Shown here piece by piece: positions 1 through 64,000 of a stretch of DNA of 64,000 nucleotides. The stretch is taken from positions 6,516,066-6,580,065 of the forward strand of contig NC_087386.1 in NCBI RefSeq assembly GCF_963675165.1, in the 5' to 3' direction. The translations under genes were made by a program, and so were the position numbers. Under the pieces are notes generated by a model. The model made no database searches and was not told the DNA's origin. It saw nothing but the letters and a program-made list of their open reading frames with translations. This DNA is from Halichondria panicea (lineage: Eukaryota > Porifera > Demospongiae > Suberitida > Halichondriidae). How positions within the stretch are numbered: the stretch's first letter is position 1; each line of letters begins with the position of its first letter.

Positions 1-17
1 TCAACACTCAGACCAAG
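1..17 (+). CDS. 3' end of an ankyrin-repeat exon (C-type)
   Basis: The first bases encode the end of a repeat (V/N-T-Q-T-K) followed by the donor AAG|GTTGGTTTTG. The same exon end and intron start occur at 50133 and 51136, where they close complete ankyrin exons. In the 51 kb copy this exon type is followed by the CARD-like exon, which is also the order here. The gene therefore enters the window from the left. Confidence 0.7.
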
Positions 18-328
18 GTTGGTTTTGTTGTACAAACATATTTACCACAGCATGCTGTTTACATTATTTTACTTGTGATCCGTATGCTCTCACCGAATTT
101 CTTAAACTGCATTCATTAAGCCATCCGATATAAGTTTCTGAGCTCTTCTCTGTTTTGAGCATGCAATGTATGGAATTCGATTGCAAATGCAGCAAACAAT
201 CTTCTATAATACAAGAAGCATGCTTAGCACAGCTCAACGTGCAACATTCATTGGTTTTAAGATATCTTGAAAACATGCTGCACAAAGTCAACATTACACA
301 TTGCATGTAATATCCCCCCTCACTGCAG

Positions 329-964
329 ATGACTACTGTTACCCCTGAATGCAAAGCCAACTCCCCCGCTACCCCTGAGAACCCCCCTGCTACCCCCTCT
401 GCTACCCCTGAGAGCCACCCTGCTACTCCCTCTGCTACCCCCTCTGCTACCCCTGAGAGCCCCCCTGAGAGCCCCCCTGCTACCCACTCTGCTACCCCTG
501 AGAGCCCCCCTGAGAGCCCCCTGCTACCCCCTCTGCTACCCCCTCTGCTACCCCTGAGAGCCCCCCTACTACCCCCTCTGCTACTCCTGCGAACCTCCCT
601 GCTACCAAAGCCATCTCCTCTGCTACCCCTGAATACGAAGCCATCTGTAGCTGCAGAGTGGAGTTAACCAAGAAGCTCTCTGCGTGCTTCAAAGATGTAG
701 CTGAATACTTACGTCAGAGTCAATCACTGACTGACGACCAATTCCAGACAATCATTGGCATCCAAAATTCTCAAGACGGTGCTGAGAAGCTTATGGATAT
801 GATCATTGTCGACATCAAAGAGCCAACAACCACATTGGATGCTTTTGCCGACTTAGTGACAGCAATAAAAAACAGTGGTAACAAACACTTCCAAACGTTT
901 GTCAAGGAAGTAATTGAATCGAAACGAAAAGAGTTCTATAGGGAATTGCTCACAGTTCCACCAG
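329..964 (+). pseudogene. CARD-like death-fold exon with Pro/Ser/Thr repeat leader, one-base frameshift
   Basis: The acceptor CTGCAG precedes 329 and the donor CCAG|GTATGT follows 964. The exon first encodes a low-complexity leader built of P-A-T-P-S-A-T-P-E-S type units, then about 105 residues of a helical death-fold domain (658-964) resembling CARD: L-T-K-K-L, F-K-D-V-A-E-Y-L, S-L-T-D-D-Q-F, and a closing S-G-N-K-H-F-Q-T-F. The leader and the domain are in different frames. Near 520 a run of six C found in sister units is five, which explains the shift; exon length 636 is one short of the 3n+1 needed for its phase-1 exit. A polymorphism, assembly error or real inactivation are all possible. 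The intact homologue is at 51487-52117. Confidence 0.7.
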
Positions 965-1616
965 GTATGTGATAAGGGTAAATGGTGATAATCTATTATC
1001 ATAGTTGATGTAATTACAATGCTAGAACAAGTTCTAATTCCACTTCTGAGTGGCGCATCATCTTTTAAATTGCGTTTAGCCCAGCTGGCGTTATGTTCCA
1101 CATGCTGCTAGTATAATTATATAGACATTAGAGAACTCAGTTTCACTTGCTAGCTAGCTGACACGTGAAAACTACATTTAGGATATCCCTACCAGTGGAG
1201 TACAACAGTTGCCTAGGACACAGGTGATATACATAGGACAACCTCACATGCATATCTAGAGCTGCTCTTTGATGTGTCTGCATACACATAACAAAGCACC
1301 GTTTGACGGTGTAGCTATATATATATATAATATGGATCATGCAGACAACTGTTCAAAAGTGTGAAGGGAAGTCGACCTAGCTAGCGCTAAAAAAAACAAC
1401 GGTATATAGAGAGTCCTTCCAGATGGATATATCACCAGCTATATATATAGCTACCATGACTGTACAAGCTAGCTAGCTCATTGATAGCTAAATGTTTCAC
1501 TAAATAATAAATAACCTTCGCAAAAAGCGCTTCAATTTTGTACAAAAACCTGCAGTTGAGCATGCGCTTAAAATAAAGATACGCTTATAATCGAGTAAGC
1601 TCTCATAATCTAGTTT

Positions 1617-1829
1617 CTACGGTAGCTGGTAATTTTCGTGGGATAAAAAAGACGTTATTACATTCCTAGGCAGCCACCGAAAATTTTACACATGAATAAA
1701 CGTAGCCGTGTTTTACCAGAACGCATGCAATTTTAATGCAGCACATACTGAAGTGAACAAAATTCCAAAAATTCCCGCTGATCAACTTTAACGAATTTTA
1801 CCCCACGAAAATTACCCGCTATATGATAG
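1617..1829. mobile_element. MITE-like inverted repeat (GCGGGTAATTTTCG-type ends)
   Basis: The left end CTACGGTAGCTGGTAATTTT and right end AAAATTACCCGCTATATGAT are imperfect inverted repeats about 210 bp apart. The right end closely matches the ends of the 31684-31888 element. No coding capacity. Confidence 0.5.
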
Positions 1830-1834
1830 TCCGT

Positions 1835-2400
1835 TGGTTTGTTTGCTTGTCATGATATCTGAGTCTACTCACTAGGCTGCCATAGCGCTGTATTTATATA
1901 GCGTCCACCAACAGTTTTAATAATGGCAGATTTAGCTTCGTTGTCAAATAAAAATGACAATGGAGCGGATACAACGAAGCTATGGCTGCTAGCTATGGCT
2001 GTTTATTCGAGGGTCTACCAATGGATACTACTCAGTCCTACATGCTGTATAGCTTGTTTTAGTCCTAATTGAACAGCTCAGCAGAACTTCAAAGGATAAT
2101 TGCATTCATGATACTATCCAATCTGCCACAGAATCCGCACTTATTTGCAGCTGAAGTGATCCCGTACCGGAAAAGTTCTTAAATTAAGCTAGAATTATGA
2201 TTATGGTTTGTTACTTTGTTGCTGATCTAAGTCTCAGGAGCGTAATGCACCACTAAAACTCAAAAGTTTCAGCATGCTCAATCTCTATAATTATAGTCTA
2301 CAATTTTATTGTTGCTGTTACTAAGTCTTGCTGTTTCCATGGTCATACATACTACTGCATAACACTCCTCTTGATTAATGTCAACAGCAGTAGGTTAGTG
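1835..2400 (+). repeat. Interspersed repeat R2 copy
   Basis: It shares blocks with copies around 4722, 6590, 11430, 13036, 15940, 16213 and 16852: a GTTTGTTTGT opening, CTACTCACCTGGATGCCA, TACAGCATG, a CAGCTGAAGTGATCCCGTACC block, TTCAGCATG and a final AGGGTTTGCACTTTAGTGC. Non-coding and of unknown class; only the recurrence is observed. Confidence 0.5.
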
Positions 2401-2996
2401 CTCTAGTTAATATGATCTAGCCTCAATCCCAGGTCACACTGAAGGTATCGATTGTTTGCGCATGCGCCACATAATCCCCAGAAACTGAGGACTTTGTTTG
2501 GATAACATCGTATTATGCTCAGTAAAACAACGAACGGAAGTGAATTGAAGGAAGTAGATAGAATTTCGATTGTGAAGGTTTCTTAGCACATTATTTTGAT
2601 ATCATTCTAGTAGCTACCTTTAGCCTGCTATGCTAACAAAGACTCACAGCCTGCAACAGTGTGAATGCATGATAATCGTCTGAATGGAGTGAAGGCTGAC
2701 ATGCACTAGCCTATATATGTGGACAGGACAGCCATTGATTTAATACTAACCTTGGTGAAAGTCTACATGTATAGATGCTGCAACAAATCTACAGCTCTGT
2801 CTCTAGCTAGCTAGCTATATAGCTCTGTGTATATGACTTTAAAGCGTTTATTTTAATATTTTTCTGGTAAAAATGTCAGTTCACTGATAGGAAACTTTAC
2901 GGGGAAAATATTCATGTGCAAGCAGTCAGTAGCAGGCCTCCTTTCTGAGGCCTTGTTAATTAAGGAGGCTAAATATGATCATGATTGAACTCACAG

Positions 2997-3416
2997 ATTT
3001 TCAGGCATCTCAGGAATACGACGTCTTCATTAGCTACAGCCATAAGGGTGACATTATGCGCACAGTGGACACTCTTATGTCGCGACTGAAACAAGAAGGC
3101 CTCAGCGTGTTTGTGGACCAACATAGCATTCAGCCTGGGGACAAATGGCGATTTGAGATTGCCTCCGCCATCAAAACCTGCAAAGCCTTTGTTTGTGTGC
3201 TCACTAAACGCTACATGAGGTCCGTGTACTGCAATGGAGAGCTGTATGAAACAGTAGCTCTTGGTAAACGACTGTTCCCAGTGGTGTGTGAGGATGGTTG
3301 GGGAGATGTGCCTGGAGGTGCTCCTGTGATGGAGGTAGTACAAGAGATTCAGTATGTCTCACTAGTAGCTGAGGACAGGGAGACGCAACTAGCAAGGCTG
3401 GTGCAAAGTATTAAAG
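2997..3416 (+). CDS. TIR-domain exon, intact
   Basis: The exon follows acceptor CTCACAG and ends before GTCAGT, entering and leaving in phase 1. It encodes a complete TIR domain: box 1 Y-D-V-F-I-S-Y-S, the BB-loop region V-D-Q-H-S-I-Q-P-G-D-K-W, V-C-V-L-T-K-R-Y, then Y-C-N-G-E-L-Y-E and L-F-P-V-V. The glutamate of N-G-E (codon 3239-3241) aligns with the catalytic Glu of SARM1 (W-V-H-K-E-I) and of plant TIRs (W-C-x-x-E-L), so NAD-cleaving activity is possible; that is inference. It joins in phase to the CARD-like exon upstream and the linker at 3470. Close paralogs lie at 52172, 57921 and 63105. Confidence 0.85.
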
Positions 3417-3469
3417 GTCAGTCAGTGCATTCTCACAGTGTTACTTATTATATTGAGCTCATTTTGCAG

Positions 3470-3538
3470 GAGCTGTGACACCTTTATCACCTGTTCCCGT
3501 AGCTCCAGGCTCGTCTGATCTACCCACTGACCAGGCTG
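3470..3538 (+). CDS. Pro-rich linker exon after TIR domain
   Basis: A 69-bp exon between TTTTGCAG and GTAAGATG, phase 1 on both sides. It encodes a Pro/Val/Ala linker (A-V-T-P-L-S-P-V-P-V-A-P-G then L-P-T-D-Q-A). The same exon follows each TIR copy, at 9310, 55986, 58348 and 63607, with conserved splice signals in most. It probably tethers TIR to downstream Death-fold exons. Confidence 0.65.
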
Positions 3539-3886
3539 GTAAGATGATGCTACATTTACTTGTTGGTGCAAAATGTGTATTAAATGTTATCGAACAATTC
3601 TAGCTAGTTCGGGCTTAACATTCAGAGCTCATGGAGCTACTCACTGCATGCAGACTGATAGGAGACGATCTCTTCACAAAATCATCTAAATAGAGACAAT
3701 AGTCGGGTTGATCCTCTTCACTTGTACTCTTTACTCACTATTAACAACTTCTGTGCGTTGCGTAATTATGCGCAAACGTCATCGAGTTGCTCACATGCAA
3801 TTGACAGGATGCACAGTGTTTGTGTAGAAGTATCAGTAGTTTGACACTCTTCTCTTCTTACGCACTCTTGGTTATACTTTCTCCAG

Positions 3887-4011
3887 ACACAACTCATATT
3901 TTGTGTGTCCTACTGTATCTCTTTACCGGTCAAATTGAAGGTTTAGACCAGCTACAGCTTTTAAAGGCGACACATACTTCCATCGAGGCAGCAGCAAGGC
4001 ATAATCGACTG
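3887..4011 (+). CDS. Conserved unknown exon preceding ankyrin blocks
   Basis: The exon follows TTTCTCCAG and enters in phase 1, matching the phase of the linker exon before it; donor CTG|GTTAGT leaves in phase 0, as the ankyrin exons need. It encodes a Leu-rich helical stretch ending Q-L-L-K-A-T-H-T-S-I-E-A-A-A-R-H-N. A second copy is at 49228-49347, directly before an ankyrin run. I do not recognise the domain; it may cap the ankyrin solenoid. Confidence 0.55.
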
Positions 4012-7000
4012 GTTAGTGTGCACGACCATTGACCCACGCCCATCTTCTAAGCCAAGTCTTCATTGGGGGGGCGGCGATCAAATCAAGCTGTGTTGGTGGG
4101 TTGGGCCACAAATTCAAACTAAAGTGACGACCCTTTTCCCCACGGTTGCAAAAAACCTGGAAAGGGATATACTGTAGCTTCCTGATTGCCATAAAGCTTT
4201 GGCTCCTCCACCGAGGCACCCGCAGTGCATGCATTTATATAGATAACATAATGATTCATTAACAGAACTGCAAAATTAGTCATTATAGATTGAGGTTGGA
4301 TTGCCGCGGCTATTTTTGAAATGCAGCCACCTCGCTATTCCGGCCAAACGTCACTGTCTCAAGAGTGACCGAGAGTCTACTGTACACGCACACACACATG
4401 CAGACACACGCACACACTACCGTATATACCTCGCTGCGCATTCACGCAACTATATCTCATGCTATAGCTAATATTTATAGCATTTCTGCTTGCATTCATG
4501 CAGCTTCCACCTCCTCTTTGATGTCTGGAGAGATGCTATCTTCTGAAATGAAAAAGGTGATCCTTATGCATGTAGTACAAGAGTTAGATATTAACGACAG
4601 TAGATGAAACGATTGGCTACACTTTTAACTGTAATACTGAGTCTGTTCCAAAGCATTTTAGTGTCCTTACCCAATCCTCAGATGTCCAGATGTTATCTCC
4701 TTCTGTTTCTGGGTGATATAATTAACCCGAGGCGCGTGGGCGGCCACGGTTTATAGTAGTCGTTTGGTTTGTTTGTTTGTAATTTGTGAATCTACTCACC
4801 TGGATGCCAGAGCACTGAGCTTGACTAGGTCTGCTTACCTGGATGCTCTAGCACTGCGTTTACAGCATGAGTAGCCCCTCCACACAACAAGTTAGTACTT
4901 TTAATAGTGGCAGCTTTCGGTGTTAAATCTTCGTTGTCTAGTAAAAGCGAGTAAAATGTACATATAACTTGAACCATAGATTAAGGAGGGAGAGGGATTG
5001 GAAACGCAATAGAACCGGATGAAACCATCCGTGTTACGGTTGACGTCATGTATATGATCAGGCCTCAAAACCAGGCCACCGGGCTTGAATCGAGGCTATA
5101 CCAAGGTTGGCTGGCTATGAGTAGCAAGAAGACAGAAGATAGGGCTGATGAGCAGCAAATGTGATCGTTCCTGCATACATGCTGTAGGGGAGAGCTTGTA
5201 GCATCAGCCAGATTGAGCAAAACCATCCTCTAGATCTCACCTAAGACACTATAGGCTCTATAAAGACAGAATTATATATTATTATGCCTGTTGGCCATTT
5301 GGAAATATCAACTGTCTATTGGCCATTATTATTGTGATATTTATGACATTTTTGTGAAATATAAACTGAAATGAAGCTTGTATGGAAAAGTTACAAAAAC
5401 AACAAAAACAACAAAAAAAACTTTCTTCGTCTACTCCTGACTTTTTAACTCATATAGGGATCCCATAATCTTTCTGAAGTTATTTCTTTCTTGTATTTGC
5501 CTGGTGATGTTGGAATTTGGGTCTTCAAGGCATATCTACATACACAAACGGTCGACATGTTCAACGTTTACCTACTAAATTGAGCAAGATGTAACTTCTC
5601 ACAGAAATAGGACATTACGATGAACCTATTCCTATGCTTGGCCTATAACTAAAAATTGTGAAATTAGAACCTCTTCACCTCTGCATAGAGGTACAAATAA
5701 ACACATAAATCGTAGTTGATACTTGAAATCAGGAACACATGTTTTGCAATCAACACCATTGTGGCTCATTACAATCACTAATGGAATACTTTGAAACACT
5801 ATATACTTTTTCTAGGTTACAAATTATTTAAACTCTGGTTCTAGGACTCACCCAAGTGTTGTAGGATCGTCTTGAAACTCAAACTTGGACAAATTTACAA
5901 CTAATGTGGTTCCAAATGATGAACACTATAGAGGTTTATAGACTGGGATTTTCCCAGCCCAACTTTAGAAGCTTGAGAAGAGGTGGTATGGTTTTAGATG
6001 CTGCTAGAGGTTAACGCCCACTGCCTATTGAACTGTAACACGGATGGTTTCAAGAGGCGTCATTGTCGCACATGATCCCGTTTCCAATCCATGTTACTAC
6101 TCTCCAGAGGAGGAATGCCAGTGTCAAAAGGTCACTAATTAAAACACCACGTGGCCCTATGTTTTACATGTAAAACTGAGTTTACCCTCGCGCCCCTGAG
6201 TTTATACACCACCAATAGCTTGATCCTCTTTATAATCACAACAGAAATCGGTTGAGCTATCGCGCCCCAGAGGAATCAGCTGGAGCTTGAGAGAGGAGAT
6301 CCAGGATTTAATTGCAACCTTTGACCTTTTATTGCATTCTTCAAAACCACAAGATATGGAAATTAGCCTTCAGTGGCTAGGGTATAAATTTTGATGTACT
6401 GGCTTAGCTTGCTGCACTGGATAGATCTAGGTATAGTTCCAAGCAGGCATATAAAGAACAGAAGCGCTAAGCTGCTATATGCAGCAAAGGTCAAGAACCC
6501 AGAACAAGAATGTTTAATCTTTCATTAAACATGACCCTATTGACCCTGGCGTTCCTCCTCTGACTACTCTCTATGCCTTGAACCAGAACTTGGCACATGC
6601 GTTATTTACAGCTGAAGTGATCCTGTACCAGGAACGATGGAACAGGGTCACTAAAGTAGAAAGCTAGAATTATAGCTCCTGCTGCTTAACCATGTTAACC
6701 ACTCCCCTTCTCTCGGCAAGCTGCCGTGTTGAGAGTTGTCCCAGTGCGTGAGGAATGTCACGCTGCCACAAGAATGTAACGTCACAAATAGTCATGTGCC
6801 ACCGCCCACATGCTAACTATTACTGCACAAAATATTACCGGCCTCGAGTATAAGTACTTATCGAGGCTAAACAATTATCACCCACGCATTACTCATTTTG
6901 TGGTTTGTTCTAATTGCATTCCAACAGGATAAGTCTCAACACGGCAACTTGCCAGTCCCCAGAGCCCAGAAGCGAAGGGAGTGGTTTCAGTCTAGTTAGC

Positions 7001-8544
7001 TGACTGGGATCCTACAACCATACAGTACCTAGAGCCACACTTTTCTGAGACTCCAGGCTTCTTTACTGTGATCCTAATCCACAGTGCATATAGTCATATA
7101 GTACCACTCAAATGTTTCAGCATGCTGCCTCCAATCTGGTTTAGTTGTCAGTATTAATTGCTCCTGAGCAGTTAAGTCACACATGATAACAACATCACTA
7201 CATGCACTGTATTACATCACTCTTCTGGTTTCTTTATAATCATGTCACCAGCCGTGGGTTTGCACTTTAGTGCTCTAGCTATAGTTACAAGAGTTATATA
7301 CTGTATAGCGTGAAATTTTCGAGGGACTTAATTTTCGCGGATTTCGTGAGTTAACATTAATTGTGCACGAAAATTAAGTCCACGAAATTGTTTTTTATTA
7401 GAGCTATAACGTGCAAAGATTTAAAAGGCGTGGCTTCCAGTAAGCAGTCATTCCGCGAACATTGTGCAACGAAATGCTTTTAGAGGCCATTCCACAAAAT
7501 ATAAAAGTGCCTCGAAAATCTATAAGGTATTATGTACGACAGTAAATGAAAAAATGATAGGATTTGAAATGAGCATTCTACAAAGCATTTTGGTGTCCCT
7601 GTCCTTATATTGCTCCTCATATTTTTAAACAATTCAGGTGAATTCTTGCGACTCTTGTGCTGGACCCGAACGATGCAATGGAAAATTTTGTCCTTGTTTC
7701 TATGCACAAAAAAGTTGCTCTCAAGCCTGTCACTGCAACTTAACCATTTGTCGAAATTCATATAATGGCTACCAGTAGGTTCACATACAAGTCACGTGTT
7801 TATTGTATACTGATATAATTGTTGTATTATTCATCTTGCTTGTATTGTAGTATGCAAGATACTGCAGCTGCCGCTGGCCCCCCAGCCACTGCCAGGTGAC
7901 AATTTAGTATAGAGATCTAGCTCCAAATACTTTGACGTGTATACAGTTTGCTTCAACAAAATCATAACTGCAGTGAGGAGAATTGATGCACGTGCATGGA
8001 TGATGCGGTTCAAGCTTCACAACTCAAGTAATTATAATTATAGTTGCAACTGTGTATATAGTAGATTTTGTTGACTGATGCATGCATGAGTTGAGCTAAA
8101 AAGTTACTGTATAACGAAAATGAATGTACAAGTGTATAATTATTTTATGGTGTCAAGGGAGTGGGCGAGCTACATGGTAGATATATATATAGGGTGCCAA
8201 AGGATGAACTATAAGAGCTGTGTCTAGCCTAGCTGATATACACGGCTTATACATGTACCTATATATATCGTATACTCTGCTGTGTTAATAAAAACACCAC
8301 GGTTGCTCGATCAGTGGATGAGTCAAAGCTACATGTATATATACCAATAGCTAGCATTCTAGTGCAGACGATTGTATGCAAGTAAAATTTTAAAAAAATA
8401 GCGTATAATAACATAGGAAAACTCAATCATGCCATAATCACATCACTATTTACCACTACTTGGTGAAACTATGAGTAATTCCCTATAATTATATAGACTT
8501 TTTTCGTTTAGCTTCAATTGTATTCTTGACGAAACGTTTGACGT
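4012..8544. repeat. Repeat-filled stretch without recognisable exons
   Basis: Bases 4012-4240 match the intron at 49348-49560. Then follow R2 fragments (4722-4960, 6590-7290), an inverted-repeat element about 4976-6107 (GAGGGATTGGAAACG with its complement), one about 6103-6570 (GGAATGCCAGTGTCAAAAGG), one about 6695-6988 (GGCAAGCTGCCGTGTTGAGA), and a TA-flanked MITE (7301-7527). No open frame here resembles a protein family. Confidence 0.5.
7301..7527. mobile_element. TA-flanked MITE (CCGTATAGCGCG family)
   Basis: Ends CTGTATAGCGTGAAATTTTC and GAAAATCTATAAGG are imperfect inverted repeats next to TA dinucleotides. The internal sequence matches the inverse of the elements at 44742, 53021 and 55284, including the CGGAATGACTGC / CACGCCTTTAAAT blocks. 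Size and TA flanks suit a Tc1/mariner-type non-autonomous element. Confidence 0.65.
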
Positions 8545-8750
8545 GTCTGTTCCCACGTTATGTTATACCTGTCATAAATGCAACATACAATTCAACGGCC
8601 CTATACGTTGAAGTTTTGGTGAAGACCAAGAAATCCTCGATAAGCATAACAGCACCGGCACCATGTTCGAGTCCGACAATAGTCTTGTATCGTTTGTCAG
8701 TTAGTGCCTCGCTCTGACGTAACGGACAGGCAACTTATTCGAGTAGACTA
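8545..8750 (-). pseudogene. Inverted CARD-like fragment
   Basis: Read on the minus strand this encodes S-E-A-L-T-D-K-R-Y-K-T, G-A-G-A-V-M-L-I-E-D-F-L-V-F-T-K-T and a C-terminal A-F-M-T. These match the + strand CARD-like domain at 57683-57920 closely. Its orientation is opposite to the TIR remnant starting at 8805, so the domain was inverted relative to its neighbours. It cannot be part of a functional CARD-TIR exon chain here. Confidence 0.65.
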
Positions 8751-8804
8751 GCCTCTGATTTTTTTAATGTGTTTTTTAGCGCTGACATAAATTGAGCGTT
8801 CGCT

Positions 8805-9220
8805 AAATACGACGTCTTCATCAGCTACACATGCAGCCGTGAGGCTGACACCATGCATGCATGCATGCGCACAGTGGACACTCTTATGTTACGACTGAAG
8901 TAATTAAGAAGGCCTCGGCATGTTTATGAACCAACGTAGCATTTGGCCTGGGGACAAATGGCCATTTGAGATTGCCTCCGCCATCAAAACCTGCAAAGCT
9001 TTTGTTTGTGTGCTCACTAAACGCTACGTGAGATCTGTGTACTGCAATGGAGAGCTGTACGAAGCAGAAGCTCTTCGCAAGCGTTGTTCCCAGTGCATGG
9101 TGTGTGAGTGCCTGGAGGTGCTCCTGTGATGGAGGTGGTACGGGACATTCTGTATGTCTCACTAGTGGCAGAGAACAGCGAGACACAACTGACAAGACTG
9201 GTCCAAAGTATATTAAAGGT
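8805..9220 (+). pseudogene. Broken TIR-domain exon
   Basis: Homologous to 2997-3416, starting Y-D-V-F-I-S-Y and containing the Y-C-N-G-E-L-Y-E block. It is inactivated by ATGC-type tetranucleotide expansion near 8851, an in-frame TAA near 8901, and indels around 9085-9110. The donor AAAGGTCAGTCAG and the following intron are still recognisable. Confidence 0.75.
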
Positions 9221-9309
9221 CAGTCAGTGCATTCTCATAGTGTTACTGCATGTCCCCACACTTATTTTGAAGTACCTTGATTATATTGAATTTTAAATTC
9301 ATTTTGCAG

Positions 9310-9379
9310 AAACTGTGACACCTTTATCACCCGTTGCAGTAGCTCCAGGCTCGTCTAATCTACCCACTTACCAGGCTGA
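9310..9379 (+). pseudogene. Linker exon, donor site lost
   Basis: After TTTTGCAG comes the E-T-V-T-P-L-S-P-V-A-V-A-P-G linker found after every TIR copy. The donor that reads GCTG|GTAAGATG elsewhere is GCTGATTGATTAG here, so splicing at the usual place is destroyed. Confidence 0.6.
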
Positions 9380-9427
9380 TTGATTAGCAGATTATTTGTT
9401 TGTGCAAAATGTGTTAACGTATTATCC

Positions 9428-9585
9428 CTCATCATCCTCTGTAATGGAAGATGTGTGTAAGAAGACTGGAGTGAGGGACCATCAACTCGATCAAGAAATC
9501 CCTGAGAGTGACATCATTCTATTAGCGGAGAAATTTCCTCACCTACTGAGCGTGCACAAGTTAGGTAGTACATCTAAATTATATA
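9428..9585 (+). pseudogene. Death-like exon fragment (V-M-E-D-V-C-K type)
   Basis: Encodes S-S-S-V-M-E-D-V-C-K-K-T-G-V then D-Q-E-I-P-E-S-D-I-I-L-L-A-E-K-F-P-H-L-L-S. The pattern (D-Q-x-L, then a helix, then L-L-S) resembles the first half of Death-like domains with the layout of 58508-58875. Compared with 56112-56249 it lacks the acceptor CAG and one C near 9562, so it is probably dead. A third copy is at 63730. Confidence 0.5.
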
Positions 9586-9813
9586 CGCAACTTGCCGTCC
9601 TGACATTTTGGTGAGGAGAGAAATGGTGTATGGATTGATGACATGTTTCTAGAGGGTTCGGGGTATGCCCCCAGGAACTCTTTACTACCTGCTATTAAGA
9701 ATATTGTTCACCAGAACCACTCAATTGTATTCCCATCGAGTTTCTTCTAGAAGGTATTTCCGAGGGGGCAACTCCCACCTAATGTAACCCTGTTGATTGT
9801 TGCTTTTGTACAG

Positions 9814-10087
9814 GCTTTGACAATCAACGATCTGCAACATGTTTACGAGAAACTACACACTGCACATGAAAGTGCCAGCCCTCACTGGTTCAATCTGGGA
9901 TTGGCTCTAGGTCTGACTCATTTTATTCTCACCAATATCGATAGCAAGCATCATGGTGATAATGTGTCATCATTGCGTGAAATGTTGGCTGAGCTCCTGC
10001 GTACGAAAGATGTAACATGGAGTCTCCTGTCAGATGGTCTCAATAAGCCCACGGTGGAGCTCATCAATTTGGCTGATAGCGTCACAG
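9814..10087 (+). CDS. Death-domain exon 1 (locus 2)
   Basis: The exon lies between TTTTGTACAG and CACAG|GTAACC and is open for 91 codons, phase 0 in and phase 1 out. It encodes L-T-I-N-D-L-Q-H-V-Y-E-K-L, H-W-F-N-L-G-L-A-L-G-L, S-L-R-E-M-L-A-E-L-L and V-T-W-S-L-L-S-D-G-L. The W-x-x-L-G-x-x-L-G-L and V-T-W-x-x-L signatures are those of Death-fold domains. Its close paralog is 56509-56779. Confidence 0.75.
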
Positions 10088-10161
10088 GTAACCATTTTCA
10101 GTGTTTATGCATATGGTATATACGTACATTTAACGTCATTTTATCTTTTTTCTTTGCACAG

Positions 10162-10397
10162 TCACAACTCCTAACCTGCTCGATCGACTCAACCTCACCC
10201 CAGCCAACCTCGATGATGTAACTGATGTCACACGTCGTCTAGGCAATCAAGCTGGAGTGGCTCATGCGTTGAGAGTGTGGCAAAGAGTGAATCCCTCCAG
10301 AGCTACCTTCAGAGCCTTGGTGGAAATTGCCATAGGACTGAGAAGAGGAGACACTGCTACAGACATTTGTAGATTAATTGTAAAGGAACTAAACTGA
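10162..10397 (+). CDS. Death-domain exon 2 with stop (locus 2)
   Basis: Joined in phase 1 across a 74-bp intron (10088-10161), it encodes P-N-L-L-D-R-L-N-L-T, N-Q-A-G-V-A-H-A-L-R-V-W-Q-R-V-N-P-S, A-T-F-R-A-L-V-E-I-A and D-I-C-R-L-I-V-K, ending in TGA. The L-x-x-W-x-x-x-x-P-x-x-A-T-x-x-x-L core is typical of the second half of a Death domain. The frame is fully open although the TIR part upstream is broken. Confidence 0.75.
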
Positions 10398-10565
10398 GCT
10401 TAACAATTTTTATCTAATTAGTACGTGGGCGTAGGTGTTCCAGCACCCTTATCATATTAATTATGTAACATTGTTTTCTGTAATGTCAACACATTGTTGT
10501 GGTACTATATAATTATTGAGCATGCGCAGTAGGAACACAACAACGCCCACATAGTTTGGGAATTC

Positions 10566-10612
10566 AGGGGTGGGGCATATGCATGTCTAGGAGTTTTCCC
10601 AGCTGAGCTCAA
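10566..10612 (+). promoter_or_regulatory. Conserved upstream block (GGGGTGGGGCAT...CAGCTGAGCTCA)
   Basis: This block recurs at 57354-57399 and 59071-59110, each time a few hundred bases before the first coding exon of a new unit. It holds GGGGTGGGGCAT, a CTAGG-like step, GTTTTCCC and AGCTGAGCTCA. Position and recurrence suggest a shared promoter-proximal or 5' UTR element; there is no direct proof. Confidence 0.45.
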
Positions 10613-10760
10613 CAAGTGCTCCCTTGAGATCCCTGCTTTGGCTAGCTATGAAATACCAAGGTCAGCAAGGCGTTTTAATTTATTGTGCGTGAGTATCACT
10701 AGATCTACTGGTACCCCTCTAAATACAAAGCCATTTGTAGCTTTCGTTATCGAAAATAGA

Positions 10761-11082
10761 ATGGGGATCACAGTGGAGTTGTGGAGAGCTCGCATTGGGC
10801 AGTTCAGTGGTGGGAGGGGATCCCGACCACACAGTAAAGCTCCCTCGACAAAACAGCCTCTACACTTCAGTGATACAGTGGGTACTACTGCAAAAGTTGT
10901 TCAAGGAGGCTTGCTTTTATTGGTAATTCTCACATTTTTGAGCTCTCACGACAAATCACTTTTGCTAAAATGCACAAGAAATGCTGGTCTCCTAATAATT
11001 GCCATTGTTGGGTTGGTTCACTCTCTTGCCCATCTCTTGCTGCTAGCTGGAGACATTGAGAGCAATCCTGGCCCACAAATGG
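10761..11082 (+). CDS. Hydrophobic leader exon ending in a 2A-like (StopGo) motif
   Basis: The first in-frame ATG (10761, M-G-I-T-V-E-L-W) opens 107 codons; the frame is open further upstream, so an earlier exon cannot be excluded. There is a basic N-terminal region, a hydrophobic segment at residues 46-60, and a second at about 75-96. It runs directly into G-D-I-E-S-N-P-G-P at residues 97-105 (11049-11075). D-[VI]-E-x-N-P-G-P is the strict signature of 2A-like sequences, where the ribosome fails to form the Gly-Pro bond. The donor ATGG|GTAAGT follows two codons later in phase 1 and joins a Death-domain exon. Known precedents, from memory: cellular 2A-like sequences in invertebrate innate-immune genes and in some LINEs. 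No retrotransposon ORF is attached here. Confidence 0.75.
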
Positions 11083-11128
11083 GTAAGTATAATATTGTGA
11101 AGGTGGATGTTTCTAAATATTGTTACAG

Positions 11129-11408
11129 ATGAAGTTCTGACTCTCCATGAGCATCTAGAGGACGCTTGCAGCAAGCTATTCAAGGCTCGTACAGAATGGT
11201 TCAATATTGGGCTAACTCTCGGTGTCGATGACAATACTCTTACTGCTATCCGCCAGGAGCATTCTAGTAACCATGGTGACTGTCTCCGAGATATGTTGGC
11301 TCATCGTATCAAAGCAACGGATTCACTCACATGGGGAGATCTGTGCAAGAGTCTTAGACACGACACAGTAGGACACAGCGATGTGGCTGATGAAATCAAA
11401 GCAGGTAT
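11129..11408 (+). CDS. Death-domain exon following the 2A-like exon
   Basis: A 46-bp intron separates it from the 2A exon, and the phase-1 join is clean (G|AT gives Asp). It encodes D-E-V-L-T-L-H-E-H-L, E-W-F-N-I-G-L-T-L-G-V, D-C-L-R-D-M-L-A and L-T-W-G-D-L-C-K-S-L, a diverged sister of 9814-10087. The donor AAAGCAG|GTATAT is present, but repeat R2 begins about 20 bases later and no partner exon is visible before 18.9 kb. Confidence 0.75.
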
Positions 11409-11429
11409 ATTTTTTAGTACAGGTAGCCG

Positions 11430-12220
11430 AACCTCTTGTTTGTTTGTGACATCTGAGTATGCTTACCTGGGTTCCATAGCACTGTCTTTATAGCATGCAT
11501 GCCATGTTAAAGCTTTGGTGTCAAATAAAAGCAAGCACGGCCTTTATTCGAGCTGAAGTGATAAAGCTAGAATTGTACTTTTGCTTCTTTAGCCCTAAGA
11601 CTTCTAGTCTTGAGGCCGGACTCCTCCTTAGAAGAGATAGTTTGATCAAGTTTTTATTTGAATGAAACTTGATTGCATGTGCATGGTCCAGGAATGTTTT
11701 GGTTCGGTACAGGACGTGCACGCCCACGATCTGCCATGAATTACTGTATAGTTGGATATTCATGGCTAATTGTGGGCGTGCACGTCCTGTGGGTTAATTA
11801 CTGGTCCAAGAAATTCTTGGACTGTCGACTATATCTCCCCTAAGGAGGAGTCTGGCCTTGAGACTAAAGACTTTGCTGTGATCCTAGTGCACCACTAAGC
11901 TCTCAAAGTTCAGCATGTATAATATATTGCTATATACTGTTATTTGCTACTTTAATGCTTAGTCTAGCCAGCTCCAAGTCTGGGGGCGGCCAGACCTTTT
12001 CTTAGAGGAGGGAGGGGAAGAGGAGAAAAGGTTACATTCCGTTAGAGCGCACAGAAATGCTGCAAGAGTCTCCAAACCTAATCCTAGCTCTACTTGATCT
12101 TGATTTTGCCCTCGAGCTATTAGGTCTGGCCCCGGAGAGTACCAGCTTCCATGCTCATACATCTACATTTATTGGGTCATGTCAACAGCCGAGAGTTAGC
12201 ACTTTAATGCTCTAGTTATG
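11430..12220 (+). repeat. Interspersed repeat R2, with internal palindrome
   Basis: Opens with TTGTTTGTTTGTGACATCTGAG and ends at AGAGTTAGCACTTTAATGCTC, like the other R2 copies. Inside, an inverted pair around GGACGTGCACGCCCA (11713 and 11771) suggests a small inserted inverted-repeat element. Confidence 0.45.
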
Positions 12221-12222
12221 CC

Positions 12223-12560
12223 TCGGTGCGCATGCGCAATTAAAGGTATATACGTACGGTAGTGTGTTTGTGTGTGTGTGTCTGTGTGCGTATCTGTGTA
12301 GACTGCTACAGCTGCTCAAGGATCAATGAAGTTCAAGTAAGAGTTTATAATCTATTTTCTTGGATTTTAATTTGTGGATTTGCAAAATAATGCTTCGTTC
12401 TCGAGTTATGCCTAGTTTTGCTTACTCAGAATGCCATTGCAGCCTTTTCAGAAGAGTGGATTCTGGATTCTGCCTGGCATGGCAGCAAAATATTAATTAA
12501 TGCTGATGTGTGTACAAAAGCGCTTTAATTGACACCTCAACCGAGGCATCAGCACCCACA
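12223..12560 (+). repeat. Interspersed repeat R1 (truncated), with TG-rich tract
   Basis: Starts ATGCCTCGGTGCGCATGCGC and passes through a TG-rich microsatellite and AGACTGCTACAGCTGCTC, as in copies at 13735, 25384, 30437 and 47793. It ends near CCGAGGCATCAGCACCC; the inverted CTCGGTG / CACCGAG ends suggest a non-autonomous element. Confidence 0.5.
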
Positions 12561-13035
12561 GTGCTTTCTGAGTACTAATCTCCGGTGTGCATGACTATAA
12601 TTATATAGAGCAAGTATATGTTTCAAGGCTATCAAACTTCGCGGAATGACCATGCATGCATTTATAGCTAAGGCAGGTGGACTACCATTAGAAATTACGC
12701 TTAATTAATTGCGCAATAAATGTTCGCAGCACATGTCTATACATTATAATCAGCGAAAACCACGAAAATTTATTCCCTCGAAATATACCCGCTATACTGT
12801 GATATTGCTTCGTAAAATTATAATGAAGGCTGCATGTGTTCAACTTGTATTCAAGGTACTATTTTTCATTTCTCCCGACATCTTTCCCACTCACACCCAT
12901 GCACTCAATAAGATAACCTTGGGGTGGACTGTACGGACTCTCAATTCAAACTACAGGTAAGCCAGTTCTATATAGTAGCAAATTCTGATTCATGTATGTT
13001 GTCACGAGAGGAGGCCACGTACGGGTTATATATAG

Positions 13036-13290
13036 TATTGTTACCCGAGGCGCGCGTGGGCGGCCACGGGTATAGTAGTCTGTTGGTTTGTTTGTCACAG
13101 GTATATCTACTCACCTGGATGCTACAGCACTGCGTTTACAGCATGGATATAGCCTTCACACAACAATATTTTGGTTTAAATAGTGACAGATTGTGATGTT
13201 AAAGCTTCTTTGTCGAGCAAAAGCTAAGAAGCTTGAACCAGCTTGTGACTGGGTCTGCTTACCTGGATGTTCTAGTACTGCGTTTAGCCT
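13036..13290 (+). repeat. Interspersed repeat R2 fragment
   Basis: ACCCGAGGCGCGCGTGGGC and GGCCACGGGTATAGTAGTC open this copy and the one at 16213. The CACCTGGATGC and TACAGCATGGATA blocks follow. Non-coding. Confidence 0.45.
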
Positions 13291-13295
13291 CTACA

Positions 13296-13435
13296 CAGGC
13301 TCTCCTTTTTCTGTTCTTTATCACAATCGTTCAATACGATAAAATACTGTCTTAATCGTTCAATGAGATAAAATATGGTATTAATTGGAGGAATAAAGAA
13401 AGAAATAGACATAGAGTTAGGAAAAAGGAGAGCCT
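13296..13435. mobile_element. Small inverted-repeat element (CAGGCTCTCCTTTTTC ends)
   Basis: CAGGCTCTCCTTTTTC and its complement GAAAAAGGAGAGCCTG bound 140 bp with an internal duplicated CGTTCAAT-GATAAAATA. A similar pair (CAGGCCTTACTTTTTC and complement) bounds about 14485-14605. Confidence 0.5.
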
Positions 13436-13734
13436 GTATCGGGAAGTCGCGTGAGGGTAGAAGGGTGGTAGAAGGGTGAAAATGAGCGTGGGCATGCTGA
13501 GCTAGAGATGTTGGACCGCCCACGCAGATATCTATGACTAATAAAAGTTTGCCTGCAGCAAGCTGGACATGGACTTGGAACTGGAAGTTTGCAAGCACTA
13601 TAGCTAGCTATATACCTTAAGCTTAGCTAGATGATCTACTAGTCTAGATTGTGTGTTCAGATTCTATCAGACTATTACCTTTTCTTGTGTCTTTCTACAT
13701 GCTAGTATAGATCAAGAATAGCTTAGTCATCATT

Positions 13735-14292
13735 ATGCCTCGGTGCGCATGCGCAAGCGAGGTATACGGTAGTGTGTTTGTGTGTCTGTGTGTGTGTGTG
13801 TAGACTGCTACAGCTGCTCAAGGATGAATCAAGTGCAAGTAAGAGTTTCTATAGGCTTCTAGTCATGTTTACTTGGATTTTAATTCGTGGATTTGCAAAA
13901 TAATGCTTCGTTCTCGAGTTATGCCTAGTTAATTTTGCTTACTTGGAATGCCATTGCAGCCTTTTCAGAAGAGCACGTAGCCAAACTTGTTTACCGAGTG
14001 TTACTACTCTACTTAGTAGTTAGCTCTGCACTAGAACGCTAGCTATTGGTAGCTGCAAGAGTGAGGAAGAGAGCTGCAAGGCTCTGTTGATGGCAGCCAT
14101 TAATTTTAGACTTGAACTTTTGGCATCGATCGTTTTTAACAACAATCATGGTCGATCATTACCCACGCTTTGAGTTTGCATGCAGCAAAAGCAAAAATGT
14201 TCATCAATAACATTATTATATATAAGCTATTAGTAGCTTCATGTTATGTAGCTTTGGCATCTCCACCGAGGCATCAGCACCTGCGGTGCTTT
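13735..14292 (+). repeat. Interspersed repeat R1, near full length
   Basis: Ends ATGCCTCGGTGCGCATGCGC and CACCGAGGCATCAGCACC are partial inverted repeats. The internal TG-rich tract and the CTACTCTACTTAGTAGTTAGCT block are shared with 25384-25993. No coding capacity. Confidence 0.55.
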
Positions 14293-14711
14293 CATTATCA
14301 TATAGCTAGCAGGTAGCTACTGCCACCAGAGCTGGCAACGCTGGTTCTCTGATCTGACTTGCAGCTTGGGTGGTTGTCTCAGTACAGTTTTATTAACTCT
14401 GAATGCGTGGGAGAATACCTTATGTCACGATTGTGGGCTACATATCGCCCACGTTCATAAAAATCCTTGTGGATCACGCGATTTCCCAAACCAGGCCTTA
14501 CTTTTTCTTAACTGTACGCCCATTTCTTCCTTTGCTGCCTCACTACGTCTTTCTTATGATTTATGGATGAACAGTGACAACAGCAAGAAAAAGTAAGGCC
14601 TGGGAACGACGCTATACTGCGTTTACAGCATGAGTAGCCTCCACACAACAAGTTAGTACTTCTAATAGTGGCAGCTTTCAGTGTTAAAGCTTTGTTGTCT
14701 AATAAAAGCAA

Positions 14712-15800
14712 GCAGCAAATGGTCCCATCTCTCCCGTATCGTGCCGAATCTGGGCAGTCAGTTTCAACCGCTGGAGAACATCCTACGCACTGTGTTCATT
14801 CCCACCATCACTGGAAGACCACTCCCTAATGACACAGATAGGGATATCTTTGCCCTGGGGTCTGGGCCTAAGCAACCCAGCAAAACAGTGTGATCTACAG
14901 TTCTCCGCCTCCCACTCCATTTCCAAGCCACTGATAGAGTCAGAATACTCCTTCGGGTGCATGGATGCCCAGCTGTCAGCCAAATCTGCCGTCAAACAGC
15001 TGCGCAGGGAACAATCCACCCTAGCAGCAGAAGAAATCAAGCAGCGTCTCACCCCTGCCAACACTAGGACGCTGGATCTCGCAAGCGAGAGAGGTGCCTC
15101 CAATTGGCTAACCTCACTACCGATCTCGGAGTTCGGCTTCAGTCTACACAAAGGTGCCTTTGTGGACGCCCTATGTCTACGCTATGGTTGGACGCCTGGA
15201 GGTACGCCAATACACTGCGACTGTGGTGCCAACTTCTCAGTCGAGCACGTCCTCTCTTGCCCCCGTGGAGGATTTCCATCGATCCGCCACAATGAAATCA
15301 GGGATATCACTGCCGACCTACTCACAGAAATCTGTCATGATGTCTCGGTGGAACCTGATCTCCAACCCCTGACTGGAGAAACCCTTGCTCACAGAACCGC
15401 CAATATATCGGATGGTGCCAGACTTGATGTCTCCATGAAGGGGTTCTGGGGAGGACGCCAAGAGAAGACATTCCTGGATGTCAGGGTGTTCAACCCACAT
15501 GCTCTGTCAAACAAAAACTCTAGCATTGCAAACTGTTACAAAAAGCACGAAAATGAAAAAAAAAGAGCTTATGAGCAACGAGTCCGAGATGTCGAACACT
15601 CAACCTTCACTCCAATAGTGGCATGGCAAAACAGTCCACAACATTCTACAAGCGACTTGCCTCTCGTCTAGCTGAAAAATGGGAGCAGACATACTGCTCA
15701 ACCCTGTACTGGCTACGTGCCCGCCTGTCTTTCTCTCTACTGAGATCTGCAATATAATGTATCCGTGGCGCCCGCTCATCTAGGGGCCACGCTGTGACCA
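14712..15800 (+). pseudogene. 3' part of a non-LTR-type reverse transcriptase gene with CCHC and restriction-like endonuclease-like region
   Basis: The frame reads G-A-S-N-W-L-T-S-L-P, D-A-L-C-L-R-Y-G-W, then C-D-C-G-x5-E-H-V-L-S-C-P (about 15218-15262) followed by R-H-N-E-I-R-D, and D-G-A-R-L-D-V ... F-L-D-V-R-V (about 15410-15490). C-x-C ... H-x-C plus a D...D-V-R nuclease-like core is the C-terminal layout of R2/NeSL-type elements. The copy is dead: a frame change near 14858 separates the upstream part (P-L-P-N-D-T-D-R-D-I-F-A-L), and another near 15625 separates the F-Y-K-R-L-A-S-R-L-A-E-K-W tail. It is truncated at 5' and embedded in R2 sequence. Confidence 0.65.
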
Positions 15801-15939
15801 ATTGATCTGATCAGCAGCGAGGCAAGCTAGCTACCTGCAGGAAAACTGAATTAAAAAGATATAACTATTTACAATTATTTTTCTTGACTTGCTCTCATAA
15901 TTATTATCATTACTCGAAAAAAAAAAAAAAATGTAGTTT

Positions 15940-16850
15940 GAACAGAACTTGGCACATGCGTTACTTATAACTGAAGTGATCCTGTACCAGGAACAATGGA
16001 ACAGGATCACTAAAGTAGAAAGCTGTATATACCAGGAACAATGGAACAGGGTCACTGAAGTAGAAAGCTTGAATTATAGCTCCTGCTGACTGTCTACTCC
16101 AGATCTAGTTGGTCCGCCCAACCAACGCTTCGCTCAGCGTTGGTTGGACTCCGCCCAACTACTCCAGATCCATGCAGGACCTAGAGCCATACTTCTCTGA
16201 GACTCCAGGCTTATTACCCGAGGCGCGCGTGGACGGCCACGGGTATAGTAGTCGTTTGGTTTGTCTGTTTGTAATTTCAGGATCTGCTCACCTGGCTGCC
16301 ACAGCACTGCGTTTACAGCATGGATAGCCTTCACACAATAAGTTATTAGTTTTATAACAATAGTAGATTTCGATGTTAGAGCTTTGTTGTTGAATAAAGC
16401 ATAACTAAGAAGCTTGAACTTGCACGTTGGCAGCTAGCTAGGCTAACACTATACACGCGGCCTTTATTCGAGGCACACTCCGTATTTACAGCTGAAGTGA
16501 TCCCGTACCAAACACAGTGGAAAAGGGTCACTACAATAGAAAGCTAGAATTGTGACTTGTTTGTTGCTCTGTTAGCTGACTCTGGGATCCTACTCCATCC
16601 AAGAGTCATACTTCTCTGAAACTCCAGGCTTCTTTGCTGTGATCCTAGACTAGGACCTAGTTCACCTCATGTATCACTAAAACTCTGTTCTCAATATTTC
16701 AGCATGTCTCCAGTCTGGTTTAGTTTTATTGCTCCTGAGTTGCTGTGCTAGACAGCTCAGTCATACATCACTACATGCACTGCATTATATCACTCTTCTG
16801 GTTTCTTTATAATCATGTCACCAGCCGAGGGTTTGCACTTCAGTGCTCTA
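15940..16850 (+). repeat. R2 repeat copies, partly tandem
   Basis: CTGAAGTGATCCTGTACC blocks at about 15970 and 16030 duplicate each other. A second copy starts at 16213 (ACCCGAGGCGCGCGTGGAC) and ends in GAGGGTTTGCACTTCAGTGC near 16850. Non-coding. Confidence 0.45.
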
Positions 16851-16851
16851 G

Positions 16852-17372
16852 TTTGTTTGTTTGTTTGTTTGTTTGTAACAATAATATCTACTCACCTGGA
16901 TGCCATAACACTGCGTTTACAACATAGATAGATTTTAATGTTAAAGCTTCTTTGTCGAGTAAAAGTGAGCAAAAGCTAAGAAGCTTAAACTTGCACGTGG
17001 CCTTGAGTCAAGGTACGGGATCACTTCAGCTGAAAATACGTAGTCAAGGCTTTACGTATTTTCAGCTGAAGTAATCCCGTACCAGGAACAATTGAATAGG
17101 GTCAAGAAAGTAGAATTGTGACTGGTTGTTGACTGACTCTGGATCCTATACTCAAGCTTGGAAGGAGCCATACTTCTCTTAGTCTAAGACTCCAGGCTTC
17201 TTTGCTGTGATCCCAGTCCATAGTGCATGTCTCATGTATACGTTGTTGTTTAGTTTTATTGCTCTTGAGTTGCTGTGCTAGTCATACATGCTACATGCAC
17301 TGCATTATATCACTCTTCTGGGTTCTTTACTATCATGTCACCAGCCGAGGGTCTGCACTTTAGTGCTCTAGT
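16852..17372 (+). repeat. R2 repeat copy with internal palindrome
   Basis: Runs from a GTTTGTTTGT tract to AGGGTCTGCACTTTAGTGCTC. Within it, ACGGGATCACTTCAGCTGAA at about 17018 and its complement near 17050-17080 form a hairpin. Confidence 0.45.
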
Positions 17373-17893
17373 TTGTTTGTTTGTCTGTCTGTGTATTCTG
17401 AGTCTGCTAACCTGGCTGCCATTTAGTGCTGCATTAATTTACAGCATGATATAGCTCCACACATGCAACAAGTTACAGTTTAATAGTGCATGTGCATGGA
17501 AGATTTGGGTCAATATAAAAGCGAACAAATGCTAAAAAGCAGTTGGCTGCAGGGCTAGCCAAAGGCAGTCGAATATCATGCACTTGACTATAATGATCGA
17601 ATCTTCATGCTATACCCACACTCTACTAGATCCGCCCAACTATAGTCTTTAGTGGCAGCACTGGTCTCTGGAAACTATATACCATGGTACCGGTATTATA
17701 TCATTATTCTTAATTAATTATAGCCTCTATAGGTCTTCTAGCTCAGAGCCTCCCCATGTTCTGTTGACCTGGTCCATTAGACACCAGAGCTAGTCATATA
17801 TATAGGGCACTGGTAGTTGGTGTATCCCCTGACATTAAAATCTATTTGTGTTGAGGTTGACCTTCATAATGTTGTCATAATTATATACAGTGG

Positions 17894-18316
17894 AACGTCC
17901 ATTAACGACCACCTCCAACCACACGCTATATAATGGCCAAGAGCTCAGGTCCGGATTGAAACTACAATGACTGCGATGTAAAGCAACCTCTCAGGAGCGA
18001 CCACCTCTCTACTCCGTATAACGAGCAGCTTTCTAGTCCCCAACTATAGCTTTAGCAATGGGCCTCCCAGAACGGACAGCCACACCCAGAATTAGCAGAA
18101 AATTATTGCTGAGATAGCATTATTTTGCACAATCGTGAAAATCTGGCTGTAGCTTGTCTCTAGAGCCTTTTCAAAGCTTGTATAAGCTAAAGAAGCAGTT
18201 AGCAGATTCATTTGCAGCAAGAAATGACTCATAGAATATACATAGCGAAGACCACCTCTCTATAACGGCCAAAAGGCTGTTCCCCAATGGTGTCCGTTCT
18301 ATGGAGGTTCCACTGT
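17894..18316. mobile_element. pogo/Tc1-type MITE
   Basis: CAGTGGAACGTCCATTAACG at the left and GTTCTATGGAGGTTCCACTG at the right form imperfect terminal inverted repeats flanked by TA. CAGTGGAACCTCCAT-like ends are characteristic of pogo/Tigger-class elements. About 420 bp, no transposase. Confidence 0.65.
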
Positions 18317-18347
18317 ACTTCAGTTTACCATTGCGCTTCTACCTTAA

Positions 18348-18570
18348 GGTGACATTATTATTTGTACGAGTTATTAATTTCTGCTATTTTGCTATTTCTG
18401 TGAATGAGTTCAAAAATTTGTACTCGCAGATAATTAAAAAATGCAATGAACTCATTAAAACCACTTGCGAGTAATTAGAAACGCTAACATAATTTCACAG
18501 ATTTAGCAGAATTTTATACCAGCAAAATCGCAAACGAATCTACCTGTGAAAAAATGTCACCTTATAAGGT
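18348..18570. mobile_element. Small inverted-repeat element (AAGGTGACATT ends)
   Basis: CTTAAGGTGACATTATTATT on the left and AAAATGTCACCTTATAAGG on the right are inverted copies about 220 bp apart. The interior has matching inverted CGAGT-AATTA-rich blocks. Non-coding MITE. Confidence 0.5.
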
Positions 18571-19050
18571 ATCTATGTGCTGATAAGCTTCAACCACCAG
18601 CTAAAAGTTAGTATTTTCTAGTTGTAGACTATAATTATGTAGAATTCTCTGGCATACCGTATAGCAAGAAATTTTGGTGGGGTGTAAAATTTTGCGTTTT
18701 CGAGGGCGGAGCAGTGATGCGGACATTAAAACCAAGATAAACTCCCACGCACCCGTATTTTCACATGCAAAGCTATTGGTGGGTGTGGTTTCCTGGCATT
18801 GAACTGCGAATATTAGAACTGACGAAAATTTCTGCTGAGGGCTCTGGAGCCAAATAGCGAAAATTTTCCGCCATAGGGTACTTGTCAACCACATAAACCA
18901 TAAATGAAGCCATAATTTATCACATAACTTCCAGGGCCGAACTCAATGCTTAGTGTAGATAGTCATGTGATATTGTATAATGAGTAGGGAGTGGGTCTGC
19001 ATGTGATGAGTGATGGACCTGCTCACACTATATATCTTAACTCTGCACAG

Positions 19051-19152
19051 GATGGATTAACTGAGGAGTTGATGGCAGCTGCTCAAAATGGTCATGTGAA
19101 GGGAGTGGAGGTGTTAATTGCAGCAGGGGCTGAAGTGAACTTTCAAACTGAG
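19051..19152 (+). CDS. Ankyrin-repeat exon, A-type
   Basis: Between CTCTGCACAG and GAG|GTGAGA, phase 0, 34 codons. It reads D-G-L-T-E-E-L-M-A-A-A-Q-N-G-H-V-K-G-V-E-V-L-I-A-A-G-A, a recognisable ankyrin repeat, although the consensus T-A-L is changed to T-E-E-L. The intron before it contains the D-to-A intron sequence seen at 50400-50518. The next (B-type) exon is disrupted by a 10.6-kb insertion. Confidence 0.7.
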
Positions 19153-19198
19153 GTGAGATTTACTGCGATGGTTAGATGGCATTACACATGGCCAGTAT
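19153..19198 (+). pseudogene. Left piece of a B-type ankyrin exon, interrupted
   Basis: TTACACATGGCCAGTAT matches the B-exon core TTGCACATGGCCAGTCAGA at 50680. The sequence then breaks at the transposon start (19199) and resumes at 29822. The usual GTACAG acceptor before the exon is already lost. Confidence 0.65.
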
Positions 19199-19789
19199 TA
19201 GCCTCGATTCTAGGCCGAGTTTTCGCTTTTATAACGGTTAGGCAACAACTAGGCCTGCGCATGTAGGACCAGAAAGCCAGAAATCGGAAAAGGCGGAAGT
19301 GAAAGGTAAATGAGTGGGCGTAGCAGGGCAATGCATTCCAAGGTTAACCCTTGACTTTGCACAGAGATATGCTCTTGCCTGATCACTATACTAGTCTATG
19401 TAAGTAAGTAGAAAGCTGGCCAGCCTAGTTTTAAGTAGACTCTCCATTGTCTGCAGTATAGACTTAATATAATAGCTAGCTACTTGCACATGTCTGCAGT
19501 AGACTCTAGCTATAGCTACATGCACAATGACAATTAATTATGTCTGTACACTGAGCTAGATTTAGTATGAATTTAACATTACCATTTTTAATTCAGCCAG
19601 TCACCTAACTCCTACTTATACTCCCCAATTTATTGTTCAGAGGTTATTTGGCTCTATACTGAAACACGCCGAGCCACTTTTCTGACTTTTGAGAGCTATG
19701 ATTATAGAATGGGAACTGGAATAATTATGTTCAATCCTGGTCTATATACAAGCAATTAAGTATATCAGCCAATAAGTTATGTTGATATA

Positions 19790-20389
19790 CTCAAGTTACT
19801 TTAATCGACTGGAACTTGCTGAGCAACTTTTCTGACTTTCCGAGAACAGTGGTTCGTTAACGGGAACCCTGAAAAATAATATATTCAGTGCTGGTCTAGA
19901 CATGCATGCATGCAGATATCAGCTAGTATGTTGATATATACTCTTCTGAGGTTACTTGAATCGACTGGAACTTGCTGAGCAACTTTTCTGACTTCCGAGT
20001 GCAGTGGTTCGTTAACGGGAACCCTGAAAAATAATATATTCAGTGCTGGTCTAGACATGCATGCAGATATCAGCCAGTATGTTGATATATATACTCAATT
20101 CTGAGGTTACTTTAATCGACTGGAACTTGCTGAGCAACTTTTCTGACTTTCCGAGAGCAGTTGTTTGTTAACGGGAACCCAGAAAAATAATATATTCAGT
20201 GTTGGTCTAGACATGCATGCAGATATCAGCCAGTATGTTGATATATACTCAAGTTTACAATTCTGAGGTTACTTTAATCGACTGGAACTTGCTGAGCAAC
20301 TTTTTTGACTTTCCGAGAGCAGTGGTTCGTTAACGGGAACCCTGAAAAATAATATATTCAGTGCTGGTCTAGACATGCATGCAGATATC
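19790..20389 (+). repeat. Tandem array of about 150-bp units, left arm part 1
   Basis: About four units carry CTTGCTGAGCAACTTTTCTG, GTTCGTTAACGGGAACCC and GACATGCATGCAGATATCAG. The array continues at 22028 after an inserted element and is mirrored on the right arm. Confidence 0.8.
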
Positions 20390-22027
20390 TATGGCGCTCC
20401 ATTTGTTTCATTATTCAATAGTGAAAAATATTGTCAATGGCGAAATATGTTGACAATGATGTAATGTGATTGTCAATACTTGGGTTACCTATTGTCAATG
20501 ATTATCCGATTCATTGTCAATAACTATCGTCATGTTTGTCAATAATTGGGTGCCTATTGTCAATAATTATCCGATTCATTGTCAATAAACTATCGTGATG
20601 TTGTCAATAATTGGGTTGCCTGTTGTCAATGATTATCTGATTCATTGTCAATAATATCGTCATGTTTGTCAATAATTGTTGGAATTATTGTCAATAATTA
20701 TCATCACTATTGTCAATGATTGCTTAATTTTATTGTCAATAATTATCATCATTTATTGTCAATGATTGTTCAAAGTATTGTCAATAATTATTCACCCGTT
20801 TTTATTCGATGTCCCTGCTCCATTCCGGAATGGGTCACCATATTTTACTGCGCATGCGCATGAACTACCAAGAGCCACGTGGCAGGAGTTGACTAACTGT
20901 ACACGTACACAAAAAGACCAGAGATTAAAGACTTACCGCAATTAACTCACGACCTCCCCAGAACACGTACTGCAGGAAGCTTTAGCAAGCGTCTTGAAGT
21001 CGAATGGCAGCCAACGAGCAGGAAGCTTACTATGTACATAGCTAGCTGGCCTAGTGTAGTATAATTTAATTTATATATATCAGAGTTATTTTACCTGAGC
21101 TTCCTGCTCGTTGGCTGCCATTCGACTTCAAGACCCTTGCTAAAGCTTCCTGCAGTACGTGTTCTGGGGAGGTCGTGAGTTAATTGCGGTAAGTCTTTAA
21201 TCTCTGGTCTTTTTGTGTACGTGTACAGTGAGTCAACTCCTGCCACGTGGCTCTTGGTAGTTCATGCGCATGCGCAGTAAAATATGGTGACCCATTCCGG
21301 AATGGAGCAGGAAGCTTACTATGTACATAGCTAGCTGGCCTAGTGTAGTATAATTTAATTTATATATATCAGAGTTATTTTACCTGAGCTTCCTGCTCGT
21401 TGGCTGCCATTCGACTTCAAGACGCTTGCTAAAGCTTCCTGCAGTACGTGTTCTGGGGAGGTCGTGAGTTAATTGCAGTAAGTCTTTAATCTCTGGTCTT
21501 TTTGTGTACGTGTACAGTGAGTCAACTCTTGCCACGTGGCTCTTGTAGTTCATGCGCATGCGCAGTAAATATGGTGACCCATTCCGGAATGGAGCAGGGA
21601 CATCGAATAAAAACGGGTGAATAATTATTGGCAATACTTTGAACAATCATTGACAATAAATGATGATAATTATTGACAATAAAATTGAGCAATCATTGAC
21701 AATAGTGATGATAATTATTGACAATAATTCCAACAATTATTGACAAACATGACGATATTATTGACAATGAATCAGATAATCATTGACAACAAGGCAACCC
21801 AATTTATTATTGACAACATCACGATAGTTTACTGACAATGAATCAGATAATTATTGACAATAGGCACCCAATTATTGACAAACATGACGATAGTTATTGA
21901 CAATGAATCGGATAATCATTGACAATAGGTAACCCAAGTATTGACAATCACATTACATCATTGTCAACATATTTCGGCATTGACAATATTTTTCACTATT
22001 GAATAATGAAACAAATGAAGCGCCATA
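20390..22027. mobile_element. Foldback element with subterminal TTGTCAAT repeats
   Basis: TATGGCGCTCCATTTGTTTC and a near-perfect complement ending GAAGCGCCATA bound a 1638-bp element; GATATC occurs on both sides (20384-20389, 22028-22033) and once in the uninterrupted tandem unit. Each arm holds about 400 bp of irregularly spaced ATTGTCAATAATT motifs. The centre (20820-21610) has inverted blocks A-spacer-A' followed by a direct duplication of spacer-A'. No transposase. The layout recalls Drosophila foldback elements. Confidence 0.75.
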
Positions 22028-23560
22028 GATATCAGGCAGTATATGTTGATATAATTTATACTCAAGTTTACAATTCTGAGGTTACTTTAATCGACTAGAA
22101 CTTGCTGAGCAACTTTTCTGACTTTCCGAGAGCAGTGGTTCGTTAACGGCAACCCAGAAAAATAACATATTTCAGTGCTGGTCTAGACATGCATGCAGAT
22201 ATCAGCCAGTATATGCTCAAGTTTACAATTCTGAGGTTACTTTAATCGACTGGAACTTGCTGAGCAACTTTTCTGACTTTCCGAAAACAGTGGTTCGTTA
22301 ACGGCAACCCAGAAAAATAACATATTTCAGTGCTGGTCTAGACATGCATGCAGATATCAGCCAGTATATGCTCAAGTTTACAATTCTGAGGTTACTTTAA
22401 TCGACTGGAACTTGCTGAGCAACTTTTCTGACTTTCCGAGAACAGTGGTTCGTTAACGGGAACCCTGAAAAATAATATATTCAGCTATATTGTTGGTCTA
22501 TAGACATGCATGCAGATATCAGCTAGTATATGTTGATATATACTCAAGTTTACAATTCTTGATCAGATTACTTTAATCGACTGGAACTTGCTGAGAAATT
22601 TTTCTGACTTTCCGAGAGCAGTGGTTCGTTAACGGGAATCCAGAAAAATAACATATTCAGTGCTGGTCTAGACATGCATGCAGATATCAGCTATAGTATG
22701 TTGATATGTACTCAAGTTTACAATTCTGAGGTTACTTTAATCGACTGGAACTTGCTAAGCAACTTTTCTGACTTTCCGAGAGCAGTGGTTCGTTAACGGG
22801 AATCCAGAAAAATAACATATTCAGTGTTGGTCTAGACATGCATGCAGATATCAGCTAGTATGTTGATATACTCAAGTTTACAATTCTGAGGTTATTTTAA
22901 TCGACTGGAACTTGCTAAGCAACTTTTCTGACTTTCCGAGAGCTGTGGTTTGTTAACGGGAACCCTGAAAAATAACATATTCAGTGCTGGTCTATACATG
23001 CATGCATGTAGATATACGTATGTTGATATAATTATACTCAAGTTTATAATTCTGAGGTTACTTTAATCGACTGGAACTTGCTGAGCAACTTTTCTGACTT
23101 TCCGAGAGCTGTGGTTTGTTAACGGGAACCCTGAAAAATAATATAATGTAGACATGTATGCATATCAGCCAGTATGTTGATATATACTCTTCTGAGGTTA
23201 CTTTCATCGACTGGAACTTGCTGAGGAACTTTTTTGACTTTCCGAGAGCTGTGGTTCGTTAACGGAAACCCAGAAAATATATTTAGTGCTGGTCTTACAA
23301 GCAGGTAGCAGCCATATTGAATACGTTGATACACTCTTTTGAGGTTACTTAATCGACTGGAAACTTGATGAAAAATTTTTCTGACTTTCCGAGAGCTGTG
23401 ATTCGTAAACGGAAACCCTGAAAATATATTCAATGCTGGTCTTAGACAAGCAGGTATCAGCCAATAATTATGTTGATATACCTAAGTTTACAATTATGAG
23501 GCTCCTTTAATTGACTGCATGGAACTTCCTGAGCAACTTTTCAGACTTTCCATGAGTTCA
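22028..23560 (+). repeat. Tandem array of about 150-bp units, left arm part 2
   Basis: About ten further units with spacing 145-175 bp, gradually diverging towards 23560 (for example TTGTTAACGG for TCGTTAACGG). Short frames spanning these units are repeat translations, not genes. Confidence 0.8.
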
Positions 23561-25383
23561 ACGGTAATTCATATAAAAGCATTTCTCGGACAAGTGTAAT
23601 GCAGGCAGTTAGTCCATCCATACCTTCAGGTATTGTCAACTAGAACGACTTATGACGTTCCATGGGCAGTATAATTCATGACTCTCAAATATTGATTACA
23701 ATTTCACTATGCAAGATTATTATTCAAGGCTCAGTGCCAAGATATAAGCCTTTTGAGTAAATTTGTGACAGATCGAAGGTCCAATCATAATTATATAGGG
23801 AAACTATAATATTGAGTTCTGACTAGAGATTGAATCAAAGTGTACAGACTATATACGTAGACTCTATACTATATAATTTTATTTCGCTGGGCTATAGCTG
23901 ATGTCTTGCATGGTGTGTACCTGGTTTGTTACATGACTATCTATATATAGTCTGTTGTCAGCAGTAATTACTATAGGTTTTGCTTAATAGATGTATAGTA
24001 TACTGTGTATTGTCTTGATTAATTTGATAGGTGCAGACTAGATTCTATACCAGGATCCAACACAGTATACACAAACAATCCTCATTATAGTCAAGTCCTG
24101 GCAGTGTATATACGTATAGTCTACACCAGTCCTATATACAATAAATTTATAGGTATATAGACGAGCAGTGACGATGAAGTAGGCAGTGATGATGCTGCGA
24201 TTGAAAGACATGCAGTTATGAGAGAGAGTGAAGAAAACTCACTGGATAAAAAATATACAGGCGTATATATATATATAGTTACAACATAAACTATATTGCA
24301 AGTAGATGATAGTTAAGCTTGTAGATTGTACACCATCGTCTCTAGATGTATATGTCCTATAGCTGTAATGCAAGGCCTATATATATATAGGCGATAGGAA
24401 AATGGGAGTGAGGCTGAAGCCCCTCATGCATGCAGGGCTAATTTACAGGTGATTTTGATGCATCCAAAGCACTTCCTGACACAGTAATTTCTGTTGTTTA
24501 CATTTTATAGAAGGCAAGCATAATTATATCCCTACCAAAGATCGGAGCGCCCCAATAAAAAAAAGACTTACTACTGTCAATATACACATACCGTGACAAT
24601 TAATCGTAAAATTAATTTTTTACACCATAAATACACCAAGCCACAGGTGTTTCAACCATTGACGATAAGTCTGTCGTCTGATTCGCCCAACCAGAAAAAA
24701 GTACAATCATACTTTTCCAGGAAAACAAAGTGACAACCCATAATTAAAGTTCATTTTGCTGCAAATTCTATAATTTATTACGATAGATCAAAGGGAGACG
24801 AGGAAAGAAAGAGATCCCATGAAGTGTTCTGGCATTAGCGAAGATGAGGTGCAAAATCATTACTTCTCGACTCAATAATAATTATAATGAGCATTATGCA
24901 TGGACTATCCCGTAGACATACAAAGTAAGATAATAATACAACGTACATACCAGACAGGCTTTAATATGGGGCTGTTAAATGTTGTGTCGTTGAAACTTAT
25001 CCAACTGATAGCCTCCTTCAGGGCAATATTCTAGATTTATTTTAACAGATACACCGGAGAGGGTATAGTGGATCAACCAATCCTTATTATATATATATAA
25101 TATGCAAGAACTATATACTCCGACCACTTCTTAGTTTTATTCTCTCTCACAGCCAACTATATAATTATAAGCCGCCTATTCGATCCACAAATAACTACAA
25201 TTCAAGCTATAACTTCAGCAATATGATTTTAATAATGGACTTCTACCCAATCATTTCCCCAAGCCTCCCAAAATGATATGTGAAAACTGCCTGGTTATAA
25301 TTATATAGAACTAAAAACAGACATAACATCATCTATTATACAGACATGTATACCAACGGCCACAACAGCGTCCTTAACTGGTT

Positions 25384-25993
25384 ATGCCTCGGTGCGCATG
25401 CGCAAGCGAGGTATACGGTAGTGTGTTTGTGTGTCCGTGTGTCTGTGTGTGTGTGTGTGTCTGTGTGTGTAGACTGTTTCAGCTGCTCAAGGATCAATGA
25501 AGTGCAAGTAAGAGTTTCTATAGGCTTCTAGTCATGCTTTCTTGGCTTGGTATTTGTGGATTTGCAAAATAAAGCTTCGTTCTCGAGTTATGCCTATAGT
25601 TTTGCTTACTTGGAATGCCATTGCAGCCTTTTCAGAAGAGTCCGTAGCAAAACTTGTTTACCGAGTGTTGCTACTCTACTTAGTAGTTAGCTCTGCACTA
25701 GAACGCTAGCTATTGATAGCTGCAAGAGTGAGAAGAGAGCTGCAAGGCTCTGCTGACTTGATTGCCGCAGCCATTAGACTTGAATTTTTGGCGTCGATCG
25801 TTATTAACAACAATCATCGTCGATCATTACCCACTCTTTGAGTTTCCCTGTGATTCTGGATTCTGCAGGCAGCAAAATTCATCATGATAATTATATAATC
25901 AATGTGTGTATAAAAGCTAGCTATATTAGTAGCTTTATGTTATGTAGCTTTGGCACCTCCACCGAGGCATCAGCACCCGCGGTGCTTTCATTC
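25384..25993 (+). repeat. R1 repeat in the loop of the giant palindrome
   Basis: Begins ATGCCTCGGTGCGCATGCGC, has a TG-rich tract, and ends CACCGAGGCATCAGCACCC. The surrounding 25090-26490 is the unpaired centre between the two palindrome arms. Confidence 0.6.
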
Positions 25994-26489
25994 ACCAAGG
26001 AATAAGACATAACATTAAAAACTTGGATTCACTCTCTGAAAAGGAAACACACTACTATCAAGCTATGCAAACTAGAGGGAACTGCAATTACAAAACCAAT
26101 CCCTGATCCTAAAATTGATTATGACACAAACCTATAGCACAAACTCTATAGCAGCCAACCCCAAAAAGCTGTTCTCTAAATCCACTATACCTATGCATGC
26201 CCTTGTAACAGATGTATCGTGAACTGCATGCATATAAGAACTTACCAGAACCATAGCTATAGCGTTAACAATCTGTCTATATATGTTATGTGTTTGTCCA
26301 ATACAATTATATACATGTGTTTTACACTCAGCGGCATCATATTAGTGATGCCTGTCTGTCTGTCACAACTTTCCAAGCCATCCCCTTATATCATCACCTC
26401 TAAATTGAATAATCAGAGAAGACAAGGGAATCCGTACACGAACAAATTCTTTGTTCCAAAGTCGATTATATCTATAGTATAATTAATTA

Positions 26490-29228
26490 TTATGGATTGG
26501 TTGATCCACTATACCCTCTCCGGTGTATCTGTTAAAATAAATCTAGAATATTGCCCTGTATATGTGAAGGGAGGCTATCAGTTGGATAAGTTTCAACAAC
26601 ACAACATTTAACACCCCATATTAAAGCCTGTCTGGTATGTACGTTGTATTATTATCTTGCTTTGTATGTCTACGGGATAGTCCATGCATTATAATTATTA
26701 TTGAGTCGAGAAGTATTGATTTTGCACCTCATCTTAGCTAATGCCAAAACACTTCATGGAATCTCTTTCTTTCCTCGTCTCCCTTTGATCTATGTATAAT
26801 TATCGACAATAGTAAGTGTTTTTTATTGGGGCGCTCTGATCGTTGGTAGGGATATAATTATGCTTACCTTCTATAAAATGTAAACAACATAATGTATGGA
26901 AATTACTGTTGAGGAAGTGCTTTGGATGCATCAAAATCACTTGTAAATAGCCCTGCATGCATGGGGGGCTTCAGCCTCACTCCCATTTTCCTATCGCCTA
27001 TATATATATATATAGGCCTTGCATTACAGCTATAGGACATATACATCTAGAGACGATGGTGTACAATCTACAAGCTTAACTATAGCGATTATCATCTACT
27101 TGCAATATAGTTTATGTTGTAACTATATATGCGCCTGTATTTATCCAGTGAGTTTTCCTCACTCTCTCTCATAACTGTCTTTCAATCGCAGCATCATCAC
27201 TGCCTACTTCATCGTCACTGCTCGTCTATATACCTATAAATCTATTGCATAATATAGGACTGGTGCATATAGACTACGTATAATTATATATACACTACCA
27301 GGACTTAACTATAATGAGGATTGCTTGTGTATACTGTGTTGGATCCTGGTATAGAATCTACTCTGCACCTATCAAATTAATCAAGACAATACACAGTATA
27401 CTATACATCTATTAAGCAAAACCTGTAGTAATTACTGCTATATATAGATAGTCATGCAACAAACCAGGTACACACCATGCAAGATATCAGCTAGCCCAGC
27501 GAAATGAAATTATATAGTATAGAGTCTACGTATATATATAGTCTGTACACTTTGATTCAATCTCTAGTCACAACTCAATATAGTTTCTCTATAATTATGA
27601 TTGGACCTTCGATCTGTCATGAACTTACTCAAAAGGCTTATATCTTATTGGCACTGAGCCTTGAATAATAATCTTGCATATAGTGAAATTGTAATCAATA
27701 TTTGAGAGTCATGAATTACTGCCCATGGAACGTCATAAGTCGTTTTAGTTGACAATACCTGAAGGTATGGAATGACTAACTGCCTGCATTGCTTGTCCGA
27801 GAAATGCTTTTTATATGAATTACCGTTGAACTCATGGAAAGTCTGAAAAGTTTCTCAGCAAGTTCCAGTCGATTAAAGTAACCTCAGAAGAGTGTATCAA
27901 TGTATTCAATTTGGCTGCTACCTGCTTGTAAGACCAGTGCATGCATGTCTAGATCAGCACTGAGTTTCAGGGTTCCTGTTAACAAACCACAGCTCTCGGA
28001 AAGTCAGAAAAATTTCTCAGCAAGTTCCAGTTGATATAAAAGTAACCTCAGAATTGTAAACTTGAGTATAATTATATCAACATACCAGCTGATATCTGCA
28101 TGCATGTCTAGACCAGCACTGAATATATTATTTTTCAGGGTTCACGTTAACGAACCACTGTTCTCGGAAAGTCATAAAAGTTGCTCAGCAAGTTCCAGTC
28201 GATTAAAGTAACCTCAGAATTGTAAACTTGAGCATATACTGGCTGATATCTGCATGCATGTCTAGACCAGCACTGAATATGTTATTTTTCTGGGTTCCCG
28301 TTAACGAACCACTGCTCTCGGAAAGTCAGAAAAATTTCTCAGCAAGTTCCAGTCGATTAAAGTAATCTGATCAAGAATTGTAAACTTGAGTATATATCAA
28401 CATATACTAGCTGATATCTGCATGCATGTCTATAGACCAACAATATAACTGAATATATTATTTTTCAGGGTTCCCGTTAACGAACCACTGTTCTCGGAAA
28501 GTCAGAAAAGTTGCTCAGCAAGTTCCAGTCGATTCAAGTAACCTCAGAATTGTAAACTTGAGCATATACTGGCTGATATCTGCATGCATGTCTAGACCAG
28601 CACTGAATATGTTATTTTTCTGGGTTCCCGTTAACGAACCACTGCTCTCGGAAAGTCAGAAAAGTTGCTCAGCAAGTTCCAGTCGATTAAAGTAATTTGA
28701 GTATATCAACATAACTTATTGGCTGATATACTTAATTGCTTGTATATAGACCAGGATTGAACATAATTATTCCAGTTCCCATTCTATAATCATGGCTCTC
28801 AAAAAGTCAGAAAAGTGGCTCGGCGTGTTTCAGTATAGAGCCAAATAACCTCTGAACAATAAATTGGGGAGTATAAGTAGGAGTTAGGTGACTGGCTGAA
28901 TTAAAAATGGTAATGTTAAATTCATACTAAATCTAGCTCAGTGTACAGACATAATTAATTGTCATTGTGCATGTAGCTATAGCTAGAGTCTACTGCAGAC
29001 ATGTGCAAGTAGCTAGCTATTATATTAAGTCTATACTGCAGACAATGGAGAGTCTACTTAAAACTAGGCTGGCCAGCTTTCTACTTACTTACATAGACTA
29101 GTATAGTGATCAGGCAAGAGCATATCTCTGTGCAAAGTCAAGGGTTAACCTTGGAATGCATTGCCCTGCTACGCCCACTCATTTACCTTTCACTTCCGCC
29201 TTTTCCAATTTCTGGCTTTCTGGTCCTA
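26490..29228 (-). repeat. Right arm of the giant palindrome
   Basis: Reverse complement of 19264-25088 without the 1.6-kb foldback element. Matching landmarks include GGATTGGTTGATCCACTATA (26495) against 25065-25085, the inverted 150-bp array at about 27830-28720, and CTAGTATAGTGATCAGGCAA (29098) against 19380. Tandem copy number differs between arms (about seven units here). Confidence 0.8.
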
Positions 29229-29830
29229 CATGCGCATGCGCCAAATTTTCATTGTATTTGTGGTCAGCAAAAATATTTCGTTAAGCATAGAAAATTCGAG
29301 TATACAAAAGATGCACATAGAGGGAGCTGCTTCACAAGGGGAGTTGCCGGTTGTGCTGCAGCATGATTATAGTGACCCAGGGCAACTTCAGGATGCCTCA
29401 GGTTTAGCAGGCTGTTGGACCTCTCTGATTCTAGGCCCCTACTCGTAACTCAGATAAATCTTGTTTGAGAAACGTAGATTCTCTTGATGTCTCTGAGCTA
29501 CCAGAAACAACGCTCGAATTGATATCTATACACTCCAGTCCTGTGAGTAGGACAAGATTAAAAAGAAACCAAAGACAATAAGTTTAAACCCTTACCTCAC
29601 AATGTTTAGTCTCATCCGTTATTAAATATTAAATTCTCGTATTAAACAGGTTATAATGTCATTGTTGATCCCTCTGTTCGAGCTGATGATGGCAGCACCA
29701 AGTTCTCTAGCTCACACTCTTCACTTGATCCACCATAAAATATATCAATGGTGGATCTAGATCTTGCCAAATAAAGGTTATAACGTTATAAAAGCGAAAA
29801 CTCGGCCTGAGATCGAGGCTAGGCCAGTAT

Positions 29831-29880
29831 ATAAATACTATACATGTGGAGTTACGCCAAGGCTGGCGTCAATATCAAGA
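29831..29880 (+). pseudogene. Right piece of the interrupted B-type ankyrin exon
   Basis: After the GGCCAGTAT duplication the sequence reads GTGGAGTT ... GCCAAGGCTGGCGTCAATATC AAGACT in pieces. This matches the end of B-type exons (GAGGCCAAGGCTGACGTCAAC at 49857). The middle of the repeat is decayed. Confidence 0.55.
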
Positions 29881-29955
29881 CTATATAGACATTTTTAGCT
29901 GCAGTTTCAGTAAAAAAATTAGCCGCGGCCGCTATTTGAATGTGCGGTCATCAAG

Positions 29956-30000
29956 GCAGTAATTGCACGTCGTCATTAACGACGTGCAATTACTGATACG
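29956..30000. repeat. Perfect short hairpin
   Basis: CAGTAATTGCACGTCGT and its exact complement are separated by five to six bases. It lies in a non-coding repeat area. Confidence 0.55.
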
Positions 30001-30436
30001 CAATTAATCACTGTACGCATCACAGTGAATAATAGGACAACATGCGATTATGTTTTTATAACCCCCCTATAAATTTTTGGCTGGATCCGCCCCTGGTTTA
30101 TGTTATGTAGCTTTGACACCTTCACCGAGGCATCAGCACCCACGGTGCTTTCATTATTATAGCGGGTAAATTTTGCAAAGGAGGCAAATGAATTATTTTT
30201 GGCGATGTTTAATATGCTGCATGTCAACATTGCAAGATTTTTAATTTTGGGTTAGAATTACCCTCACCTTGGTTCGCTAAATCGGCAAATTTACCTGCTA
30301 TATAGCGGTATAATTATTATGGTTTATCATAATTATACCAGACTTACGTCACCACTAATTGATCTCATTGGTCAACAGTTATAGGATATGTAAAAAAATA
30401 TTATACAGCCCCAGGTATGCACAGTTTTAAATTGTT

Positions 30437-31400
30437 ATACCTAGGTGCGCATGCATGCGCAAGCGAGGTATGCGGTGGTGTGTTTGTGTGTCTATTTGTC
30501 TGCATGTGTGTGTGTGTGTGTGTGTGTGTGTATAGACTGCTACAGCTGCTCAAGGATCAATGAAGTTCAAGTAAGAGTTTCTATAGGCTTCTATAGTCAT
30601 GTTTTCTTGGATATTAATTCGTGGATTTGCAAAATAAATTAAATTAATAATAAATGCTTTGTTCTCGAGTTATGCCTAGTTTGCTTACTTGGAATGCCAT
30701 TGCAGCCTTTTCAGAAGAGTGCGTAGAAAAACTTGTCCATGGAATGTTGCTACTATACTTAGTAGTTAGCTCTGCACTAAAATGCTAGCTATATATATTG
30801 CATAGTAGCTGCAAAAGTGAGAAGAGACCTGCAAAGCTCTACTCATTCAGCTATTCATGGCGGATCATTACCCACTCTTTATCTGCATGCAGCAACATTT
30901 ATTAATGTAAATGTATAATGTGTGCATAAAAGCTATTGCAATAGCTATAAATTATATAGCTTTGACACTTCTACTGAGGCATCCGCAGCATCTGCACGGT
31001 GCTTTCATTATGCCTCGAGGCGTAGTCACACGAGTGATACGGTATATAAAGCTGACTGTGCATGTGTACGTGTGTGTGTGTGTGTGTGTGTGTTCCAGTC
31101 AACAGTTGCAATGCGACGAAAACTAACAGCTTCTATATATACGCTTCTAACTACGTTCTCTTGGATTTTGATTCGTGGATTAGCAAACTAAAGCTTCTTT
31201 CTTGAGTTATGGCTACATTGAATCTTTTGTAGCATCATCTGTTTGCACGAAGTTTCTATTCAACTCATAAGTTAGTCTTACACTAAAGCGCTAGCTTTTT
31301 GTTTGCGTCAGAAAAGAGCTGTAAAGCTAGCTATAATTATAGTAACCATTAATTGTTTGAACTTGACCTCTTGCAGACATACCCCTTATTCCTGTGTATG
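30437..31400 (+). repeat. R1 repeats, one full and one partial, with TG-rich tracts
   Basis: The first copy starts CTAGGTGCGCATGCATGCGC at about 30440 and ends at CGGTGCTTTCATTATGCC near 31015. The second starts there (ATGCCTCGAGGCGTAGTCAC), has its own TG tract, and fades by 31400. Frames crossing the TG tracts are artefacts. Confidence 0.5.
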
Positions 31401-31683
31401 TAATGCGCATGCACGTGCTCATCCCCACGTGGGAGAGAATATCCAGATCCAGGCAGAATCTCTTTCCTGAGGGCCTGGTAAGCCACAAACACTATACATA
31501 TACAATATAGATAACAATATGCATGTATACACTTCTTCTTAGTTAGATATTATATACACTGAACCACACATCTTGGCAGAATCAATTTTCTTCTCTCTTG
31601 AGGTTCTGGTAAGCCACATAATGCAATAGATAACAACAATAGATGCATGTAAACAAGTCTTTTCTTCCTAGTGAGTTTATATA

Positions 31684-31888
31684 CCGTATAGCGGGTAATT
31701 TTCGGGGGACAAAATATTCGTGGTTCAGCAATATTGAGACATTTCGTGGGTAATATTTTCGTGGTTGCGCTTGCACTGTAGGTAAAGATAAGCAAGGTCG
31801 CTTCATTCGTGGGTAAAATATTCGTGGTCAGACCTCCAACCACGAAAATTACAAATATTTTGCCCCACAAAAATTACACGCTATACGG
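31684..31888. mobile_element. TA-flanked MITE (CCGTATAGCGGGTAATTTTCG)
   Basis: The left end CCGTATAGCGGGTAATTTTC and right end AAAATTACACGCTATACGG are inverted repeats and both sit next to TA. Interior direct repeats of ATTCGTGG are visible. About 205 bp. Confidence 0.65.
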
Positions 31889-32329
31889 TAGATAAGCTTA
31901 CTTTAATGTATAGAAACTTATTCCCTCTACTAATACTTTTTGAGCGAAAGCATAACATGGCGAGAGGCATAGCACAGCAACACTTGTTTTTTCAAGAAAG
32001 CCGAAGAAAAAAGAGCCATAATTGATGGTACTAAGACTCAAAGCGACGACAGAAACACAGAAGTTGCTCTCCCAACAAGTAGATCCATGGGCGTGGTTTA
32101 GATACATTTTATCGAAGAAGAGCTTGCAACTCCAGTAAAAGACGTCGGATGGTCAACGCTTGGGCCAAGGAAGCTCTTGAGCATCTGTAGGAGTCGATGT
32201 GTTGCTCAACTATAGCTCTTTAACGGCTGCAAATTCTGGCATAGTCTTGCAGTATCCATCGTAGAGTTGAATTGTTGCTAGGGGGAGGTCCTTTTATAGT
32301 GCTGCAGTCACGTGGTATAAGTCAGATAT

Positions 32330-32452
32330 ACCACACCTAAGAGGAGGGTATGCACATACCCTCCGCTATGCCATGGTTACATACCCCTCGGAGTAACCAC
32401 GGTAGGAGAGGATATATGGGTGCATATCAATCCTCTTAAGTGTGGTATATCC
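32330..32452. repeat. Short inverted-repeat element
   Basis: ATATACCACACCTAAGAGGA and its imperfect complement TCCTCTTAAGTGTGGTATAT are about 120 bp apart. Non-coding; it may be a MITE. Confidence 0.45.
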
Positions 32453-32763
32453 TATACTATATATAGGCAAAAGTATAGATAAGAGTAAGAGTGTTGAACT
32501 GCTGTAGTAATCGTGGAACAGCATTTGCCTTGACATGCGTCATCACTGTCGTCACTATGCAATTAATAAGTGCTGTTAAATAAACTATGGTCTGTGGTTT
32601 GTAGCACTGAACTGTGCAATCACAACATGTGCGGTTTCTGGGAAGTGTTGCTAACATAACAAATTAGTACTGATTTCTATCAAGTAATGACGCAGGAGCA
32701 GGGGAAAATGCTATTACTAGCAGTTCAACACTCTTACTCTTGAATTATCTACTCTTGATATAG

Positions 32764-32862
32764 GACAACCTGACAGCTCTGTATGCAGCCAGTCACAATG
32801 GACATGATGAGGTTGTGAGGGTCCTCTTAGCAGCCAAAGCTATTGTCAACACTCAGGACATG
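32764..32862 (+). CDS. Ankyrin-repeat exon, C-type
   Basis: Between TTGATATAG and ATG|GTTGGT, 33 codons, phase 0. Reads D-N-L-T-A-L-Y-A-A-S-H-N-G-H-D-E-V-V-R-V-L-L-A-A-K-A, a good ankyrin consensus. With 19051, the interrupted B exon and 32925 it completes one A-B-C-D module. Confidence 0.8.
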
Positions 32863-32924
32863 GTTGGTTTGGTTGTACAAACACAGCATGCTGCATGTTT
32901 ACAATGTTTTCTTCTTTTGTACAG

Positions 32925-33023
32925 GTGGGACAGAGCCCTCTTTGGGTAGCCAGTTTCAAAGGTCACCAAACATGTGTGGAGCTTCTAATTGATGCTGGGG
33001 CCAATGTTGATGTACCCAGAGAG
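32925..33023 (+). CDS. Ankyrin-repeat exon, D-type
   Basis: Between TTTTGTACAG and GAG|GTGAGT, 33 codons, phase 0. Reads Q-S-P-L-W-V-A-S-F-K-G-H-Q-T-C-V-E-L-L-I-D-A-G-A-N-V. A 62-bp intron separates it from the C-type exon. Confidence 0.8.
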
Positions 33024-35163
33024 GTGAGTGTATAAGTAGCTGTACACATATCAGAGGCCACTGGCCACAGCAGGGGGGGGGGGGGCAAATCACCTGCTAA
33101 AAAAAGGGTCAACTGTTTTTCTATAGTGTAGCAATTTTACTAAAAAAACTTAACCGTTATTGTGTTCTATGATCCCTTTAGAAGAGTAGACTAGCTATAG
33201 CAACGCACATTAGGATGTGCACTGATTCAGACTTGCAGTCAGCTTGCTCTTCAGCTTCAACAGTTTCTACAACTACATTTTATCAAGGGCATATCGACCG
33301 CCAAAGGTGGGAGAGGGCATGCAACTCAGCATCTACCCAACGTATTTATCAAAATCAAAATCATGGAGTACCAGATGTGCTATAAAGATAGATAAGAGTG
33401 ACACAGAGTTTACGGAGTATTACGTAATTATTATTCTGTAGCTAGCTAGCTATATGGGTGCTAAGTGATCATGAGTCTAGGACTTCCAGCAATGATTTAT
33501 GGACTACACTATCAAGTCTCCAGTGGAGTGAGTAAGTACCAGCGTCTCAGAGTCAAGCCGACCATCACCTCTTGTCAGGAGGCGTTTGCTTGCCAAATTA
33601 GGGCCAGAGCAAGGAAGTGTGAAGTACCATACTTGTTCGATTTAAAGCGACCCTCCAAATATGCGACACCCTCGATCTTTTCCAATTTTCTGACCTGTGT
33701 TGACAGCCACAGCCTCGATTCCAGGACGCAAGAAACATTTTAATTAAAGCGGCCTATAATCGAGGATAGTAGAGTAACCTCTCCAATTAGATGCAACCCT
33801 TTATATTTATGCGACACCAGGACTTCAACATAATTTTTCAACCTCCAAAAGAAACGATTTCTGGCTTCGTAATTATTTTAAAGTGTCGCTTTAAATCAAA
33901 TAAGTACGGTAACCATACAGCATTAGATTCCCAATTATTGTAGCATGTATGATTTTAGCCTCGATTCCAGGCCGCTTGAAAAAGGCGGCCTGCATGGTAT
34001 ACCTTGTATGCGCATGCGTGTACATTGCCCCAAAAAGGGGGTAATCCGTGTATTTGCAATTGTGGATACTGTCAGTAAAATAAACCGTATACAATTTGTA
34101 TTCTGATTTTACAGTCCGTTACATAGAAGTATTGTGCAAAGATGACTGAGTTCTTATGCCCTTTGTTGTATCAAGCCAAGTCTCTACTTAACGACACCCT
34201 ACACTGTAAGGCTACAGATGTTATATGATGTGTTCCTGTGGGTCCCCTGATGAGGCTGTGGTAATATAGACCAGGCAAGTGTTTTGCTACTAAATCTTGC
34301 CTTTATGTTCGACAAGAAGTCATTGCTGAAGATAAAGAAGCTAATGATTACTCCTGAAAGCTTTTAGTAAGCTTTAACTCGACACTCAGGAAGTTATTCA
34401 CTCAAGATCTACTGATGTATTAAAGAGTCCACCACTCTTCCTAGCTGGCAGCTCTAGCTGTCTGGGAGGCTTTCTTGAACTGTCTCTTTGATAAACGGAG
34501 CTAGAAGAAGCAACACTGCTGCAGCATAATTATTCTACTTTGATTAGTGTCTCTGAAAGCTGCCATTGTGGTCACATTGTCATATACGTATTCTTCCCTT
34601 TTGTAACTTTGTCCGTTTTTTTACAATTTGTTGTCAATTATTTCGCGCATGCGCATACAAGGTATACCAGGCCGCCTTTTTCAAGCGGCCTGGAATCGAG
34701 GCTAGTATATGATAAGCATGCATGCACTTATCAAGTTACATGGATATAACTATAGCCTCTGTCCCAGGCCGATATTTTTTTTTAAATGGAACGAGACAGC
34801 CTAGCTAGAAACAACGAGGCTGGGAACGAGGCTATAACAAGAATGTATTAAAAACTGGATCACGTGATCGTCGGACCTGCATACCCTGGCTGTGATGATT
34901 GCTGCTCCCACTGCAGTAAACTTTTAGCTGGAGGGGGGCTACAGCCCCCCTCCAGCTAGGACTTGTATTTGCCCCTGCACATGCAGAGCCTCCCATGTTC
35001 TGTTGCTGGTCCAACCGTACCAGAGCTAGTCATGTTTGTGTAGAGAGCACTGGTAGTTGGTGTATCCCCTGACATTAGTGTAGATAGTCATGTGATATTG
35101 TATAATGAGTGGGTCTGTGATGAGTGATGGTTCACCTGCTCACACTATCTTGACTCTGTACAG
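33024..35163 (+). other. Intron between D and A ankyrin exons, repeat-rich
   Basis: The ancestral D-to-A intron is recognisable at the right end (AGAGCCTCCCATGTTCTGTT, then GTAGTTGGTGTATCCCCTGA). Inside are an inverted-repeat element (33956-34704), an 82-bp one (34753-34834) and a 32-bp perfect palindrome (34926-34957). Open frames at 33244-33743 show no family features. Confidence 0.5.
33956..34704. mobile_element. Inverted-repeat element, TAGCCTCGATTCCAGGCCG family
   Basis: TAGCCTCGATTCCAGGCCGC and GCGGCCTGGAATCGAGGCTA are perfect inverted ends, followed by AAGGCGGCCTG and GGTATACCTTGTATGCGCAT in both orientations. Length 749 bp. Unlike its relatives, it shows no clean 9-bp duplication. 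Confidence 0.7.
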
Positions 35164-35265
35164 GCCGATGGAATCACTGCGTTGATCGTAGCTGCTCAGA
35201 ATGGTCATGTGAGGACAGTGGAAGTGTTGATTGCTGCAGGAGCTCAAGTTGACATTCAAGAGAAG
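35164..35265 (+). CDS. Ankyrin-repeat exon, A-type
   Basis: Between CTGTACAG and AAG|GTGAAA, 34 codons, phase 0: A-D-G-I-T-A-L-I-V-A-A-Q-N-G-H-V-R-T-V-E-V-L-I-A-A-G-A. It opens the second A-B-C-D module. Confidence 0.8.
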
Positions 35266-35311
35266 GTGAAATTTACTGCTTGTCTATCAGTAATTAATTG
35301 GATGTGTACAG

Positions 35312-35410
35312 GATGGAGGCACAGCATTGTGTTTGGCCAGTCGGAAGGGTCACTGTGGAGTTGTTAGAATGTTGTTGGAGGCCAAGGCTGACGTCCACAT
35401 CAAGACTAAT
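35312..35410 (+). CDS. Ankyrin-repeat exon, B-type
   Basis: Between GTGTACAG and AAT|GTGAGT, 33 codons: D-G-G-T-A-L-C-L-A-S-R-K-G-H-C-G-V-V-R-M-L-L-E-A-K-A-D-V. The intron before it is only 46 bp. Confidence 0.8.
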
Positions 35411-35746
35411 GTGAGTCCCGCTGCATGGTGGTGTTTGTGTACTAGCTGTCACCTCTGTGTATGAGTGGACTGAGTAGTGGAGAGTGTACAATTAGCTGGT
35501 CCAGTTGCTGTGATAATTATATATAATTACATGGTTTATAATCTCAGAATTAACACATAGCTAGTAAATAATACTTAGCGAAGGAGGAATTCAATTGAGA
35601 ATGTTTAGTTTTAGGATCATGCTGCATGTCAATATTGATAATACTGCAAAATAATATTATTATGGCGATTTGTTTAGTTGGCGATCTTCACCTTGATTTA
35701 CCAACTCCCAAAAATTAATGTATTGCCGATTTATGGTCTATAACAG

Positions 35747-35845
35747 GAGAACTGGACAGCTATGTTTATAGCCAGTTACAATGGCCATGATGAGATAGTG
35801 ACGGTCCTCTTAGCAGCCAAGGCTGCAGTCAACATTCAGGACAAG
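35747..35845 (+). CDS. Ankyrin-repeat exon, C-type
   Basis: Between CTATAACAG and AAG|GTTGGT, 33 codons: E-N-W-T-A-M-F-I-A-S-Y-N-G-H-D-E-I-V-T-V-L-L-A-A-K-A. Reading frame and splice sites intact. Confidence 0.8.
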
Positions 35846-35903
35846 GTTGGTTTTGTTGTACAAACACATTTCCCACAACATGCTGTTTTCCTCCTATGTA
35901 CAG

Positions 35904-36002
35904 TCGGGACAGACCCCTCTTTGGGTAGCCAGTTTTAATGGTCACCAGAAATGTATGGAGCTCCTAATCGATGCTGGGGCCAATGTTAATGTACCCAGAG
36001 AG
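35904..36002 (+). CDS. Ankyrin-repeat exon, D-type
   Basis: Between TATGTACAG and GAG|GTGAGT, 33 codons: S-G-Q-T-P-L-W-V-A-S-F-N-G-H-Q-K-C-M-E-L-L-I-D-A-G-A. The following intron starts like the other D introns (GTAAGTAGCTGTAC, AGCCTCCCCATGTTCT), then repeats take over. Confidence 0.8.
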
Positions 36003-37551
36003 GTGAGTGTAAGTAGCTGTACAGGCACAGAGCCTCCCCATGTTCTTTTGACCTGGTCCGTTAGACACCAGAGATAATTAGGCACCATATAGAGCTGTAT
36101 TTGATTCAGTATAGTGTTCTGGAAGCCTTTGCCCAGGCAATTGGCAAGGCAAAACACCCTTTTACCCAGGCAAAATGCTATTTAACCCTGTATTTCCGCG
36201 GGTTACTGCCCCAGCAAACATAATGCTGGGGCAATAGCCAAATTGCCCATGCAGGCCGTAAGTGTGGAGCATGCGCAGCAGATCTAATTGTCAGCCACAG
36301 CTAGTGGAGGTCTTGCAAGTAGATGGATTTGGTTTTGAGCCGTACACGTGTGTATCTATCAGAGCTATACAGTATCGTGTGGTCACCAGGTTCTGATCCA
36401 TGCAGGCCTTGCACTTAATTGAATCTTGAATCCAAGCTGTTTTCTAGCCTTGATCCCAGGCAGCACTTCCTCGAAGAGTGGGCTTGGTATCGTGCGCATG
36501 CGCTAACCATTAGCCAGATACCGACTAACGCAGGATAACAACGAGTATATGCTCAGTAATACAATGACGTCACAAGGAACGGAAGTAGATTGAAGGAAGT
36601 AGATAGAAAGTTCGATTGAAGGTTTCTAGCTCATCTGAGAAAGAGCTGATAGCTACTCGCAGCCTGCTATGTTAACAAAGACTCACAGCCTGCAACAGTG
36701 TGGATGACCGAACGGAGTGAAAGCTGACAAGAGCCTATATTATGGACAGGCCCATCTAATAGACTAATACTAACTTTTAATAGTAAAGTCTACTATAATA
36801 TACTCTCACGGTCTCATATCAGAAAGAAAATAGCTGTACCATAAACCTACAGCTCTGCTAGCTAGCTATAATATATAGAATCAAGAGTTCATTAGGAAGA
36901 GTATACGCAACTCCAATAGACTGTACACAAAAGGCGTTCCATCTGATCATAGATATAAGAGAGAGGGATTGGAAACGGAAGTGGGCCTTGGAAAACATCC
37001 GCTTTCTTGTCTTCTTTTCTTGCCTCAAATGAGGAATGTGCTGTACATCTCCATCGGACTACGTAAGCTACTCATAGCAGCGAAAGAAGTATGAAAAGAG
37101 ACACAATCAACAATGCATTGGTACATGGTAATAGAGGAGAATTTGCAGAGCTAGTGGTATTGGATACTTGTTTCACAGTCTATAAAATCATCAGAGAATG
37201 CTTAGTTCCCTGAAATTTCTTTTGCTGCCAACTTATTAAATGGATGGAACTTTGTTTAAAAAAGAAAACCATCAAGAAGTCCACTAGTTTGAGGCAATAA
37301 CCATGCATGATCATTCACATGACAAGATACATAATATACACCATGTAATACATAATTCTTTCTTAAGTTCTTATAACAATAAGGAATTGTTTTCGCTTTT
37401 TTGATGAATCAATTGTATGAAATTTCTACTAGGCTGATGAGCTTACATTTCAATTTCCCATTCAATCAAGTACACTTGGAGACAGCAAAACACTGCTATA
37501 GTTGCTTTGAAAGTGTAAAACAAGTGGGATCAAACCGAACAATAAGTATTA
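36003..37551. other. Repeat-rich stretch, no exon recognised
   Basis: Starts as a D-type intron, then carries a TAGCCTTGATCCCAGGC end (36447), sequence homologous to 2515-2740 (AAGGTTTCTAGC, GCCTGCAACAGTGTG), and a GAGAGGGATTGGAAACGGAA end (36962). No protein homology seen. Confidence 0.4.
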
Positions 37552-37715
37552 TTTAGAACACACCTAGCCAAGATTAAGTGTTTTAATCTGTGTGCCGAGG
37601 ATGGCCTCGAGGTTAACGTGGTGCTCGAGGTGCAGCTGAATGCATTACGTAACCGAGAGGCCATCCGAGTGCACCAGCATTAAAACACGTGACTTGGCTA
37701 GATGTGTTCTAAAGG
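37552..37715. mobile_element. Small MITE (TTAGAACACACCTAGCCAAG ends)
   Basis: TTAGAACACACCTAGCCAAG and CTTGGCTAGATGTGTTCTAA are inverted ends 164 bp apart. A sister copy at 47489-47638 has the same ends and a palindromic CTCGAGGTTAACGT core. Confidence 0.65.
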
Positions 37716-37887
37716 ATTTAGTGCTGTCACGTGAGCTCTAGCCTCGTGGCAGCTAGCTACATTTTAAATCAGTTGCTGGTGGCTAGCTAGCTAGCTAGAC
37801 GTAATAGCAAGTTTTAGTAGGTTTGTAGATCCAGTAACTGATGCAAAGGAAAAGGAGATACTATCTAAAGCTATCTGGACTGACTGG

Positions 37888-38225
37888 GCATGTTACCACT
37901 GAACAGTCCCGATCCCACTATACTACTGGATATGCCTCCAGCTGATCTGGCTTACTGGATGGGAAACTTTGTGCGCAAACTATATGGCAATGAGTATCTG
38001 GTTTGCTCTTTTGGAACGCTATGATATTCGAAGCACCTTTGATGAAACGCGATTATATGGATCTGGCTTAGGTACAGGTACGTATACATCTTCGAAGCAA
38101 GCTGAGTCTATTTCTCCAGACGAAAAAGCGATGCTATGGTCAAGTCAGCAATTCGGTACACTTACTACACATAAAACAAGTCGAAACGATAACATTCAAC
38201 TTTCTAATACTTTTCAGCTTTGCTT
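37888..38225 (+). pseudogene. DUF3504 (Crypton/KIAA1958-like recombinase-type) remnant
   Basis: Two conserved blocks are visible: P-P-A-D-L-A-Y-W-M-G-N-F-V (about 37931) and G-L-G-T-G-T-Y-T ... K-Q-A-E-S-I-S-P-D-E-K-A-M-L-W (38065-38140). Both match the minus-strand remnant at 44404-47230. The segment between them in the family is missing, and the frame closes after the second block. A decayed, internally deleted paralog. Confidence 0.55.
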
Positions 38226-39226
38226 GTGTACGTATTCAATCTGCTTGTATTATGCTTGTATTATTATTATAATTATGATGACATTCAGATTCAATCTGCT
38301 TGTATTATGGTTGTTTGATAAAAAGTGTGCATTAACAAACCTACTTAAAGCACACTTAACCAACTTAAAGCACACTTAAGTGTGGATTAAGTTATTTAAT
38401 CCATGGTCACCTGACTGATTTCAGATGAGCTGATTGGCTGGAGATCATGTGATCCAGCACTAATTATTAACAAAAACCCATAAACATGATTATTATAGCT
38501 ATAATTATGATGTTTAGCACTCTAATCAGACGTGCAGTTTTAGATGGAGAGAAGCCGGTAACATGTATGAGAGTGGTGACGTGTAGGGGTGTAGAGAGGA
38601 GGATATATTCTTTTGTCTTCTTTTCTTTAGCGTATACTCTTGCGAACAGTAAGTTTCGGCTTGCGAGGTATTGCTATATAAAATATAGATGAAACAGCAT
38701 TTGTAGTAGATAATTATCTCGGCCTATACAGGCTCTTCACCACAATCTACTACCGGGCCAATAACAATTATGAGGTAAAAATAGGTGACTACACATTCAT
38801 GCACACAAAAGCTATACATCCACCTGATCCAAAACAGTGGCATAGGAAGATTTTTTGCAAGGGGGGCTCATAGTAGCCTGGCCACGCCCTCCCCGACTTC
38901 GTATTCTTGCGAAAGAGGCTGGAATTCGAGACTAGGCTCATAGATCAATCATTATCTCCGTGGTAAATCTATCACTTTGCACTTTAGACGTTTGAAACCT
39001 AGCCCATCATCGAAATAATCACATAATCTACAGTTCAATAGCTTGCTGGCTGCAGCCAGCATGTTGTAGCGAAGCTAGCTCAACAGTTCAAGCTAAACAT
39101 TGCTCTCCAACAAGGGGTGGCTCCACCACAATTCCTACGCCACTGCAAAACTAATGCTTTTGGGAGGATCACCAAGCCAGCTTAGCATAAGGGAATGTAT
39201 GCCTAAAATTTAAATTTCTGTAACGC

Positions 39227-40831
39227 CATAGATATAAGAAGGGAGAGGGATGGGAAACGCTACGTAAATAGCATTGACGATCCGCGTTTCGGTCAATGTT
39301 TTCTTCTTTATTTCCTCCAACCCATGCTTTTAGCTAGTACTAGGCTATAAACTAGCTACTGAGCTCCATGTATTAGCAATGGCTAGTGGAACAGTCACAA
39401 CAAGGTAGCAGCAACAGTTAGTGAGACCCTCCAAGCAGTAAAAAGCAGCTTGGATAGCAAATTCTTGAGAGGAGCTCTGTCTGTACCGTTGAGTATTCCA
39501 GTACAGTCACAGACATGATAGAGAATTATGGAAATGTAGCAAAGTTCTGTCGTAAATTACTGTGCCGATACGATGAACCAACTATCAATGAATACAAAGA
39601 GACATTTACCTACATTCAATCATTGATGTAACTTTCTAAATGGGTGCACAAAAAGTCTGCTTTTAAAAACCAGCTTACTAAGACAAAAATGAACATTACT
39701 TACCAACCTAAAGCCAAGTAGCTTTGCATACAATGCCCAGCTACTTAAGAAAGAGGGAATCATTAATATTTTGGGCTGTAGTCACAGCCTCTCCTTGTAG
39801 AAGGTACACAAAGCCACTAGATAGAGCCGAAACGATAATACAACACTCAAAAAACTGCCTTTGAAAGTTTTCAAGCTCTTGGTGAGATACACAACGCTTC
39901 TATATGATGCACAGTAGGTGTGGATGCTCAGCACAGTACTAAGAGTTCCAGTGGGGAGCTGTGAATGATAGTAAAAACATTTCCCGCTGGGTGTCTAGAG
40001 CTGAAATGCGGATCAACTTTTGGCATTACACAGAAGTGATTGTGCGCACGTGCTCCGTTTCCCATTCCTCTCCCAGGGGCGGATCCAGGGGTGATTTTGA
40101 GGGACTGAAGCCCCCCCCCTTTTGAAAAAACTACCTATGTATTGCTAGTCTGAGGTTACAACAATTTTGCCACCAACCTTGTTACTTATGCATCTGCATG
40201 TAGACTCACTGACTTAAGAGATGCTAGACAATAGCCAAGTCTAGCTACTAAGAGTATAAAGGATGTAGGCTAGCTAGCTGGACATGCATACTAACTATAC
40301 TATACTATATGAACTGATAAAGTGCATAGGTCAACTATTGCTGTTGCTGAGTCAGCTCCTTGTGCAATGTTTTGTAGCCTCGATCATATCCCAGGCCTCT
40401 TTTCCTAGGCCAGGCCTTGTGAAGGAGGCTATTGTGCATGCTGTTGAGCTGCAACATGGAGACTTTTCAGCTAGTTGCAAGGAAGCAGCCTTATCTCCTC
40501 TCACTCTCAGTGCAGTCTGGGTAGGCATTGTGATTCTTTCATGTACCAAGAGTGCATGAATGTAGATGTAACATACATCCTTTTGTAGAACGAGTTTTTT
40601 GTATTAACTTTTTCATATTCAGTATTCACTTATTAATATGACAGTTCAAAGGTAAAAGTGTGAGCAAATTGTAAAAAGCAAAAATTTCGCCTCCGGCGAG
40701 GCGGGAGGGGGAGCAATACCCACCCCCTGGGTGGCTCCGCCACCCTCGTACGGGGCTTTGCCCCTTTCTACTAGCCCCCCCCCCTTTCATTTTTCCTGGA
40801 TCCGCCCCTGCTCTCCCTTCTTATATCTATG
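39227..40831. mobile_element. Inverted-repeat element with 7-bp duplication, carrying a nested hAT-like insertion
   Basis: CATAGATATAAGAAGGGAGA on the left and CTTCTTATATCTATG on the right are inverted ends, flanked by GTAACGC at 39220-39226 and 40832-40838. The right inverted repeat is split by the element at 40074-40810. No coding region of known family; related ends occur near 4976 and 36950. Confidence 0.65.
40074..40810. mobile_element. hAT-like non-autonomous element (CAGGGGCGGATCCAGG ends)
   Basis: CAGGGGCGGATCCAGG and CCTGGATCCGCCCCTG are perfect inverted ends, a well-known hAT-type terminus. CTCTCC repeats on both sides, so part of a target duplication is visible. It landed in the terminal repeat of the 39227-40831 element. 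Confidence 0.7.
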
Positions 40832-41406
40832 GTAACGCTTAGCGTACTCCCAAAAAAGGGATCTTTAGTGGTGCTCATTAATTCAACTTTTTTCTAGCAC
40901 TAAATTCTACCATGGGCCAGCTGATGTATGACTAATTTTCTTTGGCTTGGGGTGATACCACATGATTTATATACACAAGCAGACCAAAGTGTACGACCTA
41001 AACATTAATCATCTCAGAGAAAAAGGGATAAATGTGTATACAATACAAGATTAAACTTACCTATGAAGAAGATAGTTACAACGGTAAATAGAGCTTGAAC
41101 AATGGTTATTCATGCACTATCATATATAAAGCACAGTTGCACTGGATACTGGAGAGAACTTTACAGAATATTAGTGACAACTCGGAAAATCCTAGACTTG
41201 CATGCAGTAATTTCAGTTACCCGCGAAGTTCCTGGGGAATAGATTATCCATCATTAGGCGAGGCGCGGATGTAAAATAAAATGAAATTTTACGGGGAAAA
41301 TGTCCAATAATTTTGCGCATGCGCAAGAGCAGTCCTTCTCTTCAATAGAGGGCCTGTGAAAGATTTTTTCTAGCCATGCAGCAAGACATATTTTCATGCT
41401 GGAAAC

Positions 41407-42737
41407 TAGCCTCGATCCCAGGCCGATCCGTCTCTAATTGAACGCTAGGTCGCCTCCTCGGCCTGGTATTGATTGTATCTGGGCGTGACCGGAAATTGGT
41501 AAGTATCAGCTATGTACTGTAAAATCTTCAGTTTATCACAGTTGGCTAAAAATACAGCGATATAATGATATAATGACACTAGAAATTAATACTGTGCACA
41601 GCAGTACTGCGTCCATAATAAATGCAGATGTTTAGAAGCGAAGATCTCAAACAAGAGCTTCCAGAAAGACTTAATAAATACTGCGTTGGATATGCCTGCT
41701 AAGCCTTCAGGTGGCATAACAAAGATTGTGTGTTCACAGTGCATCAAGAGACAGTAGAATCCTGACGTCACTGGTCAGGATAGCAACCACAAGTGTTGAA
41801 AGAGCCATTCCACGTCCGTAGTTTTAGTGCAGGTAGTTCTATAAGATCGGACCCTTGGGAAGGACACGAGTGGCACTGGGGCATCCTCTTTCAATTAGTT
41901 CACACCCATCAGCTAGGAGGAGTACGACGGGGGTTGGAGGGGAAGGTTCCATTTTGCTCCTGTATACAAATTAGTATGAACTTAAATTCACCATTCCACT
42001 ATACATTTTGTAACTCACAGTGATGGTCCACACAAACTAGCCACGATCCCAGGCCGCACTTCCTTGAAGGCCGGTGAAGGAGGCTAACACAACACCAGTG
42101 CCAGTGCCGTAATGTCATATCTTGATCCAGATACCAAGGATTGGGCTATAGGCTATAGTGTACAATTTCCAATGATGAAAGGGGATTATTGATTTATATC
42201 GCTCACCTTGACAATACATCCCAGGCCCAGCCACTTGTGGACACCCCTGAGCATAGTATACAAGAGATCGATGGCCAGAGTCTGAGGATAGACTCTACCA
42301 AGTGTATCTGGCAATCAATGGTCTAATCAAGCGCTTGTATTAAATTGTGTAGTCAATCAAAGGTAGCCACTGACGGAAGAAACTTGAGAACCTAGGTCTG
42401 TTCTTTCACAAGAGTGATGCTCCTTCTTCCTTCGCACAAGACAGCTCCTCACACTCTAGCTAGCTAAGCCTATATCTATGACAAACTAAACGAATAGACC
42501 TATGACACGGAGTTCTTTGTGATTTAACGGTGATTTTACGGAGTAAGTATGCTTACATACACTATTAGTGTTCTATTCGCTCCACCTTGCTCAGGTATTC
42601 GCTCTTTTTTAGCGAATACCTGAGCAACCACAGCAACCACAGCACATGCCCAGATACACGCCCAGATACAATCAATACCAGGCCGAGGAGGCGACCTAGC
42701 GTTCAATTAGAGACGGATCGGCCTGGGATCGAGGCTA
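41407..42737. mobile_element. Inverted-repeat element with perfect 9-bp duplication
   Basis: The TAGCCTCGATCCCAGGCCGA end is inverted at the right end, and the match extends about 80 bp into each arm (CGTCTCTAATTGAACGCTAG). GCTGGAAAC flanks it exactly at 41398-41406 and 42738-42746. The 1331-bp body has only short frames of unknown origin. Confidence 0.85.
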
Positions 42738-43858
42738 GCTGGAAACATGAGTATAATTATACTTAGTGCTGATCACGTGACCACTAGCCAATGACAGTGC
42801 ACAAAAGTGGTCGTGTGACACCTACAATAGCATAATGCACACTTAAGTGTGCTTTAACTAGTTAATGCACACTTTTTTCTTTATATTATTTTTGTATCAA
42901 TCAAGAGCGCAGAAAGGAATTACATACGTGCAAAATATGAATATTGATTGTGCAATTCAGTTTGTAAAGATGAATGTTCAAACATGGCTTAATTTTGGGC
43001 TTTTTCTTCATAGGGATAAAGTCATTATTATCATCATTAGCATCCATACACAGTTTCTTGTTCTCTTTCTTGTCTATTTGTAGGAGCAGTGCCATCGATA
43101 CCTTGTATTGCTGGTCGGGTCCAGTTCGTTTATATTTATGTAGAGCTTCAAGCGAGCGATGTCCTGTATACGTTCCTATATTTCCCACCTACTACACTTT
43201 TGCCATGTAGTCTAGTGGGGTTTAACTGTCATAAATTGGCACCTCAGGGCTACAAGGGAAAATATGGCTCATAAATTGGCACCTCGAGCATATGCAGTAA
43301 AAATAAATTAATGGTGTTTTCGATGAATGGAATTGTCTTGCATGAGAAACAAAATGATAAATGAAAACATAGAGACAGAGGGTGCAGTCTGTAGACTAGT
43401 TCATCAAAAATTCTGCTGTGTGCTTGCAGAAGGAGCTGCTTTAGAGACACTCTGGGAGAGGGCTAGGGCTCAGGCTGAGCCTTGCTCACTAGCACTAGTA
43501 CTGCACGCACTGCACTAGGCCTGTTCAGCTTCTGTATTTAAATAAAAAGCCAGTTTAGTAATAATATAGGAGTGATTATTTTAAGCTTACCTTTGCTTGC
43601 CTACTAGCCTGGCATAGCTGAAGAGAGCTGGTCTAGACACAAGAGAGCTGGTCTAGACACCGTCTAGAGCTAGCTGTGTTGTTTCTTCTGGCTGGTTGCT
43701 GCGCAGTAAGTGGAGGGAGGGGCTAACTAATTGAACAGAGAGGGGGAGTGGCTCTGTACCGTTCGCTTTGAGGGAGGGGCTGGCTGCTCATATTCTGTCC
43801 AGGCTGCGCAAGGATTTGAGTGTGGACAGCAGCCCTGGTGTGAACGAGCTATCTTTTC

Positions 43859-44271
43859 CTAGTTGTCTTCTTGTTTGAATAGTGTTGCTATGTGGTAGTC
43901 ATGCAGCTTGATGCATAGCAACCAGTCAGCCAATCAGATGGGACATATATCAATTAATGTACAGTGCCTCAGGGTTTATGACAGTAAATCACACCTCCCC
44001 CTCGGGCTTACGCCCTCGTAGTCGGGAGGTTTACTGTCATAAACCCCTCTACACTGTACATGTATTTAATGTACAGTGTAGAGGGGTTTATGACAGTAAG
44101 CCTCCCGACTACGAGGGCGTAAGCCCGAGGGGGAGGTGTGGTTTACTGTCATAAACCCCGAGGCACTGTGCATTAATTGATATATGTCCCATCTGATTGG
44201 CTGACTGGTTGCTATGCATCAAGTTGCATGACTACCACATAGCAACACTATTCAAACAAGAAGACAACTAG
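43859..44271. repeat. 413-bp near-perfect palindrome
   Basis: CTAGTTGTCTTCTTGTTTGA at the left is inverted at the right, and the arms remain almost identical to the centre (about 44065). Each arm itself contains the inverted pair TTTACTGTCATAAACCCC / GGGGTTTATGACAGTAA. Short frames across it are palindrome translations. Confidence 0.75.
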
Positions 44272-44403
44272 ATTTGCGACAGCTTTAAGTTATTTCTTCC
44301 TACAGGCTGCTTCCCATAGCGTGCATGGGATGCCAGAACCATCATCAGGGAGAGGTCAACAATAAAAAATAATCCACACCCTGGGGTAAATAGAGGAGAT
44401 ACT

Positions 44404-44740
44404 TCACAAATATATTAACAATACAATGCTCTGGATTGCATGTATCTTCATATTGCCTGACGACTTTATAGGGTCCACCTTAATGTGCTTGAGCCCACCT
44501 CTGTTGCTCTTATTTCCATAGTCTGTGTACTGCATGTACACCCTCGACTTTTCATCGACTTTCTTTGTAAACTGGTCACGTTTAAGGTTACGATGCTCAT
44601 AGCTTTGTAGAGCAAACACCTTGCAATTATAGAAATACACAGTGTTTGTGGGTATCTGGGCGTTGTGCGTACCAAAGATCCCTTGTGCCCAAAGAACGGC
44701 TTCCTCATCAGGTGAGATTGGTTCTGCTTGTTTCTTAGAT
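44404..44740 (-). pseudogene. DUF3504 (Crypton/KIAA1958-like) C-terminal part
   Basis: On the minus strand the frame reads K-K-Q-A-E-P-I-S-P-D-E-E-A-V-L-W, G-I-F-G-T-H, N-T-V-Y-F-Y-N, Y-E-H-R-N-L-K-R-D-Q-F, and G-N-K-S-N-R-G-G-L-K-H-I-K-V. This is the typical block order of DUF3504 proteins, which derive from Crypton tyrosine recombinases. The frame closes soon after. Upstream it runs into a TA-flanked MITE; beyond that, earlier parts of the same protein continue. Confidence 0.7.
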
Positions 44741-44741
44741 A

Positions 44742-44966
44742 CCATATAGCGCGAAATTTTCGAGGCACTTATATTTCGTGGATTAGCCTCTAAAAACCAT
44801 TTCGTTGCACAATGTTCGCGGAATGACTGCTTACCGGAAGCCACGCCTTTAAATCTTTGCATGATAGCAGGTAATTCTAATTAAAGAACACTTTTTGTAG
44901 ACTTAATTTTCGTGTAGAATTCTAATCCGCGAAAATTAAGCCCCTCGAAAATTTCACGCTATACGG
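44742..44966. mobile_element. TA-flanked MITE inside the DUF3504 remnant
   Basis: CCATATAGCGCGAAATTTTC and GAAAATTTCACGCTATACGG are inverted ends bordered by TA at 44740-44741 and 44967-44968. Reading the host remnant across one TA keeps the minus-strand frame open from H-G-T-G-L-G to S-K-K-Q-A-E, so the element inserted cleanly. Confidence 0.75.
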
Positions 44967-44968
44967 TA

Positions 44969-45059
44969 CTCCCAAACCCGTTCCATGAAGGCGCTTCACC
45001 AAAGTACTTCGAAAGTTCCCAAACCTAGATCAAGCGGACTCAAGGGGTTGACATTATAC
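44969..45059 (-). pseudogene. DUF3504 remnant, middle part
   Basis: The minus strand encodes N-P-L-S-P-L-D then, after a one-base frame change, K-R-L-H-G-T-G-L-G. Both are expected just upstream of K-Q-A-E-P-I in the family. The segment ends where the foldback element begins. Confidence 0.5.
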
Positions 45060-47075
45060 TATGGTGGCCCAGAGAGTTCACAGAGTACAATTGACCTTCG
45101 CTAGTAGACAGTACAATTGACCTTCGCTAGTAGAGAGTTGACCTTCGCTAGTGGACAGTACGATTGACCTTCGCTAGTGGACAGTACGATTAACCTTCGC
45201 TAGTGGAGAGTAAAAGAGACCTTCGCTAGTAGGTAGTACGATAAACCTTCGCTAGTAGAGAGTACGATTAACCTTCGCTAGTGGAGAGTTCATTTTTTTT
45301 TAGTAAAAGCTCACCTTCTAGCTAAAAACCTTTACCTAGGTATGTAGGGGGGTGCTGACCTTATATTGACCTTTGCTACACACAGACGCTATCTATTAGT
45401 TGGGCGGAGTCCAACCAACGCTTCGCTCATGGTTGGGTATCAGTACATGTAGCAGTTTTGTTCCCACTGCAAGAAATTTGCAGCCCAATCAGATTGCTGC
45501 GTTCAAGTGGGAAACCTTTCAGCTCAATTTAGCTGACAAGGCAAGCTGGGACACTGTATTTTAGCTGTATTTCTCTGGAGAATGCAGAAACAGCTCCTGC
45601 TGGATATCTAGGCTACTAGAAAAGAAGCATCTATGAATGAAGCTTGAACAGTAGTATCTTTGTATTGATTAATTAAAAGGACTTGTCTTTGTTTTAAGTT
45701 TTGTTGTGCTACCAATCTAAGATTAGATCATTAGTTTGGACAAAACCTGTGATATGTATGCCTTCTTTGGTCTTCGAAAAAGCTTCTCCAGAAGCCTTGG
45801 AGTAGTCTTATAGCTGGCTGTACCTCTCTTTGTGCTAGATGTCTAACTATTATGAAAAATTTTATTTCTGCCTGCACCTAAATTTAGGTTACAGTATTCT
45901 TCTACTTTCTCTAAGAGTCTGAGGTCTTTCTTGAATTCCAAAACAACTATAGCTAGATCCAGGCAGCTAGAATAGCCATCCATTGATTTCTTTATATCGC
46001 ACCCCTGAGCCATGCGGTTGTCAGCCACTTAAGATTAAACAATATTCATACTCTGTCTCAAGTACAGGTGGAACAAAACTGCTACGTGTACTGATACCCC
46101 CAGAGCGCAGCGTTGGTTGGACTCCGCCCAACTAGCTATCTATATCTATATCTATAAATATTAAAGAGCCATGCTGGCCTGCTTTGGACAGCAGGCACAA
46201 CACTAGATGTCCTAGTGACTCACTAGCCTAGTAGGCTACAGTTGAACAGTAAGCAATTAAGCTGCATGGTTGCTTATTTGTGTGCTGATGTTTCTACTGA
46301 GTACATGTAGGATTTGTTGTAGTAGCTAGTTTATAATAATACAATAATTCCATGTTCTACTCTAGGGCTGTTCAGTGTTGAGTGGACTATTTTTCTTTTG
46401 CCAGATTGAAGTCCAGAGTAGAACATGTAGCCTGTAGGAATGACTGTATTAGAACATGTAGAGGCATAAACAACAGCACACAAACAAGCTCAACTTACTG
46501 TTCAACTGTAAGGCTACTATAGGCTAGTGTTGTGCCTGCTGTCCAAAGCAGGCTATGCATGGCTCTTTAATATAATATAGCATCGGTGTGTAGCAAAGGT
46601 CAAATATAAGGTCAGCACCCCCCTACATACCTAGGTAAAAGTTTTTAGCTAGGTGAGCTTTTACTAGAAAAAAATGAACTCTCCACTAGCGAAGGTTAAT
46701 CCTACTCTCTACTAGTGAAGGTTTATCGTACTACCTACTAGCGAAGGTCACTTTTACTCTCCACTAGCGAAGGTTAATCGTACTGTCCACTAGCGAAGGT
46801 CACTCGTACTCTCCACTAGCGAAGGTTAATCGTACTGTCCACTAGCGAAGGTCAATCGTACTCTCCACTAGCGAAGGTTAATCGTACTGTCCACTAGCGA
46901 AGGTCAATCGTACTGTCCACTAGCGAAGGTCAACTCTCTACTAGCGAAGGTCAACTCTCTACTAGCGAAGGTCAACTCCCTACTAGCGATGGTCAACTCT
47001 CTACTAGCGAAGGTCAATCGTACTGTCCACTAGCGAAGGTCAATCGTACTCTTGTGAACTCTCTGGGCCACCGTA
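45060..47075. mobile_element. Foldback element with about 26-bp subterminal repeats
   Basis: TATGGTGGCCCAGAGAGTTC on the left and GAACTCTCTGGGCCACCGTA on the right are inverted ends. The left arm has eight and the right arm fifteen copies of a unit containing CCTTCGCTAGTGGACAGTACGA or the inverse. The inner region (46140-46580) is another inverted pair (AGAGCCATGCTGGCCTGCTT). It inserted in the DUF3504 gene and was itself hit by the 45397-46134 element. Confidence 0.75.
45397..46134. mobile_element. 738-bp inverted-repeat element with perfect 9-bp duplication
   Basis: TAGTTGGGCGGAGTCCAACC and GGTTGGACTCCGCCCAACTA are inverted ends; GCTATCTAT flanks both sides exactly (45388-45396, 46135-46143). 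A sister copy, enlarged by a LINE, spans 59154-62708. No transposase encoded. Confidence 0.85.
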
Positions 47076-47230
47076 TTATAGCTACACTTCATTTCTTTCA
47101 AAATACCGCTTAAAGCAACAAACAATGGCATACAGTGTCTTTGGTACTCTGTTCCTGTTTGCTTGCGAATTTCAAGGACAAACTTTCCCAACCAGTATGC
47201 AAAGTCTGGCACAGGCATTTGTATATAGCA
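47076..47230 (-). pseudogene. DUF3504 remnant, N-terminal part
   Basis: The minus strand encodes M-P-V-P-D-F-A-Y-W-L-G-K-F-V-L-E-I-R-K, then T-E-Y and L-F-V-A-L-S-G-I-L-K. This is the conserved N-terminal block of the family and the paralog of 37931. It stops at the foldback element border. Confidence 0.6.
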
Positions 47231-47488
47231 ATGGTGTTGTTGGGTTTACTCGGTCAACTTCAACAGCTTTTGCAATCCGTCCAGAGTTTAACACCCCACT
47301 CCGTACAACGCATTAGTTTTAACTGGAATAGCAGAAGAACGCAGTTTAACTCTTTGGAGTCATGCACTTACAGGTGCAGCAAATCTACTAGCCATTTTGT
47401 TGCCAAAAAAATGGCTACAGTATACTGATTTTTCGAACCATAGTATACGGAGCAATCCGGCAAGTGGTCACGTGAAGTACTAAAACAT

Positions 47489-47638
47489 TTAGAACACACC
47501 TACCCAAGACCACGTGCTTTAATGCCAGTGCCTTGGATTGGCTACGTAATGCACTCGGCTCCGCCTCGAGCATTACGTTAACCTCGAGCCAATCCTCGGC
47601 ACGCATTAAAAACACTTAATCTTGGCTATAGGTGTGTT
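47489..47638. mobile_element. Small MITE, sister of 37552-37715
   Basis: TTAGAACACACCTACCCAAG and CTTGGCTATAGGTGTGTTCT are inverted ends. The core has CGAGCATTACGTTAACCTCG. Non-coding. Confidence 0.65.
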
Positions 47639-48131
47639 CTAAATATTACTTAGATGATGAACATAGCTGAGCTATATATTTGCTCTACAGTACGATAGCT
47701 AAAGGTCAGAGGTCAGTTGGACATGACAGAACAACGACCTTTGTGCAGTACGATTTTTCTGGAGGGGCGCAGTAGCTAAAAGTACTAAATCCCTCGGTGT
47801 GTGCATGTGCATGCAAGCAAGGTATGCAGAAGTGTGTTTGTGTGTGTCTGTGTGTGTAGGCTGCTCAAGAAGTACTATCTATAGGCTTCGATTCTGGTAA
47901 CGTTTTCTTGGGTTTTGGTTCGTGGGTTTGGAAAAAGTTCTTTGTTCCGGAAATCAGGGCGTGACAAGCGATCATACTTGCAAATTTTCTGCACAACTCA
48001 TTGTCGATCGCACATGATGACCCTCACCACATAAGCTCTAAATGAAGACGTATACCACATAACTTCCGGGGCCGAACTCAGACTTCGGTTAGGTTTGTGT
48101 ATATGGAGAGTGCTGGTCGTTGGTGTGTCCC

Positions 48132-48865
48132 TAGCCTCGATCCCAGGCCGAGTTTTTGCTTTTATAACGGTTAGGGGAACAACTAGGCCTGGTACTAGTT
48201 GTCTGCGCATGCATCAAATTTTCATTGTATTTGTGGTCGGTAAAAATATTTAATAATACGCTCGAACGAGCAGGTCATACTCCAGTCCTGTGAGTATAGG
48301 ACAATATCAAACACGGTTAAACCCTTACCTCAAACTGTCCAGTCTCGTTCGTAATAGTATAGCCAAGAGGGAATATTAGCCATTGCTCCTGTACAGAGAA
48401 GTAGACATTCTAAATACGTGTAGATCTAAATTTCTCGGTTATAGTGTCATTGTCGACGAGCTGATGATGGCAGCACCAAGTTCACTAGCTCACACTCTTC
48501 ACTTGATCCACCATATTAATGATGATGAGTCTACCTAGATTTTGCCAAACATGAACAAAACTTGATAGCATAGGGCCCATACAAACATATCTGACCTTAA
48601 CATGCAAGCTTTATACCTCTTTCCCTTGTTGTTCAGTCTTCAGAATAAGCTTCACCTAAGAGCCATTCCAATCGATTCCAATAATGGTAAAACCTTCTAT
48701 ATATATAGTACAATAGTACACGAATATAAATGTCACGAAAGTGAACGAGAATATCCATTCGTCACAATCTGACGAACAACTGACGCATGCGCAGACAACT
48801 AGTACCAGGCCTAGTTGTTCGCCTAACCGTTATAAAAGCGAAAACTCGGCCTGGGATCGAGGCTA
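48132..48865. mobile_element. 734-bp inverted-repeat element with 9-bp duplication
   Basis: TAGCCTCGATCCCAGGCCGA ends are inverted over about 85 bp (through CTAGTTGTCTGCGCATGC). It is flanked by GTGTGTCCC and GTGTATCCC, one mismatch. The target was the D-to-A ankyrin intron motif TTGGTGTATCCCC. It is the short relative of the 10.6-kb element at 19199. Confidence 0.8.
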
Positions 48866-49227
48866 GTGTATCCCTGACATTATAATTAGTGTAGATAGTC
48901 ATGTGATATTGTATAACCTTTACTGGTCAAATTGTTGTAAATATTACAACAACAAAGGAGCATGCTATTAACTTGTCAATATTGATCAATTGATATTGGA
49001 TTGTGTGGTAGATTGTGAGAGCTTTGAAGTACTAGTTTTGCTGAGCTGCTTGACACTTGAAACTGGATTGGCTCGATCTGGAAGCACTGTTGACTTTGTA
49101 CTTTTTTTTTTATTCTTTTTTTTCTGGTGATCTTAACTGCTTATTCTCCTGTTCAGCCATTGTCTGTTGGCTACTGCTTCCATCTACACCACCTTTAAAG
49201 ATGCTAAGTTTAATATACTTTCTCCAG

Positions 49228-49347
49228 ACACAAGTCGTCTTTTGTGTGTCCTACTGTATCCCTTTACCGGTCAAATTGACCAGCTACAGCTTTTAAAGGC
49301 CACACATACTTCCATCGAGGCAGCAGCAAGGCATAATTTATCGACTG
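49228..49347 (+). CDS. Conserved unknown exon preceding ankyrin exons, second copy
   Basis: Homologue of 3887-4011 after the same acceptor TTTCTCCAG; it encodes L-L-C-V-L-L-Y-P-F-T-G-Q-I and L-L-K-A-T-H-T-S-I-E-A-A-A-R-H-N. Relative to the first copy it lacks nine bases and has four extra (TTAT) just before the donor, giving phase 1 where the next ankyrin exon is phase 0. Either an alternative donor is used or this copy is damaged. Confidence 0.5.
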
Positions 49348-49644
49348 GTTAGTGTGTGTGTGTGTGCACAAACATTGACCCACGCCCATCTTCTAAGCTA
49401 GTCTGGCCACGCCCTCCCCAAATTAGTTTTGCAAAGAGGCAGGAATTCGAGACTACTTCTAAGTCAAGTCTTCATTGGGGGGCGGCGATTAAATCAAGCT
49501 AAGTTGGTGGGTTGGGCTGACCACAAATTCAAATTTAAACTAAAGTGATGACCCTTTTCTTGATTGAATGGTAAAGGGATAATGAGTGGGTCTGTGATGA
49601 GTGATGGTTCAACTGCTCACACTATCTTAACTCTGCATGTATAG

Positions 49645-49743
49645 GATGGAGGCACTGCGTTGATGATAGCTGCTCAGAATGGTCATGTGAAGGCAGTGGA
49701 ATTGTTGATTGCATTTAAGGCTCAAGTTAACATTCAAACGAAG
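49645..49743 (+). CDS. Ankyrin-repeat exon, A-type
   Basis: Between TGTATAG and AAG|GTAAGA, 33 codons: D-G-G-T-A-L-M-I-A-A-Q-N-G-H-V-K-A-V-E-L-L-I-A. First of seven consecutive intact ankyrin exons. Confidence 0.85.
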
Positions 49744-49790
49744 GTAAGATTTTACTGCTTGTCTATCAGTAATTAATTGGATGTGTACAG

Positions 49791-49889
49791 AATGGAGGCA
49801 CAGCATTGTGTTTGGCCAGTCAGCATGGTCACTGTGGAGTTGTTAGAATGTTGTTGGAGGCCAAGGCTGACGTCAACATCAAGGATAAT
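49791..49889 (+). CDS. Ankyrin-repeat exon, B-type
   Basis: Between GTGTACAG and AAT|GTGAGT, 33 codons: N-G-G-T-A-L-C-L-A-S-Q-H-G-H-C-G-V-V-R-M-L-L-E-A-K-A-D-V. Short 47-bp upstream intron. Confidence 0.85.
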
Positions 49890-50034
49890 GTGAGTCACGC
49901 TGCATGGTGGTGTTTGTGTACTCTGCTGATTCCATGGTTGAGTGTGTGTACTGTCACCTCTGTGTATGAGTGGACTGAGTAGTGGACAGTGTACAATTAG
50001 CTAGTCCAGTTGCATGGTTTATTGTCTATAACAG

Positions 50035-50133
50035 GACAACCGGACAGCACTGCATGCAGCCAGTGACCATGGACATGATGAGATAGTGAAGGTCCTCTTA
50101 GCAGCCAAGGCTACAGTTAACACTCAGTCCAAG
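50035..50133 (+). CDS. Ankyrin-repeat exon, C-type
   Basis: Between CTATAACAG and AAG|GTTAGT, 33 codons: D-N-R-T-A-L-H-A-A-S-D-H-G-H-D-E-I-V-K-V-L-L-A-A-K-A. Very close to the canonical ankyrin consensus. Confidence 0.85.
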
Positions 50134-50193
50134 GTTAGTTTTGTTGCACAAAATTTCCTATTTACATTTTTTTCCTCCTATAATTATGTACAG

Positions 50194-50292
50194 TCGGGAC
50201 AGACCTCTCTTTGGTCAGCCAGTTTCAGTGGTCACCAGAAATGTATGGAGCTCCTAATCGATGCTGGGGCCTATGTTGATGTACCCACTGAG
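50194..50292 (+). CDS. Ankyrin-repeat exon, D-type
   Basis: Between TATGTACAG and GAG|GTGAGT, 33 codons: S-G-Q-T-S-L-W-S-A-S-F-S-G-H-Q-K-C-M-E-L-L-I-D-A-G-A. Followed by the standard D-to-A intron. Confidence 0.85.
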
Positions 50293-50518
50293 GTGAGTGT
50301 AAGTAGCTGTACACACATCTCAGAGGCCTCTAGCCACAGAGCCTCCCCATGTTCTGTTGACCTGATCCATTAGACAACAAAGCTAGTCAAGTTTGTGTAG
50401 AGAGCACTGGTAGTTGGTGTATCCCCTGATTAGTGTAGATAGTCATGTGATATTGTATAATGAGTAGGTCTATGATGAGTGATGGTTCACCTGCTCACAC
50501 TATCTTGACTCTGTACAG

Positions 50519-50617
50519 GGTGGAACCACTGCGTTGTGGGTAGCTGCTCAGAATGGTCATGTGAGGGCAGTTGACATGTTGATTGCATCAAAAGCTCAAG
50601 TTGACATTCAACAAAAA
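50519..50617 (+). CDS. Ankyrin-repeat exon, A-type
   Basis: Between CTGTACAG and AAA|GTTAGA, 33 codons: G-G-T-T-A-L-W-V-A-A-Q-N-G-H-V-R-A-V-D-M-L-I-A. Opens the last module before the CARD-like exon. Confidence 0.85.
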
Positions 50618-50664
50618 GTTAGATTTACTGCTTGTCTGCTTAAAATTATTTGGTTATTGTACAG

Positions 50665-50763
50665 GATGGAGCCACTGCGTTGCACATGGCCAGTCAGAAT
50701 GGTCACTGTGAAGTTGTTAGAATGTTGTTGGAGGCCAAGGCTGACGTCAACTTTAGGACTAAT
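50665..50763 (+). CDS. Ankyrin-repeat exon, B-type
   Basis: Between TTGTACAG and AAT|GTGAGT, 33 codons: D-G-A-T-A-L-H-M-A-S-Q-N-G-H-C-E-V-V-R-M-L-L-E-A-K-A-D-V. This is the best intact reference for the exon destroyed at 19199. Confidence 0.85.
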
Positions 50764-51040
50764 GTGAGTGACGCTGCATGGTGGTGCTTGTGTACTCCGC
50801 TGATTCCATGGTTGAGTGTGTGTACTGTCACCTCTGTGTATATGAGTGGACTGAGTAGTGGAGAGTGTACAATTAGCTGGTACAGTTGCTGCTTGCATGT
50901 CATAGTGAGGGTTTATTTGCAATGTTTACTTTGACGATAATTATTAGTTTATCACATGCGATATACAGCAAACTAGCTATTAATTTTGTTTCTCACTTTA
51001 ATTTGCCACGGTATAATAATTGTTTGTGGTCTGTATACAG

Positions 51041-51136
51041 GGCAACCTGACAGCTCTGCATGTAGCCAGTAGGAATGGACATGATGAGATAATGGGGGCC
51101 CTCTTAGCAGCCATGGCTACAAACACTCAGACTAAG
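51041..51136 (+). CDS. Ankyrin-repeat exon, C-type, one codon shorter
   Basis: Between TGTATACAG and AAG|GTTGGT, 32 codons: G-N-L-T-A-L-H-V-A-S-R-N-G-H-D-E-I-M-G-A-L-L-A-A-M-A. One valine codon is missing near the end compared with other C exons. The next exon is the CARD-like one, with no D-type exon between, as at the left edge of the window. Confidence 0.8.
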
Positions 51137-51486
51137 GTTGGTTTTGTTTTACAAACACATTTCCCACAACATGCTGTTTGCATTTTGATTTGATTATGCT
51201 CTCGCAAACTTCTTAAAGTGCATTCATCAAGCCCTCTTTTGAGCAAGCATGGAATTCAATTGCAAATGCTTATTATAATTTTAATACACTTTATGAAAAA
51301 CATGCGCTCAGTTTACAACATTCATTACCTGAGGCCATGCTACGAATACAGTTGTCATACATATACAACTGTATTCATGTAAACAACCGAGGGTTAGCAC
51401 TTCAGTGCTCTAGTTAGTTTTTAAGGTATCTTGCTGCACACATGCAGAGTCAACATTACACATGGCAATATCTCCCCTCATTGCAG

Positions 51487-52117
51487 ACGACTACTGTTAC
51501 CCCTGAATACAAAGCCAACCCCCCTGTTACCCATGAACACAAAGCCAACCCCCCTGTTACCGGTGAACACAAAGCCAACCCCCCTGTTACCGGTGAACAC
51601 GAAGCCAATCCCCCTGTTACCGGTGAACACAAAGCCAACCCCCCTGTTATCGGTGAACACAAAGCCAACCCCCCTATTACCGGTGAACACAAAGCCAACC
51701 CCCCTGTTACCGGTGAACACAAAGCCAACCCCCCTGTTATCGGTGAACACAAAGCCAACTCCCCTGTTACCCGTGAACACAAAGCCAATCCCTCTGCTAC
51801 CCCTGAATATGAAGCCATCCGTAGCTGCAGAGTGGATCTGACAGAGAGGCTCTCTCCGTACTTTAAAGATGTAGCTAAACACTTACGTCAGAGTGGAGCA
51901 CTGACTGACAAACAATGCCAGGAAATCATCAGTGCTGAGATGCTCCTAAACTATGTTCTTGTGGACATCAAAGACCCAGACACCACATTGGATGCTTTTG
52001 CAGGCTTTGTGACAGCAATGAAACAAAGTGGAAACACGTACTTCCAAACTTTTGTCAGGGACAAAATTGAAGCGAAACGAAGGGACTTCTATAGAGAATT
52101 GCTCCAAGTTCCACCAG
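51487..52117 (+). CDS. CARD-like death-fold exon with ten-residue repeat leader, intact
   Basis: Acceptor CATTGCAG, donor CCAG|GTATGT, 631 bp, phase 0 in and phase 1 out, fully open. Residues 1-107 or so carry about ten copies of P-V-T-G-E-H-K-A-N-P (30-bp DNA period). Then comes C-R-V-D-L-T-E-R-L, F-K-D-V-A-K-H-L-R, G-A-L-T-D-K-Q, A-F-A-G-F-V-T-A-M-K-Q-S-G-N-T-Y-F-Q-T-F and R-R-D-F-Y-R-E-L-L. The six-helix spacing and the G-A-L-T ... S-G-N-x-x-F pattern fit CARD best; DED is the alternative. It would mediate homotypic assembly. The join to the TIR exon is in phase. Confidence 0.85.
51503..51813 (+). repeat. 30-bp coding minisatellite
   Basis: About ten units of AAAGCCAACCCCCCTGTTAC plus CGGTGAACAC, differing at a few positions (CCGGT, TCGGT, CCATG, CCCGT). 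Because the unit is a multiple of three, other frames and the reverse strand are also open; those are by-products. Confidence 0.85.
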
Positions 52118-52171
52118 GTATGTAATGATGGTTAAATAGTGATGATATTAGGAATTTTCTCATGTTCACAG

Positions 52172-52608
52172 GTTTAAAGGCTCAGGAATTCGATGTCTTC
52201 ATCAGCTACAGCCATGAGGATGACACCAAACACACAGTGGACACTCTTTTGCGTCCTCAACTGGAGCTAAAAGGCCTCACTGTGTTTGTGGACAGAGATA
52301 ATCTTCGTCCTGGGGACAAATGGCGATCTGAGATTACCTCCGCCATCAAAACCTGCAAAGCCTTCGTTGTTGTGCTCACTAAACGCTACGTGAGGTCCTT
52401 GTACTGCAATGGAGAGTTTTACGAAGCAGAAGCTCTTGGCAAGCGTATGTTCCCAGTGGTGTGCGAGAAGGGATGGGAAAAGGTACCTGGAGGTGCTTCT
52501 GTGACGGAGATAGTGAAGGAGGTTCAGTATGTCTCTCTAGTGGCAGAGGACAGCGAGACACAGCTGACAGATTTGGTCCAAAGTATCAAAACGTCAGTCA
52601 GTGGATAA
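52172..52608 (+). CDS. TIR-domain terminal exon, intact, with stop
   Basis: Joined in phase 1 after a 54-bp intron (G|GT), it encodes F-D-V-F-I-S-Y-S, V-D-R-D-N-L-R-P-G-D-K-W, F-V-V-V-L-T-K-R-Y, Y-C-N-G-E-F-Y-E and M-F-P-V-V. The putative catalytic Glu codon is 52414-52416. In other copies the exon ends at AAAG|GTCAGT. Here it reads AAAACGTCAG, the donor is gone, and translation runs six codons to TAA. The product would be an ankyrin-CARD-TIR protein ending with TIR. Confidence 0.85.
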
Positions 52609-53020
52609 ACTGTGCGAGTATACATATGATTCTAAGTAGGTATAGATAGATCTATTGTTTTGTTAGCAAACTTATACTTCTTGTTCTTAGCCTATAGACA
52701 TGTAGATCTTGCTAGGTAGATCTTGTTAGCTAACTGCTGTATTATTTATAGATTTTGTACATGTATATGTAGATCTTGACTATAAGAGTGTTGTTGCTTG
52801 GCCTATAATTATATATCGTAGAAAGTAGATTATTAGCACATGCGCTCATGGGGTCAATAGCAGAGCTCTATAGTCTCATGAATCAACGACCGTCTCTTTG
52901 AACTTTTTTTGGCCAGATCGAAATTCCGACCTGACCGATCAGATTAACAATTATAGGAAATAAAAAAGAAGCGTATGCGTTCTACATGTCGGACGCATTT
53001 ATAGCAGGCGCTTGTATATA

Positions 53021-53258
53021 CCGTATATATAGTGCGAAATTTTCGAGGCACTTATATTTCGTTGAATGGCCTCTAAAAGCATTTTGTTGCACAATGTTCG
53101 TGGAATGACTGCTTACCGGAAGCCACGCCTTTAATCTTTGCACATTATAGCAGATAATTTAATTAAAGAACAATTTTCGTGGACTTAATTTTTGTGTAGG
53201 ATTGCTAACCCACGAAATCCGCGAAAAATAAGCCCCTCGAAAATTTTGCGCTATACGG
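53021..53258. mobile_element. TA-flanked MITE (CCGTATAGCGCG family)
   Basis: CCGTATATATAGTGCGAAAT and TTTTGCGCTATACGG ends next to TA; the interior matches 44742 and 55284 (TGCACAATGTTCG, GACTGCTTACCGGAAGCC). Confidence 0.7.
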
Positions 53259-54243
53259 TAGTTGGCTATTGTTAGCCAGTCAAGGAGCTATATAGTAGGT
53301 TGAGTTGACTGCACTAGCTATAGGCCTGTGCAACACTTTTCTTTCATTTAGCAATGTTCTTGGAGCAAGCTAATTCATGCATAGCTGCTAGTCAAGCGTT
53401 TGCGTTGATCTTTGCTGCGTTGCACGATAATACATTCTTCTGGTTAATGACACTAACGTATTAAATGACATTTCATTGTGCAATGACCTTCCTTCAGACT
53501 AAACTGCTCATACAGTCTCTTTCCTAGGAAGGGCGGCTGATTCATGAGACTAAGCTCTACGCTTATATTCGATAATGTGCCTTCAATGCAGTCATTTTCG
53601 AGCCCCACCCAGTAACCGGATGTCTCTGTACATGTGACAGAGATGACTTGATAGTTTTATAGTCTCTGGTCCAGCCCATGCAGAGGAGTAGGAAAATGTT
53701 TTTGTAAGGGGGTGCTTTACAAATCTGGGGATGCCCCCGGAACATTTTGGCATTCTACATTCCCGCAGATTAATTTTGAGCAAATTTGATATTTATAAAA
53801 TTATCAGTATCAAAATTTAAATTGGATTAATTGTTCTGCTATTATTATACTTTAAATCTGTTAAGTGGGTATGAATATACAATAAAAAAAGATTGCATTG
53901 TGTCATTGTACTTCGGAGGAATGTTTCAATCTTTGCAGTGAAGAAAACGAACGTTCGGCAGTTAGACAGCATGCCTATTAATTTTTAGGATCCAATTACA
54001 CTTAATCTATAATAGTCTAGCTACCCTCTTTTAGTAGCTGTTCATGGAGACTTACCATTGATGTCAAAAATGAGAGGACACTTGCTTGTTGCAGATTCGC
54101 AATGTGCTTGCTCTTTATAAGAGATATATTATACGATGTGGTTCATCTAGCTGACCTTTGTACTGTGTACGTAACTATGCATAATAGCTAGCTGTTCTGA
54201 ACTTCATGGAGGCAAGTAGGTAAGGTAGCTTGAGATAAGGGGG

Positions 54244-54855
54244 TAGTCTCGAATACCCGCCTCAACCTAAAAGCTTGAGCTGGTCAAACTCACATATGAA
54301 CTTTGTTCTGCACAGTCAGCAAAGTCAAGTGGGGCTACACGCCCACAAGCATAGTGATAAAGCCACAAGCCACCGCATGTTAGGGACAGAACATACACAG
54401 AGGGCTATATCAGACAGTGTATCAATTAAGGCCGGCTAGGAGTTGAAAGCCTACGAGAAAAACACTGAGCTTGAAGCCATCATTGCACAGAGCTAGAGGG
54501 CCATGAAACCATGGTCGACGGTCACATTATATTCACATAAATGAGCATTTAGGCTGTTAATTTCGACAAGGTGTTCCAAAGGTCCTGTTGCTAGTCTGGA
54601 GAGTTCTAGTATCACATCCTTACAACTCTCTCGATGAGTTTTCCTACGTCGCCTTCTGTCAGGGGCTAACTTCTTTCTACTAGTAACAATCCATGCTCCG
54701 TGGCGGTTAGCTATAATGATATTCATGTAGACTATAATTTTATTCATGTTGTGGTCAATTAAATGTCCAAGAAATTCCTGGACACACTTGAACCAAACCT
54801 CAATGTGAGTTTGACCAGACTCAAGCTTTTAGGTTGAGGCGGGTATTCGAGACTA
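54244..54855. mobile_element. 612-bp inverted-repeat element with perfect 9-bp duplication
   Basis: TAGTCTCGAATACCCGCCTC and GAGGCGGGTATTCGAGACTA are exact inverted ends continuing for about 50 bp. ATAAGGGGG flanks both sides (54235-54243, 54856-54864). A minus-strand frame at 54493-54747 has an R-R-R-R-R-K stretch but no recognised family. Confidence 0.85.
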
Positions 54856-55134
54856 ATAAGGGGGTGCTCCAGCACCCTGAGCACCCGTGCTTCCTACGCC
54901 ACTGCCATGCTTTAGAAAAACCTCTGGTCAAGTTCCTATGTCAAAACATAATTATTAGCTGTTGAAAATACAGGCCTAGGGGTGGGGGTTTTTGGAGCTC
55001 AAAGGAGGCTGGAACTAGAATGTTACTAATGCCAAAACTTTTCTTGTAGGCTAGTTTTTAGTGTCTGTATAACATTATTTTGTAGGGGGGTCAAACTCAA
55101 ATTTACTCGTAAGCATGCAGAGATGCAAGTCTTG

Positions 55135-55281
55135 AGGCCTGCTGTAGATCAGTTCAGATTAACAGATGGTGAAAAGAGTGATGTATGTTTAATTGGAATG
55201 GGTACTGCTTTTCCAACAAACCTTGGCATGCAACGTATAGGGCACTACTGGATATTGTGCTGAAGCTGAATAAAATAAAAA
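55135..55281 (+). pseudogene. Death-domain remnant
   Basis: Matches 58641-58831 (L-T-D-G-E-K-S-D-V, G-M-G-T-A-F, A-T-Y-R-A-L-L-D-I-V-L-K-L-N-K) but lacks the segment of about 33 bp after S-D-V, has other small deletions, and stops at the MITE. It could be the former last exon of the 51-52 kb gene. Confidence 0.6.
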
Positions 55282-55283
55282 TA

Positions 55284-55517
55284 CCGTATAGCGCAAAATT
55301 TTCGAGGCACTTATATTTCGTGGATTGGCCTCTAAAAACCATTTCGTTGCACAATGTTCGCGGAATGACTGCTTACCGGAAGCCACGCCTTTAAATATTT
55401 GCACGAAAGCAGGTAATTCTAATTAAAGAACGCTTTTCGTGGACTTAATTTTCGTATAGAATTCTAACCCACGAAATCCGCGAAAATTAAGCCCCTCGAA
55501 CATTTTGCGCTATACGG
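55284..55517. mobile_element. TA-flanked MITE at a TIR-exon border
   Basis: CCGTATAGCGCAAAATTTTC and AACATTTTGCGCTATACGG, with TA on both sides (55282-55283, 55518-55519). Left of it is Death-domain sequence, right of it the middle of a TIR exon, so it marks or sits on a deletion breakpoint. Confidence 0.75.
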
Positions 55518-55519
55518 TA

Positions 55520-55888
55520 CTCTTTTTTGCGCCCTCAATTGGAACAAGAAGGTCTCACTGTGTTTGTGGACAGATCTAGAGATGGCATTCGTCCTGGGGA
55601 CAGATGGCGATCTGAGATTGCCTCCACCATCCACACCTGCAAATCTTTTGTTTGTGTGCTCACTCAACGCTACGTAAGGTCCGTGTACTGCAATGGAGAG
55701 CTGTACGAAGCAGTAGCTCTTAAGAAATGCATGTTCCCATGCAGTGGTGTGTGAGGAGGGTTGGGGAGATGTGCCTGCATGGAGGTGCTCCTGTGATAGA
55801 GGTGGTACGGGGCATTCTGTATGTCTCACTAGTGGCAGAGAACAGCGAGACACAACTGACAAGACTGGTGCAAAGTACTATTAAAGGT
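55520..55888 (+). pseudogene. Truncated, frameshifted TIR exon
   Basis: Starts at L-R-P-Q-L-E-Q-E-G-L-T-V-F-V; box 1 is missing. It keeps I-R-P-G-D-R-W, V-L-T-Q-R-Y and Y-C-N-G-E-L-Y-E-A. Extra TGCA (about 55736) and CATG (about 55774) each shift the frame. The donor AAAG|GTCAGT is retained. Confidence 0.7.
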
Positions 55889-55985
55889 CAGTCAGTGCAC
55901 ACATTCTCATAGTGCATGTTACTGTTCCAACATATAGCTTATTTTGAAGTACATTGATGATATTGAATTCATTTTGCACTGAGAA

Positions 55986-56046
55986 ACTGTAGCACCTTTA
56001 TATCACCTGTTGCAGTAGCTCCAGGAATCTACCCACCGATCATGCT
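55986..56046 (+). pseudogene. Degenerate linker exon
   Basis: Recognisable by CACCTTTATATCACCTGTTG and the GCTG|GTAAGATG donor. The acceptor reads TTTTGCACTGAG instead of TTTTGCAG, and part of the G-S-S segment is deleted. Confidence 0.5.
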
Positions 56047-56111
56047 GGTAAGATGATGCTATATTTACTTGTTATTGTTGGTGCAAAATGTGTTATTATC
56101 CCTCATGCAGC

Positions 56112-56249
56112 AGGCCCATCGTCCTCTGTAATGGAAGATGTGTGTAAGAAGACTGGAGTGAGTGATCAATAACTCAATCAAGAAATCCCTGAGAGTGACA
56201 TCATTCTAATCGCAGAGAAATTTTCTAACCTACTGAGCCGTGCACAAGG
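56112..56249 (+). pseudogene. Death-like exon fragment with in-frame stop
   Basis: Encodes S-S-S-V-M-E-D-V-C-K-K-T-G-V-S-D-Q then TAA where a sister copy has CAA, then L-N-Q-E-I-P-E-S-D-I-I-L-I-A-E-K-F and L-L-S-R-A-Q, with donor AAG|GTATAT. Confidence 0.55.
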
Positions 56250-56508
56250 TATATGCAGTACTCTAAATCATAATATCAAACGTATCCTTATTATCCTGGC
56301 ATTTGTGCGAGGGGAGCAAAATTTAATGTTGTACGTGTAAAAAATTAAGGGGTGTGAGATGACATGTATCTAGCATTACTATAATTATACTGCCCTCTAT
56401 TAAGAATATTGTTCACCAGAACCACTCAATTGTATACCCATCGAGTTTATTCTAGAAGTTATTTCCGAGGGGACCAAATGAACCCTGTTGATTGTTGTAT
56501 TTGTACAG

Positions 56509-56779
56509 GTTTTGACAATTGACGATCTACAACATGTTTACGAGAAACTACACACTGCACAAAGTGCCAGCCCTCACTGGTTCAATCTGGGATTGGCTCT
56601 AGGTTTAACTAATCCTGTTCTCACCAACATCGATAGCAAGCATCGTGGCGATAATGTGTCGTCTTTACGTGCAATGTTGGCTGAGCTTCTGAATACGAAA
56701 GATGTAACATGGAGTCTCCTGACAGATAGTGTCAAAAAGTCCACAGTGGATCTCAAAAATTTGGCTGATAGCGTCACAG
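56509..56779 (+). CDS. Death-domain exon 1 (locus 5)
   Basis: Between TTTGTACAG and CACAG|GTAACC, 90 codons plus one base, open. V-L-T-I-D-D-L-Q-H-V-Y-E-K-L, H-W-F-N-L-G-L-A-L-G-L, M-L-A-E-L-L and V-T-W-S-L-L match 9814-10087 almost throughout, including the intron start. Confidence 0.75.
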
Positions 56780-56905
56780 GTAACCATTTTCAGTGTTCAT
56801 GCATTTGACCTTGTGTGTGTTTAATTATAAATGCTCTGATATAAACTATCATGAAAATGTACACGTCCGCTGTCATTTTAGTGATGCCTTTTCCTTTGCA
56901 TTCAG

Positions 56906-57138
56906 CCACAACTCCTAACCTGCTCAATCGACTCAACCTCACCCAAGCCGACCTCGGTGCCGGTGATGTAACTGATGCCACACATCGTTATGGCAATCAA
57001 GCTGGAGTGGCTCATGCATTGAGAGCGTGGCAAAGAGTGAATCCTTCCAGAGCTACCTTCAGGGCCTTGGTGGAAATTGCCATAGAACTGAGAATAGGCA
57101 CTGCTGTAGACATTTGTAGATTTATTATAAGTAACTGA
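56906..57138 (+). CDS. Death-domain exon 2 with stop (locus 5)
   Basis: Phase-1 join (G|CC). P-N-L-L-N-R-L-N-L-T-Q-A-D-L, V-A-H-A-L-R-A-W-Q-R-V-N-P-S-R-A-T-F-R-A-L-V-E-I-A, ending TGA after I-S-N. Downstream, 57155-57240 repeats the 3' part of this exon (GGACTGAGAAGAGGAGACAC), a partial duplication. Confidence 0.75.
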
Positions 57139-57353
57139 ACAAAGATTTATTTGCCATGGGACTGAGAAGAGGAGACACTGTTGTAGATATTATTTTGTAT
57201 GCTGTAGACATTTGTAGATCATTGTAAGGAACTGAACAAAGAAAATAATATTTAACATTTTGTTTTTTATTCTGAGTCTGTGATGTGTGCTTTTTTCAAC
57301 ACACATCTGATGTTAGGAGCAATGTTAGGGAATTACCCCTACATGATTGTATA

Positions 57354-57399
57354 CAGGGGTGGGGCATGTACATCTAGGGGTTTTCCCGGCTGAGCTCAA
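57354..57399 (+). promoter_or_regulatory. Conserved upstream block, second copy
   Basis: GGGGTGGGGCATGTACATCT, then GGGGTTTTCCCGGCTGAGCTCA. It lies 284 bp before the first coding ATG of this unit (57683). Confidence 0.45.
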
Positions 57400-57682
57400 A
57401 CAAACTTCACTTGAATTTCCTTCGTTTATCTCTGCTTCACTGCTCTGGCTCCGGCTCCTGCTTACCAAGGCCAATGCAAGGAGTATATTGTGCGTGATAT
57501 CAATAGCTAAGGTACGTTGAAAAATGCTGCATAATAATTATAGTACATGTACAGAGTGCCATAGATCCTCGGCCTCTACTATATATCTGTGGTAGTGCTA
57601 TACTGTACGTACTATACACAGAATAAATTCTTATAATTATAGATCTAGCAATATTAATCAAATCCCCATATTCCTGTAGACG

Positions 57683-57920
57683 ATGGAATCACTGGAATAT
57701 AAAGCCATCAGCAGCTGCAGAGAGGAGCTGGCTAGTCTACTCTCCACTTGTCTTGAAGAAGTGACTGGTCCGTTACGCCAGAGCGAAGCACTAACTGACA
57801 AACGATACAAGACTGTCATCGGACTCGAAGATGGCGCCGGTGCTGTTATGCTTATCAAGGATTTCTTGGTCTTCACCAAAACTTCCCCATTGCATTGTTA
57901 TGTTGAATTCATGACAGCAT
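57683..57920 (+). pseudogene. CARD-like exon fused by deletion to TIR
   Basis: After CCTGTAG|ACG the ATG opens M-E-S-L-E-Y-K-A-I-S-S-C-R-E-E-L, G-P-L-R-Q-S-E-A-L-T-D-K-R-Y-K, M-L-I-K-D-F-L-V-F-T-K-T and F-M-T-A. At about 57920 the sequence jumps directly into the middle of the TIR exon, in another frame. The end of CARD, the intron and TIR box 1 are all gone, so the first frame closes within six codons. Confidence 0.7.
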
Positions 57921-58264
57921 TCTTATGTCGCGGCTGAAACACGAAGGCCTCACTGTGTTTGTTGGCGAACGTAGCATTCGGCCTGGGGACAAATGGCCAT
58001 TTGAGATTTCTTCCGCCATCAAAATCTGCAAAGCATTTGTCGTTATGCTCACTAAGGAATACATGAAGTCCGTGTACTGCAATGGAGAGCTGTACGAAGC
58101 AGAAGCTCTTGGCAAGCGTTTGTTCCCAGTGGTGTGTGAGGATGGTTGGGGAGATGTGCCTGGAGGTGCTCCTGTGATTGAGGTGTTGAAGGTCTTTCAG
58201 GATGTGTCTCTAGTGAAAGGAAATAAGGAGAAGCAACTAACAAGACTGGTCCATAGTATCAAAG
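57921..58264 (+). pseudogene. TIR exon lacking box 1
   Basis: M-S-R-L-K-H-E-G-L-T-V-F-V, I-R-P-G-D-K-W, V-M-L-T-K-E-Y, Y-C-N-G-E-L-Y-E and L-F-P-V-V are intact, and the donor AAAG|GTCAGT works. Without the D-V-F-I-S-Y strand the fold cannot be complete. It could be translated only from an internal ATG (57925). Confidence 0.7.
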
Positions 58265-58347
58265 GTCAGTCAGTAATGAATCTCAGAAATTAGTGTGCCA
58301 CCATCTTAATCGAAGTATACTGTTACTAAGCGGTATTTCGTTTGCAG

Positions 58348-58425
58348 GAGCTGTGGCACCTTTATCGCCTTTATCACCTGTTGCCGTAGCTCCAGATTCA
58401 CCTAATCTACCCACCGATCATGCTG
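58348..58425 (+). CDS. Linker exon, slightly extended
   Basis: Between TTTGCAG and GCTG|GTAAGATG. A-V-A-P-L-S-P-L-S-P-V-A-V-A-P carries a duplicated P-L-S. Phase 1 on both sides. Confidence 0.6.
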
Positions 58426-58507
58426 GTAAGATGTGCTCACTATAGTGTTCAAACATTTACCCCCCCCCCACCCACACCACCCCCCACTCACACCCACACA
58501 CACACAG

Positions 58508-58875
58508 ACGGAGCTACATCCGAGAGGAAACAATCGTTAATAGCTGATGCTAAATTTGTTGCCTGGAAGGAAAAGCTTGGGCCAAAGCTGTCTCTAGAAT
58601 TCAGGCAATATGATCTAATTCTAGTCGCTGGATTATTGGACAAAGTGGAGCCTTATTTAGATCAGTTCGGATTAACAGATGGTGAAAAGAGTGACGTACG
58701 TGCGAGTGCTCTGCTCAATGGCACCCAGGTTGGAATGGGTGCTGCTTTTTCAACATGGAAGTCCCACCAACCTTGGCAGGCAACGTATGGGGCACTACTG
58801 GATATTGTGTTCAGGCTGAATAAAGTGAAGGTAGCTCTTGGACTGTGCGAATTCCTAGACCAACTGCAATGTTAG
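58508..58875 (+). CDS. Terminal Death-domain exon
   Basis: After CACACACAG, entered in phase 1 (G|AC). D-G-A-T-S-E-R-K-Q, L-L-D-K-V-E-P-Y-L-D-Q-F-G-L-T-D-G-E, A-F-S-T-W-K-S-H and A-T-Y-G-A-L-L-D-I-V precede TAG. The W-K-x ... A-T-Y-x-x-L-L core is that of Death domains. A CA-rich tract abuts the acceptor. Confidence 0.7.
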
Positions 58876-59070
58876 CAATGTTAGCAATTTAGCAAACTGC
58901 TTTATTAATTTTATACATTTTGTAGCTCTATATTATGTATATATATAATTATTGTTATTATTGTTTCAGAGACTCAGTGTCATGAGTGTGAATAGACATG
59001 TCATCAATGGGTGCGGCATGGGATGGAGTATATACAGGGGTGTGTCACATAGGGGTCTTCCCAGGAAATA

Positions 59071-59110
59071 CAGGGGTGGGGCATGTAGGGGGTTCTCCCA
59101 GCTGAGCTCA
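59071..59110 (+). promoter_or_regulatory. Conserved upstream block, third copy
   Basis: GGGGTGGGGCATGTAGGGGG, then TTCTCCCAGCTGAGCTCA, 30-40 bases before the target site of the 59154 element. It was probably the upstream region of the CARD-like gene that now restarts at 62709. Confidence 0.45.
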
Positions 59111-59666
59111 GCCCACAGGAATCTAATTTGTCCTTTGGATCTAGGTCAATGACTAGTTGGGCGGAGTCCAACCAACGCTGCGCTCTGGGTTGGGTATCAG
59201 TACACGTAGCAGTTTTGTTCCACCGGTACTTGAGACAGAGTATGAATATTGTTTAATCTTTAAGTGGCTGACAACCGCATGGCTCAGGGGTGTGATATAA
59301 AGAAATCAATTAACTATTTGGATGGCTATTCTAGCTGACTGGATCTAGCTATAGTTGTTTTGGAATTCAAAAAAGACCTCAGACTCTTAGAGAAAGTAGA
59401 AGAATACTGTAGCCTGTAATATAAGATTTAGTACAGGCAGAAATAAACTTTTTCATAATAGTTAGACATCTAGCACAAGGAGAGGTACAGCCAGCTATAA
59501 GACTACCCCAAGGCTTCTGAGAAGCTTTTCGAAGACCAAAGAAGGCATACATAACACAGGTTTTGTCCAAACTAATGATCTAATCTTATTGGTAGCACAA
59601 CAAAACTTAAAACAAAGACAAGTCCTTTTAATTAATTAATACATACTGTTCAAGCTTCATTCATAG

Positions 59667-59698
<32 letters not shown>

Positions 59699-59819
59699 GA
59701 CTTTACAGCCTGTAACGTGAATGATATAAAAACAAGTGATTGTTGTAGCAAAGACTATAGCTGACAGACTGTGCCGCATTGAGCGACACAGCTGGATAAT
59801 TTAATGATTACATGTGAAG

Positions 59820-60680
59820 CTAGCTATAATTACGTGTGTAGCATCTGTTGCATGGGCACATTAAGTGGTAGGTACATGGGATGTCAGAGACAAAGTTTTG
59901 TTTGAAGTGCTCCCAGAAGTAATGGTGGAGTGTATTCTTTGTTGAAGTTAGTGGTGCGCTGATATCCATCAGCATAGTGGGCATCAAGTTCCATAACCTT
60001 GTGATACGATTGAGGTAGAAGTGTCTGCTTGCGCTGTAGTGATTGGCTTGTACAGTGAGTTTGTTGTTGCAACTGAAGCGGGTGCGACCAGTAACGAATT
60101 TGATGTGATCTCTTATGTTGAAGTTGTCCGAGGGTTCCTTTAGTGACTTTACTAGAAACATTATGTCCTGTATTTCAAACCAGTACATTAGAGGTAGTAG
60201 CTTCAAATCGGACAGCCTTGATCTGTATGAGCTTGAGTAATCATTGAGTATGAATTTGGTGGCTCTCCTCTGGATTCTTTCTAGTTTTTGAATGTCCTTG
60301 ATCAAATTTGGTCTCCAGACTTGGGAGCAGTAGGTGACCTGGGATCTAACTAGGGTTATATATAACGATTTTTTTGTGCTGGTTTCTGATTTCATTGAAA
60401 TCGTCCGTCGGATGAGGTTAAGAGCTCGGTAGGCCTTAGACGATATGAGGTTATAATGCAGTGACCAGGAGAGGTTGTTGGCTATGCACAAGCCTAGGTC
60501 TTTTTCTTTTGTAGCAAAGTTAAGGTGAGAATTGTGGATTGAGTAGAGTGTATTAGGGTTGTCTTCGTGCCAGCTAGGATGAGTTATGCGCAGCACATTA
60601 CATTTTCCTTCATTGAGTTGCATGTTCCAAGTAGTGCACCAGGATGACAACTGGTTGATGTCTGTTTGTAATTCCACAGT
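59820..60680 (-). pseudogene. LINE reverse transcriptase C-terminal part
   Basis: Continues in another frame after the deletion: L-Q-T-D-I-N-Q-L-S-S-W, W-N-M-Q-L-N-E-G-K-C, L-R-I-T, E-K-D-L-G-L-C-I, A-Y-R-A-L-N-L-I-R-R, V-T-Y-C-S-Q-V-W-R-P and L-E-R-I-Q-R-R-A-T-K. About 60 residues between G-P-L and L-Q-T-D, including F/Y-A-D-D, are absent, so the enzyme is inactive. Confidence 0.8.
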
Positions 60681-62476
60681 GGGCCTAGGATTGCTTCCTT
60701 GCGAACTCCTGACATAACTGGTAAGTAGTTGGATGGAGTATTAATAACACTTGTGAAGTGTATCCTGTCATGTAGGTACGATTTAAACCACAGCCAAAGA
60801 GGGCCTGTGATGCCTGTCTTCCAAAGCTTTAGCAACAGCTCATTGTGTGGGACCGTGTCGAAAGCTTTCTTAAAATCTAGGTAGATGACATCTGTAGGTT
60901 TTCGGTTTTCTATGTTGTCAAAAACTTGGGAAAAGAATAGGATTAATTGAGAAAGACATGATCGGTTTCTTAGGAACCCGAATTGTTGGCATGTTATCTT
61001 TGGTCTCACGAATGTAATAATTTTCTTGTAGATGATAGTTTCAAAGACTTTGGATATAATTGGGAGAAGAGAGATGTGCCGAAAGTTTTCTACAAGATGG
61101 GGGTCGCCCTTCTTTGGGATTGGGCAGATTTTGTGGACCTTCCAGTGGGGTGGGAAAGTATGTGAAGATAGGCTAGAATTGAAAATGTGTGTGACTGATC
61201 TTGTGAAAGCGGTAGCACAGCATTTGAGGGTTGACGCATTTATATTATCGTGGCCTGGTGACTTTGTTGTGTCTAGTGAGGTGAGGGTTTCGTACACCTC
61301 AGACTCTTCTATAGAGATAGAGCTCAGTTGATAAGTGGGGGAGGGCATTTTGTCCCATGGAGGAAGTGTATAGTCACTTCTTGTGAATGTCGAGTTAAAG
61401 TATTTGTTGAAAATTTCAGCAATCTGTCCAGTCTCTGTGATGATGGAGCCGTTGTGGATTATTGTTCTAGTTTGTGGACTTTTCTTACTTAGGTCGCGCA
61501 GATGACGGAATAGTTTACTTGGGTTGAACTTAAAGCATACTGCCAACGATTTTTCGTACTCAGATTTGGCAGTTGTCATTAGTTCCTGGAGATGATTAGA
61601 CAAGTTAGATAGCCTTAGGGATGTACTCTCAGTGGGTTTGGATTTGTTTCTGCGTGTAAGCGTTTTGCAGCGATTGATAGTATGTCTCATTTCTGTGGTA
61701 TACCATTTTGGGCTTTTTGACTTCTGAGAGTTAAATTTGGGCACAAATATTTCCTGTGCTCTTGAGATGATTTTTTCTAGATGGACTGAACAGGCAGGCT
61801 TGGGTTGGCAGATAAAAAACTCAGACATGGAATTAAAATTTGCTTTTTTAAAGTTGTAGTTGCTGGCCGGTTTGTCTTTAGAGAGTAGTTTTGGTGTTTT
61901 TAAGCCATCTAGTGAGAACGTGATAAGGAAGTGATCAGACATAGGTGAACAATTAGACGAGTCAATATGCAGGTTGAGTATCCTGTCTGGTGAATTCGTG
62001 CATACTACGTCCAGTATGTTTCCTTTTGTGTGTGTTGGAGATGCAATCAGTTGGAGAAAGTTCTGAGCGAAAAGTGAGTTACAAATAGAAACCGAGAGTG
62101 GAGTTTTTCCAGACAAAGATGACCAATCTACATCTGGGCAGTTTAGGTCGCCCACCAAGATGGTGTTGTGGTTTGGAAGAGACGATATGGCGTTTGCCAC
62201 TTCTAAAGAAAAATGTGCTGGTGGTATGTAGATACATGCCAGGGTTGTTTTGGGAGAAACAAGCAGTTCAATTACAATTAGTTCCAGAGATTCGTGCCTG
62301 CAGATTAGTTGAGAGGGTATATCTTCGGATATCAGAATGGCTACACCACCTCCTCTCGCACTTCTGTCTCTGCGGTAAATTTTGTAGCCAACTGGAGAAA
62401 TTTCATTATCATATATCAAATCAGTGAGCCAAGACTCAGTTATACATATCACATCCAGAGATAGGCTCGCTATCAT
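60681..62476 (-). pseudogene. LINE endonuclease plus 5' reverse transcriptase part
   Basis: The minus frame gives an APE-type endonuclease starting late (D-V-I-C-I-T-E-S-W-L), G-G-G-V-A-I-L-I, L-V-G-D-L-N-C-P-D-V-D-W and S-D-H-F-L-I. The reverse transcriptase follows: S-P-G-H-D-N-I, F-R-H-I-S-L-L-P, F-G-F-L-R-N-R-S-C, Y-L-D-F-K-K-A-F-D-T-V. The usual S-G-V-P-Q-G-S-I-L-G-P is S-G-V-R-K-E-A-I-L-G-P. The first endonuclease strand is missing and the frame ends at an internal deletion near 60680, before the catalytic A-D-D box. Confidence 0.8.
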
Positions 62477-62708
62477 TGATAGACTATGCTTCTTTTCTAG
62501 TAGCCTAGATATCCAGCAGGAGCTGTTTCTGCATTCTCCAGAGAAATACAGTGTCCCAGCTCGCCTTGTCAGCTAAATTGAGCTGTAAGGTTTCCCACTT
62601 GAACGCAGCAATCTGATTGGGCTGCAAATTTCTTGCAGTGGGAACAAAACTGCTACATGTACTGATACCCAACCATGAGCAAAGCGTTGGTTGGACTCCG
62701 CCCAACTA

Positions 62709-63053
62709 GTCAATGACTACCGATACAGCGGAATACAAAGCCATCTGTAGGCTAGCTGCAGAGTGGATCTGACAGAGAGGCTCTCTAATTGCTTCAAAGA
62801 TGTAGCTGAATACCTAAGTCGGAGTGGAGCACTGACTGGCAAACAATACCAGACAATCATTAGTGCTGAGATGCTCATGAATTATGTTCTTGTGGACATC
62901 AAAGACCCAGACACAACATTGGATGCATTTGCCTACTTTGTGACAGCAATGAAACAAAGTGGAAACACATTCTTCAAAGCATTTGTCAAGAAAAAAATTG
63001 AAGCTAAACGAAAGGAGTTCTATAGGGAACTGCTCCAAGTTCCACCAAGTAAC
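62709..63053 (+). pseudogene. CARD-like exon at locus 7, damaged start
   Basis: ATG within the duplicated GTCAATGAC begins M-T-T-D-T-A-E-Y-K-A-I-C, but five extra bases (GGCTA near 62749) shift the frame to a quick stop. The domain itself is open from about 62763: D-L-T-E-R-L, F-K-D-V-A-E-Y-L, G-A-L-T-G-K-Q, A-F-A-Y-F-V-T-A-M-K-Q-S-G-N-T-F-F and K-E-F-Y-R-E-L-L. The donor changed from CCAGGTATGT to CCAAGTAACG. Confidence 0.65.
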
Positions 63054-63104
63054 GGAAAATGGTGATAATTATATGATCATGATTGAATTTTCCCATGCTC
63101 ACAG

Positions 63105-63518
63105 GTTTCGTGGCATCTCAGGAATACGACGTCTTCATCAGCTACAGCCGTGAGACTGACATTATGCGCACAGTGGACACTCTTCTGTGCTCTCGACTGA
63201 CACAAAAAGGCCTCAGCGTGTTTGTAGACAGAGATGACATTCGTCCTGGGAACAGATGGCGATCTGAAATTGCCTCTGCCATCAAAACCTGCAAAGCCTT
63301 TGTTTGTGTGCTCACTAAATGCTACGTGAGGTCATGTGTACTGCAATGGAGAGCTGTACAAAGCAGTGTCTCTTAAGAAGCGACTGTTCCCAGTGGTGTG
63401 TGAGGATGGTTGGGGAGATGTGCCTGGAGGTGCTCCTGTGACAGAGGTAGTGAGAGACTCTCTCTAGTGGCAGAGGACAGAGAGACACAATTCAAAAGAC
63501 TGGTGCAATGGATTAAAG
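63105..63518 (+). pseudogene. TIR exon at locus 7, frameshifted
   Basis: F-V-A-S-Q-E-Y-D-V-F-I-S-Y-S, V-D-R-D-D-I-R-P-G-N-R-W and V-C-V-L-T-K-C-Y are intact. One extra base near 63334 breaks the frame before Y-C-N-G-E, and about eight to ten bases are missing near 63455 (GTGAGAGACTCTC). Acceptor and donor are conserved. Confidence 0.7.
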
Positions 63519-63606
63519 GTCAGTCATTGCATTGCAATCACTCTCATAGTGTTACTGAACTTATTTTGAAGTACTTTGCATAATGATATCATTATTCATT
63601 TTGCAG

Positions 63607-63666
63607 AAACTGTGGCACCTGTTGCAGTAGCTCCAGGCTCGTCTAATCTACCCACCGATCATGCTG
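63607..63666 (+). CDS. Linker exon (locus 7)
   Basis: Between TTTTGCAG and GCTG|GTAAGATG: T-V-A-P-V-A-V-A-P-G-S-S-N-L-P-T-D-H-A. Shorter than the 3470 copy by one P-L-S unit. Confidence 0.55.
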
Positions 63667-63729
63667 GTAAGATGATGCTATATTTACTTGTTATTGTTGG
63701 TGCAGAATGAGTTATTATCCCTCATGCAG

Positions 63730-63863
63730 GTCCCTCGTCCTCTGTAATGGAAGGTGTGTGTAAGGAGACTGGAGTGATCAACAACTCGATCAAGAAATCT
63801 CTGAGAGTGACATCATTCTATTAGCGGAGAAATTTCCTCACCTGCTGAGCGTGCACAAGTTAG
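63730..63863 (+). pseudogene. Death-like exon fragment (locus 7)
   Basis: After CATGCAG: P-S-S-S-V-M-E-G-V-C-K-E-T-G-V. The AGTG step before the D-Q block is deleted, so the frame is lost. The intron that follows (63870-64000) is nearly identical to 9590-9700. Confidence 0.5.
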
Positions 63864-64000
63864 GTAGTACATATAAATTATATACGTAACTTGTAGTCCT
63901 GACATTTTGGTGAGAAGAGAAATGGTGTTCATGTGTATGGGGGATTGATGACATGTATCTAGAGGGTTCGGGGTATGCCCCCAGGAACTCTTTACTACCT

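Follow-up and report, generated by a model that had tools for sequence, protein, structure and literature searches.

The closest described counterparts of the locus treated here are the Death-NACHT-LRR proteins of sea urchins (SpNLR2A), in which an N-terminal 2A unites a signal sequence with StopGo activity and so provides for dual targeting (Roulston et al., 2016, PMC4981915). According to the accessible parts of that paper, 85 of 241 NLRs were concerned, 14 N-terminal cases of 26 residues were analysed, and a comparable sea-urchin sequence attained about 80% skipping in vitro, an inactive mutant being led into the secretory pathway (PMC4981915). For the sea urchin, the principle that a 2A leader provides Death-domain immune proteins with dual targeting is already on record. 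A second point of reference is the functional StopGo motif, given as (D/G/C/N)(V/I)ExNPGP in the accessible portion of PMC12846837, where the viral motifs 2 and 6 are characterized by an L-rich upstream sequence, (A/S/C)G, D at p12 and S at p15, and where activity in vitro is reported for an example of motif 6. As regards sponges, transmembrane NLRs are mentioned in a paper on sponge NLRs, in whose available text the term ‘2A-like’ is absent (PMC12909245). A search of the open literature by title and beginning of the abstract, with the 2A survey of Rao et al. (2025) outside its scope, returned no report of 2A leaders on immune or Death genes of sponges.

In the present study a window, i.e., the whole analysed stretch of 64,000 nucleotides from the sponge Halichondria panicea (contig NC_087386.1, positions 6,516,066 to 6,580,065), was considered together with the remainder of the genome. 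Our main reading, to which we assign a probability of roughly two in three, is that the leader exon of a host gene with a Death domain ends in a 2A/StopGo element of the functional class and that skipping at this element gives two products. The locus resembles SpNLR2A in a 2A core directly upstream of a Death protein, in a hydrophobic leader with predicted dual targeting, and in the position of this leader at the N terminus, ahead of the Death domain, to which it would be spliced in the sponge. SpNLR2A is an echinoderm protein with an N-terminal 2A of 26 residues, whereas the core of the sponge gene is preceded by 97 residues, in which a WRARIG box and two hydrophobic stretches occur. With the viral motifs 2 and 6, as far as set out in the accessible portion of PMC12846837, the locus shares (D)(V/I)ExNPGP, an LLLLSG-like hexapeptide with (A/S/C)G, D at p12 and S at p15; viral StopGo stands between polyprotein domains, whereas the sponge core belongs to a host gene, in which it closes a leader exon and adjoins a splice donor.

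The leader exon and its 2A core

The peptide GDIESNPGP is encoded on the plus strand at window positions 11049-11075, as read from the DNA and from the frame translation, just as a first-pass annotation of the sequence had reported, and its core is a genuine member of the 2A class in an open frame. This frame extends from 10533 to 11129 on the plus strand and has its first methionine at 10761, where positions -3 and +4 are A and G, respectively. Counted from this proposed start codon, exon 1 would occupy 10761-11082 and consist of a leader of 97 residues, the core, the residues QM and the initial base of the codon that follows, a delimitation that draws on the open frame, the first methionine, the paralogues and dN/dS. 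The core proper, DIESNPGP (11052-11075), identified by frame translation and by a genome-wide count with control, conforms to the pattern (D/G/C/N)(V/I)ExNPGP in an open frame, and the break is predicted between G (11070-11072) and P (11073-11075). Immediately 5' of it stands the hexapeptide LLLLAG (11034-11051), of the L-rich (A/S/C)G type by the classification in the available part of PMC12846837, so that hexapeptide, D at p12 and S at p15 together give an upstream context that fits StopGo motifs 2 and 6.

The N-terminal part of the leader is basic and contains WRARIGQF; the WRARIGQ box (10782-10802), found by pattern search, is common to three leader families. Hydropathy after Kyte-Doolittle reveals a moderate hydrophobic stretch at residues 42-60 (10884-10940; 1.80) and a stronger one at residues 77-95 (10989-11045; 2.54), which runs into the core, and hence the hydrophobic leader described at first sight is present and comprises two such stretches.

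The Death-domain exon and gene anatomy

Behind the last proline codon follow CAA ATG G and then the donor GTAAGT, i.e., 7 nt 3' of the core, and a donor at this same position was found in all 19 copies of the leader family F1, to which the window leader belongs. The predicted phase-1 intron of 46 nt (11083-11128, plus strand; GTAAGT...TTACAG, read from the DNA) terminates in TTGTTACAG. Splicing would yield the joined frame ...NPGP-QM-D-EVLTLHEHL..., in which phase 1 is kept; the first-pass annotation had pointed to a canonical donor two codons past the core and in phase with a Death exon, and the match of phases was confirmed, which is consistent with in-phase splicing of the leader exon to the Death exon. 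The latter is predicted at 11129-11404 on the plus strand with phase 1 at both ends, its domain core lying at 11134-11397 and its downstream donor, GTATAT, being weak; paralogues of this exon are 72-90% identical and stand 3' of the same leader.

Taken alone, the window sequence can be assigned to Death only weakly; for the family, judged from its profile, the assignment is firm. Against Pfam Death (PF00531) the window exon alone scored 15.6 bits (E 0.017) and the trimmed exon 14.3 bits (E 0.047), both below the curated cut-off of 22.6, as distinct from Death domains of the PIDD/FADD type, while 7 of 22 family members matched at E 0.1 or better (best 4.6e-4). A profile of the 22 exons matched in the PDB the Death domain of PIDD (2of5_H) with E 1.8e-4, FADD with about 3e-3 and CRADD with 0.055. 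An AlphaFold model of the window domain, built from three window sequences, has six helices and is of low confidence (pLDDT 56.3, pTM 0.35); in a Foldseek search of the PDB with this model the 12 best matches were all death folds, although the best E was 0.33 and none reached 0.001. PIDD Death (2of5_H) hence came first in both the profile and the fold search.

Further exons of the same gene may lie at 18988-19263, where an ankyrin-type exon reached E 5.3e-4, just under the cut-off of Pfam Ank, and at 50032-50931, where candidate ankyrin-type exons gave E 8.4e-14 and 9.3e-10 (all plus strand). In the two F1 copies checked by Pfam, ankyrin repeats likewise occur downstream, namely in L116 below L016 (Ank_2, E 1.3e-28) and in L117 below L015 (7.4e-44), and a second Death-like exon is present at the copies L016 and L004.

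Beside this gene the window holds TIR genes with CARD-like and Death-like exons at 2960-3475 (TIR_2, E 4.9e-23 in Pfam), 9751-10218, 51418-52605 and 56482-58290, among which the Death HMM matched at 9751 and 56482; a 2A core is absent from these neighbouring TIR genes in the window.

2A cores in the genome

The exact pattern D[V/I]ExNPGP was searched in 131 Mb on 39 contigs and occurs at 116 sites (91 with V, 25 with I), as against none for the reversed pattern that served as control; the window core is therefore not a product of chance. Directly before the core, 112 of the 116 sites have [ASC]G. That the motif nevertheless arose by chance in an unexpressed or decayed gene copy could be argued from the continuity of the gene past 11404, which is unproved, and from transposon-derived sequence downstream, but the count against the control, the conservation of the leader and the conserved splice position make this very improbable, and the claim at the level of the family would survive even a silent window copy.

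The surroundings of all 116 sites were read, and Pfam was run on representatives. An HMM from the window Death exon, applied to 850 nt at 21 sites and to about 700 nt at 95 sites, detected a Death-like segment 3' of the core, no more than about 850 nt away, at 72 of 116 sites; since these very loci had served to train the HMM, its E-values overstate independence. At least nine further core sites have a Death match 0.68-1.9 kb downstream, according to 19 Death matches picked by eye from those listed. Consequently, a Death exon follows within 2 kb at no fewer than 81 of the 116 core sites, and the search for D-x-E-x-N-P-G-P upstream of Death folds that had been proposed as a check has thus been carried out in this sponge genome with a positive result.

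The reverse direction was followed for 84 of 150 listed Death-exon matches, themselves drawn from the best-scored candidates. A strict core stands at most 700 nt upstream in 43 of the 49 exons that are at least 65% identical to one Death exon of C14, and in 12 of 35 exons with 43-58% identity to it. Six of the 49 are exceptions: one has its strict core 1.9 kb upstream, three others (L129-L131) showed none in the sequence inspected, and two Death genes on C14 (L127, L128) bear NVEANPGP in place of DVEANPGP. This natural variant at p12 falls inside the functional motif (D/G/C/N)(V/I)ExNPGP as given in the accessible part of PMC12846837.

Not all sites conform to the simple arrangement. Nine sites of family F6 (L040, L046, L047, L052, L053 and L106-L109; leaders of C6, C10 and C12) are followed by a split Death-like sequence, which Pfam Death matched in two of three hand-joined copies (best E 2.4e-4) and for which a profile search of the PDB gave nothing relevant. 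At 13 sites with leaders of the C2 array and C1 (L022, L023, L025-L035) a helical, CARD-like domain comes after the core, and four of these 13 are also among the at least nine sites with a Death match further on. The identity of this domain as CARD is unconfirmed: the PDB yielded no death-fold match, the best E being 0.071 to a leucine-rich-repeat protein, and Pfam CARD appeared in one of five sequences with only E 0.16.

About six of the 116 cores are LINE-like. 2A sequences are reportedly found in APE-type non-LTR retrotransposons, a description said to go back to Odon and colleagues in 2013, and the same core occurs in such a setting in this genome too, at L043, where PHD and endonuclease exceeded the Pfam cut-off, and at L104, where PHD did; L100, L101, L103 and L111 resemble these two by eye. 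The window leader might on these grounds be taken for the remnant of a non-LTR retrotransposon captured beside a Death exon. Retrotransposon 2A sites, however, precede PHD and endonuclease sequence, whereas the window site precedes a Death exon; the window leader contains no reverse transcriptase, endonuclease or PHD sequence, and its relatives are Death genes. A leader within a LINE ORF, which had been named as evidence against a host gene, was looked for, and no LINE was found at the locus. Since leader and downstream exon are devoid of LINE domains and the relatives are Death genes, a LINE origin of the window site was rejected and appears to us scarcely credible. A viral origin of the leader was likewise dismissed after one scan of viral contigs, in which none of 17 stretches with the pattern proved by tblastn to be a relative of the leader, a result that speaks against a LINE remnant as well.

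Leader families

By its leader sequence the window copy belongs to F1, with 19 copies mostly on C5 and C10, and the gene at the site is a member of a tandemly expanded sponge Death family. The WRARIG box unites F1 with F2 (C13, C15) and F3 (C3, C4, C11, C12). The C14 array, with a different leader and 45 copies by the rule used, is the largest group; it forms a very large array of Death genes with 2A leaders at about 0.5-1.63 Mb of C14 (L056-L093, L112-L114), several of them with NACHT downstream. Some of its leaders have in-frame upstream sequence that resembles the first exon of a GTPase (TPGNALAV...LIDTPGIL); in the one example scanned, L055 on C13, Pfam returned no family for such sequence.

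For NACHT the best 102 of 265 candidates were scored, and 31 of these 102, picked by eye for contigs with core sites, were used. NACHT was found within 8 kb downstream of at least 13 core sites, from which it follows that the sponge, as sea urchins do, has Death-NACHT genes with a 2A leader. None of these sites is of F1: of the best 102 of 265 candidates, none is a NACHT situated 8 kb or less from any of the 19 F1 sites. SpNLR2A is a Death-NACHT-LRR protein, whereas for the window family ankyrin was found in two paralogues (L116, L117) and no NACHT among those best 102 candidates.

After the core, the F1 copies read QM in ten and RM in nine of 19 cases, so that a methionine stands two residues past the core in every copy and might serve as a start. 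It is conceivable, therefore, that two products come about by alternative starts, alternative promoters or skipping of the leader exon, with 2A in a minor role, and the leader does form a separate exon. Against this stand the good context of the proposed leader start and the C14-type copies, which have TL or TF after the core and no methionine there, and we hold such an origin of the two products to be improbable.

Conservation and selection

When the F1 leader without its core was used as query, 29 matches were obtained, 18 of them full-length over residues 1-97, and an intact core follows all 18. The WRARIG pattern has 33 matches in the genome and none in the reversed control; a strict core comes within 700 nt after it in 28 of 33, and the five leaders without a core (L122-L126) all have stops or frame changes. 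L014 and L018 keep the core in spite of interrupted leader frames, and these two were dropped from the dN/dS analysis, which hence comprised 17 of 19 F1 leaders.

For these 17 copies the leader without core has a dN/dS of 0.37 (bootstrap 0.24-0.57), and the core, with 0.14, shows the lowest value among the parts of the leader. Eight F1 Death exons gave 0.53 (0.33-0.81), and constraint on the leader is thus no weaker than on the exon it precedes. For the C14 type the last 45 residues of 45 leaders gave 0.47, with an interval of 0.27-0.998 that reaches almost to unity. Leader and core recur in this genome and are under selection. Copies may share the core by recent duplication or gene conversion rather than by selection, and conversion between tandem copies could inflate their agreement; yet the same core is found in several different leader families.

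These data also bear on the view that the leader serves the Death protein simply as a membrane anchor or signal-anchor of the ordinary kind, with a tolerated or weakly active 2A-like tail and the fused protein as main product. Two hydrophobic stretches would suit such an anchor, as would the membrane-bound NLRs that have been proposed in sponges, judging from the available text of PMC12909245. Anchoring, however, has no need of D[V/I]ExNPGP, yet every full-length copy keeps it, the core is the part of the leader with the lowest dN/dS, and it is retained by leader families with different N termini as well. We consider a mere anchor unlikely.

Translation, targeting and significance

Returning to skipping at the core as the preferred reading, the ribosome would release a hydrophobic leader of 104 residues with Gly at its end, after which a free Death protein starting with Pro (P-Q-M-D-E-V...) would be made. 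Where skipping fails, the leader would stay on and the Death protein would be carried to the membrane; as a third outcome, the ribosome may stop. From general knowledge of tunnel length, the exit tunnel should still enclose the stretch 77-95 when the ribosome skips. As this would place the decision to skip before the recruitment of targeting factors, the 2A would act as a switch ahead of localisation. By way of speculation, the hydrophobic stretch at its C-terminal end might let the freed leader behave as a tail-anchored peptide.

Relative to the sea urchin, new aspects are the phylum, the long WRARIG leader, the ankyrin-bearing family (no NACHT among the best 102 of 265 candidates) and the presence of several leader families. 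A wider and clearly more tentative proposal, which we think possible although doubtful, is that StopGo is a general, selected control of sponge death-fold receptors: more than 80 genes in several leader families (Death-ankyrin, Death-NACHT, CARD-like) would each produce from one mRNA a membrane-type leader and a free, Pro-initiated death-fold protein, and the skip ratio would set the membrane-tethered share. If this were so, 2A control of Death signalling would, given that sea urchins are alike, either date back to an animal ancestor or have evolved more than once, and some of the ‘membrane NLRs’ described from sponges would represent 2A leaders that had not been cleaved.

This one sponge genome contains 116 exact cores, no fewer than 81 of which precede a Death exon by 2 kb or less, and this suggests that cellular use of 2A can be common in one class of genes. 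Where gene models treat such leaders as the transmembrane domain of an immune receptor, a fresh reading may be called for. The paralogues provide a set in which it can be asked whether cells tune skipping, whether the released leader performs a separate task, and whether a partition of Death receptors between membrane and cytosol takes place during translation.

Additional observations

Open frames at 59823-62572 on the minus strand of the window are, by eye, similar to LINE endonuclease and reverse transcriptase, and they are without a 2A core. At three core sites, L097 and L098 (C16, about 2.73-2.74 Mb) and L042 (C6, 3.06 Mb), the core is embedded in a long open frame, where several hydrophobic stretches precede it and polar sequence follows, and no Pfam family exceeded the cut-off. 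At L020 (C17, 4085157) the core is followed by a weak bZIP-like match (E 1.7e-4, below the cut-off), possibly a case of a 2A leader on a transcription factor. In keeping with a demosponge host, an active-site pattern of the SYAF type has four matches in the genome and none in the control, and the silicatein-like fragment L121 has its best match in the PDB in silicatein alpha (6zq3, E 1.4e-11).
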